Virus record (IMG/VR): IMGVR_UViG_3300035688_000005
Location: 1-63,348 of that record
Length of the DNA stretch: 63,348 nucleotides
DNA from: a virus
Reading direction: 5' to 3' (one strand)
Shown: positions 1 through 63,348 of the stretch, piece after piece
Position numbering within the stretch: the first letter of the stretch is position 1
Layout of the letters: every line of letters begins with the position of its first letter
Notes under the pieces: generated by a model
What the model was told of the DNA's origin: nothing
Databases searched by the model: none
What the model saw: only the letters and a program-made list of their open reading frames with translations
Translations under genes and position numbers: made by a program

Positions 1-501
1 GTTTCTGGTTCTTCTTATAAACAAGGAAAACAAGTCCTTCTCGAACCAAGTGCTAATCGCTTCAAAGGTCTTAGGATATTTGCCCCAGCTTTTATACGCT
101 AACTTATCTTGAGCATAAGTCGCAAAAGGTATCCAAAGATGCGTTTCTAACTTGTAAGGATTGTGCTGTAACTTTGGTCCGATTAGTTCCCCAAACCACT
201 GCCCGTCTTGTAATTCGCAATATCCTCTCTCGTAAGATTCTAAAATCCCTTCTATGATAAACTTCTTGCCCTTGTTGAAAAAAGGTAATCTTTCTGTCCT
301 GTTCCAGACGCTTGTTATCACTCCATTCTCAATTACTATGCTCACATTCGTCCCGTCTAATTTTTCTAAACATAAAACAGCCGGGTCATTAAAAACCCAC
401 TCGTAACCTTCAGCAATTTGAGGTATCACTACATAATCTCCATTAATAAGTTTCCTTACGAATGGACTTTCTAATTTAGGCATATCATTTATTTTTATCA
501 T
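1..501 (-). CDS. RNA/DNA ligase of the nucleotidyltransferase superfamily, 3' end cut off
   Basis: I translated this by eye: 167 residues open to the window edge, so the C-terminus is missing. It carries the lysine-nucleotidylation signature LEKLDGTNVSIVIENG near residue 45 (motif I, KxDG) and a motif III-like stretch FGELIGPKLQHNPY near residue 105, as in T4 Rnl2-type and related RNA ligases. Such enzymes seal nicks using ATP through a covalent lysyl-AMP intermediate. The ATG shares one base with the stop of the upstream membrane protein gene (TGATG), implying translational coupling. With three tRNA genes in the window, RNA repair is a plausible role, but a DNA ligase cannot be excluded without the missing part. 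Confidence 0.85.
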   Translation of the reverse strand, partial: MIKINDMPKLESPFVRKLINGDYVVIPQIAEGYEWVFNDPAVLCLEKLDGTNVSIVIENGVITSVWNRTERLPFFNKGKKFIIEGILESYERGYCELQDGQWFGELIGPKLQHNPYKLETHLWIPFATYAQDKLAYKSWGKYPKTFEAISTWFEKDLFSLFIRRTRN

Positions 502-680
502 CACATCACAATAATAAACAACAAAATAATAAAGAATGCTATAATAACTCTCAAAGGCAAACTAAAGTATGCTCCTATAACCCAGATAGCCCAAAGTAAG
601 ATAACAAACACCGCAATCACAAACAACACGAGTAATGCTATCACAATTAGTGCTGCTATAGCTTCTAAACAATCGCTCAT
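501..680 (-). CDS. small two-helix membrane protein, paralogue of the 4.1 kb gene
   Basis: 59 residues, almost entirely hydrophobic, with two predicted membrane segments broken by IGAYFSLPLRVIIA. I chose the ATG at 680 because it has a GAGGAGGAT Shine-Dalgarno just upstream and overlaps the preceding stop as ATGA; a longer open frame to 743 is a shadow. The gene at 4092..4265 encodes a clear paralogue sharing YFSLPL and the surrounding spacing. Function is unknown; a holin-like or membrane-modifying role is only a guess. Confidence 0.7.
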   Translation of the reverse strand: MSDCLEAIAALIVIALLVLFVIAVFVILLWAIWVIGAYFSLPLRVIIAFFIILLFIIVM

Positions 681-916
681 TTCAAATCCTCCTCGCTGAT
701 GTTGAAAAACTGAATCAAAATATGAGCTTGAGCAGCAGCACACTGTTCTTCGTGTGAATCGGGTTTGGATTTCTTTGCTTCTTCAAACAACCATTTTATC
801 CATTTGATTGCTTCCTGTCGTAAAAGGTTCTGTATTTTTTCTTCATCTATCGCTGGAATAGTATTATACATACACTCCTCAAAGTCCAAATCCTTCAAAG
901 TTTTCAACTCTGTCAT
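677..916 (-). CDS. hypothetical protein, acidic helical
   Basis: 79 residues, rich in Glu/Lys and predicted largely helical. The ATG at 916 follows a short AAGATTTGAA leader. It is coupled by ATGA overlap to the downstream membrane protein. I recognise no family. Confidence 0.6.
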   Translation of the reverse strand: MTELKTLKDLDFEECMYNTIPAIDEEKIQNLLRQEAIKWIKWLFEEAKKSKPDSHEEQCAAAQAHILIQFFNISEEDLK

Positions 917-928
917 TTCAAATCTTCC

Positions 929-1600
929 TCACGTTTCTATTTCTGGGTTGTATGCTTCTTCTGTTAATCCAAATGTCCAAGCTATTGCCTGTTTACAAGT
1001 TTTCATATCATTAGGAACTTCCAATATAAATTCCCTACTTGTGCTGCAATCTTTGACTTTGATGTATGTCAGTTCGCCAAATTTTAATAATTCCGAATCT
1101 CCGTCCTTGTGTATAGACTCTCCTTTATGAGCTTTCTTTATCTTTTCGAATCCTATCTCTTTTATCATAGTGCTCCGAATTTCTGCATTCCTAACTTCGA
1201 ATACCTTTTTTATGTCCTTGTCTATCAAGACCAAAAAATCTTTTAGATTTCTTAATCCTTCATCTTCCCAATCTTGGTCAAAATTCTTCCATTCTTCTTC
1301 TCTTAAGGGAAATTCTTTCCAAGTTGATGTTTTATAAGTTTTATCTCCATAGTCTTCCTGCGACCAGGAAGACGTGCAACTACAACCGCTATCGAATCCC
1401 CAAATTATATTTCCCTCTTTTGTAACCCCAAATCTTTCTTCATCATAATCGTAACTTGCTTCCACGCTTGGCTTCTGTCGGTCTATGAACCAAACAACTA
1501 CAAATTTCTTTCCATCCGTCTCAACCCAGAACCGTTCTGGTATTTTATCAAGATTCTTCAGTAACTTTTCCATAGCTTCTTTGAACTCAGTCTTTAACAT
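929..1600 (-). CDS. hypothetical protein with DUF6745-like C-terminus
   Basis: 223 residues. The C-terminal part (KDGDSELLKFGELTYIKV, then a segment ending AIAWTFGLTEEAYNPEIE) looks like the C-terminal half of DUF6745-type proteins, where similar text follows long leucine-rich regions in bacteria and phages. The N-terminal 120 residues are acidic with a Cys pair (SGCSCTSS). The start follows GAGAGGTGAAAGATT. The neighbour at 1587..1886 belongs to a family I associate with the same context. Biochemical function unknown. Confidence 0.65.
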   Translation of the reverse strand: MLKTEFKEAMEKLLKNLDKIPERFWVETDGKKFVVVWFIDRQKPSVEASYDYDEERFGVTKEGNIIWGFDSGCSCTSSWSQEDYGDKTYKTSTWKEFPLREEEWKNFDQDWEDEGLRNLKDFLVLIDKDIKKVFEVRNAEIRSTMIKEIGFEKIKKAHKGESIHKDGDSELLKFGELTYIKVKDCSTSREFILEVPNDMKTCKQAIAWTFGLTEEAYNPEIET

Positions 1601-1886
1601 AATCTTTCACCTCTCTTTGTCTTACCACACGATAAAGTCCTTTCGGCAAGATTATTGGCTTATGTTCATTATGCACTATCGCTGTCTCGCCATTTGATTC
1701 AACACAGGCCTCAGAAAATTGTTCAAACCCACCATAAAGTATTCCATTCTTTACCTCGTGCTTGTTCCCAGTCACACTACTACATATTATTATTTTTTCT
1801 TTGTTTTCTTTAAGATAAGCATTTCTACTATTTATTTCAACGAACAATAAGTCTCCCTGCCTAAACATTCTCGCAATTTTTGTCAT
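1587..1886 (-). CDS. conserved small phage-type protein (RQGD...HEEH/QRE family)
   Basis: 99 residues with the pattern FRQGDLLFVEI, then SSVTGNKHEV, then VHNEHKPIILPKGLYRVVRQ. These blocks recur in small phage proteins often found near DUF6745-like genes, as here. Predicted all-beta. The gene overlaps its downstream neighbour by 14 nt and the upstream gene by 4 nt. The role is unknown. Confidence 0.7.
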   Translation of the reverse strand: MTKIARMFRQGDLLFVEINSRNAYLKENKEKIIICSSVTGNKHEVKNGILYGGFEQFSEACVESNGETAIVHNEHKPIILPKGLYRVVRQREVKDYVKD

Positions 1887-2212
1887 ACCATCACGTCCAC
1901 TTTAACTACGCAACCATCTTTCATAATCGTATACCATCCTTCTTTGTATCTCAGTTCTTCTGGGTTTCCTATTTGACTCAACCACCAATCCTGCTGTTTC
2001 TTTGACAATTCATTCCATTTCTTACAACCTTCTTTCCTAAACCATCTTTCGTTTATATTAGTTGTCTTTTTCATTTCTTTCATCCTCGCACAAATAAGCG
2101 GCGCAAAAAATAAGTTGACAAAAAATGCTTTGATTCTGTTTTTTAAGTTTCTTTTGACCATTATCAAAATAGGTATTTCTTGCTCTTTCACTGCATTCCA
2201 ACTTTTTGCCAT
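1883..2212 (-). CDS. hypothetical protein, basic N-terminal half
   Basis: 109 residues. The N-terminal half is basic with a hydrophobic stretch (AFFVNLFFAPLI) that might be a membrane or packing helix. The C-terminal half is WxKxxxWNELSKKQQDWW-like, rich in Trp and Lys. The start has a GGAGGAGAATAA ribosome site. It lies directly downstream of tRNA-Met. No family recognised. Confidence 0.55.
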   Translation of the reverse strand: MAKSWNAVKEQEIPILIMVKRNLKNRIKAFFVNLFFAPLICARMKEMKKTTNINERWFRKEGCKKWNELSKKQQDWWLSQIGNPEELRYKEGWYTIMKDGCVVKVDVMV

Positions 2213-2233
2213 TTATTCTCCTCCATTTTCATA

Positions 2234-2308
2234 TAACGGAGAGCGGATTTGAACCGCAAACCTCAAGGTTATGAGCCTTGCGAGCTACCCCGATTACTCC
2301 ACTCCGCT
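2234..2308 (-). tRNA. tRNA-Met (CAU), initiator-like acceptor
   Basis: Full cloverleaf: acceptor AGCGGAG/CTCCGTT, D-stem GAGT/GCTC, anticodon stem CAAGG/CCTTG with loop CTCATAA (anticodon CAU), and T-loop TTCAAAT. Discriminator A73, no encoded CCA. Base pair 1-72 is A-U, which is a known hallmark of archaeal and eukaryotic initiator tRNA, and the acceptor resembles archaeal initiator AGCGGGG. The anticodon stem has only two of the three G-C pairs usual for initiators. The outermost T-stem pair (49-65) is T-T. An elongator or tRNA-Ile2 cannot be excluded. Confidence 0.93.
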
Positions 2309-2334
2309 ACTTTTGTTTTAATTCTTTTCTTCTT

Positions 2335-2616
2335 TCATTCAATAACTTTTGGCTTTAAGATAGACCCTATCCTTTCTCCGAGATTTATTTGAACCGTAAC
2401 TAGATTTTCCTTCCATTTGACATCGGGAAACGTTTCTTTTAATTTGTTTACTTCTTCTGGTCTTACTACAAATATGCCTTTTATCTCGTAGGTTAATTCC
2501 TCTCCTGTTCTTGAATTCACGAATACTATCTCTTCCAATTGCCTGAATTCTTCTTTCTTTTCTCCGTCTAATATTTCCTTGAAATAATGCGGAAAGATTT
2601 TCGCTATCAGTCTCAT
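2335..2616 (-). CDS. ASCH/DUF3850-like domain protein
   Basis: 93 residues. The N-terminal motif AKIFPHYFKEILDGEKKEEF followed by R matches the ASCH/DUF3850 pattern (P..F..IL.G.K..E.R) found in small RNA-binding or RNA-modifying proteins of phages and prokaryotes. The start follows AGGGGGTGAAGT. A second open frame in the same stretch (2339..2623) is a shadow. RNA binding is inferred from the family only. Confidence 0.65.
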   Translation of the reverse strand: MRLIAKIFPHYFKEILDGEKKEEFRQLEEIVFVNSRTGEELTYEIKGIFVVRPEEVNKLKETFPDVKWKENLVTVQINLGERIGSILKPKVIE

Positions 2617-2627
2617 ACTTCACCCCC

Positions 2628-2774
2628 TTATTCTATTCTTAAGTTTCCGCCACACTTTGGACATTTGCTCTCGAGCATCCCTTCCAAATCCGCAATAGCT
2701 TCGGCTTCAGTTTTGTCTTCTGGTCTGATAGGACTCGGAAGCTCTCCGCAATTCTCACAAATTAGTTTTGCCAT
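2628..2774 (-). CDS. zinc-ribbon mini-protein
   Basis: 48 residues, found by eye. Two CxxC knuckles (CENCG near residue 6 and CPKCGG near residue 38) should bind one zinc. The ATG follows a strong AAGGAGGATTTGA site and lies inside the 3' end of the upstream gene (20-nt overlap). One of many virus-encoded zinc ribbons here; partner unknown. Confidence 0.7.
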   Translation of the reverse strand: MAKLICENCGELPSPIRPEDKTEAEAIADLEGMLESKCPKCGGNLRIE

Positions 2775-3012
2775 TCAAATCCTCCTTTTTCACTTCAACT
2801 GGTGCTTGTTCTTTCTTTTCTCTCTCGGCATATCCGATTAGGTCTCCTAAAATCTGGATTCTTCCGAACAGTTCTTCCCTGTCGTTTATCTGAAGCACTG
2901 GAAAGCCAAATAATTGAGCCTGAAATGGCACTTTCATAGTCACTATCAATTCCGAATAGCTCCTAATCAGAGCTTCTATTAGTTTCTTTCCTTCCTCTGT
3001 TAATATTGGCAT
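2755..3012 (-). CDS. hypothetical protein
   Basis: 85 residues beginning MPILTEEGKKLIEALIRSYS, mainly helical, with a central FPVLQINDREELFGRIQILG segment. Start directly abuts the previous stop. No family recognised. Confidence 0.6.
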   Translation of the reverse strand: MPILTEEGKKLIEALIRSYSELIVTMKVPFQAQLFGFPVLQINDREELFGRIQILGDLIGYAEREKKEQAPVEVKKEDLNGKTNL

Positions 3013-3342
3013 CTACTTCACCTCCTTCTTTTTCAATAATTTCAAACAGTCATAGATACCAAGAATGTAAATTGCGATTGATTCGTTGACATTATAGAGA
3101 AGTTTATCCAAATTTTTATATCTTCTCATATCAACATCGCCATCGGATATTATATGTTTTTTACATTCTTCGTCACATCTTTTCTCAGCTTCTTCTTCTG
3201 AAATTTTACCTTTATTCTTTAAATCTGTAAGCTTTCTATCAAATGAATAATATTTATCACACCACAAATCGTTATCTATGATTTTTAAAGTTCCTCCGCA
3301 TTTACAAGTCAATATTTTTTTAATTTCTTTTGGCAGTTTCAC
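3013..3342 (-). CDS. hypothetical Cys-rich protein, GTG start
   Basis: 109 residues. An N-terminal CKCGG and downstream Cys residues (LWCDKYY, RCDEECKK) suggest a metal site. The C-terminus is helical. The start is GTG with GGAGGTGAGTAA upstream. No family recognised. Confidence 0.6.
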   Translation of the reverse strand: MKLPKEIKKILTCKCGGTLKIIDNDLWCDKYYSFDRKLTDLKNKGKISEEEAEKRCDEECKKHIISDGDVDMRRYKNLDKLLYNVNESIAIYILGIYDCLKLLKKKEVK

Positions 3343-3370
3343 TTACTCACCTCCATTTTCAAATACTCTC

Positions 3371-3784
3371 TTACAGCATTCCGTATTTTTCTGCATCTTC
3401 TTCGGCATCATACCTAGCTTGCTGAATACGTGCGTGAAAAGTTTCAAAACTGAAAGGATATTTTAGCTCTTTCCATATTCCTCTCCACGTTTTTTCTGGA
3501 TTTTTGGATTTCATATCTATAGCCTTTTGTATCATCTTCTTCCTTTTTACTGACCAATCTTCAGTATACGCATATAACCTCCACCACTTTCTGTCTCTTT
3601 TACTGACTTGTGTCTTTTTTAAATAATTTTCCATAGCTCTTTGCCAAGTTTTTTTTATCTGCTCTTTTGTTTTTTTCTTCTTTTTTCTAATAAGTAGTTC
3701 TTCTTTTTTCAGTAAATATAATTTTCTATCTAATACTTTAATCATTTTTTTGCATTTACTACTTGGCATAAATCCAAACTTCAT
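3371..3784 (-). CDS. hypothetical strongly basic protein
   Basis: 137 residues, extremely Lys-rich (LIRKKKKKTKEQIKKTW), with several Trp residues in SKRDRKWWRLYAY. It could bind nucleic acid, judged only from charge. ATG with GAGGAGGGAAA upstream. Its start overlaps the stop of the upstream gene by 4 nt. Confidence 0.6.
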   Translation of the reverse strand: MKFGFMPSSKCKKMIKVLDRKLYLLKKEELLIRKKKKKTKEQIKKTWQRAMENYLKKTQVSKRDRKWWRLYAYTEDWSVKRKKMIQKAIDMKSKNPEKTWRGIWKELKYPFSFETFHARIQQARYDAEEDAEKYGML

Positions 3785-4095
3785 TTTCCCTCCTCCTTTT
3801 TTCTCTTAAAATACAACTCATAACAATCGTGCGAGCAACAAGCCAACCAAGTAGTCCCTGCTATTGCTCTTACCAACATCATCGTCTTACAAATCGGACA
3901 AGGTTTTTTATACTCAATTAAAGGACACGCTTCCCAAGATTTTATCTTCTCGTTGAATACCATAATTACGGGATATTCTTTAAACATATCTGGTCTTGTT
4001 GCTGGGGCTACCAAACTCACGGTTATTTTCTTATCTTTCTCTATCTTCCACTCTTTGCACGGAATACAATTTACTTCTACTGTTTTTTCTTTCAT
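3781..4095 (-). CDS. hypothetical protein with C-terminal zinc knuckles
   Basis: 104 residues. An N-terminal beta-rich part (VEVNCIPCKEW, ITVSLVAPATRPDMFKEY) is followed by CPICKTMM and CCSHDCYELYF, likely a TRASH/MYM-like or ribbon-type zinc site. ATGA overlaps on both sides place it in a tightly coupled operon. Function unknown. Confidence 0.65.
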   Translation of the reverse strand: MKEKTVEVNCIPCKEWKIEKDKKITVSLVAPATRPDMFKEYPVIMVFNEKIKSWEACPLIEYKKPCPICKTMMLVRAIAGTTWLACCSHDCYELYFKRKKEEGK

Positions 4096-4265
4096 TTCAA
4101 CACCACTATAATAAAAATTGCTATTATGACTGCTAAAGGCAGACTAAAGTATACTCCGATAGTCCAAACAGCCCACCATAAGAGAACAAATATTCCGATT
4201 ACAAAAAGTATGATTAACAATATTAAAAAAATTGCTCCTATAAATTCTAACAAACTGCAACTCAT
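4092..4265 (-). CDS. small two-helix membrane protein, paralogue of the 0.5 kb gene
   Basis: 57 residues, two hydrophobic helices around IGVYFSLPLAVIIAIF. The ATG at 4265 aligns with the start of the paralogue at 501..680; the longer open frame upstream (MVRKDSR...) lies inside the DUF5131 gene and is rejected. Both copies occupy the same position type, coupled between soluble accessory genes. Confidence 0.7.
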   Translation of the reverse strand: MSCSLLEFIGAIFLILLIILFVIGIFVLLWWAVWTIGVYFSLPLAVIIAIFIIVVLK

Positions 4266-4267
4266 TT

Positions 4268-4927
4268 TCAGTTCACCTTCGGAAATTCTTGAATCTTTTC
4301 TGACCATTTTAAATTATTTTTTAAAAATAGAGGTATCCCTCTTGCCCTTGCCTCTCTTATTATATACTCAACCCATTCTTTTTCAAGCTTAACTTTTTTG
4401 CTTCCTGTCAATTTTCCTATGATTATCCAACTGATTTTATCCAAATATCCATCGTTTACGAACCATACTGGACCTAACAAAGGTTCAAAGCTCAAGAATT
4501 TTAATCCACTATAATTATTCACAAGAGAATACATCTTATCCAGCTCATTCTCATTCGTAATAGTTGCTCCAATCCAAACATTCTTTGGCAGTTGTAGATT
4601 TTTATTTTTTGGGATATAAACTGGGTCTTTTGTCAGCAGTTGAAAAGTGAGATGTGAATATTCGGGCTTCTTTATCTCATTCAAAACAGCGTCTCTCCAC
4701 TCTGATTTTGTCCATTTTGCGAATATGTCAGCCACTGAGCAAACAAAGACTTTCGCTGGCTTTTTCAATTTTTTTAATTCTGATAGTCTTTCTGGGTGAA
4801 ATTGTGGCTCAAAACTCCTATGAAATCTTGTAAACAATTTCTTCGCATAACAATACCAGCAATTATGCAAACAGCCAGTTATGGGATTCCAAGAATAATT
4901 TGTCCATTCAATATTTGTTTTATTCAT
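4268..4927 (-). CDS. DUF5131 (phage Gp37/Gp68-like) radical-SAM-like protein
   Basis: 219 residues. The N-terminus IEWTNYSWNPITGCLHNC followed by WYCYA is the DUF5131 signature and contains a CxxxCxxC cluster typical of radical SAM enzymes. Further family landmarks are VFVCSVADIF, LLTKDP and FLSFEPLLG. The family is common in phages; its substrate is not established to my knowledge. Length is slightly short for the family. Coupled by overlap to the KOW-like gene upstream. Confidence 0.88.
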   Translation of the reverse strand: MNKTNIEWTNYSWNPITGCLHNCWYCYAKKLFTRFHRSFEPQFHPERLSELKKLKKPAKVFVCSVADIFAKWTKSEWRDAVLNEIKKPEYSHLTFQLLTKDPVYIPKNKNLQLPKNVWIGATITNENELDKMYSLVNNYSGLKFLSFEPLLGPVWFVNDGYLDKISWIIIGKLTGSKKVKLEKEWVEYIIREARARGIPLFLKNNLKWSEKIQEFPKVN

Positions 4928-5106
4928 CTTTTCACTTTCCTCAAATAGTCTTTATGGAATGTAGCTAGTCCTTTTCCTGTATCTATGATTACTGTGTCTT
5001 GTCCTTCTATTTCTTCGTGTCCAAATCCCACTACTTTTCCTTTTAGTCCTTTGTATGATTTAAGTTTTTTATTTACTTCAACTGGATTTCCTATTTTGAA
5101 TTTCAT
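4924..5106 (-). CDS. small SH3/KOW-like protein
   Basis: 60 residues: KIGNPVEVNKKLKSYKGLKG then KVVGFGHEE, ending in a basic tail. The pattern fits a small SH3-like barrel of the KOW type, often RNA- or protein-binding. The same kind of module recurs in the larger head proteins at 33625..36384, 39712..40512 and 41298..43277. Confidence 0.6.
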   Translation of the reverse strand: MKFKIGNPVEVNKKLKSYKGLKGKVVGFGHEEIEGQDTVIIDTGKGLATFHKDYLRKVKR

Positions 5107-5117
5107 TTTTACTCCTC

Positions 5118-5357
5118 CTAATCATCTCCACAAACGCAACAAGCTCCGCAGTAATTAAACCTTCTCATCGCCCTGCATTTTTTACAATACTTAAATCCCA
5201 TTATCTTTTCAAAGTCTTTTTTATTTCCTATGAATTGCTTGTCTTCTATCTCTCTGATTAATTCTAATGCGTGAAGTAGGCTATGTGGCGTGTTCGCTGA
5301 TATAAGTCCTTCTATCATTCCCAACTGACACCCAGAAATCCAATAACGACCACCCAT
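5118..5357 (-). CDS. hypothetical protein with C-terminal zinc ribbon
   Basis: 79 residues. The C-terminus has CKKCRAMRRFNYCGACCVCG, which should form a zinc ribbon. The N-terminal helical part is unassigned. It directly follows the homing endonuclease gene on its 5' side (2-nt gap). Confidence 0.6.
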   Translation of the reverse strand: MGGRYWISGCQLGMIEGLISANTPHSLLHALELIREIEDKQFIGNKKDFEKIMGFKYCKKCRAMRRFNYCGACCVCGDD

Positions 5358-5358
5358 A

Positions 5359-6081
5359 TTAAATCATCTCTCCAATATAAATATCGTTAATTACGTCTAT
5401 TATAATTTCGTCTGAATCTTCTTCCCATACAACAATACATCTCCAACCATATTTTGCGTAGTGCTCTATTTGTCTTCTTTCGTATTCCTCTGGAGAACAT
5501 TTGCTCCAGATTGGACACATAATCTTTGGTCTGATTTCTATACAAATTTTCTTGTCATAATGAATAAAATCAGGATTCTTGAAACCAATAATAATTTGAC
5601 CATCGCCAACATATCTGTAAGGCAGATTAGCTGTATGAATTAAATCAATCATTCTTTTTTCTAAAGACGTTGGTCTTTTAAACAAACCTTTTAACCTCTT
5701 CTCCAACATCGTATTATTTAATATTTTTGCTCTATTTTCAGGTTTTCTCCACCATTCAATATGCTTCAGCCGATTTATCTCTTTAGTCTTTTCTGTATGT
5801 CTTTTCCCATAAAAAGGATTTAATTTGCCAGGCAATCCTTTCTTCTTATTAATTTCTTGGGGATATTTTCTTCCTTTATTTGCTAAACTAATTTTTCCTT
5901 TAGCCGTTTCTGATACTCTCATCCCTAAGTGTGCTTTACTAATCTTAGTTTTATGGTTTTCTGTTAATTTTTTATTTCTATTCCCAAAATTAAGATTATT
6001 TACGGCAGAATTTTTTATATTCTTACCGTATTTCCTAATCCGTTCATCTGTTTCTTTAGTCAATCCTTTATTCCATACCAT
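5359..6081 (-). CDS. homing endonuclease A, Vsr-like (EDxHD) with NUMOD3 repeats
   Basis: 240 residues from the ATG at 6081, chosen because it follows the sequence AACCGAAAGGTAGTTAAA shared with other endonuclease leaders here; a GTG at 6117 is an alternative. N-terminal NUMOD3-like repeats (WNKGLTKETDERI, HLGMRVSETAKGKIS, YGKRHTEKTKEI) precede a nuclease domain with LEKRMIDLIHTANLPYRYVG, NPDFIHYDKKICIEIRP and a Trp/Val-rich end. This is the Vsr-like fold used by EDxHD homing endonucleases. It sits between two unrelated genes as a free-standing element. Confidence 0.85.
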   Translation of the reverse strand: MVWNKGLTKETDERIRKYGKNIKNSAVNNLNFGNRNKKLTENHKTKISKAHLGMRVSETAKGKISLANKGRKYPQEINKKKGLPGKLNPFYGKRHTEKTKEINRLKHIEWWRKPENRAKILNNTMLEKRLKGLFKRPTSLEKRMIDLIHTANLPYRYVGDGQIIIGFKNPDFIHYDKKICIEIRPKIMCPIWSKCSPEEYERRQIEHYAKYGWRCIVVWEEDSDEIIIDVINDIYIGEMI

Positions 6082-6117
6082 TTTAACTACCTTTCGGTTA
6101 TCCTCCGATGTTCTCAC

Positions 6118-6234
6118 CTTAAATCTGGCGGCGACCTTGCCATATCTCTCAGAGTAGTGATTCTCTTACCAGATTCTGACAACCCCTATATCCTTGCGGA
6201 TATAGTCATCGTGGGATTTTTGGTCGCTCTCGCC
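6118..6234 (-). ncRNA. candidate structured RNA between gene and homing endonuclease A
   Basis: On the minus strand an outer stem GGCG(AGA)GCGACC pairs with GGTCGCCGCC, closing about 110 nt directly after a stop codon. Inside, CTATATCC-GCAA-GGATATAG is a perfect 8-bp hairpin with a GNRA loop, and AGAG/CTCT forms another. AATCT near the middle can pair with AGATT just after the outer stem, suggesting a pseudoknot. It resembles no class I can name; group I intron core motifs were not found. Folding is by eye. Confidence 0.5.
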
Positions 6235-6570
6235 TTATTCTCTTCCTGTTTTTTCTTTTATTAGTCTGTTTGCCTCTTGCTTTGTTACATTTGGCGGATA
6301 CATTATGCCTAGCTTTTGCATAAATTTTATCTGCTTGTCGGTAGCTGCATTTTGAGTCGTTGGTCCTTTCGGTAATGCACTTGTTTCTCCGTTTCCTTTC
6401 ATATCTGCAACTCTCCTATCTTTGTCCGCACTGATGCTCTCTGTTCTTTTGTCTTTTGCTACTTCTGAAATTAAACCTAAAGCTATAGTCTCTCTGTTCT
6501 GAAGATTTCTTTCGGCGAGTTTTTTCATCAATTGCTCGAAAGTATCAATATACCAATTTATGTCCGTAAT
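6235..6570 (-). CDS. protein with C-terminal ssDNA-annealing-protein-like tail; probable ATT start
   Basis: 111 residues if translation begins at ATT 6570, placed four bases after a perfect GGAGG (AAAGGAGGTGAT-ATT); TTG at 6531 has no site. The C-terminal block ATDKQIKFMQKLGIMYPPNV resembles the short tail domain found at the ends of phage ERF/RecT-type and other ssDNA-binding proteins. The rest is polar and low-complexity. The recombination link is inference only. Confidence 0.6.
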   Translation of the reverse strand: MTDINWYIDTFEQLMKKLAERNLQNRETIALGLISEVAKDKRTESISADKDRRVADMKGNGETSALPKGPTTQNAATDKQIKFMQKLGIMYPPNVTKQEANRLIKEKTGRE

Positions 6571-6571
6571 A

Positions 6572-6736
6572 TCACCTCCTTTTATGAAACAGTTTCCCCA
6601 ATATGTTTCCGCAACCGATACACTCTATTATCTGTATGCACTCTGTTTTTTCGCACAGGTAGGCGAACGTGTCTTTTATCTCCACCCACTTGTTGCAGTT
6701 GCCGCACCAAAACTCTACCTTGTCTATCCCTCTCAA
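6572..6736 (-). CDS. zinc-ribbon mini-protein, TTG start
   Basis: 54 residues from a TTG preceded by TAGGTGGTAAA. Cys pairs FWCGNCNKW and ECIGCGNIL form a ribbon. The GGAGG needed for the next gene lies within its last codons (AAAAGGAGGTGA), tying the two together. No family beyond zinc ribbon. Confidence 0.6.
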   Translation of the reverse strand: MRGIDKVEFWCGNCNKWVEIKDTFAYLCEKTECIQIIECIGCGNILGKLFHKRR

Positions 6737-6744
6737 TTTACCAC

Positions 6745-6840
6745 CTACAATTCATTCCAAATTTCATCAAGGTAGCAATCAATTGTATACTTTGCGAGTG
6801 CCTTGTGTAAAGCCAATTTAGTTACCTTTTTTACTTCCAT
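6745..6840 (-). CDS. 31-residue hypothetical peptide
   Basis: Reads MEVKKVTKLALHKALAKYTI onward to a TAG at 6745. Its ATG overlaps the stop of the protease gene (TAATG). Short but coupled; helical. Could be non-functional. Confidence 0.4.
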   Translation of the reverse strand: MEVKKVTKLALHKALAKYTIDCYLDEIWNEL

Positions 6841-7598
6841 TAATTTATCACCCACGTTTTGTTCTCTTTAATCGGAAATTTCTTTAACATCCACTCCATT
6901 CTTTTTTCGAACCTGAGGTTATGTCCTTCGTGTATCTCTGCCAAGTCGTCCAAGAAGTGTAAAGTTTCGTGCAGCAGGGTTTCTTTTACCCCGAGTAAAT
7001 TGCGATTCGGGTCCACGTATATCTCGTGGACCCCTTCTATAAAATGTCTTGTATACGCCCCCTTTTCGAATACGCTCCTTTTTTCAAAAATGAGTTTTGG
7101 CGCTCCTAACCCCCATCTTGACCTGCCCATATTTCCATATTTATCAACATATCTCGCCATACACCCTTTCGGTGCGCTCTGCGAATCCTTTGCCAGACTA
7201 ATCATCCACTCGTTTGCTCTTTTCAGCATAGTCGGTCTTTGTTTTGCTTTGTCTACGAGCTTCCATAGTCGTCTGGTCTCTGGACTTACTCTCAGGATTC
7301 TGCCCCCAGCGTCTCTTACCCTTAAACAATAACTTGCTTTAAAGCTTTCTATTTTTCTTATCGCCCTGGTATGTTTGCACTCTTTACCTGAATAATACTT
7401 CTGCCCCTTTCCCATAGATACATCGCACCGATTACACTTGGGTTCTCGGTCGTCTTTCTTCTTTCTCCAGATAGAACCGTGACAACAGGGACAATACCAG
7501 CTCCTGGTTTTCCGTTTACCATCAGACTCGGCTACGCATACTTCCGTAGCCAAGTCCCCGCAATTCGCCCCGCCGCTTGGGCCTTGATTCGTCTCCAT
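6840..7598 (-). CDS. zincin-type metalloprotease-like prot. with N-terminal zinc ribbons
   Basis: 252 residues from ATG 7598 (TAATG overlap with the previous stop). N-terminal ribbons: WYCPCCHGSIW and CNRCDVSMG, then CKHTRAIR. The C-terminal half contains HETLHFLDDLAEIHEGH, an HExxH zincin motif with a third His about ten residues later, in an SprT/M78-like arrangement with VHEIYVD before it. It probably binds zinc and may cleave protein; substrate unknown. SprT-like roles in DNA-protein repair are family knowledge, not seen here. Confidence 0.75.
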   Translation of the reverse strand: METNQGPSGGANCGDLATEVCVAESDGKRKTRSWYCPCCHGSIWRKKKDDREPKCNRCDVSMGKGQKYYSGKECKHTRAIRKIESFKASYCLRVRDAGGRILRVSPETRRLWKLVDKAKQRPTMLKRANEWMISLAKDSQSAPKGCMARYVDKYGNMGRSRWGLGAPKLIFEKRSVFEKGAYTRHFIEGVHEIYVDPNRNLLGVKETLLHETLHFLDDLAEIHEGHNLRFEKRMEWMLKKFPIKENKTWVIN

Positions 7599-7735
7599 TA
7601 TTTCTCGACCTTCCTTATCTTTATCTTGCTGCCCCTGCGTTCCGTTACTTCCCACTCGCCCTCTATGTTAGAAATTCTTTCCCCCTTTCTTGGCGGTTTC
7701 CCCGTGGTCGTGTCCCAGACTAGTTCTCTTTCCAT
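7598..7735 (-). CDS. small SH3-like hypothetical protein
   Basis: 45 residues from ATG 7735, which follows CGAGGAGGCGATGGA; longer upstream starts (to 7882) run through the promoter and are rejected. Sequence RELVWDTTTGKPPRKGERI then WEVTERRGSKIKIRKVEK is beta-rich. Function unknown. Confidence 0.6.
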   Translation of the reverse strand: MERELVWDTTTGKPPRKGERISNIEGEWEVTERRGSKIKIRKVEK

Positions 7736-7793
7736 TCCATCGCCTCCTCGTTTATCTATCATATCTATCCCGACGGTTATTATTTGTATTTTA

Positions 7794-7804
7794 GTATATT
7801 TAAA
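7794..7804 (-). promoter_or_regulatory. archaeal TATA box for the 7.7 kb gene
   Basis: Minus-strand TTTAAATATAC, about 60 nt before ATG 7735, in an AT-rich gap. It matches the archaeal TATA consensus and the identical box at 8816..8826. Confidence 0.7.
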
Positions 7805-7856
7805 CGTTTCTATACTGCAAAATGTATATTCTGGGAAATATATTTCTAAGTTAAAC

Positions 7857-8018
7857 TCACCAGATTTGGGTCTTTCTCGCAATCAGGGTCGGGAATTTTA
7901 GAACGGCCTCCCTTCCGCAGTCTGGGCATCTGTATCCCCACGTCCCGTCTTCAAGAACAAAACTAATCATAGGAATACTACAATTAGGACAAATCAAAGG
8001 TTCGATTTCGGCTTCCAT
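7857..8018 (-). CDS. zinc-ribbon mini-protein
   Basis: 53 residues beginning MEAEIEPLICPNC and continuing to CPDCGREAV: two CPxC knuckles 19 residues apart, a typical archaeal zinc ribbon. It has its own TATA-like box upstream and no clear Shine-Dalgarno, so leaderless translation is likely. Confidence 0.7.
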   Translation of the reverse strand: MEAEIEPLICPNCSIPMISFVLEDGTWGYRCPDCGREAVLKFPTLIARKTQIW

Positions 8019-8040
8019 ATACTTAATTAGCATACTTTAG

Positions 8041-8053
8041 ATATTTAAATATA
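8041..8053 (-). promoter_or_regulatory. TATA box for the 8.0 kb zinc-ribbon gene
   Basis: Minus-strand TATATTTAAATAT about 23 nt upstream of ATG 8018, the spacing expected for a leaderless archaeal transcript. Confidence 0.7.
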
Positions 8054-8084
8054 ATTGTCCAGTTCTTGTTCGGCTATTGTTATC

Positions 8085-8231
8085 CTATTTCCTTTTAGGA
8101 ATTTTTACAGAATTGAATCTAGCAATATTACTAATTCTACTTAACTCCCTAACGTCCATTCTCTCGAGAGCAGTCTCTCTCATTCTCATAATCTCATTCC
8201 TGGTCACCATAGGCATCACGAAGTTGAACAT
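8085..8231 (-). CDS. 48-residue hypothetical protein
   Basis: Begins MFNFVMPMVTRNEIMRMRET and is Arg-rich and helical. A TTTATATAC box sits about 23 nt upstream, so it is probably transcribed as a leaderless message just after tRNA-Asn. No family recognised. Confidence 0.5.
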   Translation of the reverse strand: MFNFVMPMVTRNEIMRMRETALERMDVRELSRISNIARFNSVKIPKRK

Positions 8232-8253
8232 AGCCAAGAAATAGAACGAGAAA

Positions 8254-8262
8254 GTATATAAA
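8254..8262 (-). promoter_or_regulatory. TATA box downstream of tRNA-Asn
   Basis: Minus-strand TTTATATAC directly after the tRNA-Asn 3' end, positioned for the 8085..8231 gene. Confidence 0.65.
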
Positions 8263-8266
8263 CCTA

Positions 8267-8340
8267 CGCCAGAGAGCAGACTCGAACTGCTGACCTTCTG
8301 ATTAACAGTCAGACGCTCTACCTGACTGAGCTACTCTGGC
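8267..8340 (-). tRNA. tRNA-Asn (GUU)
   Basis: Acceptor GCCAGAG/CTCTGGC, D-arm GCTCAGTCAGGTAGAGC, anticodon stem TCTGA/TCAGA with loop CTGTTAA (GUU), T-arm AGCAG/CTGCT with loop TTCGAGT, discriminator G, no CCA. All stems pair. Its 5' ten bases overlap the end of the upstream gene, whose TAG stop is tRNA bases 8-10. Confidence 0.97.
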
Positions 8341-8576
8341 CCAGATGTCTTGTAGTAGTTCGGGAACGTCTTGTATTTTTTAATCCTGCCCTCTTTCGCC
8401 AGTCCGTTCAGAATCTTCCTCACCACCTGTGGCGAGGCGATGCCCTTGAAGTCGCTGACATACCAGACGTCATACTTGTCCCCGACTATAATTTTCGTTT
8501 TGATTTTTCTTTCTATCAAATCCTTCCCCCGCTCGAATGGCGCCGTGTTCTCCTGGAGCCGCGTCACTTGTGCCAT
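8331..8576 (-). CDS. winged-helix-like protein, stop codon inside tRNA-Asn
   Basis: 81 residues. VVRKILNGLAKEGRIKKYK followed by NYYKTS is a winged-helix recognition-helix-plus-wing pattern. The upstream gene encodes a similar protein in tandem. The final codons GGG CCA GAG TAG are shared with the 5' end of tRNA-Asn. Probably a DNA-binding regulator. Confidence 0.7.
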   Translation of the reverse strand: MAQVTRLQENTAPFERGKDLIERKIKTKIIVGDKYDVWYVSDFKGIASPQVVRKILNGLAKEGRIKKYKTFPNYYKTSGPE

Positions 8577-8785
8577 AAGACATACTTCCCAGCCGTCTCG
8601 TATTTTATCTTCCCCTCTTGGTGCATCTTATTAAGAATCCTCTTCACGGTGGCGAAGTGGATTTTGGAGAACATCTCCTTGGCCTGTTTCGTTATCGCTG
8701 CGGTCGTCTGTCGGTCCTCGGTGACCAGGTTCAGGATATATCCCTCCGCCTCCGCCCTATACTCGTATGCCCCCTGCGTTCTAAT
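8564..8785 (-). CDS. winged-helix-like protein, probable ATT start
   Basis: About 73 residues. ATVKRILNKMHQEGKIKYET then YVLWHK is a winged-helix signature like that of the downstream gene. There is no ATG, GTG or TTG at the right place; ATT at 8785 follows GGGTGGTTGT, four bases from the GGTGG core. CTG 8797 is an alternative. A TATA box lies about 40 nt upstream, so it heads this small operon (two wHTH proteins then tRNA-Asn). Confidence 0.6.
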   Translation of the reverse strand: MRTQGAYEYRAEAEGYILNLVTEDRQTTAAITKQAKEMFSKIHFATVKRILNKMHQEGKIKYETAGKYVLWHK

Positions 8786-8815
8786 ACAACCACCCAGCCC
8801 ATTATTTGTATTCCT

Positions 8816-8826
8816 GTATATTTAAA
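8816..8826 (-). promoter_or_regulatory. TATA box for the wHTH/tRNA-Asn operon
   Basis: Minus-strand TTTAAATATAC preceded by AAAAAGG (BRE-like), identical to the box at 7794..7804. Confidence 0.7.
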
Positions 8827-8829
8827 CCT

Positions 8830-9039
8830 TTTTGCGGGTTACAAATAATATAAGTGTATGTATACGTCCGACAAAAACACTCTTATTATATTTATATAGT
8901 ATTATAACATTATAAATAATATACAATATAATAAATAATAAAGAATATTCTAATTAAATAAAAATTTGAATCGATACGAGAAAAAGAGAATTATTTTTAA
9001 TTGGGGCACAACATACGTTTATATTATTTATGATGTCAC
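8830..9039. other. AT-rich intergenic region without a gene
   Basis: About 210 bp, extremely AT-rich in the middle (runs of TATAAT/ATAATA), lying between the coiled-coil gene and the wHTH operon. No ORF of note. It could hold promoters for either strand or an unwinding element, but I see no iterons or clear inverted repeats. Confidence 0.5.
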
Positions 9040-9309
9040 TTAACTTCCTTCTTTCTTGCTGTAAATCAGGTTGACCTTAGAGAACTTGGAGTTCAGATAC
9101 TGGGTCATAGCGTCGAGAATGCTGGCTTTAAGTATCTCGTTCTCACCCCTTAGGGCTTCCCCCTCGGTGTTGCATTTGTCAAGGTCTTCTTTTAAGCTGA
9201 GCTTCTCTACGCCGCAGATGTTCCACTTCGTCCTGAGGTCTTCCATCTCCTTGCTCAACTGGCCCATCTCTGGGCAAAGCATCCCCCTTAGCCAATTTAT
9301 AATGTTCAT
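9040..9309 (-). CDS. coiled-coil protein related to the N-terminus of the 11 kb peptidase
   Basis: 89 residues. The start NIINWLRGMLCPEMGQLSKE matches the start of the peptidase at 10804..11415 (WLQNLVCPEESGLRDK), followed in both by a coiled coil ending GENEILKA / AENEALKS. It looks like a stand-alone copy of that targeting/oligomerisation segment, so the two may co-assemble. Confidence 0.65.
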   Translation of the reverse strand: MNIINWLRGMLCPEMGQLSKEMEDLRTKWNICGVEKLSLKEDLDKCNTEGEALRGENEILKASILDAMTQYLNSKFSKVNLIYSKKEGS

Positions 9310-9313
9310 TCTC

Positions 9314-9385
9314 TTACCCGAAATACCAGTCTTTTTCTCTTTCTATCCGTTCTATTTCCTGCTCCAGCTTGGACTTTCTACCCAT
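9314..9385 (-). CDS. 23-residue charged peptide
   Basis: MGRKSKLEQEIERIEREKDW then YFG: a short charged helix, overlapping the end of the upstream gene by 8 nt, with GAGAAAAAGT upstream. Weak but coupled. Confidence 0.35.
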   Translation of the reverse strand: MGRKSKLEQEIERIEREKDWYFG

Positions 9386-9578
9386 ACTTTTTCTCCTTGT
9401 CTGATATATATGTTCTAGTAATGAATTTCAACTTGCTCTGCCAGCCTATCCTCATATTCAAGTCCACGTCGGTCACAATTTCCTTCCCAGATAACAGGTC
9501 AAGATAAAAATTCGCTACATCTTTCAAAACTTTCTCTCCTTTCTCCCAAAACATTTCTATCTCTTTTTTGTCCATCAT
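9378..9578 (-). CDS. hypothetical protein
   Basis: 66 residues from ATG 9578, chosen for its ATGA overlap with the upstream membrane protein. Acidic N-terminal helix (MDKKEIEMFWEKGEKVL) then a mixed C-terminus. No family. Confidence 0.55.
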   Translation of the reverse strand: MMDKKEIEMFWEKGEKVLKDVANFYLDLLSGKEIVTDVDLNMRIGWQSKLKFITRTYISDKEKKYG

Positions 9579-9733
9579 AACCACTTGTTAATTAAATAAA
9601 TACCTTTTATCAAAAAGACCAGGGCAAACATAACTACGACTACATAAACAATCGTGGGAAGTGCTACTGCAATCACTTCTAATATCTTTTCTACTATCAT
9701 TAGACCTACTCCTAAATAAGCATTCATCGTCAT
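9575..9733 (-). CDS. single-pass small membrane protein
   Basis: 52 residues; a strongly hydrophobic centre (AVALPTIVYVVVVMFALVF) forms one or two membrane spans, ending LINKWL. The ATG at 9733 overlaps the upstream stop as ATGA. Together with the 9844..10137 protein it lies next to the lysin-like peptidase, so a lysis role is possible. Confidence 0.6.
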   Translation of the reverse strand: MTMNAYLGVGLMIVEKILEVIAVALPTIVYVVVVMFALVFLIKGIYLINKWL

Positions 9734-9822
9734 CTCTGGGGATTAAAAAACTTATCAAGTTGAACACCAGATTCGGTGGCAGTTCCACATCCCACCACTA
9801 GTAGCTTTAGTAAATCTGCCAT
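9730..9822 (-). CDS. 30-residue hypothetical peptide
   Basis: MADLLKLLVVGCGTATESGV onward, a short hydrophobic start with one Cys, coupled by ATGA to the next gene. Very short; low certainty. Confidence 0.35.
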   Translation of the reverse strand: MADLLKLLVVGCGTATESGVQLDKFFNPQR

Positions 9823-9843
9823 ATCCGATGACGAACAACCTGT

Positions 9844-10137
9844 TTACTTTCCTATTTTTGATGCAATTTGCAATTTGGCGGGCAGTCTTCTGTAGATTGC
9901 CTTCAGTATCGTTTCAGTCAATAGAGTTATACCAGAAGCTGCTAATATCACTCCAGCTCCATCAATTGTCAGCGTTGGGTTTACTTTTATCATACCTCCA
10001 ATTATTCCGCCTATGATTGCAGTTCTTCCGAATTGTATTTTATCAAATTGCTGATTCGGAGTTTTAAGGTAACCAAAAGCAGATGCTATAGCACCACCAA
10101 CGATACCTGAGCCAATACCAATTACATATTCTATCAT
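9844..10137 (-). CDS. glycine-rich membrane protein, holin candidate
   Basis: 97 residues: an N-terminal glycine-rich hydrophobic segment (YVIGIGSGIVGGAIASAFGY), a second (AIIGGIIGGMI), a third (GVILAASGITLLTETIL) and a basic C-terminal tail. The profile fits holins or related virion membrane proteins. It lies beside the cysteine-peptidase gene, separated only by homing endonuclease B. No sequence family assigned. Confidence 0.6.
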   Translation of the reverse strand: MIEYVIGIGSGIVGGAIASAFGYLKTPNQQFDKIQFGRTAIIGGIIGGMIKVNPTLTIDGAGVILAASGITLLTETILKAIYRRLPAKLQIASKIGK

Positions 10138-10152
10138 TCATTCACCCCCTGT

Positions 10153-10758
10153 TTAGTTTTCCTTACATAAATATTTTGGATGACAATCCACACATAAGGT
10201 CTTACCATTTTTGATGCCCCATAGAGAAGCACAATTAATTGCATCCTCAACTGTTTTTATTTTATTTTCTTTTATTATTTTACTGAAAGGTTCTATATGA
10301 TGAGCTTTTAATTCGCCACCATTTTTACCGCATTTTTGACAAGTATAGTTATCCTTCTTAAAAACTTCCTTTCTCCAGTCTCTCATTTGTATAGAATTTC
10401 TGATTAAATGATTTAATTCAGTTATCCCACCTTTCCAGTTAGGGTTGTTTTCCCTCCTTGTTTTATAGTTATGTTTTCCTTTCAAAGGCGATGGTCTCCC
10501 TAAATGTGCTAATCTAATTTTTTCTCTTACTTCATCCGTCACAATATGCCCCTTTACAAAATTCCCTTTTTTGTTGGTATTCCACGGTTTAGGATTATTA
10601 GTTCTATTACCACATTTACTGTGGTCTCTCAATTGCCATATATTGTTTCCAATCATATTTTCAGCCCTCATCTTTCTTAATTCTTTTGCTTTGTTCTCTC
10701 CAAAGATTTCTTCATACGTTTTGCCTTTTCTGAGAGTCCTTTTATCAATTTTTCCCAT
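10153..10758 (-). CDS. homing endonuclease B, HNH type
   Basis: 201 residues. NUMOD3-like start with HLGRPSPLKGKHNYKTRREN and NPNWKGGITELNHLIRNS, then an HNH domain: CQKCGKNGGELKAHHIEPFS and GKTLCVDCH. The zinc Cys pairs, the HH and final H are all present. It separates the peptidase from the holin candidate. The HNH part is closely similar to that of the 58.5 kb endonuclease, so the two are recent paralogues. Confidence 0.9.
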   Translation of the reverse strand: MGKIDKRTLRKGKTYEEIFGENKAKELRKMRAENMIGNNIWQLRDHSKCGNRTNNPKPWNTNKKGNFVKGHIVTDEVREKIRLAHLGRPSPLKGKHNYKTRRENNPNWKGGITELNHLIRNSIQMRDWRKEVFKKDNYTCQKCGKNGGELKAHHIEPFSKIIKENKIKTVEDAINCASLWGIKNGKTLCVDCHPKYLCKEN

Positions 10759-10803
10759 AATAGATATATTGATTTTTGGTATTTAAATATTTTTGGGATA
10801 TTC

Positions 10804-11415
10804 TCACATAACAATAAACCTAATCGGTAAATAATGCAGTCCATTCGGAGTTGTTCTTGCCTGTGCTTGTGCAAGCGTAAGGAATTCGTTAGTTTGTGGC
10901 TCTATTATCCAAATCTTCTTGTTTGAGTCAATCATTATGTTAAATGCGTGATTGTCAGACCAAGCTATTCCGAAAGCAAATGATTTTAATTCATCGCTCC
11001 AATAACCCATAAGTGCAAAAGAAAAATTATCGCAGTCGTGGTCTTCAGCTATCCACTGCCTATATCTTACTTTCGTAGCCCTTGAAAACTTGCTTGCTTC
11101 TGCAACACTTGTAAGCTGAAAGTAATCATCGCTTAAATATACCTGCGATGTTATAGATTGAAGCAAGTTCCAAGCATCATTTAATGTTATTGTCCCAAAA
11201 GATACAGCTTCTACAAGGTTAATTTGGCTTTTAAGAGCTTCGTTCTCAGCTATGAGAGCTTGCCTCGCAGCCGTGCAGTCAGTGAGCTTTACATTAGAGG
11301 AGCTAACGTCTACAAGCAAGCTGTTGTTTTGCTTCGTGAGTGCATCTACTTTGTCTCTAAGACCGCTTTCTTCAGGACAAACTAGATTTTGTAACCATTT
11401 CAAGACGTCAAACAT
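10804..11415 (-). CDS. papain-like cysteine peptidase (MOA C-terminal-like), lysin or tail peptidase
   Basis: 203 residues from ATG 11415 (GGAGATGAAAAA upstream). The N-terminal WLQNLVCPEE segment and coiled coil (to about 75) match the 9040..9309 protein. The C-terminal domain shows EDHDCDNFSFALMGYW, SDNHAFNIMI and IWIIEPQTNE: Cys, His and Glu/Asn of a papain-like fold seen in phage proteins related to the agglutinin C-terminal domain. Position after the fibres and before a holin candidate suggests cell-envelope cleavage, which is inference. Confidence 0.7.
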   Translation of the reverse strand: MFDVLKWLQNLVCPEESGLRDKVDALTKQNNSLLVDVSSSNVKLTDCTAARQALIAENEALKSQINLVEAVSFGTITLNDAWNLLQSITSQVYLSDDYFQLTSVAEASKFSRATKVRYRQWIAEDHDCDNFSFALMGYWSDELKSFAFGIAWSDNHAFNIMIDSNKKIWIIEPQTNEFLTLAQAQARTTPNGLHYLPIRFIVM

Positions 11416-11428
11416 TTTTTCATCTCCT

Positions 11429-12091
11429 TTAAGTTGTTGCAAATAAGATAAATCTTGAACCTGCTGCTATATTTCCAATTGAAAAACTTAAATCAAAAGA
11501 TGTTATCTCTGATGCAGTGTTGTTCCATTTACCATTTACAATATACTCCCATTCTCCACCTATGTTGCAGCTTCCCCTTGACGTTATTAATTTTTCCTGA
11601 CCCGCTGCTATGCAAATAACAGTTGCTTCTGCACTTGACAAATATGGGCTGTATCCTCTACCCAAAACATAAAAGCCATAAGTTGCATTATTGTTTGAGA
11701 CGGAAGTTCCGCCGTGTTGCAAGTAATTGCTAAAATAGTTGTTACCTGTGTCGCCATTAAATCTTAGACGCAAATCCTGTCCTGTTCCACTTGTCGGTTT
11801 GCAATAGGCATAAAGATGGAAGATTCTATACGTCCCAGTCCAAGTCAAAGAAACACTTGCTAAGTCAGAGCCAAGAGTTGTATCTGCAATCCTCGCAAAA
11901 ACATCTGTTTTTCGTGTAGCGTCATTTGCACTTGTCGGTGCTCCTAAGTTTGTAAGTTTCTTTGTGTTTGCGTCAAAGTCAACCTGCCAAGTTTGAGCAG
12001 CGTTATAGGTGTCATTCAAGTCCGCAGACTTCAGAACCTCGCCTGGAACGAAGTCCGTTGCTCCTCCCAATTTCACATTTCTTATTGCAAT
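11429..12091 (-). CDS. tail-fibre-like protein whose start region was duplicated by homing endonuclease C
   Basis: About 220 residues if it begins at ATT 12091 (IAIRNVKLGG); GTG 12076 is the alternative. The N-terminal LGGATDFVPGEVLKSADLND resembles the next gene upstream (LGGVADWVDGDVLYAVDLKD). The C-terminal half is a beta-rich sandwich, probably receptor- or glycan-binding. The bases GCAATAAGAAATGTGA here also occur at the start of the endonuclease gene, so the original ATG and Shine-Dalgarno now serve that gene. GGCGGGGAT precedes the ATT. Confidence 0.65.
   Translation of the reverse strand: MAIRNVKLGGATDFVPGEVLKSADLNDTYNAAQTWQVDFDANTKKLTNLGAPTSANDATRKTDVFARIADTTLGSDLASVSLTWTGTYRIFHLYAYCKPTSGTGQDLRLRFNGDTGNNYFSNYLQHGGTSVSNNNATYGFYVLGRGYSPYLSSAEATVICIAAGQEKLITSRGSCNIGGEWEYIVNGKWNNTASEITSFDLSFSIGNIAAGSRFILFATT
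12073..12088 (-). repeat. direct repeat copy 2 flanking homing endonuclease C
   Basis: GCAATAAGAAATGTGA, identical to 12732..12747. With the three preceding bases (ATT here, ATG there) 18 of 19 positions match; the one difference is the third base of the start codon. Confidence 0.85.
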
Positions 12092-12750
12092 TATAATCCC
12101 CGCCTTAAAACTTCTTCTTTGTTGACCTGTGTTTCATTAAGAAAAATTATTTTCCATCCATATTTATTTGCTGTTTCTCCCCTTTTATTTTTCCAATTTT
12201 CAAGACCACCAGCGAATTGTTCTTTATGTTTTCTATAGAATACCTCAATCGCTATTTTCTCTCCGTTGCAGTTTATGAAATCTGGGTTTATGTTCTCTAT
12301 CCAGAATCTGCCATTTCCAACGAAGATATAGGGCAATTTTAAATTATCAATAATCTCAATCATTTTCTTTTCTAAAGAGGACGGTATTCTTCGTCTCAAT
12401 ATTTTTTTAATATATTCTGAATCTTTACAAAGTTTTAAATGACTTTCTCTCATTTTTCTCCTTGTTTCTTTGGATTTAAGTCTGCCCTTTTGAAATTCGC
12501 TTATTTTTTTTCTCGTTTCCAAAGAACGCTTAATACCTTTTAATTTTTCCTTATGCTCTTGGGTTAATAATTTGCCTTTCAAATGACTTACTTTACCTTT
12601 ATGTGTTTTGCTAAGGATTTTTCTTGTTTCTTCCGAATGCATCTTGCCACTTATCCAAGGAATCATTCCTTTTTTAAATTCCGTTTCTGGCGAATAATGT
12701 ATTCCTGCTACAAATCTTCCTTGTGAATCTCTCACATTTCTTATTGCCAT
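12091..12750 (-). CDS. homing endonuclease C, Vsr-like (EDxHD), inside a fibre gene start
   Basis: 219 residues beginning MAIRNVRDSQGRFVAGIHYS; the first six residues are those of the fibre gene (MAIRNV), so the ORF is a fusion to a captured start. NUMOD3-like repeats (MHSEETRKILSKTHKGKVSH, TQEHKEKLKGI, LKSKETRRKMRESH) precede SSLEKKMIEIIDNLKLPYIF, NPDFINCNGEKIAIEVFY and YGWKIIFLNET. The nuclease half is nearly the same as in the 44 kb copy (43594..44334). Ribosome site CGGTGACT is the fibre gene's. Confidence 0.88.
   Translation of the reverse strand: MAIRNVRDSQGRFVAGIHYSPETEFKKGMIPWISGKMHSEETRKILSKTHKGKVSHLKGKLLTQEHKEKLKGIKRSLETRKKISEFQKGRLKSKETRRKMRESHLKLCKDSEYIKKILRRRIPSSLEKKMIEIIDNLKLPYIFVGNGRFWIENINPDFINCNGEKIAIEVFYRKHKEQFAGGLENWKNKRGETANKYGWKIIFLNETQVNKEEVLRRGL
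12732..12747 (-). repeat. direct repeat copy 1 flanking homing endonuclease C
   Basis: GCAATAAGAAATGTGA within the first codons of the endonuclease; see 12073..12088. Confidence 0.85.
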
Positions 12751-12760
12751 ACAGTCACCG

Positions 12761-13135
12761 TTAAATATTTGGAATCAAAGTCAAGACAGCAGATGCGATT
12801 GTTCCATCTCCACCACCTGTTAATATCTTTAAACTAATTGTTTCCCCAGATGAGATTATGTCATTAACAACCAAAATAACTCCAGCACCTGAATACCATC
12901 TGCAAGCCCTTGCTGTATCGTAATTTTTGATTGCCTTTACTTTTATACTATAAGTGAAAGGGTTAGTCCACTGAGCTAAAACAGTTCCAACACCTCCAGC
13001 ATAATACCTCTCATACTGTCCATTTAAAACAAATGTGTTTGCAGCAAGTGTTGTATCTTTTAGGTCTACTGCGTAAAGGACATCTCCATCTACCCAGTCG
13101 GCTACCCCTCCAAGTTTTATGATTTTCACTGCCAT
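12761..13135 (-). CDS. fibre-associated hypothetical protein
   Basis: 124 residues, beta-rich. N-terminal IIKLGGVADWVDGDVLYAVD is a module shared with the 11429..12091 fibre, likely an attachment segment for the tail tip. The remainder (AQWTNPFTYSIKVKAIKNYD, GAGVILVVNDIISSGETI) looks like a small jelly-roll. Virion location inferred from context. Confidence 0.6.
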   Translation of the reverse strand: MAVKIIKLGGVADWVDGDVLYAVDLKDTTLAANTFVLNGQYERYYAGGVGTVLAQWTNPFTYSIKVKAIKNYDTARACRWYSGAGVILVVNDIISSGETISLKILTGGGDGTIASAVLTLIPNI

Positions 13136-13145
13136 TTCAAATCAC

Positions 13146-13862
13146 CTAATATTCTTGTTCAAATATAACTTCATTTAAATTTTGAATTGCATATCCTGCG
13201 GGAGCAGATGCCCCAAGCACAAAATAAGCTGTAGCTGTGGCAGCTGTCGGTATCAAAGTTGACTCGCCCTTTTTGACTCCGTTTACATACCATTCCACTT
13301 TTTGACCAGCTTTGAATCTTAAAGCAAGGATATAAACAGGACCACTATAAGAACTGCCTATCCCGGTTTGGATAGTTGTTGCGAGGTCAACAATTGTGAG
13401 AGTAGTTCCATTATGGACTAATCCTTTCAGTGCCAACTGCATATCAGTAACAGTGCCATCCAACCTAAATCCTACAGATTTTAGCGTTGGGTCAGCTGCG
13501 GTGTTGTTATGACTAACCATAACCCAACTTTTGCTGTCTGCTGCTATTCCATAAGATGAAGTAAACATAAATCCCAAATAAAAATCTTTATTCCAATCAA
13601 AAACTTGTCCAGTCCCTAACCAAAAAATTCCATAACTTCTTATCAATTCCTTATAAGCAACTGCAGGAGTGAATCCAGTCCCAGCATAAATATGTAAAAT
13701 CCTCCATCCTTTAGTAGGAGGCTGTCCCCCAGAAGTCGTCCAATTTGTGAAATCAAATATAGGTAAAAAATCAGTGTGCTTAGTAAAAGTATCCTTAAAG
13801 TTTTGATTGACTTCGTCTGCGTTTGCCACTGTTCCGTTTACAAAAGTGTAAGGTAATGCCAT
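13146..13862 (-). CDS. tail-fibre/lectin-like protein
   Basis: 238 residues. N-terminus LPYTFVNGTVANADEVNQNF is typical of phage fibre proteins that attach to a baseplate. The remainder has the alternating pattern of a concanavalin-like sandwich (GPVYILALRFKAGQKVEWYV then NGVKKGES), suggesting carbohydrate binding. Starts at ATG 13862 right after endonuclease D. Confidence 0.65.
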   Translation of the reverse strand: MALPYTFVNGTVANADEVNQNFKDTFTKHTDFLPIFDFTNWTTSGGQPPTKGWRILHIYAGTGFTPAVAYKELIRSYGIFWLGTGQVFDWNKDFYLGFMFTSSYGIAADSKSWVMVSHNNTAADPTLKSVGFRLDGTVTDMQLALKGLVHNGTTLTIVDLATTIQTGIGSSYSGPVYILALRFKAGQKVEWYVNGVKKGESTLIPTAATATAYFVLGASAPAGYAIQNLNEVIFEQEY

Positions 13863-13866
13863 ATCA

Positions 13867-14356
13867 TCAACTCGTTATAAAATTAATTATCTTGTCTTTC
13901 TCTTGTTTATTGTATCTCTCTAATGAGTGCCATAAGTTGTGACAATCCCTGCACAAAATTATAAGATTTTCTGGACTATTATTCTTCCAATTCTTGTCTT
14001 TGTGGTGAACATTCAATCTCCTGTTTCCTTCCTTAAAATCGCAAATCATACATTTCTTATCAAATGATTCGTATGCAATTCTCCTCGCTTCCTTATGGTA
14101 GAGAGACTTTGCATTTCCGCCTTTCCAAGTAGGGTTGTTTTCCTTTGAATTTTTGCAACTATACGAACAATATTTCGCTGTTTCTTCTCTTGCAGGTATC
14201 ACTTCAAACATCTTTCCACACCCTAAACATTTCTTTTTTATTTTATCTTTCTTGTTCCAAGCTGGTTTTCCTGTCTTCCATCTCTTTCCGAATGCTGGTT
14301 GCCTTTCTTTTGACAGACCTTTGTTCCAAGCTTTTTTGTCCTTTTTTGAATGTCAT
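13867..14356 (-). pseudogene. homing endonuclease D, HNH type, frameshifted near its start
   Basis: The main frame (from residue CGKMFEVIPAREETAKYCSY onward) holds Cys knuckles, NPTWKGGNAKSLYHKEARRI and an HNH motif (MICDFKEGNRRLNVHHKDKN, LCRDCHNLWH). Reading upstream, the NUMOD-like start MTFKKGQ at 14356 is in another frame from AWNKGLSKERQPAFGKRWKT; the join falls in a run of six A (GGACAAAAAAGCTTGG) where five would restore the frame. Either a real inactivating insertion, a recoding site, or a sequencing error. Confidence 0.7.
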
Positions 14357-14390
14357 ATTTATATATTGTGATTGGTATTATTTATATTTT

Positions 14391-14741
14391 TTACGAACTG
14401 ATTTTATGTTGCCATATTATCGCAATTTCTACAGCACTTGTTTTTGTAATCCCAGTGAACACACTTCTTGAAAATAAAACAGGCGTTAAGTCCGTGTTGA
14501 ACTCTCCTGTTTCTGTTAATGTGTTTCCATTCAAATCAGTCGAAGGAATGAACCCTCTAGTTTTGATTAACTGATTTACTGTATCAAACTGCGGATATGT
14601 GGCTACATAACCATAAAAACCTCCTACTGGAGTTTGTAACGCTGTGTCCGTTACTGCTGGAGTTGCCGACCCAACACCCATTTTAAACTGTGTCACAGCA
14701 GTATTATCTGGCGTTGTTTTATACAATCTATTTAATGTCAT
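14391..14741 (-). CDS. tail-fibre-like structural protein, N-terminus uncertain
   Basis: 116 residues: TLNRLYKTTPDNTAVTQFKM then FIPSTDLNGNTLTETGEFNT, common in phage tail-associated proteins. The open frame continues upstream past the ATG (residues KISSGDIITNIGRN) into the end of endonuclease E without a start codon, so the original N-terminus was probably separated by that insertion. The present ATG 14741 has weak ribosome signal. Confidence 0.6.
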   Translation of the reverse strand: MTLNRLYKTTPDNTAVTQFKMGVGSATPAVTDTALQTPVGGFYGYVATYPQFDTVNQLIKTRGFIPSTDLNGNTLTETGEFNTDLTPVLFSRSVFTGITKTSAVEIAIIWQHKISS

Positions 14742-14775
14742 ATTTCGACCAATATTTGTGATAATATCCCCAGAA

Positions 14776-15417
14776 CTAATTTTTACCCCCTCCGTTTATC
14801 TCTTCAATATGTGTTTTCCTATGACAAGGAATGCATAAAGTTCTTCCATTATCAACATCAAATTTCAATTCTGGATTTGTATCTCTATATTTTATGTGAT
14901 GCGGATGCAAAATTTTACCTTTGATATTGCATTTCTGACAAGTATATTTGTCTCTTGCATAGACTTTTGTTCTCCATTCTTTCCACTGTTTTGATTTCCT
15001 CTCTATCTCTTTCTCTGAACTTATACCGCCTTTCCAATTGGGATTTTTTTCACCTTTCGTTCTTTCAGATGTAAATTCTGTTTTTGGACTTCTTCTTTGC
15101 CCCTTTGATGCCAAACTTACTTTTAATCTATGTTCCTTTGAGAGTTTTTTTCCTAACCAATATCTTGTAGGATTTTTTAATTTAGATTCACTAATTTTAT
15201 TTTTGGTCTCTTCAGAATGTTTCTCCCCATAAAAGGGATTATTAACCCCCCAACGAATAATTTTCTTTCTATAGTCTGGATTCCGCCAATTTTTTTTACT
15301 TGCTTCTCCTATCTTTTGTTTCGTTTCTTCAGATTGCTTTCTGCCAACATTTACCTTATTTCCATTTTTAAAGGAAAACGCATTTATAGGTTTAAGATGC
15401 CCTTTCTTGAAACTCAT
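14776..15417 (-). CDS. homing endonuclease E, HNH type
   Basis: 213 residues from ATG 15417 (AAAGTGGTGAAT upstream); the frame is open to another ATG at 15480 that looks like the captured start of a virion gene. NUMOD3-like repeats (KPINAFSFKNGNKVNVGRK, FYGEKHSEETKNKISESK, LGKKLSKEHRLKVSLASKG) precede NPNWKGGISSEKEIER and an HNH domain: YTCQKCNIKGKILHPHHIKY, GRTLCIPCHRKTH. Confidence 0.88.
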   Translation of the reverse strand: MSFKKGHLKPINAFSFKNGNKVNVGRKQSEETKQKIGEASKKNWRNPDYRKKIIRWGVNNPFYGEKHSEETKNKISESKLKNPTRYWLGKKLSKEHRLKVSLASKGQRRSPKTEFTSERTKGEKNPNWKGGISSEKEIERKSKQWKEWRTKVYARDKYTCQKCNIKGKILHPHHIKYRDTNPELKFDVDNGRTLCIPCHRKTHIEEINGGGKN

Positions 15418-15479
15418 ATTCACCACTTTAAAGTTATAATTATTATTTATATTTTGTGATATATTAATATAATTTTCCA

Positions 15480-15650
15480 TCAGCCCACCTCATATCCTTT
15501 TCGTTGCAGTTTTAAAATCACATCAGCTCTTATTTCTTCGTCTGACATTTCTGCATCGTAGGTAAATTGTTCCAAAGGATATTCTTCAACTTTGGCGATT
15601 TTTACCGTATCTCCGTTTTCAGTTTCCGTAATTATCTCTATCGTAACCAT
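15480..15650 (-). CDS. small tail-region hypothetical protein
   Basis: 56 residues from ATG 15650, following TGGGGAGATGATT. MVTIEIITETENGDTVKIAK then an acidic helix DAEMSDEEIRADVILKLQRK. Overlaps the upstream stop region. Virion or assembly role unknown. Confidence 0.55.
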   Translation of the reverse strand: MVTIEIITETENGDTVKIAKVEEYPLEQFTYDAEMSDEEIRADVILKLQRKGYEVG

Positions 15651-15652
15651 AA

Positions 15653-15871
15653 TCATCTCCCCATTATTATCCAATCCATTTCTCCTGTCCAATCAGTCCT
15701 GAAGGCAGGCAAAGACGTCTGGTCTGCTGGGGTAAATAAAACTCTTGGCGCTTTTGTAAAATAAACTTTAGTTCCGTCACATTTCAGGAAATTTACTTGC
15801 ACGACTTTTACATTATTGAAATAAACCGTTCCAGACAAGTAATTAGCATCTATTCCTAAAAATCTTGGCAT
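15653..15871 (-). CDS. small tail-region hypothetical protein
   Basis: 72 residues, beta-rich (LSGTVYFNNVKVVQVNFLKC, GTKVYFTKAPRVLFTPADQT). One-base-overlap coupling with the fibre-like gene upstream. No family. Confidence 0.55.
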   Translation of the reverse strand: MPRFLGIDANYLSGTVYFNNVKVVQVNFLKCDGTKVYFTKAPRVLFTPADQTSLPAFRTDWTGEMDWIIMGR

Positions 15872-16314
15872 TACACTACCTCCTCAGTAGACAATATTCC
15901 GTCATCGTCTACTATCAATCTCCATCTTTTAGTATCCGAGTTAAGTATCAATCCTTTTGTTTTATCTGTTATCTCTATGTCAACTGTTCCGACTTTATCT
16001 GCTTTACTGCTTTCTAAATTGATTAGGTCTGTATTGATTGCAATTATGCTACTATTTATGCTGGTTAAGTTTCCGTTGATGGTAACAAGTCCTTCGTTGA
16101 TTGTAGTTATACCACTATTTATGACGTCTATGTATCCGTTGATTGTAACAACAGCTACATTCAGACTCGCAACCCCAACCCCCAAAGTTGTTAAAGAATC
16201 GTTAACAGCAGATGCAAATAAGTCTATCTTGTCAGAGTTTTCATTCACATCTATATCCCAGTCAGGGTCTCCCCTCGCTGGTTTTTTCAATAATAAAAAT
16301 GTAGTGCTTGCCAT
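15871..16314 (-). CDS. tail-fibre-like coiled-coil protein
   Basis: 147 residues. The start TTFLLLKKPARGDPDWDIDV then NENSDKIDLF is the common N-terminus of phage fibre/tip proteins. Residues 45-100 are heptad-like repeats of TINxxxxxINSGITTIN, a trimeric beta/coiled stalk. C-terminal KRWRLIVDDDGILSTEEVV resembles fibre ends. Overlaps neighbours by 1 nt on both sides. Confidence 0.7.
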   Translation of the reverse strand: MASTTFLLLKKPARGDPDWDIDVNENSDKIDLFASAVNDSLTTLGVGVASLNVAVVTINGYIDVINSGITTINEGLVTINGNLTSINSSIIAINTDLINLESSKADKVGTVDIEITDKTKGLILNSDTKRWRLIVDDDGILSTEEVV

Positions 16315-16712
16315 CAGAACACACCTCCAAAACCTCTTTCTCCAAATCCTCCAGCTTGCCCATATCCTGTGTTAATCGGAGTGAAGTTTACTGCAAACGC
16401 CCCCTGTGCGTTTATGGATATTCTTACTGCGTCTACCAATTCCTGAGTCAATACTCCGAAGGTCAGCATAATTTGTCCCAACACAAGCTTTTCCGTTTCC
16501 AATAAAGGATTGTAAAATACCACTTTTATATCGTCTCCAGCCGAGGTTATGTAACCGTCGAGTATGTCTTCCTCGTTTTCCTTGTATACTTTCTTGTTCA
16601 TATAGAATTTTATTGCTTTTGCTATGTTAGCCATACTTATTGATTCTAAAGGCACGCTTCTAACCGAAACCTTATTAATGTCAATTTTTCCTATTGTGCA
16701 ATCAATTTCCAT
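16314..16712 (-). CDS. tail-region hypothetical protein
   Basis: 132 residues beginning MEIDCTIGKIDINKVSVRSV, mixed alpha/beta, ending in a Gly/Phe-rich tail (GYGQAGGFGERGFGGVF). The ATG follows AAGTGAT. Likely a structural tail component by position only. Confidence 0.55.
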   Translation of the reverse strand: MEIDCTIGKIDINKVSVRSVPLESISMANIAKAIKFYMNKKVYKENEEDILDGYITSAGDDIKVVFYNPLLETEKLVLGQIMLTFGVLTQELVDAVRISINAQGAFAVNFTPINTGYGQAGGFGERGFGGVF

Positions 16713-16716
16713 ATCA

Positions 16717-17256
16717 TCACTTCTTGAATTCCGTAACTGAAAATTCAGCTACTGCATCCGCTCCGAGAGGTCCAGCCCCTCCGCATCTAACAGTTCCTGT
16801 TCCTGCCAAGACTTTCCAGCAGATTGTAAAAGTATGAGAGCCAGCAGATAGTCCTGTTATCAATCTTGTAAATGACATAGTGAATTCATCCGAAGCTGGG
16901 ACTCTAAGTCTTCTTGCCATAACTATTCCTGTAGTTGGCGGAGTTCCGTCTACAAACAAGGCAAAATCTTCAGAAGTGTTTGACGAGTTCGTTGCGTTGG
17001 CGTTAAATACAACTAAAACCGCTCCTCCAGTTGTCGTCATCGTTATCTGATAATCTGTAAGAATTACATAAGAGGTGGATGTCGTAGTTACATCTCCAGC
17101 AGTGCGTCTAACAAATTGGTGTTGCGTAACTCCAGCTAACTTCGCAGCTTGGATTTCATTATTAGGAATATCTCCATTATTTACAGTCTCAAGCTTAAGG
17201 TTCATCTTTGCAGCTTGAATCAAATCTCCTGGCGAGACCGCAGTTCCTGTTCCCAT
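16717..17256 (-). CDS. tail-fibre/receptor-binding-like beta protein
   Basis: 179 residues. N-terminal GTGTAVSPGDLIQAAKMNLK resembles attachment segments of fibre proteins; the rest is a beta sandwich (TSTSYVILTDYQITMTTTGG, GLSAGSHTFTICWKVLAGTG) of the TNF/jelly-roll type often seen in phage tips. Inference from pattern and position. Confidence 0.6.
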   Translation of the reverse strand: MGTGTAVSPGDLIQAAKMNLKLETVNNGDIPNNEIQAAKLAGVTQHQFVRRTAGDVTTTSTSYVILTDYQITMTTTGGAVLVVFNANATNSSNTSEDFALFVDGTPPTTGIVMARRLRVPASDEFTMSFTRLITGLSAGSHTFTICWKVLAGTGTVRCGGAGPLGADAVAEFSVTEFKK

Positions 17257-17264
17257 AATTCACC

Positions 17265-19283
17265 TCAATAAGTCACCGTTACGTCATTCACTACTAAATC
17301 TTTGACTGTGTCTGTATTTATAATTTTCCATCTTAATTTTTGCCCTACTGTTGAAAATGCGTGAGTTACTCCATCTGTAACTTCTTCAAATGTTAGTCCA
17401 TCATCTGCACTTAAAAATTCTTTATGGTCTGCTGTTCCTCCTGTTGGGTCATCATACAAAGAACTATCATATCTTGCAGTTCCATACGTTGCAATTATGA
17501 AATTCACACAATCGCAAATTAATTTTGCAGATGCTATATCTACTGCGTCTGTATAAATCAAAGCTGAAGTTGCCTGTTCTCCTGGGTCAAAAAACAACTT
17601 TTTATTTACTGTGTCCCAATCTGCTGTGACCGCACTCCCAAAATCTAAAGTTCCTGTATCTAATACACCATACGCTACGCTATCTAAATAAAATCCTAAT
17701 CCTGTTGTCCCTTTGAATTCTGTGTCGTAAAATTCTTCTGCAAAAGTATTATTCGGATTGATTAACCTTATAGAAATCGGGACAGATGTTACGCTACCTA
17801 ATCTTACTATACCTAAAATTCCTGCGTCTGGATTTCCTAGAATAAAAGAACTAGCAGAACTACTACCCCATTTACCTATCCCCCAAACCCCATAAGCTGG
17901 ATTGCCCCAAATCAATACATCTCCTGCTATGTTGGTCTGGTCTATTCTCATAAATCTTGGCTTCATTAGGATATTTGACGATTGAGATAAAACATTCAAC
18001 AAATAATCCTGCGTTCCTGTTACCATCTCTTCCAATCTTTTTATTCTGTTCTCCGTTCCAGAAATGAATTCATCAAACGTCCACATTTTGTCCCCCACTA
18101 CTATCTCATCATAATCATAAGGGAATCTTAGATTCTGATGCGTTATGACATACAAAGCATTCTTATTGTTTATATCATCCACTACTTGAATCTTTTGACC
18201 CACCAACAATCCGAGAGATATAACATCTCTTGCCGACAGAGTTGTTGAATAAAATGGAGTTGAAAATCTCCCCAATATTTCACCGACTCTTAATTCTGCA
18301 TCTTGTGTGCTTCTTACATCAGTCAAAAGGATTTTCTTTTCCCATCTGCCATAAATAGCAATTGATGCGTTATTTTCAAGTTTGACTGGCGTTGGAATTG
18401 AATAGGTATATCTAATCTCTACGTTATTTACACCTACAGGTGGAGCTACTGCAAATCTTATCTTTTTGTTCACTTTGTCAACATAATAATTAGCACTAAC
18501 ACTTGAGCCTTCAACTTGACCTGTTTGTAAAACACTACTTAGATAAACTTTCGTGGATTCTGGAGTTTTTTGAAGGGTAAATGTTAACAGAGCACCAGTC
18601 CCGTTAAAGAATTCGGTAGTCTCAACATCCTGATAACTTCCTTCTGCTATTATAGAATTTGCAAGTTCTGTTCTATCTTCTGTCCATTTCGGAACTTGAA
18701 TTAAATTATCTCCAACTGTTAGAGTATTTGTGTTTAAATTAAATCCCTTTGGCTCAAAATAAACTTTATTCGTATCTGGTCTGTAATATATCTGCCAATT
18801 CATAGTGTTTGCTAAAGCCTGACATCTTTCGCTTACATAAGCGTCTCTGCATACGAATTTAGAAATCACGCTAGAACTTCCCGTATCCTGAATTGTTGTT
18901 CCATCTGCATTCAAACCACCATAGACTGTAACTAAATCAAGAATTATGTCACTTACTTTCATATTCAAATAAATCTTTGTGACTATTCTACGTCCTAATT
19001 GCCCCATTTTATCTTTTGCTTTTACTTGAACCTTTGTCCCAGTTTCTGTAAAACTATCAACGTAACCATCTAAAACAAACTCATCGCTTGGTGTCGTAAC
19101 TCCCCTGAAAACTTGAATGGACACCCCTTGAGCTAAGGTTATCAAATCAGTTAATTTTTTAGTAAATTCTAAATCTATTGTGTGCATAAAATCACCGAAA
19201 CTTCTATTGATTGTCCAGTTCAAAATCGGGTCTGTAACATCTATTCCTCCTATGAAAACTTGAGTCATCATTTTCTCTGTCAT
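17265..19283 (-). CDS. tail hub / baseplate protein
   Basis: 672 residues. The first ~330 residues follow the order of gp27/gpD-like hubs: an initial TQVFIGGIDVTDPILNWTIN, then DEFVLDGYVDSFTETGTKVQ, GRRIVTKIYLNMKVSDIILD and ANTMNWQIYYRPDTNKVYFE. An inserted beta module (EFFNGTGALLTFTLQKTPES ... FAVAPPVGVNNVEIRYTYS) also occurs in the 23635..24327 gene. The C-terminal third is a beta-rich tip with WGIGKWGSS. It lies downstream of the tape measure and two small genes, the usual place for the hub. Confidence 0.75.
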   Translation of the reverse strand: MTEKMMTQVFIGGIDVTDPILNWTINRSFGDFMHTIDLEFTKKLTDLITLAQGVSIQVFRGVTTPSDEFVLDGYVDSFTETGTKVQVKAKDKMGQLGRRIVTKIYLNMKVSDIILDLVTVYGGLNADGTTIQDTGSSSVISKFVCRDAYVSERCQALANTMNWQIYYRPDTNKVYFEPKGFNLNTNTLTVGDNLIQVPKWTEDRTELANSIIAEGSYQDVETTEFFNGTGALLTFTLQKTPESTKVYLSSVLQTGQVEGSSVSANYYVDKVNKKIRFAVAPPVGVNNVEIRYTYSIPTPVKLENNASIAIYGRWEKKILLTDVRSTQDAELRVGEILGRFSTPFYSTTLSARDVISLGLLVGQKIQVVDDINNKNALYVITHQNLRFPYDYDEIVVGDKMWTFDEFISGTENRIKRLEEMVTGTQDYLLNVLSQSSNILMKPRFMRIDQTNIAGDVLIWGNPAYGVWGIGKWGSSSASSFILGNPDAGILGIVRLGSVTSVPISIRLINPNNTFAEEFYDTEFKGTTGLGFYLDSVAYGVLDTGTLDFGSAVTADWDTVNKKLFFDPGEQATSALIYTDAVDIASAKLICDCVNFIIATYGTARYDSSLYDDPTGGTADHKEFLSADDGLTFEEVTDGVTHAFSTVGQKLRWKIINTDTVKDLVVNDVTVTY

Positions 19284-19287
19284 AACA

Positions 19288-19560
19288 TCACTTCTTTAAT
19301 CTTATGTCATTCAACAATCGTATCATCTCATTATTCAATCTAACTAATTCCTTTGTCTGCCAAAGCATATCCTGCCTCCATCTATCTTCAATTCTTTCTT
19401 TTTCTCTGAAGTAGATAGCCAGCATTTTTTTTAGTTGCCTTACTTCTATGACCAACCACTCTAGGTCTAATGTTTCTCTTTCTTTAGTTTTTTCTTTATT
19501 TGACAAAGCCTTCAATTGCTCTATTTCATCTTTGTTAGGTTTCACCAATTCTCCGTTCAT
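19288..19560 (-). CDS. coiled-coil tail-region protein
   Basis: 90 residues, nearly all helix: ETLDLEWLVIEVRQLKKMLA, then many Arg/Glu, ending MIRLLNDIRLKK. Coupled to the upstream gene by ATGA. Possibly a tail assembly or tip component. Confidence 0.6.
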   Translation of the reverse strand: MNGELVKPNKDEIEQLKALSNKEKTKERETLDLEWLVIEVRQLKKMLAIYFREKERIEDRWRQDMLWQTKELVRLNNEMIRLLNDIRLKK

Positions 19561-19991
19561 AGTAAATCACTTGCCTCCGTTAATTTAATCGAAAACGATA
19601 TTTTTCCTGGCGACCCCTCTTCAAATCCAAAACTCAAATCTATTATCTTTACTTTAATATCTGCATCTAAAAAACCTGAATGGAAAGTAGAGGATATTTC
19701 TTGGTCTCCGTTTAGTATTTTCTGCAACTCATTCGCAAAATTCCTTAAATTTGTAATATTAGACACCACTTCATTTCCATTCAAATCTCTATCATCAGGT
19801 CTTGTTCCATCTATTGATATATCTCTCTGTGCTCCAAGAATGTCTATCGCCTGTAAATCCACAGAGTCTGATAAAGGCAAAGGAAAAATCTGAACATTAG
19901 ATGTCTTTCTAATGTCCTCTTTAGCAGTAAACAAAAGAGGAATAGGATTACCACTATTTGCATTCGGATGCCTGATAGTTCCACTAACCAT
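19557..19991 (-). CDS. tail protein between tape measure and hub
   Basis: 144 residues. RHPNANSGNPIPLLFTAKED and the alternating C-terminus (KVKIIDLSFGFEEGSPGKIS then FSIKLTE) suggest a beta tail-tube-like or distal-tail/baseplate wedge protein. One-base overlap with the tape measure stop. Family not recognised. Confidence 0.6.
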   Translation of the reverse strand: MVSGTIRHPNANSGNPIPLLFTAKEDIRKTSNVQIFPLPLSDSVDLQAIDILGAQRDISIDGTRPDDRDLNGNEVVSNITNLRNFANELQKILNGDQEISSTFHSGFLDADIKVKIIDLSFGFEEGSPGKISFSIKLTEASDLL

Positions 19992-21880
19992 TATATACCA
20001 CCTACAGTTGGGACTCCTGGCTGTCTAGACCTTATTCTTCTTTGCAATTCTCTGTTAAGGTCGGTAGCCAATTTTTTAATATCATACTCTGAATCTATCC
20101 TTGCGTTTATTGTTATGTTCGGAGAGTAAGAAACAGGCGTCTCCCTTGCTCTAGCTTCTCCTGCCCTCAATACTTCTTCTTTTCTGTGCATCCAGTAATA
20201 ACCAGTCTCTGGGATTACCCCACCTAGTTGCTTCGACCCTTTTGGGGTTATAGATGGAGTAAAACCGCCTTTGGGGGTAGAAACCTCTATTTTAATATTT
20301 TTTATGGCAGTTATTATGTCTTTATTTCCTGTTTTTATTATGTCTTTCAACGGTAAACCACCACCTATTAAATTTAGTTGATTAGTCTGTTCCGTAAGTA
20401 TCGCGGCATTAGCTGCGTCTATCTGGTTTTGCGCTAGAACTTTTGCACCTGTACCCAACGTATCTAACTTTTCTTCTAATGCTGTCTTATATCCACTCAA
20501 CGCCGCTACCCATAGTTTAGATTGTTCGGCTTGTGCAGCTTTCAAATCTTTTTGCACGTCTGCTTGTGACCTAATCGATTCGTGTATCTCTGCTATTCCT
20601 TCTATTTTCAACTTTCCTAGACCAGGAACAATACCACTAACAAATTCTTTTGCCAACCCACTAATCATTCCTAATATATCTATTCCTGCAGGTTTCACTT
20701 CTGCTAGTGGGGGTTTTTCTGGCAAAGGCGGTATCTTTCCTTTCTCTAAGGCGTCTAGTGCATCTTGTAAGGCTTTTTTAAACGCATCAACTTCAGTTGT
20801 AGCATCTTGTAACGCTTTATTAAATGCTGCACTATACGTGTCTAGTAAGGTCGCCATCGTTCCTGTTGTCTGTCCAAAGATAGTCAAACCAAGAGCGGCA
20901 TCCCCAACTGAACCTGGCAAATCCTTAAACTCGTTATAAGCTTCTCTCCATTTTGGCGGTAACATACTCAAAAGGTCTACATTATCCTTTACCGCTTTTC
21001 CTAACATCTCTGCCGCCATTTTCCATACTTCAGATTTTGATAACTCTTCTACTGTTTTCCCTAAACCAGCTAGATAATTCACAAAATTTTGTAACGAATC
21101 ATTAAACCACTGCACTATTCCAACAGAGTCTTCAAAAGCTGCCAAAAATCCTGTTAATGGAGCTGTTGCATCTTTTATTCCTTGCATTAAAGGCATCAAA
21201 GCAAGATAGGTAGCCGCAAAAATTTCCTGCAGTTGGTCCATCGCCTCTGGCTGTGTTATTGCTCCAGCCTTCAAAGCTTTCAATACATCAGCAGCTTTTT
21301 TTAACGACTGCCTAATCACATTCATAGAAAGAATAATATACGGTCTCATCAGTATAGACAAGAAATCCCCAAATGGTTTCATAACCAAACTCCAGATTTT
21401 CTTTTGAATCATATCTATAGATTTAAAAGCTGGAGAGGACTCTTTCATAACTTCAATTTGTTTTTTCAACTTGTCGTTAATCCCATTCAAAATTGTTACT
21501 GCTACTCCTATACCAACAGCAATTGCTGCAATAGGTCCTAAAATAGCCATAATCCCAGACATAGCACCAGCACCTGCCGCCGCCTCTGGAGCTGCTGCCT
21601 CTAAAGCTTCAGCTGTCGGTGGAACAGGAATTGCTGGAACACCAGGCATCGTTACACCAGGCGGTTTTATCGCTTTTACATATCCTCTTATTTTATCAAA
21701 GGCATATTTCATTTCACTTACTATTCTGCCAAACATTCCAGGGATAGCTCCGACTATATCATCCACCGCTTTATTCGCTTCTTTAGAAACGTCCTTCATA
21801 GCTTTGTTTACGTCACTCTTTATTTTTGCTACTCCAGACACTGCTAAATTCAATACTCCTTTTATCGCAAACTCTGGCAT
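19991..21880 (-). CDS. tail tape measure protein
   Basis: 629 residues. N-terminal amphipathic helices, a Pro/Ala linker, then a hydrophobic segment (GIMAILGPIAAIAVGIGVAV) and long helices are typical. The C-terminus (GGVIPETGYYWMHRKEEVLR then AGEARARETPVSYSPNITIN) is the characteristic end of phage tape measures. It follows the tail tube and chaperone genes. Tail length scales with this protein, and 629 residues predict a fairly short tail. Confidence 0.9.
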   Translation of the reverse strand: MPEFAIKGVLNLAVSGVAKIKSDVNKAMKDVSKEANKAVDDIVGAIPGMFGRIVSEMKYAFDKIRGYVKAIKPPGVTMPGVPAIPVPPTAEALEAAAPEAAAGAGAMSGIMAILGPIAAIAVGIGVAVTILNGINDKLKKQIEVMKESSPAFKSIDMIQKKIWSLVMKPFGDFLSILMRPYIILSMNVIRQSLKKAADVLKALKAGAITQPEAMDQLQEIFAATYLALMPLMQGIKDATAPLTGFLAAFEDSVGIVQWFNDSLQNFVNYLAGLGKTVEELSKSEVWKMAAEMLGKAVKDNVDLLSMLPPKWREAYNEFKDLPGSVGDAALGLTIFGQTTGTMATLLDTYSAAFNKALQDATTEVDAFKKALQDALDALEKGKIPPLPEKPPLAEVKPAGIDILGMISGLAKEFVSGIVPGLGKLKIEGIAEIHESIRSQADVQKDLKAAQAEQSKLWVAALSGYKTALEEKLDTLGTGAKVLAQNQIDAANAAILTEQTNQLNLIGGGLPLKDIIKTGNKDIITAIKNIKIEVSTPKGGFTPSITPKGSKQLGGVIPETGYYWMHRKEEVLRAGEARARETPVSYSPNITINARIDSEYDIKKLATDLNRELQRRIRSRQPGVPTVGGI

Positions 21881-22403
21881 ATTTTCCTCTCCACTGCACT
21901 CATACCCATCATCTCATCGTCGAGTTCTTTAGTATCTTTTTTCAGAGTGTCAAGGAAGGTAAGAAACGCTACTACGTCTGTCAGGCTCATCGCTTCTACT
22001 TCAGAGGGCTGTATCCCCAATTCACGAACCAATCGGAATTTCGCAATCTTCACATTCGTGTCTAAGTCATCTGAGCCGTGTCTAAACGCCCATCGTAGTT
22101 TTATTTTTTTTCGGGGGTTACAGCTAGCATTTCGTTGAATGCGGCAAGAAGTTGCATCCCTAATGATTTTGGCAAGTTCCTGATACTTTCTTCATTAACT
22201 GGGAACGGAGCTTTCTTTATTGATTTTAGCAAAGCTTGTATTCCATACTTTTCCATATCCACTTCAGTTGTTATTTCAGGACCAAGTTTTGCAACACTCG
22301 TTTCCTTTACGAATTTAAGGTAATCTCCGTATTTCAATTCTTGCAGCACTACTACTTCCTGTCTGCCCTCCCATTCTATTTTTACCTCTTTCTCTATCGC
22401 CAT
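21862..22403 (-). CDS. tail assembly chaperone fusion (GT-like) by -1 frameshift
   Basis: Ribosomes slipping -1 on GA-A-AAA-AAA-TAA (8 A, minus bases 22111-22104) pass the stop of the 22101..22403 frame and continue through KIKLRWAFRHGSDDLDTNVK into KIAKFRLVRELGIQPSEVEA, ending at 21862; no stop intervenes. The second part alone has only a GTG at 22053. Paired G/GT chaperones with a slippery sequence directly before the tape measure gene are conserved among tailed phages. Confidence 0.8.
22101..22403 (-). CDS. tail assembly chaperone (G-like)
   Basis: 100 residues: EKEVKIEWEGRQEVVVLQEL, ending ... AFNEMLAVTPEKK at the A8 slippery run. The protein binds and guides the tape measure during tail assembly in known phages. 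It sits between tail tube and tape measure as expected. Confidence 0.8.
   Translation of the reverse strand: MAIEKEVKIEWEGRQEVVVLQELKYGDYLKFVKETSVAKLGPEITTEVDMEKYGIQALLKSIKKAPFPVNEESIRNLPKSLGMQLLAAFNEMLAVTPEKK
22104..22111 (-). promoter_or_regulatory. slippery A8 site for -1 frameshifting
   Basis: CCC GAA AAA AAA TAA in frame 0; A-AAA-AAA is a classic -1 slippery heptamer and the stop follows immediately. I did not find an obvious downstream pseudoknot by eye. Confidence 0.75.
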
Positions 22404-22417
22404 CTATCTTCACCCCC

Positions 22418-23380
22418 TTATGGTGCTACTCCCGTGTTATTTGTTGCTGTCACAGATAAACTCCTCATCCAACCTGTTGCGTCTTCCCAAATGATAGCGG
22501 TTGGGTCTTGTGGCAAACTATCATCGTCGAACTTAACTCCAGTGAACGTTAAAGTTATTGTTCTCTCGTTTGTGCTTGTCAGTCCGTTGGTAAAGTTCAA
22601 TTTAAGTGTAGCCGTCTCTGCAACATCTGCTGCAGGAGCAGAAGCACTTCCATAAAATTTCTGCAACACTGTCGCAGAATTTACGAAAGCCGCAGAGAAA
22701 CCACTTAGTGTGTATTCTCTTTGCTTTGGAACAGATGCTTGACCGAACCTTGTTCCAAGTTGCCAAATTACTTCTATGTTGTTTGTTATTGTAACTTCGG
22801 CAGTCTGGATATAAGCTATCGGGACTCCTGTTGGTAGTTCCAACGTTCCTTCACTGAATACGAAAGGTTCTTCTGTTTCTGATACTGGTGAAACAGACAC
22901 TGCACTAAGAGTTTCGTTCACAAACGGAATGTCAAGTTTTACTTTCACTAACTCGTTAACTGCGCAAGTTATGACACACGAGTTTACTTTTCCGCCCAAC
23001 AGTTTCATTACATCAGGTCCTGCCGTGTTTATTTGATTCAGTATTGTTATCGAAGATACTGTGTCAGATTCAGCCCAAGTCCAGTTATATGGACCTGTTC
23101 CTAAAACTGACGGCGTTGCGCCAATCACGGCTCTGAAAAACCACGGGTTTGACAATACGAAACTTATCGTAGTCGTCGGCTCGTATTTTTTCACAACTAG
23201 TTTTTGGGCATTCCTAGCCCCTATTTGGAATATTCTTTCCATAGTGTTTTTTCTTGATAAAGTGTCTATTTTCACTCCGTGACCGAATGCTTTGTCAATT
23301 GTTCCTGCTGCACTTCCGAATGTAGTCTCCCATCCATATTTTACGAAAGACTTTACACCAGCAATTACATCATCTACCAT
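22418..23380 (-). CDS. major tail tube protein
   Basis: 320 residues, beta-rich, with the sequence style of tail tube proteins (VKSFVKYGWETTFGSAAGTI, NTMERIFQIGARNAQKLVVK, YEPTTTISFVLSNPWFFRAV, and TLSGFSAAFVNSATVLQKFY). It precedes the G/GT chaperones, the fixed position of tail tube genes. The C-terminal ~90 residues may form an extra Ig-like domain. Confidence 0.82.
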   Translation of the reverse strand: MVDDVIAGVKSFVKYGWETTFGSAAGTIDKAFGHGVKIDTLSRKNTMERIFQIGARNAQKLVVKKYEPTTTISFVLSNPWFFRAVIGATPSVLGTGPYNWTWAESDTVSSITILNQINTAGPDVMKLLGGKVNSCVITCAVNELVKVKLDIPFVNETLSAVSVSPVSETEEPFVFSEGTLELPTGVPIAYIQTAEVTITNNIEVIWQLGTRFGQASVPKQREYTLSGFSAAFVNSATVLQKFYGSASAPAADVAETATLKLNFTNGLTSTNERTITLTFTGVKFDDDSLPQDPTAIIWEDATGWMRSLSVTATNNTGVAP

Positions 23381-23410
23381 AGTTCCACCTCCATAATTTT
23401 TCTCTATTTA

Positions 23411-23617
23411 TCATTTCTTTCTTTTTTTAACTATGAAATCTTTGTCTTCTATGTCACCTTGGGTTTTTTGAACAATAGGAGATGGCTCTTCTTTCTTCGA
23501 GCAGACATCACAAATTTTTAAAGTTGTAACTTCTGCATCTTCTACTTTGTTATCAGTCCAAGTTTTCCCATCTTCGCTTGTTCTTCCACAATTCGGACAT
23601 TTCAATACTTTAACCAT
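23411..23617 (-). CDS. zinc-ribbon protein in the tail operon
   Basis: 68 residues from ATG 23617 (GGAGGTAATTAAA upstream). Two knuckles, CPNCGR and CDVCSK, then a basic C-terminus KDFIVKKRKK. Location between tail terminator candidate and tube is unusual for a zinc ribbon; partner unknown. Confidence 0.65.
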   Translation of the reverse strand: MVKVLKCPNCGRTSEDGKTWTDNKVEDAEVTTLKICDVCSKKEEPSPIVQKTQGDIEDKDFIVKKRKK

Positions 23618-23634
23618 TTTAATTACCTCCATTT

Positions 23635-24327
23635 TTACAAAAAGTCTACTTTTCTCATTATCTGCAAGTCAATAGACCTTTGAACTAATCTTCCTTCTCT
23701 ATCTCCTGTAACTATAATAGGACTTAGTGTAGTTGGACTAATAAATTTAAAATTGTAGAAATTCTTTGCGTTTTGCTGGATTTTTTGTCTTATGGCAGTT
23801 AAAGTTGTATTCACCCCTTGTGTTCCTTCCCCTGCTCCTCGTTCTGGATACCAAACGTAACAAGCAATCATATAATCGCTCACCCAAGATGTTCCTCCTA
23901 TCCCAAGCGGCGAAGTCGGTGCACTTACTATGTCAAATCCTATTCGTGGGTAGTTCTCTAAAGTAAGTTCTACTCTCGGCATATCTGGGTAAATCCTGTC
24001 TGAATTTCCATAGTCGTAATTCACCTCTACGTTATTTGAACCTGCAGGCGGTGCAATTGTAAAAGTAACTGTTGGATATGCACTTGGGTCATCGTCTTTG
24101 TAATTTATCAAATAATCAATACCATTTCTTAAGGTAACAGAATTCACCTTTACAAACCGCACATTTTTTACGTTCTTTCTTGTGAGGGTAAAAGTCAAAA
24201 CCGAACCAGTTCCACTGAATAAATCAGAAGCTGTAGTTACTCCTCTTAAACTAATAGAAAAAATATCCTGATTCCTAAGAAATACGGTTAGCTCTTCCAA
24301 GAACTTATAGACATTACTAAGTCCCAT
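23635..24327 (-). CDS. tail completion/terminator candidate with shared beta insert
   Basis: 230 residues from ATG 24327. The helical start GLSNVYKFLEELTVFLRNQD and the end QRSIDLQIMRKVDFL surround a beta module (DLFSGTGSVLTFTLTRKNVK ... FTIAPPAGSNNVEVNYDYG) also present in the hub protein. Placement between the HK97-gp10-like gene and the tail tube fits a tail terminator. The late-promoter-like element lies upstream. Confidence 0.6.
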   Translation of the reverse strand: MGLSNVYKFLEELTVFLRNQDIFSISLRGVTTASDLFSGTGSVLTFTLTRKNVKNVRFVKVNSVTLRNGIDYLINYKDDDPSAYPTVTFTIAPPAGSNNVEVNYDYGNSDRIYPDMPRVELTLENYPRIGFDIVSAPTSPLGIGGTSWVSDYMIACYVWYPERGAGEGTQGVNTTLTAIRQKIQQNAKNFYNFKFISPTTLSPIIVTGDREGRLVQRSIDLQIMRKVDFL

Positions 24328-24408
24328 CTTTCTCACTTCGCCTTCAGCTTTCGCTAAGACTTGAGGACAGTTATCATCGCACCTCAAACTGCCCTGCCCA
24401 AATTTTCC

Positions 24409-24447
24409 TACTTAATTATTTATCATAATCCCCTTATTAATCTAATT
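24409..24447 (-). promoter_or_regulatory. viral late-promoter-like element
   Basis: Minus strand AATTAGATTAATAAGGGG, ten bases, TAAATAATTAAGTAG. The same arrangement is found at 36635..36671 and 46444..46486. The TTAATAA part would be the TATA box and the second block the initiator region. The rest of the 158-bp gap (24388..24545) holds no gene. Confidence 0.6.
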
Positions 24448-24545
24448 GATAGGGATTGTTTATCTTTTTTGTGAATTTTATGCAGTGTGTTGTTTTAAGA
24501 TAGGTTTGATACCCTTTAAAATCAAAGTATAACCTCTAGTTTTTA

Positions 24546-25097
24546 TTATAGCGAATGATGAATCATTTTGCGAACGTTTCTTTTAAGATTTGGTTTATCC
24601 TTATTATGTCTTTTCATATGACAGCTTTGACATAGAGTTATAAGGTTTTCCAGAAAATTATCTTCCGGTTTTTCGTATGGTTTGATATGGTGTGCAACTA
24701 TTTTAATTCCAGATTTTCCACAATCTTGACAGGTGAAATAATCTCTTTGCCATACTTTAATTCTGATTTTGTCCCAGTCTTCGCCTCTATACATAGAATA
24801 AAGTTTGGTTTTCCCCCCTTGCCAGTTCCAGTTATTTTCACCCTTCGTTCTATCTGAAGTAAATTGACCAGAATTTGACAATCCTAATTTGCTTGGGTTT
24901 TTATCTGTCTGAAATGGTGAGATTAATTTGCCTTCTTTAAAAAGCCTTTTTCTTGTATCAGATAATTTTTCACGTATTTCTATTCTTTTATTCCTTAAAG
25001 CAACATCTGGGTTTCTCATACCTTTTTTGAAACTGCCTTTGTTGGTATAACCTTTTAGTCCTTTATTCCAAGCGATATGTCCCTGTTTAAATACCAT
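24546..25097 (-). CDS. homing endonuclease F, HNH type
   Basis: 183 residues: NUMOD3-like start (FKQGHIAWNKGLKGYTNKGS), RTKGENNWNWQGGKTKLYSM, then HNH with YFTCQDCGKSGIKIVAHHIK and ENLITLCQSCHMKRH. Stands between the HK97-gp10-like gene and the tail terminator candidate, with its own leader. Confidence 0.9.
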   Translation of the reverse strand: MVFKQGHIAWNKGLKGYTNKGSFKKGMRNPDVALRNKRIEIREKLSDTRKRLFKEGKLISPFQTDKNPSKLGLSNSGQFTSDRTKGENNWNWQGGKTKLYSMYRGEDWDKIRIKVWQRDYFTCQDCGKSGIKIVAHHIKPYEKPEDNFLENLITLCQSCHMKRHNKDKPNLKRNVRKMIHHSL

Positions 25098-25151
25098 AAC
25101 TTAACTACCTATTAGTTAATATATTATTGATTTTTGTGATTTATAAAGATT
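25098..25151 (-). promoter_or_regulatory. homing-endonuclease leader module
   Basis: Minus strand: TTTATAAATCACAAAAATCA, then AATAATATATTAACTAATAG, then GTAGTTAAGTT and ATG. It matches the leaders at 39628, 41243, 44335 and 58818: TATA-like AT block, CACAAAAAYC, AT repeat, GGTAGTTAA. Confidence 0.65.
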
Positions 25152-25598
25152 TTAACTTTCAAAAGTTTTTTTAAGAATTTCATTAATTCTTTCCTGAGTC
25201 ATTTCGAAGAAGGCGGGACGCAAAAAAGGTCTATACCCACTTGGTGTTCTTAATGGACTTTTAGGCGTTCCTACTTGTATTCCTTTCTTATATATTTTTC
25301 TAGCTACTGGATACCAAGGTAATCCTTTTGCTTCTGACCACTTTTTAATTGATTCTTCTTCTGGCCAAGTCCCAGGCGGCTGACCATATTCCATAGTTAT
25401 TCCGTGTTTTTCTGGACTCCCAACTACAATAGTAAAACCATCAGGGTCTACTTCTACTTTAGAAGCTATGCTTCCTTTCAACTTTTGCGAAAAAACTGGA
25501 ACTAATTCTCTAGCTCTTAGTTCTATAGTAATTGCAACCCTATTAGCCGCTTTTCTTACCACATCTCCAACATTCTTCTCATTAAACTCAACTGCCAT
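25152..25598 (-). CDS. HK97 gp10-like head-tail connector / tail completion protein
   Basis: 148 residues. N-terminal helix (VVRKAANRVAITIELRAREL), SFSQKLKGS-like core, MEYGQPPGTWP and the terminal RTPSGYRPFLRPAFFEMTQE are standard for gp10/minor tail protein Z families, which complete the neck. Position supports it. Confidence 0.82.
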   Translation of the reverse strand: MAVEFNEKNVGDVVRKAANRVAITIELRARELVPVFSQKLKGSIASKVEVDPDGFTIVVGSPEKHGITMEYGQPPGTWPEEESIKKWSEAKGLPWYPVARKIYKKGIQVGTPKSPLRTPSGYRPFLRPAFFEMTQERINEILKKTFES

Positions 25599-25665
25599 TC
25601 AAATCACTGTTACTACTTACTATACTAATTTACCTCCTTATTACTGTTTTCTACCAAAAACAATA

Positions 25666-26055
25666 CTAAGTCTGACTTCCACTGATTTTAAACATCGGTG
25701 CGTATTTATATACTTCAACGTCTCCAATCTTTCTTATTATCACATTCTTAGATTCTGGCGTTATTTCATAAGTCTCTCCGTCTATTTGAAACCTGTCACC
25801 TATCTGCAAGTCTTGGTTTATCTTGACAATCACATAAGCGTCTCCCAAATCTACCAAACCTTCTCTGTCGAATGACCATCTTTGTTCTCTCTTTAAGAAT
25901 ATCGCTCTAATCGTAGCTGGCGTAGCGTAAGTATTAACTACACTTCCTGTGATATTAGAAAACCCTCTTGTTGCAGAAAGTCTAACTACATCTCTTGATA
26001 AATAATTGAACATCGAGACGAAATGAATATTAGTCAAAAAAGGCGGATTCGTCAT
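25666..26055 (-). CDS. head closure / head-tail adaptor protein
   Basis: 129 residues from ATG 26055 (GGGGTGTTGAG upstream; overlaps prior gene). Beta-rich: ATIRAIFLKREQRWSFDREG, VIVKINQDLQIGDRFQIDGE, TYEITPES. The GDRFQIDGETYEI pattern is typical of small head-completion barrels. Identification by pattern and place. Confidence 0.65.
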   Translation of the reverse strand: MTNPPFLTNIHFVSMFNYLSRDVVRLSATRGFSNITGSVVNTYATPATIRAIFLKREQRWSFDREGLVDLGDAYVIVKINQDLQIGDRFQIDGETYEITPESKNVIIRKIGDVEVYKYAPMFKISGSQT

Positions 26056-26258
26056 CTCAACACCCCGAATTGCAATATTACCCAAGACAAAAATATTAAA
26101 GCCAAAGCAGTTATTTCAATAGACCAACCAAACCAAAGTATTCCCATCTTTAAATTCTGAAATGCAACATCGAGTAAATGAAGACTATAAAGCAAGAAAA
26201 ACGCTGCAAATGAACCACCAACTACACAATCTAAAACTTTTTTATAAAATTTTTCCAT
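26052..26258 (-). CDS. two-span membrane protein in the connector cluster
   Basis: 68 residues from ATG 26258 (CAGGGGGTTGTG upstream): GGSFAAFFLLYSLHLLDVAF and WSIEITALALIFLSWVILQF are two membrane helices. Membrane proteins inside head-tail connector clusters are uncommon. Function unknown. Confidence 0.65.
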   Translation of the reverse strand: MEKFYKKVLDCVVGGSFAAFFLLYSLHLLDVAFQNLKMGILWFGWSIEITALALIFLSWVILQFGVLR

Positions 26259-26455
26259 CACAACCCCCTGTAAAATACTTTTCCATCTCTTATTAGGTAT
26301 TCTATAGTGCTTTCTATTTGCCTTAAAACATAAAGCAAGTCTGGCTCGTGGGAGCTTTTGACTTTTAGCTTGTCTATATCCCCATCTAACGCTTGCTTTA
26401 TTTCTACTCTTTCCCATTTTTTATAAGTAATTAATTCGTATGTCATATATATCAC
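26258..26455 (-). CDS. hypothetical protein in the connector cluster
   Basis: 65 residues: MTYELITYKKWERVEIKQAL then an EPDLLYVLRQIESTIEYLIR helix. Start is ATG 26455 or 26446. One-base overlap with the membrane protein. No family. Confidence 0.55.
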   Translation of the reverse strand: MIYMTYELITYKKWERVEIKQALDGDIDKLKVKSSHEPDLLYVLRQIESTIEYLIRDGKVFYRGL

Positions 26456-26464
26456 AACCTATAT

Positions 26465-27220
26465 TTAGTAGTATCCTCTAAATCTTCCGAACATAGAAGG
26501 CAAATCTTCTGTTCTTCCTCCAGCCCAACCACGCATATAGATTGGCTTGATTTGGAAGATGTAATGGTAATACTTGTTCAGTGCAGCTTCAGAAGACTCA
26601 TCAAAATGGCTAGTATCTATAGTTACAGTCTGCTCTGGTGCATTTATATTTGACAAACCAGACTTAACAATTTTTATTCTCATTTGTTTCATAGCCAAAT
26701 AAGTGGCATAGGCAATCGTAGCACGTTTTAATAAAGTATTAACAATCTCTGAAAAAGGTTTTTGTGCAAACCTGTAAGTCACTTTAACGCTTCTTCCGTT
26801 TGACGGATAACCAGCCTTAAGTGTAAAATATCCTTCCCTGTCGCTTATTGTATCAACCTGACTGCTTATGTCATAATCCTGCTGGCTATCGAATTCGTAA
26901 ACTTGTATGTCAGCTACAGTTAACGCTCCGTCTAAATTATCATCAGCAAAATAAATCCTGTATACTCCTCCTGCTGGAGGCAGAGATACGCCAGAATATC
27001 TTGAAACTCCTGAATTCGCCCTTGGGTAATATCTAACTACACCGCTAGACAAAGTTGTCCCTACTACTTGCTCTTCTCTAACTAAAAAATACGCATCTTC
27101 TCTTATATGGTTCATCGCTTCGGTAATAAATGTTGACATATCGCCTGAGCTAACATCATCTGTAGTCAATCCACTTTCAGCATATACTTCAGTTGTCGAC
27201 GCATAAGGAACTGCTGGCAT
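26465..27220 (-). CDS. head-tail adaptor with beta insert
   Basis: 251 residues. N-terminal PYASTTEVYAESGLTTDDVS and the helices around VNTLLKRATIAYATYLAMKQ match gp6/gp15-type head-tail adaptors. Residues 52-140 form an inserted beta module (GVYRIYFADDNLDGALTVAD, GYFTLKAGYPSNGRSVKVTY). Follows the head fibre genes. AGGTGAATTT precedes the ATG. Confidence 0.7.
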   Translation of the reverse strand: MPAVPYASTTEVYAESGLTTDDVSSGDMSTFITEAMNHIREDAYFLVREEQVVGTTLSSGVVRYYPRANSGVSRYSGVSLPPAGGVYRIYFADDNLDGALTVADIQVYEFDSQQDYDISSQVDTISDREGYFTLKAGYPSNGRSVKVTYRFAQKPFSEIVNTLLKRATIAYATYLAMKQMRIKIVKSGLSNINAPEQTVTIDTSHFDESSEAALNKYYHYIFQIKPIYMRGWAGGRTEDLPSMFGRFRGYY

Positions 27221-27296
27221 AAATTCACCTACTTATAATTAACCTTCTTTATTTAAAAGATTTTGGGGCGGCTGTAAAACCCTTAACAGCCACATA

Positions 27297-27476
27297 CTAC
27301 ACCCCCACAATAAGTTTCAATACGACAGAAAGAACTATTACTATTATAAATCCGCCTATTATCACTTGGTTCGTTGAGTTTAATTTTTCCTTAATCCATT
27401 TTATATCGGTCTGCAAAATAGCAATCTCTTCACTTTGCTTCCCTATCGCAGACCACACTGATTTTCCATTAGCCAT
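27297..27476 (-). CDS. XhlA-like coiled-coil/membrane protein
   Basis: 59 residues found by eye: MANGKSVWSAIGKQSEEIAI, then DIKWIKEKLNSTN and a single C-terminal membrane helix (VIIGGFIIVIVLSVVLKLIV). This coiled coil plus terminal span resembles haemolysin XhlA-type proteins that assist holins. Lies between head fibre and adaptor genes. AGGTAAATAGTA precedes the ATG. A possible 18-codon frame follows after its TAG. Confidence 0.65.
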   Translation of the reverse strand: MANGKSVWSAIGKQSEEIAILQTDIKWIKEKLNSTNQVIIGGFIIVIVLSVVLKLIVGV

Positions 27477-27487
27477 TACTATTTACC

Positions 27488-27559
27488 TCATTTTTGTTTC
27501 TTTCGCCATTCAGAATAATCCTGTGCCAATTTCTGGAATCCTTTTAATTTTTCAGCCAT
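27488..27559 (-). CDS. 23-residue charged peptide
   Basis: MAEKLKGFQKLAQDYSEWRK then KQK, with a perfect AGGTGATTTT site. A short amphipathic helix; may be real because of the strong ribosome site. Confidence 0.45.
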   Translation of the reverse strand: MAEKLKGFQKLAQDYSEWRKKQK

Positions 27560-27567
27560 AAAATCAC

Positions 27568-30500
27568 CTAACTTAAATCAATAGTAGTTATGTAAACAGT
27601 AGCAGTTCCCTGCGTTCCTGTTGTCGTTGCTACGTAAGCGTTAATGGCAGTCGCTGCGTTGTAATATTTCTGCAAAGGATTCGGAGTCACTCCATCCCAA
27701 AGGTAAGCTCCTCTAAGACCAACGTCATCTCCACTGAAAGCTCCTGCACCTTTAGCTACGTTAGCATTAGCCAATAAACCAAAGTTATTTCCAGCGTCTC
27801 CTATGTCAATAGATGTATCTCCGTCAAAGGCAGTTCCAACTAATACATAAACATCAGTAACTATCTCGTTAGTTCCCGTCGTGTAAATTAATTGTGTTCC
27901 TCCACTGTAAGTTATTCCAACTCTTCTTACTGTCGGAACTCCTTTAATTCCGCTTGCTCTCTTGCTGGAATCAATCATCGTTGTTCCGCCAACTTGGAAG
28001 TTTCCTGATGAGATGTTTACATTTGCAAATGGAGTAAGTGTAATATCCCCTGACGTTGTGGTAGATAACGTCAAAGTAGAGCTATCTATTGTCAACGAAG
28101 GAGCTGTGACTCCAGTAAAAGTCCCTGCTCCTGCTGCTGATATTCTCGCAGTCCCACCAAGTTGCAAGTCACCTGCCGTTATATTAACATTAGCAAATGG
28201 TGTCAATTCTATATCTCCACTAGTTGTCGTAGAGAGAATCAACGTTGAACTATCAATTGTTAAGCTTGGGGCTGTAAGTCCAGTGAAAGTTCCAGCACCA
28301 GCCGCCGAGATTCTAGCAGTTCCGCCTATCTGTAAATCCCCAGCAGTTATATTCACATTTGCGAAAGGTGTCAACTCTATGTCTCCTGAAGTTGTCGTAG
28401 AAATCGTTAAAGTTGAACTATCAATTGTCACGGAAGGCGACGTTACCCCTATAAACGTTCCTGCACCTGCGGCAGATATTCGTGCAGTTCCACCCAATTG
28501 CAAATCTCCGCTAGTAATATTTACATTAGCGAAGGGGGTTAATTCTATGTCTCCGCTTGTAGTTGTTGATAAAATTAATGTTGCTGAATCTATTGTCAAA
28601 CTAGGGGCTGTTAATCCAGTAAATGTTCCTACTCCACCAGTTATAGTTGCCCCTGCTCCGTCTGTTAGAGTCGCTCCTTGTATTGTCCCTGTGGCTGTGA
28701 TTGCACCATCAACATAAAGCTGTTCTGTCGGGTTAACATAAGAACCAATTACTACTTTATCTGTCGTATTGTCAAGATAAGTTACTCCGTCAGTTGCGTT
28801 CCTCGTCCAAGGTCCACCAGCACTAATCAAATCTGCTAAAGTTACAGTCCCTGAAATAGCATCAGTAAAAGTCATATTAGTTAAACCATCTATTCCGATG
28901 TAAGTGGTTGCGTCCACAATCTGGAAAGTTGTTGCTGTTCTTATGTAACCAGTAGAATCTATATTCCCTGAACCGTCTATTGACCAACTAGTTCCACCTA
29001 TTGTTGTTCCTGCTAATTCAATCGCCCTGCCAGTTACCGTTGCTCCTGTGAAGTCAATACCATTTAGATTAATCGTTGAGCCAGTCAAATTCATTAAAGT
29101 GTCCATCGTAGAAGGTGTTCCCAAAGCTCCTCCGAAGGTTATCCCATTCAGCATTCTTGCCCCGATTGCAATTCCATTCTCAAAGTCAATCGTATCTCCT
29201 GTCGCTCCTCCAGCTAATACAAGTCCTGCAAGTATTCTGTAAGTAGAACTTGTCCCGAATCCTCCACATATTCCTACTATAGCTGCTGTCAATCCTGCTG
29301 TAGATGAGAAATTATTAGCTGATGTAAATAGACCTCCTATACCCTGAGAAGCAACTGCTGCTTGAGTATGTGACTCTCCTATCAATCCTATTGATATTCC
29401 AGAAGGTCCATCATCAAATGCCCTGAATAATCCACCGCTTGCTCCAACACCTCCAGCAACACCACCTGTGTAGTGCGTCTCAATTTGCATTCCTCTTGCT
29501 ACGCCCCAGTCGGGTGCTGTCTGGTTTGAATTAATCAGAATGTCAAGACCTACGCAACCTGATGATGGAATTGCAGTTGAGCTTATTAGTTGTATAACTC
29601 TTTGTGTGTCGTCTCGCTCAATACATAAAGGATAAGCGGGAGTTGTCGTTCCTATCCCTACGTTTCCCGAAGTATCAACTGTAATCAAAGGAGACGCAGA
29701 GCCACCCCAATATTCCAAATTAGATGCTAAAAGACAAAGCTGGAGAGGCTGTCCTGCATTCGGAGATATAGTTAACGGATTCGTTGGGTTTATCGTTCCT
29801 ATTATAATGTTAGTAAAAATCCTGTCTGAATTGTAAATCGTATTGATAAAACCATCGCTAAATGCCGAACCAGAATCTCCTATTTTTGGACTTACTCCTG
29901 TTGGCATAAATCTGTTTGCTATCGCATCTCCCGATATAGTAGCATTTCCAACTACGTCTAATTTTTCGGTTGGCGTTGCTGTTCCTATTCCTACACTGTC
30001 TGTTAAGGTATCAAGGTAAGTATAACCTAAAGTTCCATCCCTATCCCACGGACCTCCTCCAGTCAGTAAACTATTCAAAGTATGCTCTCCTGCTATTGGG
30101 TCAAAGAAAGTCAATTCGTCTGTTCCTGTGCTTGCTCTTATTCCAGTCAAGCCTGTCGGGCTGTCATAAAATAAATTTTCTCCTTTTGATATTATTACTT
30201 TTTGTGACACTTCAGCTAGTTCAACTGCTACTTGGACTTTTATCTTAGCTACAACGTCTTCATTAGATTTGTAAGTATAATCTGCGACTATCGGCTGTCC
30301 TGCATAAGTCGTCACGTCTGTTGCATTAAATTTCAAATTCCCTGTGCTTAATGACCATTCTACTGTCCCTGCTGTTGGGTTCACAGAAAACGCTGCATCG
30401 TTTACTTTCTCTACTGATGTAAATGATGCAAGTGTTCCGCTTGTGTCTGGTTTCAATACAGCTCTTACTTTTACTGTTGTTCCTGTTCTTGGGATATGCA

Positions 30501-30939
30501 CCAATTTTAAACCTAACTGAACTATGATTCCTACGCTTTCTCCAGAAACACTGGCTAGACCTGTGTTAGTCACAGATTCTAAAGCTACTGCACAACTTCC
30601 TACATCAGAACGAATAGCATAATGCGTGAATCCTGTATCTCCTGTTTTTTTACCAAGAGAAATAAAATCTCCGACTTTAATATTTGATTTATAAGTTTTC
30701 CCAGTATTAAATGGGTCTTCAACCAAAGCGTTTAATACAATCAAACCTGCAGTCTGAATACCTACAACATTACTACTTCCTACTCCAGTCGTTGCAGAAC
30801 TAGTAGCAAAACCTATTACATTTTGGCTTAGAACTGTAGTTGACTTTATCGCTTTCCCATTAGAATCTAACTCAATAAAGTCTCCTTGCGTGATATTTTG
30901 ATTATCCGCAACTTGCACCGTTATTATTGTATCAGCCAT
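27568..30939 (-). CDS. very large head-fibre protein with decoration-like N-terminus
   Basis: 1123 residues. The first ~150 (NITQGDFIELDSNGKAIKST, NVIGFATSSATTG) resemble the DUF2190-type decoration protein encoded at 31224..31757. Then an Ig-like region, a stalk with VGIGTATPTEKLDVVGNATI and VGIGTTTPAYPL (the VGIGTxxP shaft/chaperone-type repeat), and four 56-residue repeats near the C-terminus, ending in a beta domain. In the head operon it is best explained as a capsid-anchored fibre that contacts host or environment. Confidence 0.7.
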   Translation of the reverse strand: MADTIITVQVADNQNITQGDFIELDSNGKAIKSTTVLSQNVIGFATSSATTGVGSSNVVGIQTAGLIVLNALVEDPFNTGKTYKSNIKVGDFISLGKKTGDTGFTHYAIRSDVGSCAVALESVTNTGLASVSGESVGIIVQLGLKLVHIPRTGTTVKVRAVLKPDTSGTLASFTSVEKVNDAAFSVNPTAGTVEWSLSTGNLKFNATDVTTYAGQPIVADYTYKSNEDVVAKIKVQVAVELAEVSQKVIISKGENLFYDSPTGLTGIRASTGTDELTFFDPIAGEHTLNSLLTGGGPWDRDGTLGYTYLDTLTDSVGIGTATPTEKLDVVGNATISGDAIANRFMPTGVSPKIGDSGSAFSDGFINTIYNSDRIFTNIIIGTINPTNPLTISPNAGQPLQLCLLASNLEYWGGSASPLITVDTSGNVGIGTTTPAYPLCIERDDTQRVIQLISSTAIPSSGCVGLDILINSNQTAPDWGVARGMQIETHYTGGVAGGVGASGGLFRAFDDGPSGISIGLIGESHTQAAVASQGIGGLFTSANNFSSTAGLTAAIVGICGGFGTSSTYRILAGLVLAGGATGDTIDFENGIAIGARMLNGITFGGALGTPSTMDTLMNLTGSTINLNGIDFTGATVTGRAIELAGTTIGGTSWSIDGSGNIDSTGYIRTATTFQIVDATTYIGIDGLTNMTFTDAISGTVTLADLISAGGPWTRNATDGVTYLDNTTDKVVIGSYVNPTEQLYVDGAITATGTIQGATLTDGAGATITGGVGTFTGLTAPSLTIDSATLILSTTTSGDIELTPFANVNITSGDLQLGGTARISAAGAGTFIGVTSPSVTIDSSTLTISTTTSGDIELTPFANVNITAGDLQIGGTARISAAGAGTFTGLTAPSLTIDSSTLILSTTTSGDIELTPFANVNITAGDLQLGGTARISAAGAGTFTGVTAPSLTIDSSTLTLSTTTSGDITLTPFANVNISSGNFQVGGTTMIDSSKRASGIKGVPTVRRVGITYSGGTQLIYTTGTNEIVTDVYVLVGTAFDGDTSIDIGDAGNNFGLLANANVAKGAGAFSGDDVGLRGAYLWDGVTPNPLQKYYNAATAINAYVATTTGTQGTATVYITTIDLS
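27965..28640 (-). repeat. four tandem 168-bp coding repeats
   Basis: Each encodes about 56 residues of the form GAGTFTGLTAPSLTIDSSTL, then SGDIELTPFANVNITAGDLQ and LGGTARISAA. Protein copies are nearly identical whereas third codon positions differ widely, so the copies are old and held by selection. Confidence 0.8.
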
Positions 30940-31162
30940 CTTCCTTCAACCTCTTTCCACCAACATCATCAGTCATAGCCTTTTTCGTAGACTCTGTTTT
31001 TATCTCCTCTTTCGTTTCTATTAATATTCCATCATTAAGGGCTTGTTCGAGACTTTGCGTCAAATTTTCTGGCAGTTCTTTTACTTCTCCTTTCCACAGC
31101 CAAAATTTTGAGTCAACGTCACCCCAATAGTTTCCTCCTTTGTCCGATATTTTTACTCTCAT
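30932..31162 (-). CDS. hypothetical head-region protein
   Basis: 76 residues from ATG 31162 (AAGGATTGATAAAT upstream). DVDSKFWLWKGEVKELPENL followed by a helix LTQSLEQALNDG. Small acidic proteins with FWLWKG-like text often accompany capsid genes. No firm family. Confidence 0.55.
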   Translation of the reverse strand: MRVKISDKGGNYWGDVDSKFWLWKGEVKELPENLTQSLEQALNDGILIETKEEIKTESTKKAMTDDVGGKRLKEDG

Positions 31163-31223
31163 ATTTATCAATCCTTCTCAGCGTAACTAAACTGAAAGTC
31201 TAATCCTCACGTCATCTTAGACT

Positions 31224-31757
31224 TTAAGCGAAGCTAGCTGCTGTGTTTAACAACACTCTTATTCTGCTTGTAGTAGCTCCTGCTGTGCTACCATTTTCCT
31301 TGTCGAGAGCTCTCCCGATTGGAAAAGTAGTAATTGGCACAGTTCCGTTTCCAGCTACAACAGCTTGTCCGTCAGCAACTGTAGTTCCAGCATCTCCACC
31401 AACGAAGACTGTTTGACCTACGTTGATAGGTGCATCGTAACCTGCACTGCCGTCAGTATCCTGAACAAGGCAGTCAAGGTCAGTGATTCCAGAAACCAAA
31501 ACAGAAACTGTCTTAGTCCCGACTTCACTTGCACTTGTGGTAACTGCATTCTCAGCAACTCCAGCGATTTGTGCTGCGTTTGTCACGTTTTTTATGACGT
31601 TTCCATCTGAATCAATTGCTACCAAATCACCGACTGCTATCGTCTGACTAGCTGCAACTTTTAAAGTTAGAACAAGTCTTGGGAATGCAGAGGATTGCTG
31701 AAGCTCAGTTCCAATAAGACCGTTGTAACTCGGACTCGTTGTCGAACTTCTTACCAT
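31224..31757 (-). CDS. capsid decoration protein, DUF2190-like
   Basis: 177 residues; ASQTIAVGDLVAIDSDGNVI, QIAGVAENAVTTSASEVGTK and VGQTVFVGGDAGTT are the alternating Gly/Asp beta pattern of DUF2190 head proteins found beside major capsid genes. A fused copy begins the 1123-residue fibre. Own promoter-like element upstream. Confidence 0.72.
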   Translation of the reverse strand: MVRSSTTSPSYNGLIGTELQQSSAFPRLVLTLKVAASQTIAVGDLVAIDSDGNVIKNVTNAAQIAGVAENAVTTSASEVGTKTVSVLVSGITDLDCLVQDTDGSAGYDAPINVGQTVFVGGDAGTTVADGQAVVAGNGTVPITTFPIGRALDKENGSTAGATTSRIRVLLNTAASFA

Positions 31758-31803
31758 TTAAAATCCCTCCATAGTTTTTACTACTATTTCTTTAATTAAA
31801 GGG

Positions 31804-31814
31804 GTATATTAATC
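31804..31814 (-). promoter_or_regulatory. TATA box for the decoration gene
   Basis: Minus strand GATTAATATAC followed by CCCCTTTAATTAAAGAAATA, similar in layout to the late-promoter-like elements. About 50 nt upstream of ATG 31757. Confidence 0.55.
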
Positions 31815-31887
31815 TTCCACTCACGATTTAGCACTCACTTCTTTGAATCTTTTAATTTAATTGTTTGGTTTATATACTTTACAATCT

Positions 31888-32133
31888 TTACAATCTGAAC
31901 CGTTTTTTATAGTCTTTTAATTTATAATGATGAACTTCCTCTAAATGTTTCTTCATTCTAAATTGTCTTGTCATACACAACTGGCATATTTCCATTATTA
32001 CCGAGCGAGAGTGATACTTATGCCCGTTTTTAAAAACACTTCTGGGCGGTTTATTTTTTAGCGAATCAGAATAAGCTAAAATTCTTTTGTCTGTTTCTTT
32101 TGTTTTTCCTTTGTTCCAGATTTCTCTATCCAT
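31888..32133 (-). CDS. NUMOD-like mini-protein with C2H2-like finger (endonuclease remnant?)
   Basis: 81 residues. EIWNKGKTKETDKRILAYSD is the NUMOD3-like start of the endonucleases in this window, but no nuclease follows; instead ICQLCMTRQFRMKKHLEEVH forms a C2H2-like finger with a basic tail. Either an eroded endonuclease or a small DNA-binding protein derived from one. It sits between capsid and decoration genes. Confidence 0.6.
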   Translation of the reverse strand: MDREIWNKGKTKETDKRILAYSDSLKNKPPRSVFKNGHKYHSRSVIMEICQLCMTRQFRMKKHLEEVHHYKLKDYKKRFRL

Positions 32134-32139
32134 ATAATC

Positions 32140-32179
32140 ACTAAAAAATCTAAAATGGCTCTCCCGTGAGAGAGAGCCA
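32140..32179 (-). terminator. terminator-like hairpin after the capsid gene
   Basis: Minus strand TGGCTCTC-TCTCACGG-GAGAGCCA (8-bp stem) followed by TTTTAGATTTTTTAG, directly 3' of the major capsid stop. Could terminate or stabilise the capsid message. Confidence 0.65.
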
Positions 32180-32193
32180 AGTTAAAAATTGTT

Positions 32194-33183
32194 TTACGAT
32201 GCTGCCATTTGAACACCGGACACTGCACGGATATTTTGTATTGCGATACCGTATGACTGAAGTGCTATGACTTCAGTGTCTACGCTACCAGGCAATCTTC
32301 CGTCAACAACTTCAACATCTGTCTCTTTCACGAAAGTTCCTGCTTCGTTCGCATCACAAAATATACTGAAACCACTGTCTATTTGAGTGGTCACAATAAC
32401 CTTCTGTGGACCGAAGTATTCTACTCTCGGGAATAGGGTCGTTGCGTTATTTGCAGTTCCAGCCGCAATTGTAACAGTAGCACGGTAGATTGCTTGTTTG
32501 AAATCTGTGTCTTTCAAAAGTGCCGCATAATCATCTGGATGCAGAATCAAATGCGTCGCCTTGAAGAACTGTCCTTCAAGCAGAGCACGTGCATCTATAA
32601 GGTTAGCATAATTAACCCTTGTAGAAGCTCCACCCGTGAATATTCTGTTTCCGTTTGCGTTTGTAACTACGTTCTTCAAACCCTGAACGATGTCAAAGTC
32701 GACTTTACGAGCCAGTGCCTTTCCTGCCCTCTTAGCTTCAGCTACAACCAGCGAAACCATACCCCTCTTTATCATCTCCCAAGTTATCTTGGAAGCTGCT
32801 ATTTTCTTTGTCGGAGTAACAGTCACGAAGTCGTAACCAACGCCAGTATAGGTAACCGTTCCACCTTCTGCTACTTCAGCAGCAGTGATACGGAGTTCCT
32901 TTGGCAATTTGATAGCACCTTTTCCTTGCCCGTGCATTAAGTCTTCGTTCATTTGTAGCAATTCAAGTCCCACCATAACAGGTTCGACTGCCTCTCTTAT
33001 TACTGACGCTAGGACAGTAGTGAAGAGAGCAGATGCGTTCGATAATGTTACGTCTTCTCTGAACGCACCAGGGAAACTTTCAGAAGAGATGATTCCTACT
33101 CGAGCCATCTCCTTAAATATCATTTTCCCTGCGGCTTCTGTTAGAGGGCTTGAAGTTGGTTCACTTAGTTCATAATTTGCCAT
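32194..33183 (-). CDS. major capsid protein, HK97-fold-like
   Basis: 329 residues. The order fits the family: N-arm (TEAAGKMIFKEMARVGIISS), E-loop region, the spine helix (KARKVDFDIVQG-like VAEAKRAGKALARKVDFDIV), P-domain/A-domain text (TRVNYANLIDARALLEGQFF, KATHLILHPDDYAALLKDTD) and the C-terminal VIALQSYGIAIQNIRAVSGV. The upstream scaffold and protease genes and downstream decoration gene support it. No frameshift seen. Confidence 0.88.
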   Translation of the reverse strand: MANYELSEPTSSPLTEAAGKMIFKEMARVGIISSESFPGAFREDVTLSNASALFTTVLASVIREAVEPVMVGLELLQMNEDLMHGQGKGAIKLPKELRITAAEVAEGGTVTYTGVGYDFVTVTPTKKIAASKITWEMIKRGMVSLVVAEAKRAGKALARKVDFDIVQGLKNVVTNANGNRIFTGGASTRVNYANLIDARALLEGQFFKATHLILHPDDYAALLKDTDFKQAIYRATVTIAAGTANNATTLFPRVEYFGPQKVIVTTQIDSGFSIFCDANEAGTFVKETDVEVVDGRLPGSVDTEVIALQSYGIAIQNIRAVSGVQMAAS

Positions 33184-33621
33184 TTACATCAAACCTCCTG
33201 TTTTTCTTACAAATTCTTTTACTCTCCCTTGAATGTCTCCAAGAGAATCTTTTACTGAGGCTGGATTTCCTGTTACTATTGTCTTTCTCCTTTCTGGGAA
33301 AGTTCTCGGCTGTTCAGGACCTGCTGGCAGACCTGGGGTCTCCCCTCGTGTCTCGCCTGCTCCTTCATCAGCTCTGACTTTTTCCTCAAGTGCCTCAATT
33401 CTCCTTTTTATTGCTTCAAGGGTTTTTTCCTCTTCCTCTTCCTCTTCTGCTTCTCTGCGTCTAAATTCCTCTCTTACAACCTTTTTGATTGCTTCGATTT
33501 GGTATTGGTCAAATCCTTTTTCTCCTGGAACATCTCCAGGTGGACTCAAACCAAGAGGCATATCTTTACCTGTAGGTGAAGACGGCTGAACATCGTCAAC
33601 TTCTCTGAATATTCTTACCAT
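33184..33621 (-). CDS. scaffold candidate
   Basis: 145 residues, Pro/Gly-rich N-terminus, then a highly acidic coiled coil (REAEEEEEEEKTLEAIKRRI) and basic C-terminus (VKEFVRKTGGLM). Charge, coiled coil and location between protease and capsid genes fit a scaffolding protein. No sequence family. Confidence 0.6.
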   Translation of the reverse strand: MVRIFREVDDVQPSSPTGKDMPLGLSPPGDVPGEKGFDQYQIEAIKKVVREEFRRREAEEEEEEEKTLEAIKRRIEALEEKVRADEGAGETRGETPGLPAGPEQPRTFPERRKTIVTGNPASVKDSLGDIQGRVKEFVRKTGGLM

Positions 33622-33624
33622 CTT

Positions 33625-36384
33625 TCACACCTCCATAGTTTTTATCTTCAAATTTTCTTTCTGACAATTTGGACAATACAACTGCTTTTTGTTCCCCACT
33701 TGCTTCACTGGAAAGTTGTCTATATAATTTTGAGTTTTGCACTCAAGGCATTTAACTTTCAACTTGTAAAGCTTTTCTGGCAGTCGTTTATCCTGTTTAT
33801 CAGCATAAGGGTCAATATTGACCTCTTTGATGGGTTCTGCCCCTTCCTCATATCCACACTTTGGACATTTGAGTATAGGTTCAGTTCCTTCTTCTCCCAC
33901 CATTTTAATCATTTCAGTTCCATCTTTTGGACAGGCTCTTACTCCTGCTCCACCTTCATCCTCTTTTATTACTCTTGCTTTTAAATCAGCAACTTCCTCT
34001 TCTGTTGTTACTGGCACTTCTATAAATTTCTTTCCTTTAAATTCGCAAACTTTACAAGTATAACCTTTCTCTTCCCACATAGTCTCAAATGAACCACATC
34101 TTGGGCATACGAACTTAGCCATATATTCCTTGAAACTTTCCTGTTTAGGTGCATACGATATGTAAGCAATACTATCTCTCACGTGCCAAATCGTCCCATC
34201 GTTTAAACATTTGAAATGACTTCCTTCTTCGTCTTCTTCTCCTCTTGCTATTTTCTTAGAACCGCATCTCGGACAGGCGTTAGTATATCCTCTTCTTTCA
34301 GGCGGATAGTCAGATACCTTTGGACCTTTAGTATAATCCATCGGCTCTGTTTTTTTAGGTAAATTAACTCTGTCTTCTAAATCTTTTCCTTCAGCATCAC
34401 TTGGACTTTCGTAATCTATTTTCTTTCTCGGATTGGGTTGCCATTTATCTGGAGTCCCTTCTTTGCCTCCACTTGCTGGAGATTTACTTGAAGTCTTGTC
34501 TCCCGTTCCTGCTTCTTTGAAACTTTCTGTTTTCACTAAATCTTCCTCCCAATAATATTCGGCTTCCTTATCCCCCACCTTTACTAAATATGCTTCTCCT
34601 TCTTTTTCTCCTTTCTCGGTTGTTATCCTGCGAGTCACTTCTCCAGTTTTTCCGTCTTTTGTTTTTACTTTATCTCCAACATCAAAAGCGTGAGTTCCTT
34701 TTACATCTTCTGATTTTCCGCCAGTTCTGCATCCATAACATATATAACCACTGCGTGGCTCTCCCGCTTTTCTTTCACATTCATCACATTTTACTTCTTG
34801 TTCTTTTATAGGTTTTGGCAGATTATTACCTGCCCCACTTATTTGATTTGTCTCTTTTAATAGCATCTCGTTTAAACATCTAGGACACTTTACATATTCT
34901 TTAACCTTTTCTGGGAACGGATTCTTTATTTTTCCAGCTTTCCATTCGTCATACATATATCTGCATACTGCTCCTGGCTCTTTTACTCCTGGCTCTTTTC
35001 CCATTCTTGATATGCAGTCAGTCATACTAAATCCTGGCGTTGCACCTTTTTGTTCTACGCCCATTCCAGTAGCATCAACTACTTCTTTTCCTGATTTTCC
35101 TTTATCTTTTCCTTTTGTGCTTACATAATGGAATCCACCACTTGGGTCTTCTACTTCTATAATAGAGTCAGCTCCAGAAACTGGGATTACTTTAACCTTC
35201 GCTTCTTTTAATCTCATTTCAGTAAAACATCTTGTGCATTTAACCCACTGCTCTGGGAAAGTTCTTGTCTTAGTCGGCTCTTCTCCTGTTCTTGTCGGAG
35301 ATTTCTTCATATAAGTTGTGAAAGCATCATAGAACGCTTGAGCTGCCTCTTCTGAATCAAATGACATTTCGTATTTCTTGTCTAAAGTAACAGACCATTT
35401 TTTAGTAGAAATATTCTCATAAGGTTTACTTACTCTTGGACTTGTTACATCTTGAACGTTTGTTACATCTTTTTGCTCTTTGAGACTTTCAGTTGAACGC
35501 ACACGCCCTAAACGCATTCTTATATCTGAATCAAGCTCATCCCATTCGCTTTCTGCTATACTTGGGTCATCTAAATCAGCTTCAGCAACCCAGCTTCTTC
35601 TTTTATTTTTATCTGTTCTTCTCCATTCTGCTCCTGTTATTTCTTTTAATCTCATCTCCCCTTTTCTTAGTTCAGAAGGTTCTAAAGGAACTTGCGGATT
35701 TTCTAATTCCTTTCCTGATTGCCCGCATCTAGGACATCTGTTTTGAAAAGGGACTCCAAACTCATCTGCCTTTCCAGAATAATTACAGTTCGTGCACTGA
35801 TAAATTGTGTCATCTGCTTTTGTTAAATCAAGCAAAGGATTTGCTTCCTTTATACCTAGTCCGAATTTCTCTGCTATTTTGATTGAACTGTCTCCATCTC
35901 CTGGAATCAAAACGGGACTCAACTCTAAAAATTCTTGGACGTGAGCTCTTACAAATCCTTCTTTAGGTTCAACATTAGAAACCAAAACCTGTAGACTTAC
36001 TCCCTTAATGTCACCTCTTTTTACTTTTCGGATAAACGTTTCTTCCATCGGGTCTATGTCTGCCTCGTAATAAGCACCGTCTGCTGCCATATAAGAATTA
36101 ACTACGTGACCAAAAGGCGGATACATTCTGATACTTTCGTCTTTATGAGAATCAAGAAATGGTTTTCCGATTAAAGTTCCAATAGTAGCATTAAGAGACT
36201 CTCGACTATAACTAACCTTGTTCCTTGTCGGTTTGTCGGGGGTGATTATTTTTCCAAATATCTTAAATCCTTTCACTTGACCAGAGGTCGGGTCTACATC
36301 TTCCTTGAATTTAAAGTTCTCAGTCAATATTTTGACTTTTTCATTAAACTTCTGCATTTTTGTGGGGTTAATAGTCGGCATCAT
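33625..36384 (-). CDS. prohead-protease-like domain fused to multiple zinc ribbons and KOW-like modules
   Basis: 919 residues. Residues ~40-180 resemble S78/U35-type prohead proteases: GKPFLDSHKDESI and GHVVNSYM (His), DIKGVSLQVLVS (Ser), LELSPVLIPGDGDSS. After this come at least six zinc-ribbon pairs (CTNCNYSG, CPRCGQSG, CTRCFTEM, CPRCLNEM, CPRCGSKK, CPKCGYEEG) and a KOW-like segment. [L/I/F]KE motifs (GIKEANP, RLKEITG, SLKEQ, SFKEAG) recur between modules. Prohead proteases are usually 200-250 residues, so this fusion is unusual. It may be cleaved during maturation (inference). Confidence 0.7.
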   Translation of the reverse strand: MMPTINPTKMQKFNEKVKILTENFKFKEDVDPTSGQVKGFKIFGKIITPDKPTRNKVSYSRESLNATIGTLIGKPFLDSHKDESIRMYPPFGHVVNSYMAADGAYYEADIDPMEETFIRKVKRGDIKGVSLQVLVSNVEPKEGFVRAHVQEFLELSPVLIPGDGDSSIKIAEKFGLGIKEANPLLDLTKADDTIYQCTNCNYSGKADEFGVPFQNRCPRCGQSGKELENPQVPLEPSELRKGEMRLKEITGAEWRRTDKNKRRSWVAEADLDDPSIAESEWDELDSDIRMRLGRVRSTESLKEQKDVTNVQDVTSPRVSKPYENISTKKWSVTLDKKYEMSFDSEEAAQAFYDAFTTYMKKSPTRTGEEPTKTRTFPEQWVKCTRCFTEMRLKEAKVKVIPVSGADSIIEVEDPSGGFHYVSTKGKDKGKSGKEVVDATGMGVEQKGATPGFSMTDCISRMGKEPGVKEPGAVCRYMYDEWKAGKIKNPFPEKVKEYVKCPRCLNEMLLKETNQISGAGNNLPKPIKEQEVKCDECERKAGEPRSGYICYGCRTGGKSEDVKGTHAFDVGDKVKTKDGKTGEVTRRITTEKGEKEGEAYLVKVGDKEAEYYWEEDLVKTESFKEAGTGDKTSSKSPASGGKEGTPDKWQPNPRKKIDYESPSDAEGKDLEDRVNLPKKTEPMDYTKGPKVSDYPPERRGYTNACPRCGSKKIARGEEDEEGSHFKCLNDGTIWHVRDSIAYISYAPKQESFKEYMAKFVCPRCGSFETMWEEKGYTCKVCEFKGKKFIEVPVTTEEEVADLKARVIKEDEGGAGVRACPKDGTEMIKMVGEEGTEPILKCPKCGYEEGAEPIKEVNIDPYADKQDKRLPEKLYKLKVKCLECKTQNYIDNFPVKQVGNKKQLYCPNCQKENLKIKTMEV

Positions 36385-36626
36385 TATATCAAACTCCTCG
36401 TTCTTCCTACTCGTGGGGTCTTTTCATAATTATTATCTACTCCGTCATCCATAACTGGTCTGACGGGTGCATCTTGAGGCAGATGTGATTCTTTAATTTT
36501 GTTGCCACAGTTTGGGCAAACTCTCCATCCTTTCCCATTCATTACGCTTTCGCAAGACTCGCATACTTTTCTCTCGTTGTAATCAGGTCGTTGATATTCA
36601 ACGTCTTGCCACTCTTTTTTACGCAT
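36384..36626 (-). CDS. zinc-ribbon protein in head block
   Basis: 80 residues: VCESCESVMNGKGWRVCPNC then GNKI, a classic ribbon; C-terminus acidic to basic. TTATATCAAAC overlap with the protease start region couples them. A late-promoter-like element sits upstream. Confidence 0.65.
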   Translation of the reverse strand: MRKKEWQDVEYQRPDYNERKVCESCESVMNGKGWRVCPNCGNKIKESHLPQDAPVRPVMDDGVDNNYEKTPRVGRTRSLI

Positions 36627-36634
36627 CTCCTCAC

Positions 36635-36671
36635 CTATTTATTTAAGTAAAACTCCTTTATTAATCTAATT
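36635..36671 (-). promoter_or_regulatory. viral late-promoter-like element
   Basis: Minus strand AAATTAGATTAATAAAGGAG, seven bases, TTAAATAAATAGG; placed for the zinc-ribbon/protease/capsid genes. See 24409 and 46444. Confidence 0.6.
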
Positions 36672-36902
36672 TCACCCTATCTTTGGGACGAATATGCTTG
36701 TCTTATACTTGTAACCTTTCACTCCCACTCGTTCATCATCGCTTTCTATCTTAACTAGTTTTCCACACCTGTTTAATTTATCAACGTGAAGCCTTATCCT
36801 GTTCCTGTTTTCTTCTAATTCATCTGATATTTGTGTTATTGACTTGAAACAACAACCCACGCATTTTATGATTTTTTCCTCTATGTCTTCTTCTTCGTTC
36901 AT
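36672..36902 (-). CDS. winged-helix-like regulator
   Basis: 76 residues. KSITQISDELEENRNRIRLH then VDKLNRCGKLVKI is an HTH with a following wing (GYKYKTSIFV). Probably DNA-binding; within the head block it could control late genes. No direct evidence. Confidence 0.65.
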   Translation of the reverse strand: MNEEEDIEEKIIKCVGCCFKSITQISDELEENRNRIRLHVDKLNRCGKLVKIESDDERVGVKGYKYKTSIFVPKIG

Positions 36903-36915
36903 CAGACCCTACTCC

Positions 36916-37122
36916 TTAATTATTTATCGAATCTCTAGGATTTGCCAAAGGAATTAGTTTTACCCCTTTTATGTCAATATCAATAATTATCCCCCTCATT
37001 CCGTTTACTGCTATGATTGTCTTTCCTATATACTTGTCTTTGTTTTTTATCATATCTTCCCTTAATTCTTTCTCTGCTTTCTCTCGCTCCTTTAAAATTG
37101 CATCAATCTGTTTTTTGTCCAT
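36916..37122 (-). CDS. small KOW-like hypothetical protein
   Basis: 68 residues; charged helix (EREKAEKELREDMIKNKDKY) then a beta part IIAVNGMRGIIIDIDIKGVK. Directly adjoins the portal stop. Confidence 0.55.
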   Translation of the reverse strand: MDKKQIDAILKEREKAEKELREDMIKNKDKYIGKTIIAVNGMRGIIIDIDIKGVKLIPLANPRDSINN

Positions 37123-38865
37123 TTAAATCACTGGCATCCAAACACATCTACAATTTGGGTGAAGCGGTATCTTTTTAATTGCTTCTCCTACTGTGAATAT
37201 TTTTCCATTCATTTTGTCGCACTCAGCACAGCGTCTTCCGTCTTCTGGGACTGAATTCCATTTTACTTTATCCACACCCATATCTGAATATCTGTTAAGC
37301 GTTCCTCCATTTAATACCCTCATAGTCTCTGTCCTTGCTATTCTTAACGCTTCTTCTTTGGTTATAAAAGTAGTATCTGGGAATCCTTTAGCTTTTCTTG
37401 TCTCATTCACTGCTTTCATAACGTCATCAGAAATTGATAGAGTAGGTTTTCCTCTCATTATCCCTTCGTTTAAAACAATTTTTATAGCGTCTACTTCATC
37501 GTCAGAATAAGTTTTCTTTAAATCAGAGAATTCTGTCTTTCTTATAAAATCTGATATATAATTTGCTGCTGGAGAATATTCAAAGCCTCCCAGTTCCTCT
37601 CTTAGGGTAGAGTAATTGGAATAAATGGGGGACATAGTTGGCGTTTTAATCGACGGTGTTTGATAGATAGGTTTTTTAGTTGGAGCTTTCACTGTATCTG
37701 TTGGTTGCCCTACTTGTGTTTGCTGTGCTAATTTTGCCTGCCACTGACCATAATAGATGTTTCCTCCTTCTACTTCTGACATATCCAATTCTTTTCTTGC
37801 TTCATTTAAAGTAATCTGGTTGGTAGTCCACATCTGGGATATTCTATTTGCCTTAGAACCTACATCTTCAAAGTCTAATTTACCGAATTCTATATGAGCA
37901 TCTTTTGCTAACCCATATTTTTCTATGACTGGTTTTAGAATAAATCTTTCAATCTGGCTTGTGAATACTTTTCTGTCTGACATAACCGACATAATAAATG
38001 CAACTAATTGTTCTTTTGCTGTTGCCCTGTTTACATCTTCAGTTAGTCCCACTAAAAATTCTGGTGCTATTCCTGCTATGATTTTTCTCTTTGTGTGTCT
38101 TAGAGCATAATCCAAGTTTATTTCCTTTCCGCTAAAACTCAAGTCTTCCATCTTATAAGGTTTATTTACAATCGCATTCTCTTCCATAGCTAAGTTTTCT
38201 AAATAAGCAGCAAGACTATCTATCTCTTCCGCATTAGTTGGGAAATCTTTGTCACCGAAACTGATTATCTTTTTAGGAACAGCCCTGTATTTAGCAATCA
38301 TAGCTAAAGCTCTTTCCATTTCTTCAAGCATTTCAGTATCATTTATAATAGAAGCCAAGTCACTTCTTCCATATACCCCGTTTATACTCTGATTCAGTTT
38401 AAAGTGAACCAACTTCATCCAAGGGACTGGAATAGCTTTGATTCTTATCTTGTGATAGGAATAACCGATATGATAAGACAATTCATACCATCTAGCATCT
38501 GGCTCGTTGTAAATCGGGTCAACTCTTTGGAGATAAGCTTCTTGGTCTGATTTTGGATTTCCATATTTGTCAAAGTTTATGTAAATTCTACTCGGGTCTG
38601 CTATCGAATAAAATCTGTCTGGTAAACCTGTTTCTAATGAGTAATCAATCTCCATATAGCCATTTCCCGTGATTAGAGTTTTCAAAATGCAATCTAACTG
38701 TTGATATTCAAATCCTCTGTCGTCCAAATATTTTTGCAAGAACTCTGCTGTTCGTTCATCTTCACTCACGACTTTAATCTCGTTCCCTGTTATAAATTTA
38801 GCCACTTGATTTAATGCCGCTCTGACTAACGAGTTATACATATACATTTCCCAGCACTGACGCAT
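37123..38865 (-). CDS. portal protein fused to MuF-like domain, N-terminus probably truncated
   Basis: 580 residues. Portal body: YNSLVRAALNQVAKFITGNE, MKLVHFKLNQSINGVYGRSD (stem/wing), IIAGIAPEFLVGLTEDVNRA (clip region). Residues ~470-580 are a MuF/SPP1 gp7-type domain with ALRIARTETMRVLNGGTLNR and CAECDKMNGKIFTVGE ... HPNCRCVW. The body lacks the usual N-terminal ~60 residues; a decayed stretch encoding such residues lies upstream (38866..39011) behind an endonuclease gene. ATG 38865 has only a weak ribosome site. Confidence 0.82.
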   Translation of the reverse strand: MRQCWEMYMYNSLVRAALNQVAKFITGNEIKVVSEDERTAEFLQKYLDDRGFEYQQLDCILKTLITGNGYMEIDYSLETGLPDRFYSIADPSRIYINFDKYGNPKSDQEAYLQRVDPIYNEPDARWYELSYHIGYSYHKIRIKAIPVPWMKLVHFKLNQSINGVYGRSDLASIINDTEMLEEMERALAMIAKYRAVPKKIISFGDKDFPTNAEEIDSLAAYLENLAMEENAIVNKPYKMEDLSFSGKEINLDYALRHTKRKIIAGIAPEFLVGLTEDVNRATAKEQLVAFIMSVMSDRKVFTSQIERFILKPVIEKYGLAKDAHIEFGKLDFEDVGSKANRISQMWTTNQITLNEARKELDMSEVEGGNIYYGQWQAKLAQQTQVGQPTDTVKAPTKKPIYQTPSIKTPTMSPIYSNYSTLREELGGFEYSPAANYISDFIRKTEFSDLKKTYSDDEVDAIKIVLNEGIMRGKPTLSISDDVMKAVNETRKAKGFPDTTFITKEEALRIARTETMRVLNGGTLNRYSDMGVDKVKWNSVPEDGRRCAECDKMNGKIFTVGEAIKKIPLHPNCRCVWMPVI

Positions 38866-39011
38866 CTCTTCGTGCGGATTCGGTCAATTTTATGTATTTA
38901 ACATAAAATTTCTAACCACCGCATTTTGAAGATGTCACGGCGAAATGGGGCAAATGACCCAACGACTGTTTTTCGTTCTACTCTTCTATTGAAAAAAGAT
39001 TCACGTAGAGT
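38866..39011 (-). pseudogene. decayed N-terminal segment of the portal gene
   Basis: Translating across frames gives LTLRESFFNRRVERKTVVGS then FAPFRRD in one frame, LQNAVVRNFMLNT in the portal frame (one-base deletion between), then two stops (TAA, TGA) before PNPHEEMRQC joins the portal body. A probable original start with ribosome site (AAAGTGATGGTATGAAATTA) remains on the far side of the endonuclease at about 39690. Read as a gene start split and then eroded. Confidence 0.6.
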
Positions 39012-39627
39012 AAGCAAGCAACCACCTCCTTTGTTCCATTATAACATTAACTATCTCTTCCAATCTTTCTTTTATTTCGTGTTCCCAAAAACGCATCATA
39101 TAATACTTGTTTTTTAATTTTTCGTTAACTATTATATCTCTAATCTTATTTCTATTTTGCTCAGTAGTCAATCTTCTTTCTACTGGGTATTCTCTCGGAC
39201 AACCGTGCCAGTAGCAACCGTCTACAAATATAACTATGTTTGGCTCTATAAAAATATCGCACTGAACGAAGTTTTCTATAACTTTATGGGTTTCAAAGGG
39301 AATACCTACTTCTCTCAAACTATTTTGAAGCATAACTTCGGGAATAGTGTTTCTTACTGGTATAACCTGCTTGAGACGCAACTCCCTTAGTTTTTGTTTT
39401 GTCTGTTCGGTATGCGTTATCCCTCTATTCCAAGGGACTATTTTGCCTTCTTTGTATAATCTTTTCCGTGTTTTGGATATTTTTATCTTGTGTGCTTCTG
39501 AAAGAGGTTTTCCTAATTTTGATTGCCTTATCTTTTCTTTTGTTCCTTCAGTAATACGTCTTCCTTGCCTTGTTAAAGACATCTTTTCCTTAGTCTTTTT
39601 TGAATGTTTCTTTCCTTTCATTCCCAT
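39001..39627 (-). CDS. homing endonuclease G, Vsr/EDxHD type
   Basis: 208 residues. Four NUMOD3-like repeats (GKKHSKKTKEKMSLTRQGRR, TEGTKEKIRQSKLGKPLS, EAHKIKISKTRKRL, HTEQTKQKLRELR) then a Vsr-like nuclease: PEVMLQNSLREVGIPFETHK, CDIFIEPNIVIFVDGCYWHG followed by CPREYP, and MMRFWEHEI. It lies between the 39.7 kb gene and the portal. Confidence 0.92.
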   Translation of the reverse strand: MGMKGKKHSKKTKEKMSLTRQGRRITEGTKEKIRQSKLGKPLSEAHKIKISKTRKRLYKEGKIVPWNRGITHTEQTKQKLRELRLKQVIPVRNTIPEVMLQNSLREVGIPFETHKVIENFVQCDIFIEPNIVIFVDGCYWHGCPREYPVERRLTTEQNRNKIRDIIVNEKLKNKYYMMRFWEHEIKERLEEIVNVIMEQRRWLLAYST

Positions 39628-39685
39628 ATTAACTACCTCTTGGTTATATATATTTATGGGTTTTTGTGGTATATTAATTTAATTT
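39628..39685 (-). promoter_or_regulatory. homing-endonuclease leader module
   Basis: Minus strand AATTAATATACCACAAAAAC, CCATAAATATATATAACCAA, GAGGTAGTTAAT, ATG. Nearly identical to the 41243 and 58818 leaders. Confidence 0.7.
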
Positions 39686-39711
39686 CATACCATCACTTTG
39701 TTTTTACTTAC

Positions 39712-40512
39712 TTAAATAATTATTTTGAAGTTTCTCTTTAAATCGCACTGCGGGCATTTACTCATAAACGTTTTCAAGTAATCCCTCCAGCCGCAATACA
39801 TACATTCTGCTAAGGTATCGTCCACTAAGTCCACCAATATTTTCATCCCGTCCGTTTCTATCAGCATCTGATGGCTGATTCCTGTTCCTTGCTGGTAGTC
39901 GTCTGGACCTACTGCTTTAGGATTCGTTCCAGAACTTGGGCTTAGCTTGGCTTCTTCCTTTTTCTTTATCTCAAATTGTTTAATGTCCGTTATGTTCGCA
40001 GTAGTAGTTTCTCCGTTCTCCCACTTAACTGTAACCATTTGCCCTTCTTCTGTGGTTTTAATATCAACAATCGTTCCCTCTTTGCCGTCTATCCTTACCA
40101 TATCCCCTGTTGAAATAGATTTCAATTCTTCTTTAGTTCCTATTCTGTATCCTGTAGCAAGTGGTCTTTCTAAATCCGATTTCCTCGCCCACTGGGTAGA
40201 GCCGTCTTCGAACTTGACCAAGAATACTTCCTCCCCAGCGTAGCCCCTTTTGTTTATTATCTCCCCTTCCTTTGGACCTTTGACGTGCACTCCCGTCATC
40301 GGCTCGGGCGGTCTCCTTACTGTCACCTTGGCCCCTATGTCGAATCTCGTCGGGACAGTGTTGTCGTTCTTGGTCAGGCCAGGGTTGGCTGGACCAGCCT
40401 CCTGAGGGCTGTGCTCCCTTCCCTTCTCGTATCCGAAAAATATTTGTTTTTTAGTTGTATCTACCGCAAACGACTTTCGGTCTCCTGTGTAATTACAATT
40501 TTTGCATTTCAT
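39712..40512 (-). CDS. zinc-ribbon and KOW-like head-region protein
   Basis: 266 residues. N-terminal CKNCNYTGDRK, two SH3/KOW-like repeats (PKEGEIINKRGYAGEEVFLV, GKEGTIVDIKTTEEGQMVTV with KWENGE) and a C-terminal ribbon CMYCGWRDYLKTFMSKCPQC. Architecture echoes the protease fusion and the FGase-like protein, suggesting a set of related structural proteins. Function unknown. Confidence 0.65.
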   Translation of the reverse strand: MKCKNCNYTGDRKSFAVDTTKKQIFFGYEKGREHSPQEAGPANPGLTKNDNTVPTRFDIGAKVTVRRPPEPMTGVHVKGPKEGEIINKRGYAGEEVFLVKFEDGSTQWARKSDLERPLATGYRIGTKEELKSISTGDMVRIDGKEGTIVDIKTTEEGQMVTVKWENGETTTANITDIKQFEIKKKEEAKLSPSSGTNPKAVGPDDYQQGTGISHQMLIETDGMKILVDLVDDTLAECMYCGWRDYLKTFMSKCPQCDLKRNFKIII

Positions 40513-40516
40513 AGAA

Positions 40517-41242
40517 TCAAAACTCTTTTATCTTATTTATACAAACTTGTTCATCTTTTAAATCTTTTTCATCTATAAACATTACTTTAAAGCCAAACTT
40601 TCCATAATTCTCTACTTTTTGTCTTTTGTATTTCTCTACAGAACCAAATCTTTTAATCTTAAAGAAACTTTCGAATACTTCTATTACTTTTTTCCCCCCA
40701 TTACAATTGATAAAATCTGGGTTTGAATTCCCAATCCAAACTTGCCCATCTCCAGTAAATATATAAGCAAGTTTATTTTCATCTATCAGTTTCAACAATT
40801 TTTTCTCATAACTAGTTGGTCTTGATATACTTAGCACTTTTTTCATAATATTTTCAAATAATTCTGGGTTTTCCTTTACTTTTTTCCAAAATTCCTGCTT
40901 TTTTATCGATAAATCTAATACTCTTTTATCGGTATCTTTTGTCAATCCTTTTAACCAAGGGTTTCTTTTAACGTATTTATAGAAACATTCTCTTGAACAA
41001 TATTTTCTGTGATTTGATGGGCTACTATAAAAAATATTTCCACATCTACAAATTATCTTTGGACCAAGTTTTAATTTAACAATAACTCTATTTTTATAAT
41101 TCTGATTCTTTAACATTTTTTTTATTGATTCTTTTGTCCTTTTTCTTCCACTTAGACTACAGTGATTAGAACAAAAGTTTTTACCTCTACCTTCGTAGTA
41201 TCTTTTACATCTCTCACAATTCTTTTTATATATTATTGCCAT
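40517..41242 (-). CDS. homing endonuclease H, Vsr-like (EDxHD) with N-terminal Cys knuckles
   Basis: 241 residues. N-terminal Cys knuckles (CERCKRYYEGRGKNFCSNHC, CRCGNIFYSSPSNHRKYCSR) and NUMOD-like WLKGLTKDTDKRVLDLSIKK, then TSYEKKLLKLIDENKLAYIF, NPDFINCNGGKKVIEVFESF, FGFKVMFIDEKDL. Located between two structural genes with its own leader. Confidence 0.88.
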   Translation of the reverse strand: MAIIYKKNCERCKRYYEGRGKNFCSNHCSLSGRKRTKESIKKMLKNQNYKNRVIVKLKLGPKIICRCGNIFYSSPSNHRKYCSRECFYKYVKRNPWLKGLTKDTDKRVLDLSIKKQEFWKKVKENPELFENIMKKVLSISRPTSYEKKLLKLIDENKLAYIFTGDGQVWIGNSNPDFINCNGGKKVIEVFESFFKIKRFGSVEKYKRQKVENYGKFGFKVMFIDEKDLKDEQVCINKIKEF

Positions 41243-41297
41243 TTTAACTACCTCTTGGTTATATATATGATATTATAATTTTTGTTGTTTATAAATA
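41243..41297 (-). promoter_or_regulatory. homing-endonuclease leader module
   Basis: Minus strand TTTATAAACAACAAAAATTA, TAATATCATATATATAACCA, AGAGGTAGTTAAA, ATG. Confidence 0.7.
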
Positions 41298-43277
41298 TTA
41301 TTCCAAAATATCATCTGAACCACACTGAGGACATTTTAGCTCGTCTCTAAATTGATAAGAGCAAAAACCACACCTACTAACATCTTCGTTGTTATCCCGA
41401 CCACAAATAGGACAAGAACGTTTATCTTTTGTCATATCCCTAGTCTCTGGACCCTTGGTCACGTGCATATCGCCTGGCGGGGTAGCTCTCTTGGCTGGAT
41501 TCATAGGAGTGTCTGGCTGTGCGTGCGCCCCTATGTCCGAGTGAGTTACTTCCCTGAGAAATACAGATTTGTTTTCAGAACCTGCGTATCCTTCTGTTAT
41601 TTCTACAGTCTCGTATGGACCTTTAGCTGTTGGACTCTTCCTTGCTTTTAATAATTCATTAGCCCATTCTCTTGCGTCTTCTTCTGTATCAAACAACCAG
41701 CTTTCAAAGGTAACGTTTCTTCTTACGTCTCTGACTTGCCATTTCTTACCTGTTAATTGTTCCAATTCTACCCAGTTCTCTTTGTCTATTTCTGTTACTT
41801 CAATCGAGCCTTCCTTAGTAGTCGGTGTTCCGTGTCTTACTGTTATATCTGCTGGACTTGTCTGCTCTGTTTGAACAGCTATTTTTTTCTGGACTTTCTT
41901 TAATGATTTTTTAATGTCCTTCAGTTCTTTCTCGTCCTCTTCTGTCTGCTCTACACTAGCTGGCTCTTTTGCCCTTCTGATTTTTTTAGGTAAGACCGTT
42001 GTCATTAATCCTCCTGCGTTTCCTGTGGTTACGTCTTCTTTTATCGGGAATTTGATTCTTTCAAGATGGTGAGCGTGTCTCATAAACGCTTCTGTTTCCG
42101 CTTCCGAGTGACCTTCCCCTTTAAGCCATCTTTCAATACCTTCTGCTACTAACTCAACAATCATTTCTATTTTTCCTTCTATGTTTTCGTTAAACTCTAA
42201 CAATACTGCATTCGCCCCTTCACTCAACATCTGCATAACTATGTCGTCTCTTGTGTAAGCTTTATGATAACCTGCGACTAGTCCGACTTTGTTTAGTATA
42301 AACAGAATATCCGCAACATAGATGTCATCTCTATCAACTGGAATGTCATATACTACAACATCAAACGGAGCGTTACTTGGGTCATCTGGAGGAAAACTAT
42401 GAACATCTATTAAGAAAGCATCTTCAGTTATTGCATTTGATATTTTATTTCTGAATTCTGTATCTCTCGACTCTGGTCTGTTTAAATCTATATCTGTCCT
42501 TTCTATGTTTCCAATTATTGTCTCAACTTCAATCCCTTTTTCTTTTAGTTTTTTATCTAACTCTACTGCCACATCTTTTGCTATTTTATCATAAGTATGT
42601 TCTTTATCGTTTTCTCCTGTTGCGTGAGGCACAGTTAATATGATTTTCCCGTATCTTACTTCTTCCCTGTAAGTCTTAGACCTTTGTTCTCCAGTAGGTG
42701 CTAAAGCGTCATACTCGTGGCTGTCAGCTACATTATCTTTTCCCATCACGTCTCTGTCTCTTTTTGGCTCTCTTGTCGTCGTTCCTCTAGGATAAACTTT
42801 ATGGTAATCTAATTCTTTTTTTACCCCTTCTTTGACTAAATCGTGCTCTTCTTCTTCGCTTGTTTCTCCATCGTCCCAACGGACTACATAATAATGCTTT
42901 CCTGCTAAGGGTTTTACTCCTATTACGTTTCCAGTCCTGTCAACGTTCCTTACCCTGTCTCCGATTTTAAAAGGCAGTTTGGTTATCTCCACATCTTCCA
43001 CTCCCTCGTCAAAACTCTCACTGCGTTTGAATAAATCCCCATTTAGACTTCTTGTCGTGTCTTTTTTAGAATAAGGATATTTAGTTTCAGTATCTTCAGG
43101 CACTACTTTATAAGGCGGTTCTTCTTCCATATACTCTTTTCCGTATTCTCCTAACTTGTAATGGTCTTCTACGATTTTCCATACGTCATCATCTGAGAAC
43201 TCTGGATGCTCAGACTTCTCTTTATCAAAATGCTTCTTTAATTTTATTTTCTCTTCGTCAGTAAGTGCCATACTCAT
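41298..43277 (-). CDS. N-formylglutamate-amidohydrolase-like protein fused to KOW and zinc-ribbon modules
   Basis: About 659 residues from ATG 43277. Residues ~100-145 are KOW/SH3-like (FKIGDRVRNVDRTGNVIGVK). Residues ~210-395 match N-formylglutamate amidohydrolases: ILTVPHATGENDKEHTYDKI, RTDIDLNRPESRDTEFRNKI, FLIDVHSFPPDD, VLLEFNENIEG. These zinc enzymes hydrolyse amide bonds. The C-terminus has CPICGRDNNEDVSRCGFC and CPQCGSDD. In the head block it may be a virion amidase, but the substrate is unknown. [I]KED and ESF motifs resemble those of the protease fusion. Confidence 0.72.
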   Translation of the reverse strand: MSMALTDEEKIKLKKHFDKEKSEHPEFSDDDVWKIVEDHYKLGEYGKEYMEEEPPYKVVPEDTETKYPYSKKDTTRSLNGDLFKRSESFDEGVEDVEITKLPFKIGDRVRNVDRTGNVIGVKPLAGKHYYVVRWDDGETSEEEEHDLVKEGVKKELDYHKVYPRGTTTREPKRDRDVMGKDNVADSHEYDALAPTGEQRSKTYREEVRYGKIILTVPHATGENDKEHTYDKIAKDVAVELDKKLKEKGIEVETIIGNIERTDIDLNRPESRDTEFRNKISNAITEDAFLIDVHSFPPDDPSNAPFDVVVYDIPVDRDDIYVADILFILNKVGLVAGYHKAYTRDDIVMQMLSEGANAVLLEFNENIEGKIEMIVELVAEGIERWLKGEGHSEAETEAFMRHAHHLERIKFPIKEDVTTGNAGGLMTTVLPKKIRRAKEPASVEQTEEDEKELKDIKKSLKKVQKKIAVQTEQTSPADITVRHGTPTTKEGSIEVTEIDKENWVELEQLTGKKWQVRDVRRNVTFESWLFDTEEDAREWANELLKARKSPTAKGPYETVEITEGYAGSENKSVFLREVTHSDIGAHAQPDTPMNPAKRATPPGDMHVTKGPETRDMTKDKRSCPICGRDNNEDVSRCGFCSYQFRDELKCPQCGSDDILE

Positions 43278-43398
43278 CTTCCTCGTCATCTTCGTCCTCG
43301 TCTTTTTTCTCTTTTTCTCTATCTTCGTCAGAATCTTTAGAAGTAAAACTATTTCTATCTCTACCTTTCTCTATCTCAAATTTCGCTTGCATAAGCAT
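43258..43398 (-). CDS. 46-residue acidic-tail protein
   Basis: MLMQAKFEIEKGRDRNSFTS then a run of Asp/Glu/Lys ending EEDEYGTY. Overlaps both neighbours (TAATG upstream, 20 nt downstream). Perhaps a small chaperone- or scaffold-like peptide; unknown. Confidence 0.5.
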   Translation of the reverse strand: MLMQAKFEIEKGRDRNSFTSKDSDEDREKEKKDEDEDDEEDEYGTY

Positions 43399-43598
43399 TA
43401 AGGCGTAGTCGCTAACGCCAGATTAGATGTGACAAAGATGCCTGTTGCTGGAAGCTGTGCAGTCGTTACGTCGCTTCCTTTATCAACATTTGCCGTCGGT
43501 GTCGCCGCACTTGCAACTGGTCTGCAACCTGCTTCCAAATCTTCATTAGTTACCGTTTCAGCTGCTACACCTGTGTCTATTTGTGAACTAATTTTAAT
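43398..43598 (-). CDS. small virion-type protein, probable ATT start
   Basis: 66 residues if started at ATT 43598 (IKISSQIDTGVAAETVTN), four bases after a perfect AAGGAGG; TTG 43601 is only one base after. Low-complexity Ala/Thr-rich (ASAATPTANVDKGSDVTTAQ). Located right behind endonuclease I, so its former start may have been displaced. Confidence 0.5.
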   Translation of the reverse strand: MKISSQIDTGVAAETVTNEDLEAGCRPVASAATPTANVDKGSDVTTAQLPATGIFVTSNLALATTP

Positions 43599-44334
43599 CA
43601 ATCCTCCTTATTTTTTCTATATCTACTTGCGTTTCATCTAAAAATATCATTCTCCATCCGTATTTACTACAAACATCTATTCTTTTTTGTTTCCAATTTT
43701 CCAATCCGCCTCTAAACATCTCTTTATGTTTTTTATAGAATACTTCAATAGCAATTTTCTCTCCGTTACAGTTTATAAAATCAGGATTGATATTCTCTAT
43801 CCAGAATTTTCCATCGCCCACAAAGATATATGGCAATTTTAACTTTTCAATAATCCTTATCATTTTTATTTCAAGAGAGGATGGCGTTCTTCTCCCCAAT
43901 ACTTTTCTTCTATATTCTTTGTCTTGCCATAATTTTTTATGAGAATCTCTTTGTTTTACTATCGTCTCTTCAGAAAAACAACCTTTTTTACCTTTATTCC
44001 AAATTTGGTGAACTCCTAAATATTTCTTTCTGCTTTCTCTTTGTTTTTTTCTAGTTTCTTCTGTTGGTATTTTCCCTAAATGAGACAGGCTCTGTTTCTG
44101 TTTAGTTTCAACTGTAGCTTTTTTCCCTTTGTTTAAAGAAACACACCCTTTCTTGAATTCTGTTTTTGGACTGACGTGCTGTCCCTTTTTTGTTTTTGCA
44201 CTACTTTCAACATATCTTTTAACTCGTTCATCAGTTTCCTTTGTTAGACCTTTATTCCAAGGTTTTTGACCAAGATGACAAAGCCTATTAGTTTCTTTTT
44301 GTTCTTCGGTTTGTTTATATCCTTTTTTTGGCAT
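43594..44334 (-). CDS. homing endonuclease I, Vsr-like (EDxHD), paralogue of C
   Basis: 246 residues. NUMOD3-like repeats (GYKQTEEQKETNRLCHLGQK, WNKGLTKETDERVKRYVESS, TEETRKKQRESRKKYLG) and the nuclease half SSLEIKMIRIIEKLKLPYIF, NPDFINCNGEKIAIEVFYKK, YGWRMIFLDETQV, almost the same as endonuclease C. Clear recent duplication within the genome. Confidence 0.92.
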   Translation of the reverse strand: MPKKGYKQTEEQKETNRLCHLGQKPWNKGLTKETDERVKRYVESSAKTKKGQHVSPKTEFKKGCVSLNKGKKATVETKQKQSLSHLGKIPTEETRKKQRESRKKYLGVHQIWNKGKKGCFSEETIVKQRDSHKKLWQDKEYRRKVLGRRTPSSLEIKMIRIIEKLKLPYIFVGDGKFWIENINPDFINCNGEKIAIEVFYKKHKEMFRGGLENWKQKRIDVCSKYGWRMIFLDETQVDIEKIRRID

Positions 44335-44392
44335 ATTTCATCACTTGTCGGGTATATATATTATTGTTGGTTTTTGTGGTTAATTAATTTAA
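44335..44392 (-). promoter_or_regulatory. homing-endonuclease leader module
   Basis: Minus strand AATTAATTAACCACAAAAAC, CAACAATAATATATATACCC, GACAAGTGATGAAAT, ATG. Shares TATA block and CACAAAAACC; ribosome part differs. Confidence 0.65.
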
Positions 44393-45412
44393 TTATACCT
44401 GCCCTCTATCTATTCCTTCGTCTGACTGAGCTGTTCCTGATTCAAAAACTATTTCTTCTTTTCCTTTAAAAATATCCTTGCATCTTTCTCTTGCGTCTTT
44501 TTCTGACACTCCTGCTTGAACTAAATTCGCTACGCATCCTTCGAATCCTGCCTGTTCTTTCTTTTCAAGTCCAGGACGTAAAAGCGAGTCAACCCAACGC
44601 TCTATAAGAGAGTCATCTCCAACGTTTTCATTCAGCCATTTTTTATATTGCGGTGTATCAAGAAGCGAATCTGCTATTCCCTTTGCAGTATTTCCTTCAA
44701 GGGCTTGTTGTCTTATTTCTCTTATAATTTCTCTTTCAATTCCTGCTTGCTCTTTATAACTTTCCATTTTTACACCAATTTTCTTTAAAGCTGCATCTAC
44801 TACTCCTTGTGCGTCACTTGTGGTCATATCGAACTCTTTTTCTATTTGGTAAACAATATCTCCGTAATCTTCTCCTTTATCTACGAGTTGTTTCACCCTT
44901 TTATCTACCTCATCTAGTTGTTCCATTCCAACTGTTGTTTTTCTTTCTTCTAATTGTTTTTCCCACCCACAAGAAGGGCACTGAAGTTTCCATTTATAAT
45001 CTACAACTGGCTTTCCACAATTAGGACATTTCGTTGTGTCTTGCTCTTTTAGACTTTCTATTTTAACTTTGTCTATGTTTCCGTATTCGTCTTCTTGTTC
45101 GACTGTAAATTCTTTGAACCTTTCATCAAATTCGAAACCTGCTGCCATAACATCTGATATTTTATCTCGCTCATCGCTTGATAAATCCTTCCAATCTACT
45201 CCTGAAAGCGTGTCATTTAAGCCAGCGGCTTTTAAAAGACCTCTTCGTTCTCTGTCAGTGCAACTGTCCCAAGTTGAACGAAAGCTTTCTTTCTCAGTCG
45301 GCCATTTGCCTGTTATGGATTTATGAATAGAGGCACAGTAAGCACCTGGATTATCTTTGTCTTTGTTTTTATTCATACAATCTTTCATATCTTTATACTC
45401 ACCAAAAGGCAT
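44393..45412 (-). CDS. Cys-motif/zinc-ribbon head-region protein
   Basis: 339 residues. Starts FGEYKDMKDCMNKNKDKDNP then GAYCASIHKSITGKWP, a Cys motif common in phage capsid-associated proteins. A ribbon CPNCGKPVVDYKWKLQCPSC lies near 130. IESLKEQD, MESYKEQAG and TEKESFR echo motifs in the protease fusion. A second FEGCVANLVQAGVSEKDARE segment near the end resembles the first. Likely structural. Confidence 0.65.
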   Translation of the reverse strand: MPFGEYKDMKDCMNKNKDKDNPGAYCASIHKSITGKWPTEKESFRSTWDSCTDRERRGLLKAAGLNDTLSGVDWKDLSSDERDKISDVMAAGFEFDERFKEFTVEQEDEYGNIDKVKIESLKEQDTTKCPNCGKPVVDYKWKLQCPSCGWEKQLEERKTTVGMEQLDEVDKRVKQLVDKGEDYGDIVYQIEKEFDMTTSDAQGVVDAALKKIGVKMESYKEQAGIEREIIREIRQQALEGNTAKGIADSLLDTPQYKKWLNENVGDDSLIERWVDSLLRPGLEKKEQAGFEGCVANLVQAGVSEKDARERCKDIFKGKEEIVFESGTAQSDEGIDRGQV

Positions 45413-45416
45413 AAAC

Positions 45417-46133
45417 TCACCAGTTTACTATAACTAAATCGCTAAACCCTATCGGGTCTGCACTTGAGTCTACCTTTATCCTGACTGATTTTGACGTGAT
45501 TTGGTCGGTATTTCCTGTGACGTAAGTGATTAATTTTCCGTCCCATAGTTCCTGAATTTCCAGTTTGAATGTCTTGTCCCTGAAAAAAGTATACTTCAGC
45601 CAGGCGTCACTTGCCCACCTTCCGCTTCCGTCGTATGAACCTATTAGCGTTTCTACGCCACCTGCACTCCTATAAATATTTACGTCTCTTCTTGCAATAT
45701 TGACGCTTATTCTTATATACTCCTTGACGTTGTGGTATATCGGATAGAAACTGAACACTCCGTCTTTTTTTCCGTAAGAGTGAAATCCTAGATACCAGAT
45801 TCCGTATTCACACGAGCCAGAAGGATATGTCGTGTGTGCCTCTGCTGGTGCTATCGGTGCTCCTACATTTTTAAACTGATTGTTCTCTGCTTTCCAAGTG
45901 GATAAATCAATAACCCACTCTGGTCTCATACAGCCGTTAAACGCTCTAATCCTGTTTGTGTATCTTCCGTCTCCCCAGTCGTCAAAAAGAAAATAAGGGC
46001 ATACTCCTCTGCTTATACTCGGGGACGAAGCTGAGTTCGGACTTGCGCCTGGTCTAGTTTGGTCGAACCAACTAAGAGTTTCTTCTTTCGTTCTATGTTC
46101 TACTACTAATCCTGCTCCAGACTCTTCTGACAT
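45417..46133 (-). CDS. carbohydrate-binding-like virion protein
   Basis: 238 residues, beta-rich, with the cadence of a concanavalin-like lectin/LamG sandwich (EYGIWYLGFHSYGKKDGVFS, YIRISVNIARRDVNIYRSAG, WLKYTFFRDKTFKLEIQELW). At the head-block boundary; may decorate the virion or bind host glycans. Pattern-based only. Confidence 0.55.
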   Translation of the reverse strand: MSEESGAGLVVEHRTKEETLSWFDQTRPGASPNSASSPSISRGVCPYFLFDDWGDGRYTNRIRAFNGCMRPEWVIDLSTWKAENNQFKNVGAPIAPAEAHTTYPSGSCEYGIWYLGFHSYGKKDGVFSFYPIYHNVKEYIRISVNIARRDVNIYRSAGGVETLIGSYDGSGRWASDAWLKYTFFRDKTFKLEIQELWDGKLITYVTGNTDQITSKSVRIKVDSSADPIGFSDLVIVNW

Positions 46134-46138
46134 TTAAA

Positions 46139-46438
46139 TCACTTCTCTTTCCTGAATGTATCCTTAATGAATTTTAGGAAATCAATCAGCAAATAATAAG
46201 CACATCCGAATCCTAGAGCGATAGCAATAATGTATAAAATCTGTCCGTTTGCTATCAAATCTTTCTTTAGTAAACTTAACAAAGCGAAAAATGTCAAGTA
46301 TCCTATTATAGAATAAGCCAAGATAAACTTCAAGTTATCTTTAACATTAACTCCTCTCTTTTCGTCCTTCCAGTAATTAATCCACCTGTTTTTTAATTCC
46401 GTTAACTTTGCCTTTATCCTTCTGAATGCCATAGCCAC
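46139..46438 (-). CDS. two-span membrane protein
   Basis: 99 residues: basic N-terminus, spans FILAYSIIGYLTFFALLSLL and LYIIAIALGFGCAYYLLIDF, basic C-terminus. Preceded by a late-promoter-like element, so probably expressed with head genes. A pinholin/holin or virion membrane role is possible. Confidence 0.65.
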   Translation of the reverse strand: MAMAFRRIKAKLTELKNRWINYWKDEKRGVNVKDNLKFILAYSIIGYLTFFALLSLLKKDLIANGQILYIIAIALGFGCAYYLLIDFLKFIKDTFRKEK

Positions 46439-46443
46439 ACCGA

Positions 46444-46486
46444 CTACTTAATTATTTACTCTTTTCTCCTTTATTAATCTAATTTT
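46444..46486 (-). promoter_or_regulatory. viral late-promoter-like element
   Basis: Minus strand AAATTAGATTAATAAAGGAG, seven bases, GTAAATAATTAAGTAG. Best copy of the shared element; heads the block from 46.4 kb leftwards. Confidence 0.65.
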
Positions 46487-46682
46487 AAAGACCAAGCATC
46501 TTGTTGAGATTGTCTTCAGTCAGTATTCTTTCCAAAGTCGCCTGTATTTCATTCTTTGCCAACACTTTTGCCTTCTTGTCGCTCAGTTTTTCTAAGACGT
46601 TCCCGTTGATTACCATCTCGTTGGCAAATGATTCGTTTGAGGACTTCTTGAATATCTGAATCGTTAATATCACGTCGTTCAT
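46485..46682 (-). CDS. hypothetical protein
   Basis: 65 residues: DVILTIQIFKKSSNESFANE then helix AKVLAKNEIQATLERILTED. Beta hairpin plus helix; no family. Confidence 0.55.
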   Translation of the reverse strand: MNDVILTIQIFKKSSNESFANEMVINGNVLEKLSDKKAKVLAKNEIQATLERILTEDNLNKMLGL

Positions 46683-46686
46683 AAAC

Positions 46687-46878
46687 TCACCCCCTTAACC
46701 TCAACTCTGCATACCGTCTTCCCACTACAAAATCCTCTGGGTCGAATGTTAGAATATCGACCGCTTCCAAGAGGTTTAGGAAACAATCCTCGCAACGCAT
46801 CTTCTCAACTAGTTTATAAAGATTCTTCTCTCTGTTGCTGTATCCTTCGATATCAGTTGGCTTTATTTCCTCAAACAT
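46687..46878 (-). CDS. hypothetical protein
   Basis: 63 residues, mostly helical, acidic (MFEEIKPTDIEGYSNREKNL, CEDCFLNLLEAVDILTFDPE). Overlaps its upstream gene by 16 nt. Confidence 0.5.
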   Translation of the reverse strand: MFEEIKPTDIEGYSNREKNLYKLVEKMRCEDCFLNLLEAVDILTFDPEDFVVGRRYAELRLRG

Positions 46879-47072
46879 AATTCTTCCCTAGCCTTTATGA
46901 ATTTTAAGTCGTCCTCATCAGATTTTTCAATAGAGGTAAGATGTGTCCCTCCTTCATCTAACGTGCCTTTAAGCTTGACCCAATCTTCTCCATTCAACCC
47001 TTCGTATACAAACGCCCAGACTTGGTTTCTTGGCGAAAGGTCTTTTACCTTTATAAAAGTTTCTGTTTCCAT
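46863..47072 (-). CDS. hypothetical protein
   Basis: 69 residues from ATG 47072 (GGAGGTGAGGTG upstream). ETETFIKVKDLSPRNQVWAF then YEGLNGEDWVKLKGTL: beta-rich. It is the first gene after tRNA-Ala (gap 18 nt). Confidence 0.6.
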   Translation of the reverse strand: METETFIKVKDLSPRNQVWAFVYEGLNGEDWVKLKGTLDEGGTHLTSIEKSDEDDLKFIKAREELCLRK

Positions 47073-47090
47073 CACCTCACCTCCCACTAA

Positions 47091-47162
47091 TGGAATCGGG
47101 GGGAATCGAACCCCCAGCCTCTCGCTTGCAGGGCGAGCGTTCTGCCGTTGAACTACGAACCC
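47091..47162 (-). tRNA. tRNA-Ala (UGC), slightly irregular
   Basis: Acceptor GGGTTCG/CGATTCC with G3-U70, the known alanine identity pair; D-arm GTTCAACGGCAGAAC; anticodon stem CTCGC/GCGAG, loop CCTGCAA (UGC); T-arm GGGGG/CCCCC; discriminator A. Oddities: pair 4-69 is T-T and base 33 is C instead of the near-universal U. Its bases 8-10 (TAG) are the stop codon of the upstream gene. Confidence 0.88.
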
Positions 47163-47386
47163 TTCTCAAATTCTTTGTGTAATTTCTTGTAATCTTTAGT
47201 CGTTAGACCAGTAGCTACTAGTAGTTTTACCAATTTATCCTTCTTTATGTCTTCTATTACCCATCTAAGAGCTTCTACCCAACCTGTTGCAATAACTGCG
47301 TTTATATGGTGTCCTGTCCTTTCTAACACCTCATATTCCTCTTCTCTTTGCTTAAGCTTCTCCTGAATTTTCTTCTTGCTTTTCAT
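47153..47386 (-). CDS. coiled-coil hypothetical protein, stop codon inside tRNA-Ala
   Basis: 77 residues: charged helix (KKKIQEKLKQREEEYEVLER), then INAVIATGWVEALRWVIEDI. The last codons AAG GGT TCG TAG are the first ten bases of tRNA-Ala. No family. Confidence 0.6.
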   Translation of the reverse strand: MKSKKKIQEKLKQREEEYEVLERTGHHINAVIATGWVEALRWVIEDIKKDKLVKLLVATGLTTKDYKKLHKEFEKGS

Positions 47387-47496
47387 TATCTAACCTCCGT
47401 TTTGCCTGCCCCGTTACAAACAGGGCACTTGTCCCAGCCGTGAAGTTCACATTTACACCAGCCTTTTCCATCACAGTTTTTACATCTCTCCTCCAT
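47386..47496 (-). CDS. DnaJ-type zinc-knuckle mini-protein
   Basis: 36 residues: MEERCKNCDGKGWCKCELHG then CPVCNGAGK. CxxCxGxG repeats are those of the DnaJ zinc finger. Overlaps TAATG with the next gene. Confidence 0.65.
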   Translation of the reverse strand: MEERCKNCDGKGWCKCELHGWDKCPVCNGAGKTEVR

Positions 47497-47698
47497 CTTG
47501 CCTCAACTCTCTCATTTTTTGGGCTATCCTCTCGTTTGATTTTTTATGCTCTTCAGGTTCTTCTGCTATGAAATCCTTATCACGTAATCCGTTATGCCAC
47601 TTGTTCCAACAATCCTCGCAGTGCCAAACCATCATACCCATACCTCTCCTCATTCCTTCTGCACAGCACGGACAATCTGGATTTAAAACGAATGCCAT
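47480..47698 (-). CDS. zinc-binding protein, paralogue of the 51 kb small gene
   Basis: 72 residues: AFVLNPDCPCCAEGMRRGMG then WHCEDCWNKWHNGLRDKDF. The WHCEDCWNKxHNGL block recurs as WHCEDWWNKHHNGL at 50951..51133. Zinc likely. Confidence 0.65.
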   Translation of the reverse strand: MAFVLNPDCPCCAEGMRRGMGMMVWHCEDCWNKWHNGLRDKDFIAEEPEEHKKSNERIAQKMRELRQDGGEM

Positions 47699-47702
47699 AA
47701 CA

Positions 47703-47867
47703 TCACTTGTAAAAGATGCAGACGCAGATTCCTCTTGAGCTGTTTTGGTCTATGAACTCTATCTTTTCCACGTTCTCTAACTTAGCTATCACTGGAGCTA
47801 CGTCCTCTTCTATTGCTTTTGCTTTGTTCCTTGTGTTATACTCCACCCATACGCATTTTACTTTCAT
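47703..47867 (-). CDS. small ferredoxin-fold-like protein
   Basis: 54 residues: KVKCVWVEYNTRNKAKAIEE then AKLENVEKIEFIDQNSSRGI and CVCIFYK; beta-alpha-beta pattern. Found by eye in a gap of the larger frames. No family. Confidence 0.55.
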   Translation of the reverse strand: MKVKCVWVEYNTRNKAKAIEEDVAPVIAKLENVEKIEFIDQNSSRGICVCIFYK

Positions 47868-48254
47868 CTAATTCACCTCCAATTTTTGTTCTAGTTTTTT
47901 TCTTACCTCAATCGGGTTTGCAAGTCCGTTTGACAGTTTTATTGTTTTGCCGATTAGGAAATCAATTATCTTTGGCTTCCCTGCTTTATGGTCTTCTATG
48001 GCCCGCGGGTTATCCTCTAAAACCCTTTTGATTAATGGCTCTATATCAACTTCGGTTTTCTTCCCTTCGGTTAGTTCTTCCATAAAAAGACCTTCTTTAC
48101 CAATCTGTGTCGGGTCTGCTATTGCCCCTATTACTGCCCTTAGGTGCCTCTCCGCCCTCACTTTGGTTATTTTCCCTTCTTCTATCTTTTTCAAGAACCC
48201 TATGAACCATTCCTGAAAGGTAGGAGCATTTATTATTGTATCAAATTTGCCCAT
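47868..48254 (-). CDS. GatB/YqeY-domain-like protein
   Basis: 128 residues from ATG 48254 (GAGTGGTGGT upstream). The C-terminal part VLEDNPRAIEDHKAGKPKII, DFLIGKTIKLSNGLANPIEV resembles the GatB tail/YqeY domain, where GxxMKxxxGxANP is the signature; that domain binds tRNA in amidotransferases. The virus also carries tRNA-Asn, so a link to tRNA-dependent amidation is a hypothesis. Confidence 0.65.
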   Translation of the reverse strand: MGKFDTIINAPTFQEWFIGFLKKIEEGKITKVRAERHLRAVIGAIADPTQIGKEGLFMEELTEGKKTEVDIEPLIKRVLEDNPRAIEDHKAGKPKIIDFLIGKTIKLSNGLANPIEVRKKLEQKLEVN

Positions 48255-48262
48255 ACCACCAC

Positions 48263-48472
48263 TCAATCAACAATCTCTGCGAAGCAAAACTTCGGCAAGA
48301 CATTAGTGACTTTGACTTTATACCTTTCCCCCCTCTTTCCGTTGGGGACTATGACAGTATAATTGTTGTATTTGGCTATTCCATCTCCTTTCCTTCCGAC
48401 TCCCTCAATCTCAACCAGAATCTCCTGGTCTTTCTTGATTGGAATCGGCATATCTTCTTCAGTCATATCCAT
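48263..48472 (-). CDS. TRAM-domain protein
   Basis: 69 residues. GVGRKGDGIAKYNNYTVIVP then KRGERYKVKVTNVLPKFCFA is a full TRAM barrel. Stand-alone TRAM proteins are typical of archaea, where they act as RNA chaperones; this supports an archaeal host. Preceded by GGAGGTG, overlapping the upstream stop. Confidence 0.9.
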   Translation of the reverse strand: MDMTEEDMPIPIKKDQEILVEIEGVGRKGDGIAKYNNYTVIVPNGKRGERYKVKVTNVLPKFCFAEIVD

Positions 48473-48819
48473 CACCTCCTGAATCTTGTGATACCCAAGT
48501 CGCCTATCAGCTCTATCATATTGTGCCTAATCTGCTGCCTTTGGTCCAGTATCTTGAACAGCTCCTCTTTTTTCATCTTGAATTTTATCTGCGGTTCTCC
48601 AGTCAGATTCGGCCTTTCCAAGTCCCAGTCGCCTTTCTCATCCACGACCGTTATCATATCGTTCTTTTGCTTCGTTGCATCGTCTATAATTTTGAAGAAT
48701 TCGGGCATATTGGCCCTGAAGCTTATCTCGCCTGGCTTCAAGTCCTTTAGCTGCGTGTCCATAACGTATCTCTTCTCCTCGAATTCCCTTACGACGTCCC
48801 CTGGCTTCATCCTTCCCAT
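48472..48819 (-). CDS. hypothetical protein next to terminase
   Basis: 115 residues: KPGDVVREFEEKRYVMDTQL, then PEFFKIIDDATKQKNDMITV and a C-terminal helix. ATG shares bases with the TerL stop. May assist packaging by location; no family. Confidence 0.55.
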   Translation of the reverse strand: MGRMKPGDVVREFEEKRYVMDTQLKDLKPGEISFRANMPEFFKIIDDATKQKNDMITVVDEKGDWDLERPNLTGEPQIKFKMKKEELFKILDQRQQIRHNMIELIGDLGITRFRR

Positions 48820-50372
48820 TATGTCTCACCCCTCGGTCTGAATTTGACTCTCGGGTCGGTCGTCACTACCGACGGCTCTTTCATCTCCTTTACCTTATCG
48901 TCTATCGGCTCGGACGAGATTATGGTCTCCCCCCTCAGTGCCTTTAGATACTTCTCCCTTTTTTCATCCATTTCGACTCTCATCTTGCCGAACGCCGCCT
49001 GCGGGATTTGCCTGCTCGCCATAAAGAACAAAGCTAAAGATAAAGAGTCAGAGAAATCATCGTGGGCTTTCGGGGCGTCTGGGTGATGAACCATCAAGTG
49101 CCCCGAACTCGTGTATTTGAACTTCAAGTCGGCGAGTTGCAGGAGCAGTTTCGTGTGGTCCGCTGGGAGTTCCAGCATCAATCCCCTTCTTTGGTATGCC
49201 TCGGAAGTCGTGTTCGAGAGGTTGGCGTCGTTTATCTTCTTGTTCTGCTCCATCAGCCATTTCAGGTTCTTATACATAGCCTCCCTTTTGTTGTCGTCGG
49301 AATTCTCAACCCTCTCGTTGCCCCTTATGGGGACAATCGGGAGCCTCTGCTCCTTCACATATGCGTATACGCCCTCGCCCATCCCAGCGGCGTCAACATA
49401 AATCTGCCTGAAGTTCCAAACCCTATGCAAAGCCTGTATCCTCCCCATAGCGTCGGTCAGCATAGTCTTAGAAGTATGCTCTATGTGCACAACTCTGATT
49501 GGCTCCTTCAAGTAAGAGATGGGGTTCACTTGGACTATCGTATAAACCGATTCGTCTTCGCCTTGAGCCGCCAAGTCTACCCCCAAGTAGTAATCGTATC
49601 CTATTCTGGGCGCGGATAGTTGCTCCACGTCTCTTGCGCTCGCCTGGATTAGGTATCTCGGGATGTATGCGTCGCCCTCCTCCAGGAACTCCCCCTCGAA
49701 CTCCTGCCTGTATTCCGCCTCCGTCAGCTCGTTCCTTTTGGACTGCAGGAAGTCTTTTAGGATTAGCGGGCACTCTTCCGATTTTATCGCGTGCTTCTCC
49801 CACATATCCGAGTTCCAGGCGTCCCAGAACCTTCCTCTCTTTCCGAAAGGGGTAGATAGCAAGAATAGGTCTCCGTTTGTTGCAGCCAGCGCTGGTTCCA
49901 CTGCGGTGAACACCTTGTCTGGGACGAACGCCGCCTCGTCAACTATAATCAGGTTCGCACTGAAGCCCCTTATCGTGTCCCCAGTGTGCCCAGCAGGGAG
50001 CGAGTGTATCTGGCTCCCGTTGTCAAAATACAAGGCGGTCAGTGTCTCCCTGATTAGCGTCGTCTTGAAGCACTTGTCCACCATCTCCCTTATCTTCCAG
50101 AACAGGAGCGAGGACTGCCGCTGTGTCGGCGAGAGGATTAGGATGGTGTATTTATTGTAGAAATACGCCCGATACACGGCTTTGATTGCCACCATCGTCG
50201 ACTTGCCCACCTGCCTTCCTGCTTTGATTATTATTCTTTTTTTCGTGGAGAGCAGGAAGTTCTCCTGGTATCTGAACGGTCTCAGCCCCCCGACCAGATG
50301 CGCGAATACGATGGGGCTCCCCATCTCCCTTATTATGCTCTCCTCCTCAATAGCCCTGGCCTGTTGCTGCAT
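48819..50372 (-). CDS. terL: terminase large subunit
   Basis: 517 residues. Walker A KAGRQVGKSTMVAIKA, Walker B LIIVDEAAFVP, coupling LLSTPFGKRGRF; nuclease acidic residues in YYLGVDLAAQGEDESVYTIV, IYVDAAGMGEGVY and HDDFSDSLSLAL. It drives DNA packaging and cuts the concatemer. Overlaps the small terminase candidate by 26 nt. The local sequence is visibly richer in G+C than the flanks. Confidence 0.95.
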   Translation of the reverse strand: MQQQARAIEEESIIREMGSPIVFAHLVGGLRPFRYQENFLLSTKKRIIIKAGRQVGKSTMVAIKAVYRAYFYNKYTILILSPTQRQSSLLFWKIREMVDKCFKTTLIRETLTALYFDNGSQIHSLPAGHTGDTIRGFSANLIIVDEAAFVPDKVFTAVEPALAATNGDLFLLSTPFGKRGRFWDAWNSDMWEKHAIKSEECPLILKDFLQSKRNELTEAEYRQEFEGEFLEEGDAYIPRYLIQASARDVEQLSAPRIGYDYYLGVDLAAQGEDESVYTIVQVNPISYLKEPIRVVHIEHTSKTMLTDAMGRIQALHRVWNFRQIYVDAAGMGEGVYAYVKEQRLPIVPIRGNERVENSDDNKREAMYKNLKWLMEQNKKINDANLSNTTSEAYQRRGLMLELPADHTKLLLQLADLKFKYTSSGHLMVHHPDAPKAHDDFSDSLSLALFFMASRQIPQAAFGKMRVEMDEKREKYLKALRGETIISSEPIDDKVKEMKEPSVVTTDPRVKFRPRGET

Positions 50373-50805
50373 ACTCCTCCGCCTTCTGCTTTCTTACTTC
50401 CTTAATCTTCTGGACCAGGACGTTGTAGGTGACGTCGAAGCTCTGCATACTAATCGGCTGCATCGGGAATATTCCCATCACCTGCATCCTCCTCAGCTTT
50501 TCCTTGTCCTCGTCCCTCAGGGACGAGATGGCCCTTTCCCTTTCCAGCGGGGTGATGTTCCCGTCGACGATTATCTTCCACAGTTCCCTCTTCCTTACTT
50601 CCATATTCTCTTCCAGCTCGGCCACTATCTCGTCTGGGTTCTTAGTCAGCTTGGACGCCCACACCTTCTTCAGCTTGGCCATATCGCTCCTGACGGTCCT
50701 CTCGGTCAGGGATAGGCCCTTGGCTATGCTCGCCACCCTCGCCCCTCTCAGGTATAGCGATTCTATTTTTCCGAGCCTTTCCTGCCTTTCTTCCCACGTC
50801 GCCAT
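50347..50805 (-). CDS. terminase small subunit candidate
   Basis: 152 residues. HTH near the N-terminus (GARVASIAKGLSLTERTVRS then DMAKLKKVW) followed by helices. Directly upstream of and overlapping TerL, as expected for TerS. Start ATG 50805 with AAAGGTGAGAAT. Confidence 0.75.
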   Translation of the reverse strand: MATWEERQERLGKIESLYLRGARVASIAKGLSLTERTVRSDMAKLKKVWASKLTKNPDEIVAELEENMEVRKRELWKIIVDGNITPLERERAISSLRDEDKEKLRRMQVMGIFPMQPISMQSFDVTYNVLVQKIKEVRKQKAEEYAATGQGY

Positions 50806-50842
50806 ATGAAATTCTCACCTTTCGTTTGTCATTCATAGGTGG

Positions 50843-50856
50843 ATAAATATAAATTT
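50843..50856 (-). promoter_or_regulatory. TATA box for the terminase genes
   Basis: Minus strand AAATTTATATTTAT about 38 nt upstream of TerS. The 145-bp gap (50806..50950) also has a second TTAAATAC box near 50935 and a 20-codon frame after a perfect AAGGAGGATAGAT, whose reality I cannot judge. Confidence 0.55.
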
Positions 50857-50950
50857 GATTGGAGAAATTGAAAAGTAAATCGACGTATCATATCTATCCT
50901 CCTTATCTATTTAATTAGTTATATTGTCAAGGACTAGTATTTAAGCTTTT

Positions 50951-51133
50951 CTATCCTGGACTTTCCTTGAAATCCTTGACTTTTAGCCCGTTGTGATGCT
51001 TGTTCCACCAGTCCTCGCAGTGCCATCCGTTTTTTCTTATTTCCTCTGCATTCTTGCAGTCCTTGGTCTTCTCCTGGAACATCCGCGTCGCCCTCGGGCG
51101 GCGGGGGCGTTCGGGTTCGAAGACGAACGCCGT
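50951..51133 (-). CDS. paralogue of the 47.5 kb zinc protein with ACG or internal start
   Basis: 60 residues if read from ACG 51133 (TAFVFEPERP), which aligns with MAFVLNPDCP of the paralogue; the first ATG is at 51082 (MFQEKTKDCK). WHCEDWWNKHHNGLKVKDFK matches the 47480..47698 protein. ACG could be a rare start or a lost ATG. Confidence 0.55.
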   Translation of the reverse strand, partial: TAFVFEPERPRRPRATRMFQEKTKDCKNAEEIRKNGWHCEDWWNKHHNGLKVKDFKESPG

Positions 51134-51137
51134 TTTC

Positions 51138-52115
51138 TCACGCCCCGTCGTATATGGTCTCCCTGATGTGCCTCGCCAGCGCCTCCATAAACTTGGGCAT
51201 CACCGCGTTGCCGAGCATCCCCCACCCGTCCTCGAACTTCATATTCTCTGGGAATCTGAACTCGTCTGGGAACGAGCACAGCCTCTTCAGTTCGGAAATG
51301 GTTATGTTCCTATCCTCCGCCCAGTGAATTATGTTGTTTCCTCCAGCAAAGACCGTTTTTACGACCGTCGGGGACGGTCTGCCGCTGTGGAGCCTGTGGA
51401 ATCCGAACCAGTGCCCCTTCGGGTGGTATTTGCTTGCGTTCTCCCCCATCCTTACTAACTTTAGGTATTTCTTGCAGAGTTCGGTGGAGACTATCCGTTT
51501 CGCCCACTCCATCTCGCCTTCCGTGTTCTTAGTTTCCGCCAGGGCGTCCTTTGCGGTTATCAGGCTTTTTGACGGGGGGGGGAACGACGGTTCGATGCCC
51601 AGGTCGTCCCTGACGCCTATCCAGATGAGCCTTTTCCTCGACTGCGGGACGCCGTAGTTCTTCGCGTTCATCAGCATACATCTTACGCTGTAGCCAGACG
51701 CCTTCATCTCCGTGGTATAGAGCTTGAACAGCCCCTTCATATTCCCCTTGGCCATCCCGCTGACGTTCTCGATGAGGAACGTCCTCGGTCTTATCTCCCT
51801 TATGAGCCTTATGTTCTCAAGCACCAGGTCGTTCCTGCTATCGGTCACTCTTCTCCTGCCAGCCGTTGAGAACCCCTGGCACGGGGGGCTTCCGTCAAGG
51901 TGGTCTATTTTGCCGAATTTTTCCGTTATTTCTTTTCCTGTTACTGTCCGTATGTCGCGCTCCCATATCTCCGTGCCTGGGAAGTTGAGCCTGAACGTAT
52001 CGCAGCACTTCCTGTCGTTGTCTATCGCTAGCAGCTCACCGAATCCAGCCCGCCTATAGCCGAGAGAACTTCCCCCGCAGCCCGCGAAGATGGAGACGAG
52101 AGTTGGTGCTCCCAT
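51138..52115 (-). CDS. dcm: C5-cytosine DNA methyltransferase
   Basis: 325 residues from ATG 52115 (GAGGTGATAAGGAT). Motif I SIFAGCGGSSLGY, IV GSPPCQGFSTAG (catalytic Cys), VI ENVSG, VIII QSRKRLIWIGVR, IX RPSPTVV, X GNAVMP. All core motifs intact; target recognition region about residues 185-260. Methylation may protect virus DNA from host restriction. The 5' end overlaps the Vsr-like gene by 88 nt. Confidence 0.95.
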   Translation of the reverse strand: MGAPTLVSIFAGCGGSSLGYRRAGFGELLAIDNDRKCCDTFRLNFPGTEIWERDIRTVTGKEITEKFGKIDHLDGSPPCQGFSTAGRRRVTDSRNDLVLENIRLIREIRPRTFLIENVSGMAKGNMKGLFKLYTTEMKASGYSVRCMLMNAKNYGVPQSRKRLIWIGVRDDLGIEPSFPPPSKSLITAKDALAETKNTEGEMEWAKRIVSTELCKKYLKLVRMGENASKYHPKGHWFGFHRLHSGRPSPTVVKTVFAGGNNIIHWAEDRNITISELKRLCSFPDEFRFPENMKFEDGWGMLGNAVMPKFMEALARHIRETIYDGA

Positions 52116-52447
52116 ATCCTTATCACCTCGTATCCCGAGTCCCTGAGAATCGCCCTGTTCCTGCGGTCGCGCCTCTTGTTCGTAGCTATCTTGTCCCGCC
52201 AGAACTTGGGCAGACCCGACAGCTTCTTCTCGCCTGCCCTGTAGCCGTGCCAGAAGTCGCCGTCTACGAAAATTAGTTTCTTCGGGTAGACCAGGACGTC
52301 TGGATTCCCGAATATTTTGGGGTGCATCCTGTGCCTGACCCTGTTGCCCTTCAGGATGTTGTGGACTGCCCTCTCTGGCTTCGTCCACTTCCCCCTTATC
52401 TTGGACATTATCTCGCTCCTCTTCTCCCTCGTGAATATGTCTGTCAT
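52028..52447 (-). CDS. vsr: Vsr-type very short patch repair endonuclease
   Basis: 139 residues: DIFTREKRSEIMSKIRGKWT then KPE, FGNPDVLVYPKKLIFVDGDF and WHGYRAGEKKLSGLPKFW, RNRAILRDSGYEVIRIWEHQ. These are the Vsr signatures; it nicks T:G mismatches arising from 5mC deamination. Overlap with the methylase gene mirrors dcm-vsr pairs of bacteria. The catalytic Asp (PDVLV) is present. Confidence 0.92.
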   Translation of the reverse strand: MTDIFTREKRSEIMSKIRGKWTKPERAVHNILKGNRVRHRMHPKIFGNPDVLVYPKKLIFVDGDFWHGYRAGEKKLSGLPKFWRDKIATNKRRDRRNRAILRDSGYEVIRIWEHQLSSPSSRAAGEVLSAIGGLDSVSC

Positions 52448-52451
52448 CTTT

Positions 52452-52925
52452 TCACCATTCGTATCCGCACTTGGGGCACCTGTTGGCCGTCGGGATGCTC
52501 TCGTCCAGTTCGGTTATGGTCGGCTCCTCCTCCGAGAGTATCTTCTTTATCTCCCACTCGTCGAACCCCGAGATGCTTATGTCCGCCCCGTCCGACCTCG
52601 CTATCTCCGTTATTATCGCCCTCAGCTTCTCCTCGTCCCAGTCGCCCTGAATCCTGTTCAGGGCCAGGTTGAGCAGCTTCTCCTTTTTTTCCGTCAGGTC
52701 AACGAAAACCACTGGCACGTCCTTCATCCCGAGCTCCTGCGCCGCCCTGACCCTCTGGTGCCCGCCGACTATGAAGTTCGCCCTGTCCTTGCTACTGTTC
52801 ACCACGATAGGCTCCACGAAACCGAACTCCCTGATGCTCCGCTTCAGCTTCTCCATCTCAGCCCTCGGCATCTGCCTCGGGTTGTATTCCGCGAACTTGA
52901 GCTCCGATACGGCTATCTTCTCCAT
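52452..52925 (-). CDS. ParB-like nuclease-domain protein with C-terminal zinc ribbon
   Basis: 157 residues. VSELKFAEYNPRQMPRAEME, FGFVEPIVVNSSKD, FIVGGHQRVRAAQELGMKDV are ParB/Srx N-terminal motifs. C-terminus RCPKCGYEW is half a ribbon. Such proteins are common near phage terminase and methylase genes. Enzymatic role uncertain. Confidence 0.88.
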   Translation of the reverse strand: MEKIAVSELKFAEYNPRQMPRAEMEKLKRSIREFGFVEPIVVNSSKDRANFIVGGHQRVRAAQELGMKDVPVVFVDLTEKKEKLLNLALNRIQGDWDEEKLRAIITEIARSDGADISISGFDEWEIKKILSEEEPTITELDESIPTANRCPKCGYEW

Positions 52926-52930
52926 TCAAA

Positions 52931-53332
52931 TCACTTCGGATTTATTTCCCCCAGCACCTTCTCTATGTGCTTGCAGGTCTGCCTGGACTTGTATTCGTCG
53001 CACTGGCAGAAGTTCTGTCCCAGGCCCACTATCACCCTGAACTCTTTTTCCCCCTCGGACACTGCGTATCCGCTTTCTGTTTTTTTGACTACTAGTTCAG
53101 TTGGTTCTTTTTCATTTGGATTTTTTCCCGTCTTCTCTCTCTCTTCGTTAACCTTCTCCCTGATGAACTCCGCGTAGGTCTTGTGGTGCGATATTATCCA
53201 CCTCTTGTCGTCAATCGCAATAGAGCAGGTCAGGGTCGTTTTTTCCTTCCCCATTCGCTTCCTCTTCGGCCTTTCTTCCGCCGCCTCTGGCGCTGGCGAG
53301 GCGCCCAGATTCTGATTGTCCACCCATCTCAC
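52931..53332 (-). CDS. SWIM zinc-finger protein
   Basis: 133 residues. The C-terminus FCQCDEYKSRQTCKHIEKVL has the CxCxnCxH SWIM motif. The N-terminal part is basic (RPKRKRMGKEKTT), with YAEFIREKVNEE helices. It probably binds DNA or protein. A TATA box and a conserved hairpin precede it. Confidence 0.85.
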   Translation of the reverse strand: MRWVDNQNLGASPAPEAAEERPKRKRMGKEKTTLTCSIAIDDKRWIISHHKTYAEFIREKVNEEREKTGKNPNEKEPTELVVKKTESGYAVSEGEKEFRVIVGLGQNFCQCDEYKSRQTCKHIEKVLGEINPK

Positions 53333-53369
53333 CCCTCTATTTAATTAGTTAGTATTTAGTTTGAAGGGG

Positions 53370-53379
53370 TATATAAAGA
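53370..53379 (-). promoter_or_regulatory. TATA box for the SWIM-methylase block
   Basis: Minus strand CTTTATATAC, then about 24 nt to ACTAACTAATTAAATAG, which resembles the initiator region of other viral promoters here. Confidence 0.65.
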
Positions 53380-53429
53380 TTTATCTTGTGCGGGATATAA
53401 GATTAATTAAATAAGAGCGGTTGATTTGT

Positions 53430-53494
53430 GGGGGCGCCAGACCCAAAAGGAGGCGATTAGAGAATTCTAATCTATCTTTTGGCCTGATGCCCTC
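53430..53494 (-). ncRNA. long imperfect hairpin, structured RNA or DNA signal
   Basis: GGGCATCAG pairs with CTGGCGCCC (8 of 9), CCAAAAG with CTTTTGG, and the top GATTAGA-ATTC-TCTAATC is a perfect 7-bp hairpin; together about 65 nt. It follows the stop of the 53.6 kb gene and lies 50 nt before the SWIM promoter. No T-run, so a simple terminator is unlikely. Could equally be a DNA element. Confidence 0.55.
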
Positions 53495-53499
53495 TCCAC

Positions 53500-53792
53500 T
53501 TAACTTTTAACTTCCTTTTTAAATTCAAACTTTGTTATGAACTCCTCCAAGTTGTCTATGTTCGTCTCGTCGCAGTCCTTTATGCTTACTATCAGTTGTT
53601 GAAAGAGGAATTCCTTTCCGTGCCAAAAGAACAACATCTTTTCGGCTGTTTTCTCGTCCGCTTTCTCTATCAGTTTTAGCACTTCTTCTTTCAGATGTTC
53701 TAGCTGGTCTGCTTCGTCTCCGAACTGGTCTTCCCGTAGTTTCCTGTTATGTGCCTGTCCAACGATTCCTTCATCCGTCTATCCATTTCCAT
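53500..53792 (-). pseudogene. coiled-coil protein split by a 2-nt insertion
   Basis: The start MEMDRRMKESLDRH (AGGTAAGTAAAA upstream) is in a different frame from NRKLREDQFGDEADQLEHLK, which continues as EEVLKLIEKADEKTAEKMLF to the stop. Removing AT in CACATAAC at about 53743 restores a continuous charged coiled coil of ~97 residues. Real lesion, recoding or assembly error. Confidence 0.55.
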
Positions 53793-53794
53793 TT

Positions 53795-53959
53795 TTACTT
53801 ACCTCCTTTTTCCATTAAAGTTTTCTTGCTTGGGTAGATGGTGGTTCTATGTGGTTTTACCCAGATTTTTTTACCATTATGTAATATTCTCCAGTGTCCC
53901 TTTACACATCCTTCAGTTGCACCTGCGGTATTCTCTAATCTTGTTGCGAATGTTCCCAT
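53795..53959 (-). CDS. GHWR-motif small protein
   Basis: 54 residues found by eye: CVKGHWRILHNGKKIWVKPH. The VKGHWR...G.KIWVKPH block also occurs at the end of the 61.2 kb protein and in many phage proteins. Function unknown. Confidence 0.6.
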   Translation of the reverse strand: MGTFATRLENTAGATEGCVKGHWRILHNGKKIWVKPHRTTIYPSKKTLMEKGGK

Positions 53960-54175
53960 CTATCTTACCTCCTCTATCTGTTCAAGTGTTTTCTTCCAAA
54001 ATGTTATCTCTTTTCTCATCGCCTTTTTATCTACTTGTGCATCTAGGGTAATTGAGTCTGCGTCTTCCAAATCTTCTATCACTTGATTTATCGCTGGCTT
54101 TATGATGTGCTCAATTATCTCTGTGCAGTGGGCATTCGCCAAAACGTCCATAACATTTTCTTTCCAATCTGACAT
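53960..54175 (-). CDS. hypothetical helical protein
   Basis: 71 residues from ATG 54175 (GGAGGCGTTGAAT). SDWKENVMDVLANAHCTEII then helices with KKAMRKEITFWKKTLEQIEE. No family. Confidence 0.55.
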   Translation of the reverse strand: MSDWKENVMDVLANAHCTEIIEHIIKPAINQVIEDLEDADSITLDAQVDKKAMRKEITFWKKTLEQIEEVR

Positions 54176-54187
54176 ATTCAACGCCTC

Positions 54188-54400
54188 CTATTCATCATCC
54201 ATTATCGTATCGTGAATTAGTCCTCTGATTTCTTGGTCTGCCATCTCCCAAATATCCCATAATTCTTCTGGCAGTTTTTCAATTATTTCCTCGTCTATGC
54301 CGACAAAATTCTCTTCGCCCCAAGGAGTAGTCCTTCTTTTAATCGCTTCCTTTGTTGTTTTGATTACCAAGTTTCTGTTTTTCTTTCCTATGCTTCTCAT
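54188..54400 (-). CDS. hypothetical protein
   Basis: 70 residues; basic N-terminus (SIGKKNRNLVIKTTKEAIKR), acidic C-terminus. ATGA overlap upstream. Confidence 0.55.
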   Translation of the reverse strand: MRSIGKKNRNLVIKTTKEAIKRRTTPWGEENFVGIDEEIIEKLPEELWDIWEMADQEIRGLIHDTIMDDE

Positions 54401-54699
54401 TCTACTCTCCTCCTGCCTGAAAAAGGCAAATTCTTTTTAGGGATTTCCCACGTCTTTGGACTTAAACTTTCTATCTCAGCCTGGCTGAAGTTCCCCCATT
54501 CTTCCTCTAATCCCTGCACGAAGCCGAACCAAATCGTGTCCTCTACCACCTTTCCGTCTATCATACTTCCATTCGGCAGTTTCCTTTCCTCTACCTTTTC
54601 AGTGGCAAACCAGAACCGCCCCGTGAACGATTCGAAACCTTTGATTACTTCGTGCCCGTCTATATGCAATTTCCCGTTTTTTGAACTAAACTCCGCCAT
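54397..54699 (-). CDS. hypothetical beta-rich protein
   Basis: 100 residues: GKLHIDGHEVIKGFESFTGR, FWFATEKVEERKLPNGSMID, DTIWFGFVQGLEEEWGNFSQ. Resembles small phage proteins of the mixed type; no firm family. Confidence 0.6.
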   Translation of the reverse strand: MAEFSSKNGKLHIDGHEVIKGFESFTGRFWFATEKVEERKLPNGSMIDGKVVEDTIWFGFVQGLEEEWGNFSQAEIESLSPKTWEIPKKNLPFSGRRRVE

Positions 54700-54843
54700 T
54701 TACTCCGCCTCCTTTTTGTAATGATGCCAAAGCTCTATGCTCTCCCTGTGCAAAGGGTCTTTGACATTTCTCAGTTCTCCTAGTCTTTCGTCCGCGAAAA
54801 ACTCTTCCTTCCCTATTTTTATTATTGGCAAAGCCGTTACCAT
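54700..54843 (-). CDS. conserved small phage protein (DERLGELRNV motif)
   Basis: 47 residues found by eye: FFADERLGELRNVKDPLHRE. The DERLxELRNVxxP motif is widespread in small phage/archaeal-virus proteins. Function not known. Confidence 0.7.
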   Translation of the reverse strand: MVTALPIIKIGKEEFFADERLGELRNVKDPLHRESIELWHHYKKEAE

Positions 54844-54844
54844 A

Positions 54845-55066
54845 TTAACCTCTCCTTTTTAGTTCATCTCCCGCCTTCTCTTGCAATTCACCAAGCATCT
54901 GTATCATCAGTTTTCTGTCCTCGTCTAATCCGTCTTTGTTGTTTAGAGAGATTGCCAAAAGCAACCTTTCTGCTATCGCTCTTGAAATAAAATCCTTTAA
55001 TTGCTCTTTCGTATATTTTTTAAATGCTCTTTCCAATTTTACCTTATCTTTTTTTGTGAATTCCAT
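54845..55066 (-). CDS. helical hypothetical protein
   Basis: 73 residues, all helix and charged (KLERAFKKYTKEQLKDFISR). TAATG overlap with the upstream gene. Confidence 0.55.
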   Translation of the reverse strand: MEFTKKDKVKLERAFKKYTKEQLKDFISRAIAERLLLAISLNNKDGLDEDRKLMIQMLGELQEKAGDELKRRG

Positions 55067-55188
55067 TACTCATACGCCTCGTTGTGTCTTGGCTCTATGT
55101 CTACATCGTCCTCTATTTCCACTTCTTGTATATGCCCGCACTTCTTGCAGGTCACTTCTCCTTGAACTCTTACAACTACCATCTTCAT
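55066..55188 (-). CDS. zinc-knuckle mini-protein
   Basis: 40 residues: MVVVRVQGEVTCKKCGHIQE followed by an acidic tail. One CxxC. ATGA overlap upstream. Confidence 0.55.
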   Translation of the reverse strand: MKMVVVRVQGEVTCKKCGHIQEVEIEDDVDIEPRHNEAYE

Positions 55189-55292
55189 CTCCTCCCGTCT
55201 TTTTTATGTTTCGGTATATAGTGTTCTGCGTCCAACCTATGCGTCTTGCATTTGGCTATCTCGCTAAACTTTACTACTCTTATTTTTGCCAT
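55185..55292 (-). CDS. 35-residue protein with restriction-S-like motif
   Basis: KIRVVKFSEIAKCKTHRLDA then EHYIPKHKKDGRR. The RLDAEHYxPKH text resembles the start of type I restriction specificity subunits; here it is a free peptide. May be an anti-restriction mimic, but this is speculation. Confidence 0.5.
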   Translation of the reverse strand: MAKIRVVKFSEIAKCKTHRLDAEHYIPKHKKDGRR

Positions 55293-55294
55293 CC

Positions 55295-55582
55295 TTAATA
55301 CACCCTCTTTATCCATTCCGCTCTTCCTATGAAACCTTTCTTGCAGTTGCAGCTTATCAATTGTCCCCTGCACTTCGGGCATCTTTCCATGTCGCAACCG
55401 AAGTGGTGTAGATTTCCTTTCTTGTTCACAATACCGCAGTCGTGACATCTCTCGTTTACATCGAAGTATTCCGTGTTTCTTGCGTAAGCTTTTTTGTTGA
55501 TTTGTATTAGGTTAAAGTCTTCACTGCAACTTTCGGTTTTTTTGTTTGTCATCTCTTTCCTGCAATCACCACATTCTGCCAT
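55295..55582 (-). CDS. Cys-rich zinc protein
   Basis: 95 residues from ATG 55582 (AAGGAGGTTGAGAAG). CGDCRKEM, CHDCGIVNKKGNLHHFGCDM, CPKCRGQLISCNCK: several zinc sites. The HHFGCDxExCPxC pattern is common in small phage proteins. Preceded by a structured leader. Confidence 0.65.
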   Translation of the reverse strand: MAECGDCRKEMTNKKTESCSEDFNLIQINKKAYARNTEYFDVNERCHDCGIVNKKGNLHHFGCDMERCPKCRGQLISCNCKKGFIGRAEWIKRVY

Positions 55583-55612
55583 CTTCTCAACCTCCTTTTT
55601 TATAATCATAAG

Positions 55613-55681
55613 TCGGGTGGCTGGGGTTTCCCCCAGCTCTCACCCTGCGGTTTTAATTGTCCCGCAAACAATCATACCCGA
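55613..55681 (-). ncRNA. candidate structured leader (three-way junction)
   Basis: Immediately after the upstream stop: TCGGGT ... ACCCGA closes a junction with TGCGG/CCGCA and GCTGGGG-GAAA-CCCCAGC (7 bp, GNRA loop). Followed by the ribosome site of the Cys-rich gene. Shares the TCGGGYAT start with elements at 56425 and 56902. Confidence 0.55.
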
Positions 55682-55683
55682 TT

Positions 55684-56397
55684 TCAGCACTCCGCAAGCC
55701 TCTTCCTGTTGTCCTCGTTTCTGGGGTCCGCCGCCACGAACTTTGTCTGCTTCTCCATCTTCGCCTTCCACTCCCTGAGCCTCAGGCCTCCGTATGTGCC
55801 CCTTTCCTTTGTGTCCCTTTCCTTTGTGTTCCCAAATACCAAGTTCTTCGCGTTAATCCAGGCCATATATGTTGAGGTGTCCCCCTGGTGCCGTGCCTTC
55901 TCCACGTGGTGGAACCCTACTATCTTCTTGCCCTTCACGGCGAAATAGGTCACCACGCTTGCGTAGGTCGCGTCCTCATAGTAGGTGTGCCTGAAGAGGG
56001 TCACCCCGTTGGTCAGCTTCTTCCCGACCATCTTCACGAAGTTCAGCCCTATCCCTCTGTTCTTCATCCACCCCCTGAAGCTCTCGGCGTCTGGGAACTC
56101 CTCCAGACTCTCGGCCGCCTCGCCCTTTATCCTCTCTGGCGCGTCCACTATGGCCCTCTCGATTCTCCACTTCTGTTGTTCGAGGTCCCTCTTCTGGGTC
56201 TCGAGTGTCTTGAGCTGCTGGTTGTAGGGCGTCTCTATCCTCTCGACCTGCTCCTCGAGGTCCTTGGTCGCGCTCTCCTTCGCCTTCCAAAGCTTCCCCG
56301 CCATATCCTCGTTCAGCTTTATCGACTTCTCCAGGTTCTCCTTCTTGACGAGCAATTCGTCTCTTGTCTTGTCGATTTTCGCTTGGATGTCTTCCAT
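55684..56397 (-). CDS. coiled-coil protein with a C-terminal unassigned domain
   Basis: 237 residues from ATG 56397 (AAAGGAGGTGAAAAAA). N-terminal ~105 residues form a long coiled coil (KIDKTRDELLVKKENLEKSI, LKTLETQKRDLEQQKWRIER), then FRGWMKNRGIGLNFVKMVGK, TYYEDATYASVVTYFAVKGK, GTYGGLRLREWKAKM. No family recognised. Confidence 0.6.
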   Translation of the reverse strand: MEDIQAKIDKTRDELLVKKENLEKSIKLNEDMAGKLWKAKESATKDLEEQVERIETPYNQQLKTLETQKRDLEQQKWRIERAIVDAPERIKGEAAESLEEFPDAESFRGWMKNRGIGLNFVKMVGKKLTNGVTLFRHTYYEDATYASVVTYFAVKGKKIVGFHHVEKARHQGDTSTYMAWINAKNLVFGNTKERDTKERGTYGGLRLREWKAKMEKQTKFVAADPRNEDNRKRLAEC

Positions 56398-56424
56398 TTT
56401 TTTCACCTCCTTTTGATTTTTCAT

Positions 56425-56468
56425 AGCTCGGCTGGAATCTCTCCCAGGCCGAGCAGCATACCCGAGCT
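56425..56468 (-). ncRNA. candidate structured leader hairpin
   Basis: Just after a TAG stop: CTCGGGTATGCTGCTCGG, with GCTCGG/CCGAGC and inner CTGG/CCAG. TAGCTCGG can alternatively pair with CCGAGCTA, i.e. two mutually exclusive stems. Precedes the coiled-coil gene. Confidence 0.5.
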
Positions 56469-56754
56469 AATCTTCGTTCCCGCTTATCAGGGCGAATACC
56501 TCTTGAATCTTCTCAAGTTGTTCCCTTGCTTTTTTGTTCGCCCTTGTGTTGAAGACATCCGTTGGGACGTCCTCCCATATCTCCGCCTTCGCGTCCCTGA
56601 ACCAGAGGACGCTAATACCCGTTGGCAAACCGACCTCTATGTTCCCGTTGGTGCCGTCCCGTGCTATTGAAATCTTCTCTCCGAAGACCTCGATATGCAC
56701 GTTCTGACCGAAGGCTGTCTTCCTGATGGTTATCTTTGGTTTGATGTTCTCCAT
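56467..56754 (-). CDS. hypothetical beta-rich protein
   Basis: 95 residues: PKITIRKTAFGQNVHIEVFG then EKISIARDGTNGNIEVGLPT and a helical end. No family. Confidence 0.6.
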   Translation of the reverse strand: MENIKPKITIRKTAFGQNVHIEVFGEKISIARDGTNGNIEVGLPTGISVLWFRDAKAEIWEDVPTDVFNTRANKKAREQLEKIQEVFALISGNED

Positions 56755-56883
56755 CTATCTCACCCCCTTCAGGTCTATCTTCCCGTCGCAGTGCTCCTCC
56801 CAGTGCCTCTGGCAGACCTCCATTCCGAGGTAGCTCATCGCTCCAGGGCTCCTGCAGTTCCTTACTGTGCATTTGTCGTCCAT
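56755..56883 (-). CDS. zinc-knuckle mini-protein
   Basis: 42 residues: CTVRNCRSPGAMSYLGMEVC then QRHWEEHC. C5/C10/C24/H27-type site, like small phage proteins annotated as zinc-binding. Follows AAGGAGGCGATAAAG. Confidence 0.6.
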   Translation of the reverse strand: MDDKCTVRNCRSPGAMSYLGMEVCQRHWEEHCDGKIDLKGVR

Positions 56884-56901
56884 CTTTATCGCCTCCTTGA
56901 T

Positions 56902-56943
56902 AGCCAAGCGGCCCGCTAAGGTCGTCTTGGCTTTATGCCCGAT
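56902..56943 (-). ncRNA. candidate structured leader hairpin
   Basis: Directly after the TAA of the DUF5049-like gene: ATCGGGCATAAAGCCAAG, then AGCCAAG/CTTGGCT (7 bp), then the ribosome site of the zinc-knuckle gene. Confidence 0.5.
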
Positions 56944-57123
56944 TTAGCCTTTCCTGACCCCAGGATACTTCTCAGTGAGTTGCCCGTAGCTCTTCATTAT
57001 TTCTAGGATTTGCTCTCTGGTTAGTCCGCTTAGCTGAGAGACCACGTTCACGGCGAACATATTCGTCACGCCGCTCGCCCTGACGCTCTCATACGCCTCG
57101 AATTCGTCCTTTGTTATATCCAT
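56944..57123 (-). CDS. DUF5049-like small protein
   Basis: 59 residues: EFEAYESVRASGVTNMFAVN, then VVSQLSGLTREQILEIMKSY and EKYPGVRKG. This is the DUF5049 pattern (YE.VR.SGVTNM...V..LSGL...). Common in phages; function unknown. AACAGGAGGCGGTTAA precedes the start. Confidence 0.8.
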   Translation of the reverse strand: MDITKDEFEAYESVRASGVTNMFAVNVVSQLSGLTREQILEIMKSYGQLTEKYPGVRKG

Positions 57124-57143
57124 TTAACCGCCTCCTGTTGATT

Positions 57144-57161
57144 GGTCGGCTCTCGCCAACC
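57144..57161 (-). promoter_or_regulatory. leader hairpin with GNRA loop
   Basis: GGTTGGC-GAGA-GCCGACC, 7 bp including one G-U, in the 5' leader of the DUF5049-like gene between promoter and ribosome site. Confidence 0.5.
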
Positions 57162-57183
57162 GCCTGATTATATATTGTCTTTC

Positions 57184-57196
57184 GTATATATTTAAA
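57184..57196 (-). promoter_or_regulatory. TATA box for the 57-53 kb small-gene operon
   Basis: Minus strand TTTAAATATATAC preceded by AAAAAGG (BRE-like), in the 142-bp gap 57124..57265 that has no gene. Confidence 0.7.
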
Positions 57197-57265
57197 CCTT
57201 TTTATAGCATAATATATATATCATAGTATATAATAAAACTGAGAATTTGCCGCATTTCGGCCCTT

Positions 57266-57562
57266 TTAACGGCCCGATACGGCATACCATCTAATCTTCC
57301 TGTTGTCGTTCCAGAAAACGAAAAAGGGGTTCCTCTCCGCTATCAGTTCCGCCTTCTTCCTCTCCTCCCTGTCCAGATACTTGTTCTTCTTGCACTCAAA
57401 AATGAAGTCTCTGGGTAGTTCCTTGTGTTCCCCGCCCGAAGCAGAACCGTCAGGGAAGCGAGACTTGCCTGACCTGATTATCAAGTAATTGAAACTCTCT
57501 AGGAATTTCCTTACTCTTCTTTCAAAATTGTATCCTATCTGGTAATTCCTGTTTACGATAAT
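57266..57562 (-). CDS. Holliday junction resolvase (Hjc-like), probable ATT start
   Basis: 98 residues if started at ATT 57562 (IIVNRNYQIGYNFERRVRKF), right after AAAGGTGAGAG; the next candidate TTG (57484 region) would remove the catalytic start. GYNFERRVRKFLESFNYLI, IRSGKSRFPD and FIFECKKNKYLD match the archaeal Hjc/PD-(D/E)XK order (E, D, E-x-K). Resolves recombination or replication junctions before packaging. ATT overlap lies in the upstream nuclease's stop region. Confidence 0.75.
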   Translation of the reverse strand: MIVNRNYQIGYNFERRVRKFLESFNYLIIRSGKSRFPDGSASGGEHKELPRDFIFECKKNKYLDREERKKAELIAERNPFFVFWNDNRKIRWYAVSGR

Positions 57563-58221
57563 CTCTCACCTTTTTCATTCCAACAATACTTCTTAAATCT
57601 GCACCTCAGACAAGGAAATTTTAGATTTATATAAGAACTTGAAATATCTGGGACTTTGCCAGCTTTGATTAAAACATCAAGTTTTCTGAACTCCTCGAGA
57701 AGCGTCTTCACATACTCTTCGTCTGGCTCTATCGGGAACTCGAATATCGCCTGCGTCCCCTTTGACTCGTAGACCAGAATTCCTCTTTTCAGATTGGGAT
57801 ACTTCCTTTTGAGAAAATACATATAAAGGCTAATCTGCTGTTTGTGTTCCTCCAGCGGCTCTTTCATATCGTAAGTGTTTATTGTTTTTATCTCAATTAA
57901 GATGTCTTCTCCGTTTATGTTCACTATCCCATCTGCTCTTCCTGAAATACCAAACTCATTTTTTGGGATTACTATTTCCTCATCTTTTAGGACACCTGCT
58001 ACTTTGAGATAACCGCAGATTCTTATGTGGGCATCACTTCCGACATTAAACATCCTTAGCAATTCTACATCAAATTCTTCAGGCGGATATTTGTCATTAT
58101 TAAACTCAAAGAAAATTTTGCGTTTGCACTGACCTGCATCTGATATGTGTATGTTCTCTCTCTTCCTTTGTTTTTCTTTATTAAAACGCAAAGTGCCTTT
58201 ATCCAAAAACTCTTTTAACAT
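57553..58221 (-). CDS. Cas4/RecB-like PD-(D/E)XK nuclease with Fe-S cysteines
   Basis: 222 residues. HISDAGQCKRKIFFEF (first Cys), GISGRADGIVNINGEDILIE followed by IKT (catalytic D and ExK), QQISLYMYFL (QxxxY), and C-terminal PCLRCRFKKYC. This is the Cas4-like set with a four-Cys iron-sulfur site. In viruses such enzymes act in recombination/replication. The start lies 6 nt inside the endonuclease upstream. Confidence 0.85.
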   Translation of the reverse strand: MLKEFLDKGTLRFNKEKQRKRENIHISDAGQCKRKIFFEFNNDKYPPEEFDVELLRMFNVGSDAHIRICGYLKVAGVLKDEEIVIPKNEFGISGRADGIVNINGEDILIEIKTINTYDMKEPLEEHKQQISLYMYFLKRKYPNLKRGILVYESKGTQAIFEFPIEPDEEYVKTLLEEFRKLDVLIKAGKVPDISSSYINLKFPCLRCRFKKYCWNEKGERLS

Positions 58222-58817
58222 AATAAACTCCTTCCCCCATAAGTTTCTGTTTGTTTATGACATCCTAAACATAAAGTTCTCCCGTTATTTATATCCCACA
58301 GAGAGGGACAATTAAGTGCTTCTTCTACAGTTTTGATTTGATTTTCTTCTACTATTTTACTGAAAGGTTTGATATGGTCTGCTTGCAAAGTTCCACCTAT
58401 TTTGCCACAGTTCTGACAAGTAAAATCATCTCGTTCAAAAACATTTCTTCTCCAGATTTTATACTCTAAAGATTTCCGTATAAGTTCATTTAGTAATGTT
58501 ACACCACCCTTCCAAAAATTACTGTTAACTCCACGTCTACTATATCGTGGTTTTCCAGAAAGGGCTATTTTATTTGCCGAACCTATTTTTCTTCTAGTCT
58601 TTTCAAGGGTTATGTGACCAAGTAACTTTAATCTTCTTTTTTCTATTGTTTCTTTTGACTGTTTTCTGCCTTTCATCTTTAAAGATATTCTGGTTTTTGT
58701 ATCATCAGAAACTATTTTACCTTTTTCTGAATCACGTATCTTCTGTTTAGTTTCTTCAGAATGCTTTCTACCAAAGAAACCTTGATATTTTTTATGCAGA
58801 TAAATTCCTTTCGGCAT
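58215..58817 (-). CDS. homing endonuclease J, HNH type
   Basis: 200 residues from ATG 58817 (AAAGGTAGTGATAAGT). NUMOD3-like (FGRKHSEETKQKIRDSEKGK, DDTKTRISLKMKGRKQS), NSNFWKGGVTLLNELIRKSL, then FTCQNCGKIGGTLQADHIKP and GRTLCLGCHKQT. Paralogue of endonuclease B. Confidence 0.92.
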   Translation of the reverse strand: MPKGIYLHKKYQGFFGRKHSEETKQKIRDSEKGKIVSDDTKTRISLKMKGRKQSKETIEKRRLKLLGHITLEKTRRKIGSANKIALSGKPRYSRRGVNSNFWKGGVTLLNELIRKSLEYKIWRRNVFERDDFTCQNCGKIGGTLQADHIKPFSKIVEENQIKTVEEALNCPSLWDINNGRTLCLGCHKQTETYGGRSLLC

Positions 58818-58873
58818 ACTTATCACTACCTTTTGGTTATATATATTATGGTTTTTGTGGTTTATTAATTTGA
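58818..58873 (-). promoter_or_regulatory. homing-endonuclease leader module
   Basis: Minus strand AATTAATAAACCACAAAAAC, CATAATATATATAACCAAAA, GGTAGTGATAAGT, ATG. Confidence 0.7.
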
Positions 58874-58874
58874 T

Positions 58875-59288
58875 TTATTTCTGTTTTCCTCTTGTTTGCT
58901 TTTGCTTTTCTTGTTCTAATCGAAGCTTTGCTGTCTTGTATGGCTTGTCTAAAGATTCTAAGATTTTATCTGCGTCTGCTATCTGTGTTTTTAAATTCTC
59001 AATCTCAGTCTTAGCCTGCGTAGCTTCTTGAGGTGTCGGTTTCCTAACGACAATCTCAATAAGGTAGTTCACTTTCTCTTCAAGCTTCATAGTCTTTATC
59101 TTATCTGCCATATCAAGTGCCTTTTCAAGCTCCTTGATTCTTCGTTCTTTGTTATCCTTATCTACTTTTATTCTCTCTACTTGAGCGATAAGTTCAGCAG
59201 GAGATGACTTGAACGCTTGGTTTTCAGAAACTTCCCAAGAACCATCTTTGGCTTCTTCTGCCTTCCATTCAACATTTGTTCTTTCCAT
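58875..59288 (-). CDS. coiled-coil protein
   Basis: 137 residues; N-terminal ERTNVEWKAEEAKDGSWEVS then a long coiled coil (KDNKERRIKELEKALDMADK ...), ending in a basic tail. Unknown function between the two Cas4-like genes. Confidence 0.6.
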   Translation of the reverse strand: MERTNVEWKAEEAKDGSWEVSENQAFKSSPAELIAQVERIKVDKDNKERRIKELEKALDMADKIKTMKLEEKVNYLIEIVVRKPTPQEATQAKTEIENLKTQIADADKILESLDKPYKTAKLRLEQEKQKQTRGKQK

Positions 59289-59335
59289 CTATCTTCACCT
59301 CCGTTGTATCTATCTTACTTAATTAATTGATAACC

Positions 59336-59348
59336 ACTATTTAAATAC
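59336..59348 (-). promoter_or_regulatory. TATA box for the 59.2 kb gene
   Basis: Minus strand GTATTTAAATAGT then nine bases to CAATTAATTAAGTAAG. It overlaps the end of the upstream nuclease gene. Confidence 0.6.
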
Positions 59349-60216
59349 TTTTGTCTATGTCAACCCTATAAATAGCTGGTTTCGTTTTAATCAGTAACTT
59401 CTTCTTTCCTAAATATTTTTGCCTATGATTTCCTGCGTTCTCATAGCTCACTTTGCTACAATATCTGTCCCACAGCCCGCACTTATACCTGTTGTCCAGA
59501 TTTCCGCTATCGCAGCCCCTGCAGGGTCTAATCTCGTTCAAGTAATAAATCCCCAGCTTGTGGAAACTCCTGTATCTATTCGCCTGGCTCTGGATAAAAG
59601 CACCGATTCCGTGAGCCTTTTCTGTCAAGTGATTGTCCCTCATCCAGTCTATGACTACTGGCTTTCTGTCGAATATCTGCAAGCACAAAGACACATTTAG
59701 ATTCTTCAAGGCAATCGGATACAAGTAATAAGCCACTTCTTTTGTCTTTCTGACCGTTCTTTTTAGGATTGTCCTGCACTTCAAATCAGAGAGTATCAGT
59801 CCGTAAGTCCCCAACTGAAAGATATAGTTCTTGAACCAGCTCGACTTCAGCTCGGTGGCGGTTATATACCATTCTCCGTTTTCTTTCCTGATTTCCAACT
59901 TGTCTATTATTCCCCTGAGACCATACAACGGAGAACAGACTTTTACCTCCTTCATTATAAGAGGCCTTCCTTCCAAAATCTTCTGCCTGATTATCTTAAT
60001 CCCGAATATGTTCGGCTCTGAAAAATCTTTTAAATGCTCCTCGTGCCTTTCTATTCCTCTTCTCATCAGCTCGGTCAGTTCTTCTCTTGCACCTCTGATT
60101 TTTAAGAAATACCTACGAAAATCTACGTTGAACGACGTAGCAGAAACGCACCTTCCTCTCTGGGCACATTTTCTGCAGTCATCGCAAAAAAATGAATAAT
60201 TTTGTCTTTTAATCAT
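59341..60216 (-). CDS. second Cas4/RecB-like nuclease with Cys clusters
   Basis: 291 residues. N-terminal CDDCRKCAQRGRC, nuclease LYGLRGIIDKLEIRKENGEW then ITATELKSSW (D, ExK) and FQLGTYGLILSDL (QxxxY), C-terminal CRGCDSGNLDNRYKCGLWDR followed by YC. Longer than typical Cas4 by about 80 residues. Likely DNA end processing. Confidence 0.82.
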   Translation of the reverse strand: MIKRQNYSFFCDDCRKCAQRGRCVSATSFNVDFRRYFLKIRGAREELTELMRRGIERHEEHLKDFSEPNIFGIKIIRQKILEGRPLIMKEVKVCSPLYGLRGIIDKLEIRKENGEWYITATELKSSWFKNYIFQLGTYGLILSDLKCRTILKRTVRKTKEVAYYLYPIALKNLNVSLCLQIFDRKPVVIDWMRDNHLTEKAHGIGAFIQSQANRYRSFHKLGIYYLNEIRPCRGCDSGNLDNRYKCGLWDRYCSKVSYENAGNHRQKYLGKKKLLIKTKPAIYRVDIDKSI

Positions 60217-60220
60217 AGTA

Positions 60221-60778
60221 TCAACTTAATGTTTTCAAAAATTCTTGAACGGTCGGTAATTGCAAAATTTGATTAATCAATTTGCTATGAGCTTTAATGT
60301 GACAACTCATACATAATACTTGTAAATTATTTATCCTGTTATCATTAGGTTGCCAATTTCTATGATGGATATTTATTATTTTTTTGCTCCCACATAATTC
60401 ACAAATGGTTAAATTATGATTGTTTTCTAATAAAATGCGTCTTGCTTCTCTTAATCTCCATCTGCTACGTCCGCCCTTCCAGTTTGGGCTTTTTTCATTT
60501 GACTTTGTTTGTCGTTGAGCTATTGAATAACATTTCATAGAACAATAAAACTTTTTCCCTATTTGATGTTTACAAATATAAAATGATTTGTTACACTGTT
60601 TGCAATTTATGTTCATCCCAGTTCTAAGTTTTCCAAATTTTTCTTTATTTTTAGAAAAAGCTTCTATATTGCATTTTGACGAACAATATTTTCTTAGGGT
60701 ATAGTTGCTATAAAACCTTTTGTTGCAATTAAGACAATTTAACAAAAATCTGTGTTTGTAATCATAATGTCTTTTCAT
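60221..60778 (-). CDS. homing endonuclease K, HNH type with N-terminal Cys knuckles
   Basis: 185 residues. Three N-terminal knuckles (LNCLNCNKRFYSNYTLRKYC, CKQCNKSFYICKHQIGKKFY), NWKGGRSRWRLREARRILLE, then HNH: ICELCGSKKIINIHHRNWQP, LCMSCHIKAHSK. ATGA overlap with the upstream zinc-ribbon gene. Confidence 0.88.
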   Translation of the reverse strand: MKRHYDYKHRFLLNCLNCNKRFYSNYTLRKYCSSKCNIEAFSKNKEKFGKLRTGMNINCKQCNKSFYICKHQIGKKFYCSMKCYSIAQRQTKSNEKSPNWKGGRSRWRLREARRILLENNHNLTICELCGSKKIINIHHRNWQPNDNRINNLQVLCMSCHIKAHSKLINQILQLPTVQEFLKTLS

Positions 60779-60894
60779 ATCCTCACCCTCGGTTTATTCC
60801 AATAGGGAGATTTACATTTAGGACACTCTTTTGGGTTTATTCTTGTCGCCCACTTGTGTTTACACCTGTTACATTCAACTATCCTAATATCCAT
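60775..60894 (-). CDS. zinc-ribbon mini-protein
   Basis: 39 residues found by eye: DIRIVECNRCKHKWATRINP then KECPKCKSPYWNKPRVRI. Classic archaeal/viral ribbon (C..C..W..R...CP.C.S.YWNKPR). A TATA box precedes it. Confidence 0.75.
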   Translation of the reverse strand: MDIRIVECNRCKHKWATRINPKECPKCKSPYWNKPRVRI

Positions 60895-60914
60895 AATAAT
60901 ATATTATGTATGGT

Positions 60915-60925
60915 AATATATAAAT
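60915..60925 (-). promoter_or_regulatory. TATA box for the zinc-ribbon gene
   Basis: Minus strand ATTTATATATT about 20-30 nt before ATG 60894, after an AAAAG BRE-like stretch. Confidence 0.65.
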
Positions 60926-60933
60926 CTTTTGGG

Positions 60934-61182
60934 TTACAGAACCAAGTTTGCGTCTGCCTTCTTATCATTTTTCATCCTCTCAAATTTTCTTTGGGCTAAA
61001 TCCATTATCAAATCTTGAATAGCAACAAATCTGCTACGAGGTGAATCTTTGAACCCATTTTCTTTTATTTTTCTTTGTATCTCGCTTTCGAAAACAGCTT
61101 TCCAAAGTTTTTGTTCTGCTAACTTTTTTTCTTTGCCTTTTGCGTGACGCCAAATAAGATATGTATCAATCAATTCTGACAT
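60934..61182 (-). CDS. hypothetical helical protein
   Basis: 82 residues: ELIDTYLIWRHAKGKEKKLA, then RSRFVAIQDLIMDLAQRKFE. Charged helices. No family. Confidence 0.55.
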   Translation of the reverse strand: MSELIDTYLIWRHAKGKEKKLAEQKLWKAVFESEIQRKIKENGFKDSPRSRFVAIQDLIMDLAQRKFERMKNDKKADANLVL

Positions 61183-62226
61183 TTAATTCACCTCCTTCTT
61201 TATAGACTTGTCTACCACGTATTTTTTCTCTATTAATATTCCTTGCCCCTTTATATGCGGTATTATCCATATTTTCATACCTTGTTTGTTTTTCCAAAAC
61301 GGACTTCTTAATGTTCTCCAGTGCCCCCTCACCCAGAACTTATGAGAAAACTCTCTCGTCCCTGAACTTTCCATCTTGTCTAAATAAATTTTTGTCTCTC
61401 CAGTTATCCTCACAATATAGCTTATTAACGGCATCGGCATCTTTCCTCTTTTTACTCTTTTTAGATTATGCTCTCTTGTGATATTTCTTTGCACAACTTC
61501 AACGTCTTTAGCATCAAGTAAATCCAAAAAATTCACAACAAAATTCTTTATTATAGGGTCTAAAAATTCAAGTTCTGGTCTTACGTGCCCTTTTACAGCA
61601 TCTTTACATAACGGAAAGTAACTATAAAAATTCCCGCCATCTCTTTTGTCAAGTCCAACAAAGGTAATCAAAATATCATCAGCTTCCTCTTCCTCTTCTC
61701 TTTCTTCTTCGTCTTTGGCGTCTCTTAAGAACGTCACTGTTTCTTCGTTATCATCGGAAGTTTTGCAGCGGACTATATTTATCCCTAAAATCTCCACTTC
61801 AGGCAGGGATATATGTGCGTCTATAAAAACGTTCGTAAATGGAAGCTTTCTCAAAGATATTTTATTTTCCGTGTTCAACAGGGGGATAACAATCTTTTCG
61901 TCTATTTTGAATACTTTGGTTTTATTCAACATCCTTAGATAATTTCTGTGCGTATAAGCACCAGCCAAAGGTCTTTCATCAAGAGAAATGCCTTTTAAAT
62001 AAACTTGCATTTCTAGAAGACACAACGCTCTACTTTTTACATACATATCGTCTTTTTCAAAAAAGAATGTGTCTTTGTGCCTTGCGAAATAATCAAGGGC
62101 AAGTTCCATCTCTTTTTTTAAATTAATACCTCCTTGTTCAATATCCTCTTTGGATAATGTTAGCATTTCTTCTACTTCTTGTTCAAGTGCTTTTTTGATT
62201 TTTTCTACGTCTTTAGGGTCGTCCAT
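61183..62226 (-). CDS. conserved virus protein with C-terminal GHWR motif
   Basis: 347 residues. Helical N-terminus with Glu/Lys, a beta-rich middle (EVEILGINIVRCKTSDDNEE, ADDILITFVGLDKRDGGNFY), and a C-terminus FWVRGHWRTLRSPFWKNKQG then IWIIPHIKGQG. This ending is widespread in phages of actinobacteria and others. Function not established. Confidence 0.6.
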   Translation of the reverse strand: MDDPKDVEKIKKALEQEVEEMLTLSKEDIEQGGINLKKEMELALDYFARHKDTFFFEKDDMYVKSRALCLLEMQVYLKGISLDERPLAGAYTHRNYLRMLNKTKVFKIDEKIVIPLLNTENKISLRKLPFTNVFIDAHISLPEVEILGINIVRCKTSDDNEETVTFLRDAKDEEEREEEEEADDILITFVGLDKRDGGNFYSYFPLCKDAVKGHVRPELEFLDPIIKNFVVNFLDLLDAKDVEVVQRNITREHNLKRVKRGKMPMPLISYIVRITGETKIYLDKMESSGTREFSHKFWVRGHWRTLRSPFWKNKQGMKIWIIPHIKGQGILIEKKYVVDKSIKKEVN

Positions 62227-62231
62227 CTAAC

Positions 62232-62591
62232 TCACCTAACATCAAATTTTATGTTTTCCCATTCTTGTAGTAGGGCTGGATTATCTGCATAATAATTTCT
62301 CAGGACTTCTTCCTTCACTTTCCTTTTTACCAGAACCTGCGGAATCGTGGGGAGTAACCTGTTCTCGTCATTCTGGATGAACGCCCTGTTCCTGATTATG
62401 GTTTCTGGGTTGAACATAATTTTTAACTGCGTGAAATCTACGAATATTTTAATCCCCTGTTTTTTCCATACCTGTAAGCATAGCCAAAAATCGTCGTTCC
62501 TGCATCTTATGTCTTCCTCCAAACACTTTTCTACTAAAGTCTTGGCCTCCAGATGCCTTCCCAATATTTTTTCCTTGTCTTCTTCAGCCAT
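62232..62591 (-). CDS. conserved small phage protein (PETIxRxR..IQN family)
   Basis: 119 residues. CLEEDIRCRNDDFWLCLQVW, then PETIIRNRAFIQNDENRLLP and TIPQVLVKRKVKEEVLRNYY. This pattern (RC..D...L, R.R..IQN....PT) is common in phages. Function unknown. Confidence 0.68.
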   Translation of the reverse strand: MAEEDKEKILGRHLEAKTLVEKCLEEDIRCRNDDFWLCLQVWKKQGIKIFVDFTQLKIMFNPETIIRNRAFIQNDENRLLPTIPQVLVKRKVKEEVLRNYYADNPALLQEWENIKFDVR

Positions 62592-62907
62592 ACATACCGT
62601 CTTCTAGGTGTTTTTCAATCGCTTTCGCTTCCGCTTTTTTTACGTGCTCCATAAATTCCTCTAACGAGATTACCTTGAACTTTTTTGTCCTTTTTTCTAT
62701 TTCTTTCTTGTGATTTAGAATAAGGTCGTTCTCTGTCACGAAACAATCTATATCAGACACTAAAGCTTTGAAGAAATCGAATAGGCTTAGCTTGTCTTTC
62801 TTGGATAAGCTACCGAAATCTTTCAGGCTCGCCTTTATGATTTTTTTCAAATCTTTCTTCTCTAGACTATCTATCGCTTTCGCCACTATCTTCCTCGTAT
62901 CTATCAC
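62584..62907 (-). CDS. PIN-like or hypothetical protein
   Basis: 107 residues. FKALVSDIDCFVTENDLILN then FKVISLEEFMEHVKK resembles the end of a PIN-type nuclease (D..F.T.D), but the earlier acidic residues are not obvious. Weak assignment. Confidence 0.5.
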   Translation of the reverse strand: MIDTRKIVAKAIDSLEKKDLKKIIKASLKDFGSLSKKDKLSLFDFFKALVSDIDCFVTENDLILNHKKEIEKRTKKFKVISLEEFMEHVKKAEAKAIEKHLEDGMYG

Positions 62908-63113
62908 CTCTCTTTTAATTTTGTCTGCTTTAGCCCTTCAACAAGCTCAAACTTGTCCCCGATTGAGCAACTCGGCTCTGTTCTCGTCTTTAAGGTCAGG
63001 GTTTCTGTTTCGTCCGTTGAACTGTCTAAAGTCACTATCCAGACTTCATTATCCTCGTCTTCTTTCTGGGTTTCTATCGTTTTGATTTCCGTTACTGTAT
63101 ACTCTGACATCAT
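62904..63113 (-). CDS. hypothetical acidic beta protein
   Basis: 69 residues from ATG 63113 (GGAGGTGAA). SEYTVTEIKTIETQKEDEDN then EVWIVTLDSSTDETETLTLK; beta-rich. No family. Confidence 0.55.
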   Translation of the reverse strand: MMSEYTVTEIKTIETQKEDEDNEVWIVTLDSSTDETETLTLKTRTEPSCSIGDKFELVEGLKQTKLKER

Positions 63114-63348
63114 TTCACCTCCGTCACATTTACCACTCTGTCTCCTGTCACGCAGGCCCAACTTGAGCCTAAGCCGTATCCGACCACCCTGATGTTCACT
63201 ATTTCTTTGCTGTTCTTCGCTTCCATAAACCTGTCTACCTGGTCTCTGCTTATGCACGTTTCCCAGACCTCTGAGCTTGATGCGAACTGCTCCGAGAATG
63301 CGTTCTGTATCCTTATGTAATACTGCTCGCCGAAAAACAGGAAGGTAT
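63110..63348 (-). CDS. hypothetical protein, 5' end cut off by window edge
   Basis: At least 78 residues open to the right edge: FLFFGEQYYIRIQNAFSEQF, then WETCISRDQVDRFMEAKNSK and VVGYGLGSSWACVTGDRVVN. ATGA overlap with the next gene. No family from the visible part. Confidence 0.55.
   Translation of the reverse strand, partial: TFLFFGEQYYIRIQNAFSEQFASSSEVWETCISRDQVDRFMEAKNSKEIVNIRVVGYGLGSSWACVTGDRVVNVTEVK

What the first reader, a model, noticed from the sequence alone, without database searches (positions are those of the whole stretch)
12073..12750. Endonuclease C has captured the start codon of a fibre gene
The endonuclease begins MAIRNV, the natural start of the fibre gene (compare IIKLGGV and VKLGGAT in paralogous N-termini), and 19 nt (18 identical) are duplicated at its far end in front of the fibre body. 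The only mismatch turns ATG into ATT, and GGCGGGGAT supplies a new ribosome site. The insertion thus steals the original signal while rebuilding a start for the host gene.
Basis: partly seen in the sequence, partly recalled or inferred. Interest (0 to 1): 0.8.

Follow-up and report, generated by a model that had tools for sequence, protein, structure and literature searches.

The report
Homing endonuclease took fibre gene's start
In this virus a selfish DNA-cutting gene has landed just after the start of a probable tail-fibre gene, so it is now read from the fibre gene's own start signal, while a 16-19-base copy left behind gives the fibre only a weak, unusual start; this is a neat but small variation on a known kind of insertion.

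Summary
On the minus strand, ATGGCAATAAGAAATGTGA (12750-12732) opens the endonuclease ORF. ATTGCAATAAGAAATGTGA (12091-12073) stands in front of the fibre body (18/19; 16 nt perfect). Chance is remote: 0 of 500 randomised flank comparisons scored as high, and none of the other 10 endonuclease genes tested in the window shows such a repeat. Joining the flanks at the repeat gives TAA-CGGTGACTGT-ATG and MAIRNVKLGGATDFV, matching the neighbouring paralogue MAVKIIKLGGVADWV without gaps. Endonuclease homologues (L006, L007, L024) start M-R-D at the codon that is V6 here, so MAIRN is an addition. At least five endonucleases in the window carry their own conserved leader; this one has none and uses the fibre's Shine-Dalgarno (dG -7.4). 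Start capture is therefore well supported. The "rebuilt start" is only partly supported. The ribosome site is the endonuclease's own 3' end; the fibre keeps only ATT 12091 (dG -5.3, correct spacing), and GTG 12076 has no Shine-Dalgarno (-0.1). ATT may come from the insert rather than from a mutated ATG. The enzyme is a NUMOD3 protein with an I-Bth0305I-like domain. No uninterrupted homologue was found. Verdict: a new variant of a known kind.

The parts
12761..13135 (-). fibre-like gene A, MAVKIIKLGGVADWV..., paralogue upstream of the insertion
   Evidence: ORF; N-terminus aligns gaplessly with the restored fibre B N-terminus, 18/35 identical
12755..12759 (-). Shine-Dalgarno GGTGA, read as the original fibre B ribosome site, now in front of the endonuclease ATG
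   Evidence: duplex dG -7.4 with the anti-SD, spacing 3
12732..12750 (-). repeat copy 1: ATGGCAATAAGAAATGTGA, first codons of fibre B, now start of the endonuclease ORF (MAIRNV)
12733..12735 (-). GTG codon (V6), position of the natural initiator of endonuclease homologues (M-R-D...)
   Evidence: L006/L007 (GTG AGA GAT) and L024 (ATG AGA GAT) start here; poor SD here (-1.5)
12091..12750 (-). endonuclease C: NUMOD3 motifs plus Vsr/I-Bth0305I-like nuclease domain
   Evidence: Pfam NUMOD3 E 2.8e-8; PHROG 314 homing endonuclease; Foldseek 3r3p E 1e-4
12094..12378 (-). nuclease domain (residues 125-219; conserved E127, P156-D157-F158, E169)
   Evidence: alignment A2; model pLDDT about 90 over most of it
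12096..12106 (-). AAGGCGGGGAT, ribosome-site-like sequence inside the endonuclease 3' end, 4 nt before the ATT; homologous to AAGGAGG at the end of the sister endonuclease 43594-44334
12073..12091 (-). repeat copy 2: ATTGCAATAAGAAATGTGA in front of the fibre body; perfect core 12073-12088
12089..12091 (-). ATT overlapping the endonuclease stop (TAATT), candidate start of fibre B
   Evidence: SD dG -5.3, spacing 3
12074..12076 (-). GTG, first canonical start codon left in fibre B; no Shine-Dalgarno
   Evidence: dG -0.1
11429..12091 (-). fibre-like gene B (host gene of the insertion), 220 codons from ATT; 'fibre' is by context and paralogy only
   Evidence: ORF; weak PHROG virion/head-decoration hits; structure model unusable

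Best explanation
A free-standing NUMOD3/Vsr-like homing endonuclease gene inserted between codons 6 and 7 of fibre gene B and left a short direct duplication of the target (16 perfect nt, or 19 with one later change). Its own leader was lost and its coding sequence from codon 2 was joined in frame to the fibre's first codons. It is now translated from the fibre's Shine-Dalgarno and ATG with five extra residues (MAIRN). The fibre body keeps copy 2 of the repeat and must be re-initiated at the overlapping TAATT, using ribosome-binding sequence encoded in the endonuclease's last codons, probably weakly and coupled to the endonuclease. Shown: the repeat, the ORFs, the missing leader, the Shine-Dalgarno positions, the homologues' starts. 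Inferred: the insertion event, its direction, ATT use, and that the duplication arose by staggered cutting or microhomology template switching during ectopic repair.
For: Repeat far beyond chance at both ends of the ORF. Joining the flanks at the repeat gives SD-ATG-MAIRNVKLGGATDFVPGEVL, 18/35 identical without gaps to paralogue A. Endonuclease homologues start M-R-D at codon 6. SD: ATG 12750 -7.4, GTG 12735 -1.5, ATT 12091 -5.3 at spacing 3, GTG 12076 -0.1. The endonuclease-specific leader seen at 25139, 39669, 41265, 44379 and 58860 is absent here. The insert of 640 nt between the repeats is not a multiple of three, so no fusion or intein; no Rfam intron in 10000-15600. Parallel in L010, whose endonuclease ends GGGGGTGATCGTTAATGGC with an intact TAATG.
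Against: No uninterrupted homologue found, so ancestry rests on internal comparison. One metagenomic sequence only; an assembly or base-call error at the single ATT cannot be excluded. The 16S of the host is unknown; SD energies assume the universal anti-SD. ATT may be too weak to matter, in which case the fibre is simply knocked down.
Confidence: 0.68

Rival explanations
1. The junction arose by deletion, not insertion: two tandem fibre paralogues with near-identical starts flanked an endonuclease gene, and a deletion fused the first 19 nt of the upstream paralogue to codon 2 of the endonuclease. The repeat is then the shared start of two fibre genes.
For: Tandem fibre paralogues do lie here with similar N-termini; deletion also explains the loss of the endonuclease leader.
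Against: Needs gene duplication, insertion and deletion; the surviving paralogue A differs from B at 13 of the first 36 nt of the coding sequence, so a third, nearly identical copy has to be assumed.
Confidence: 0.15
2. The endonuclease still starts at its own GTG 12735 and the fibre at GTG 12076; the repeat is a homing or operator site kept at both ends, as T4 intron endonucleases repress themselves at a copy of their homing site.
For: GTG occurs at codon 6 in both copies; operator copies resembling homing sites are known for I-TevI (PMC2988022).
Against: Neither GTG has a Shine-Dalgarno (-1.5 and -0.1) in a genome where most genes tested have one; the repeat spans exactly the fibre's first codons.
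Confidence: 0.1
3. The fibre gene is dead or nearly so: the insertion removed its start and ATT is a mere remnant; other fibres in the operon take its place. (This can be true together with start capture; it concerns only the second half.)
For: No canonical start with SD remains; several fibre-like genes lie side by side.
Against: The 220-codon frame is intact, and the 16 nt after ATT are unchanged relative to copy 1, so decay, if any, is recent.
Confidence: 0.25

Closest known systems
T4 mobA insertion in gene 39/60 and Aeh1 mobE insertion in nrdA (transposition-like insertions; PMC2988022, PMC3014915)
   Same: Free-standing homing endonuclease gene inserted inside a host gene, which is then made from rearranged translation signals; no splicing element.
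   Different: Those split an enzyme into two polypeptides and are HNH type; here the insertion is at codon 6, so nothing is split off, the endonuclease takes the start, and a 16-19 nt duplication flanks it. The review text contains no word beginning 'duplicat'.
T4 nrdA/mobE stop-start overlap UAAUGA (PMC2988022)
   Same: Stop and start overlap by one nucleotide, suggesting translational coupling.
   Different: There the endonuclease is the downstream partner; here the host gene is, with UAAUU instead of UAAUG.
ShiLan-type hidden HNH insertion in phage methylase (PMC11855218)
   Same: Endonuclease inserted in a coding gene without intein or intron; possible GTG start; stop codon at the very end of the insertion.
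   Different: ShiLan leaves the host frame open and is read out of frame; here the frames are separate and the host start is captured.
I-Bth0305I, EDxHD/Vsr-like homing endonuclease
   Same: Predicted nuclease fold (Foldseek E 1e-4, probability 1.00), modular protein with DNA-binding motifs.
   Different: I-Bth0305I is recorded as a mobile intron protein; this gene has no intron. The H and second D of the motif are not conserved in alignment A2.

Membership tests
Free-standing homing endonuclease with NUMOD3 repeats | NUMOD3 DNA-binding motifs | tested here: met
   Pfam PF07460, 3 stretches, 34 bits against cut-off 20.4
Free-standing homing endonuclease with NUMOD3 repeats | not within an intron or intein | tested here: met
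   no Rfam match up to E 1 in 10000-15600; insert 640 nt, not a multiple of three
Free-standing homing endonuclease with NUMOD3 repeats | site-specific cleavage of endonuclease-free alleles and homing | not testable with these tools
   needs enzyme or mixed infection
EDxHD / Vsr-like (I-Bth0305I) homing endonucleases | catalytic domain fold | tested here: met
   3r3p is the only PDB entry with Foldseek E below 0.001, TM 0.63 on the target; profile match E 0.05
EDxHD / Vsr-like (I-Bth0305I) homing endonucleases | E, D, H, D active-site motif | tested here: inconclusive
   E127, D157, E169 conserved in A2; no conserved H or second D seen; the original paper was not held
Transposable element with target-site duplication | short direct repeats of the target at both ends | tested here: met
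   16 perfect / 18 of 19 nt, but seen at only one of 11 endonuclease genes in the window
Transposable element with target-site duplication | transposase/integrase and constant element ends | tested here: not met
   only the endonuclease ORF lies between the repeats; the leader of sister genes is missing

The most novel reading that the evidence does not exclude
Free-standing Vsr-like endonuclease genes enter new sites by a transposition-like reaction that duplicates about 16 bp of target, and their 3' ends carry a portable ribosome site plus near-start (AAGGNGG...AATT) that keeps the interrupted gene alive, so the element swaps translation signals with its host and can leave precisely by recombination between the repeats.
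Probability: 0.15. Interest if true: 0.65.

Novelty: new variant of a known kind. Interest (0 to 1): 0.42.

Why it matters
How free-standing homing endonucleases reach wholly new sites is poorly documented. A recent insertion with a clean short duplication at both junctions is an unusually readable footprint, and it shows how such a gene can obtain expression (host start and ribosome site) while the host gene possibly survives at a non-canonical start. Both halves are easy to test with reporters.

Tried and rejected
Intron: no Rfam match and no spare sequence in the insert. Intein or in-frame fusion: the endonuclease has a stop and the frame is offset. Frameshift into the fibre: no slippery heptamer seen at the junction (by eye). 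Chance repeat: rejected. General pattern of duplications at endonuclease insertions: not seen at 10 other genes in the window or 17 in other contigs; weak leader resemblances at 14359 and 15420 fit the shared endonuclease leader or AT-richness. Search for an uninterrupted fibre: IMG/VR by fibre B, by the A/B alignment, by fibre 13146-13862 and by an N-terminal DNA pattern, phages by DNA and protein, records of MCP relatives searched with the baseplate protein, 371 genomes of the L024 phylum searched with the MCP: nothing useful. Fibre B structure model unusable (pLDDT 31). Host remains unknown; the best terminase hit is an archaeal tailed virus, Halogranum tailed virus 1, and a Nanoarchaeota MAG holds an endonuclease relative.

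Full report
What is there. The window is a 63,348-base virus record. Its late genes on the minus strand are interspersed with at least 11 endonuclease genes, HNH or Vsr-like, many with NUMOD3 motifs. Endonuclease C (12091-12750) has NUMOD3 repeats and a C-terminal nuclease domain. In the alignment with 11 homologues (A2), E127, P156-D157-F158, K165 and E169 are invariant. Its predicted structure finds the I-Bth0305I catalytic domain (3r3p) as the only PDB entry below E 0.001. It lies between fibre-like gene A (12761-13135) and fibre-like gene B (from 12091 down to 11429). The label fibre is from context: family matches are weak and the structure model failed.

The repeat. The ORF opens with ATGGCAATAAGAAATGTGA (12750-12732). 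Directly after it, overlapping its stop, stands ATTGCAATAAGAAATGTGA (12091-12073), followed by AATTGGGAGGAGCA, the fibre body. Eighteen of 19 bases agree and 16 are a perfect block. Comparing the two flanks of each endonuclease gene by local alignment, this gene scores 36, reached by 0 of 500 shuffles; the other ten in the window give p from 0.03 to 0.9 and 17 in other contigs none below 0.1. In the whole window only two exact 16-nt direct repeats lie within 1 kb of each other. The repeat is real and specific to this insertion.

Whose start is it? Four lines say the fibre's. First, joining the flanks at the repeat gives TAA-CGGTGACTGT-ATG and the protein MAIRNVKLGGATDFVPGEVLKSADLNDT; paralogue A reads MAVKIIKLGGVADWVDGDVLYAVDLKDT, 18/35 identical without a gap. 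Second, endonuclease homologues have no MAIRN: L006 and L007 begin GTG AGA GAT and L024 ATG AGA GAT, exactly at codon 6 (GTG AGA GAT) of endonuclease C. Third, sister endonucleases in the window carry a leader of their own, CCACAAAAACCA...ATATATATAACCAAGAGGTAGTTAA-ATG, in whole or part at 25139, 39669, 41265, 44379 and 58860, with a trace at 6104; no comparable full leader was found elsewhere in the window. Endonuclease C has none; it follows the stop of fibre A by ten bases. Fourth, pairing with the anti-Shine-Dalgarno is good at ATG 12750 (-7.4, spacing 3) and poor at GTG 12735 (-1.5).

What became of the fibre's start? Most genes tested in this genome have a Shine-Dalgarno at spacing 2-6. 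In fibre B, GTG 12076 has none (-0.1). ATT 12091 has AAGGCGGGGAT at spacing 3 (-5.3). That ribosome-site-like sequence is endonuclease coding sequence (...LRRGL*). The sister endonuclease 43594-44334 has AAGGAGG at the homologous place, so it is a property of the inserted gene's 3' end, not something newly made at this site. Several related endonuclease genes likewise end in a ribosome site overlapping the next start, e.g. L010 GGGGGTGATCGTTAATGGC and L021 AATTAATGG; TAATT here looks like such a TAATG with a weak start codon. Two origins of the ATT fit. It may be a mutated ATG (19-nt duplication, one change), or it may be the end of the insert (16-nt perfect duplication): aligned 3' ends of the two sister endonucleases agree through GATTATAATT / GATTAAAATT and diverge exactly where the repeat begins. 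The second reading needs no mutation but a coincidental AT match (1 in 16); I cannot decide.

Mechanism. Shown: two copies of the fibre's first codons flank an endonuclease gene that lacks its usual leader and runs in frame from the fibre ATG; the 640-nt insert is not a multiple of three, so no fusion protein and no intein; there is no intron family match. Inferred: ectopic insertion during repair of a break near codon 6. The TGA shared by the target (AAATGTGA) and the ancestral endonuclease start (ATGAGAGA) could be the microhomology, and the duplication could come from staggered nicks or template switching. Predicted consequence: endonuclease made at the fibre's level from the fibre's signals; fibre B made at a lower level by re-initiation at UAAUU, or lost. 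Recombination between the repeats would restore an intact fibre gene.

Known relatives of the phenomenon. T4 and Aeh1 mob genes show transposition-like insertions that split host genes, promoterless cassettes that use upstream promoters, and a UAAUGA overlap (PMC2988022; PMC3014915). ShiLan elements show endonuclease insertion without splicing (PMC11855218). The paper searches made here turned up no case of a free-standing homing endonuclease that takes the initiation codon of its host gene and is flanked by a target duplication; this is a limited, open-access search. I therefore class it as a new variant of a known kind. The main gap is the missing uninterrupted relative: viral, phage and genome searches found none, which says the collections hold no close kin rather than anything about the site.

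Noticed in passing
25077-25139, 39628-39669, 41243-41275, 44335-44379, 58815-58860 (minus strand): A conserved leader, CCACAAAAACCA...ATATATATAACCAAGAGGTAGTTAA, precedes at least five endonuclease genes of both HNH and Vsr-like type; no comparable full leader was found elsewhere in the window. It looks like a shared TATA-type promoter plus ribosome site carried by the elements.
   Followed up: partly
43289-44393: After the endonuclease at 43594-44334 comes a 63-residue frame, ISSQIDTGVAAETVTNEDLEAGCRPV...ATTP*, with no ATG; it may be the cut-off C-terminus of the gene 44393-45412, i.e. a gene in pieces.
   Followed up: partly
38860-39010: The frame ESFFNRRVERKTVVGSFAPFRRDIFKMRWLEILC* follows the endonuclease at 39001-39627 and may likewise be a severed C-terminus of the upstream gene.
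   Followed up: no
13867-14374: HNH endonuclease gene with N-terminus MTFKKGQKSLEQR in one frame and the HNH domain in another: frameshifted or decaying copy, or an assembly error.
   Followed up: no
14346-14360 and 14731-14745: 14 of 15 bases around the start of this HNH gene match those around the start of the fibre gene 14391-14741 (family D9); possibly another shared start, but the flank test was not significant.
   Followed up: partly
L010 5500-5540: HNH gene ending GGGGGTGATCGTTAATGGC: ribosome site encoded in its last codons and TAATG overlap with the next gene, the intact counterpart of TAATT in the window.
   Followed up: no
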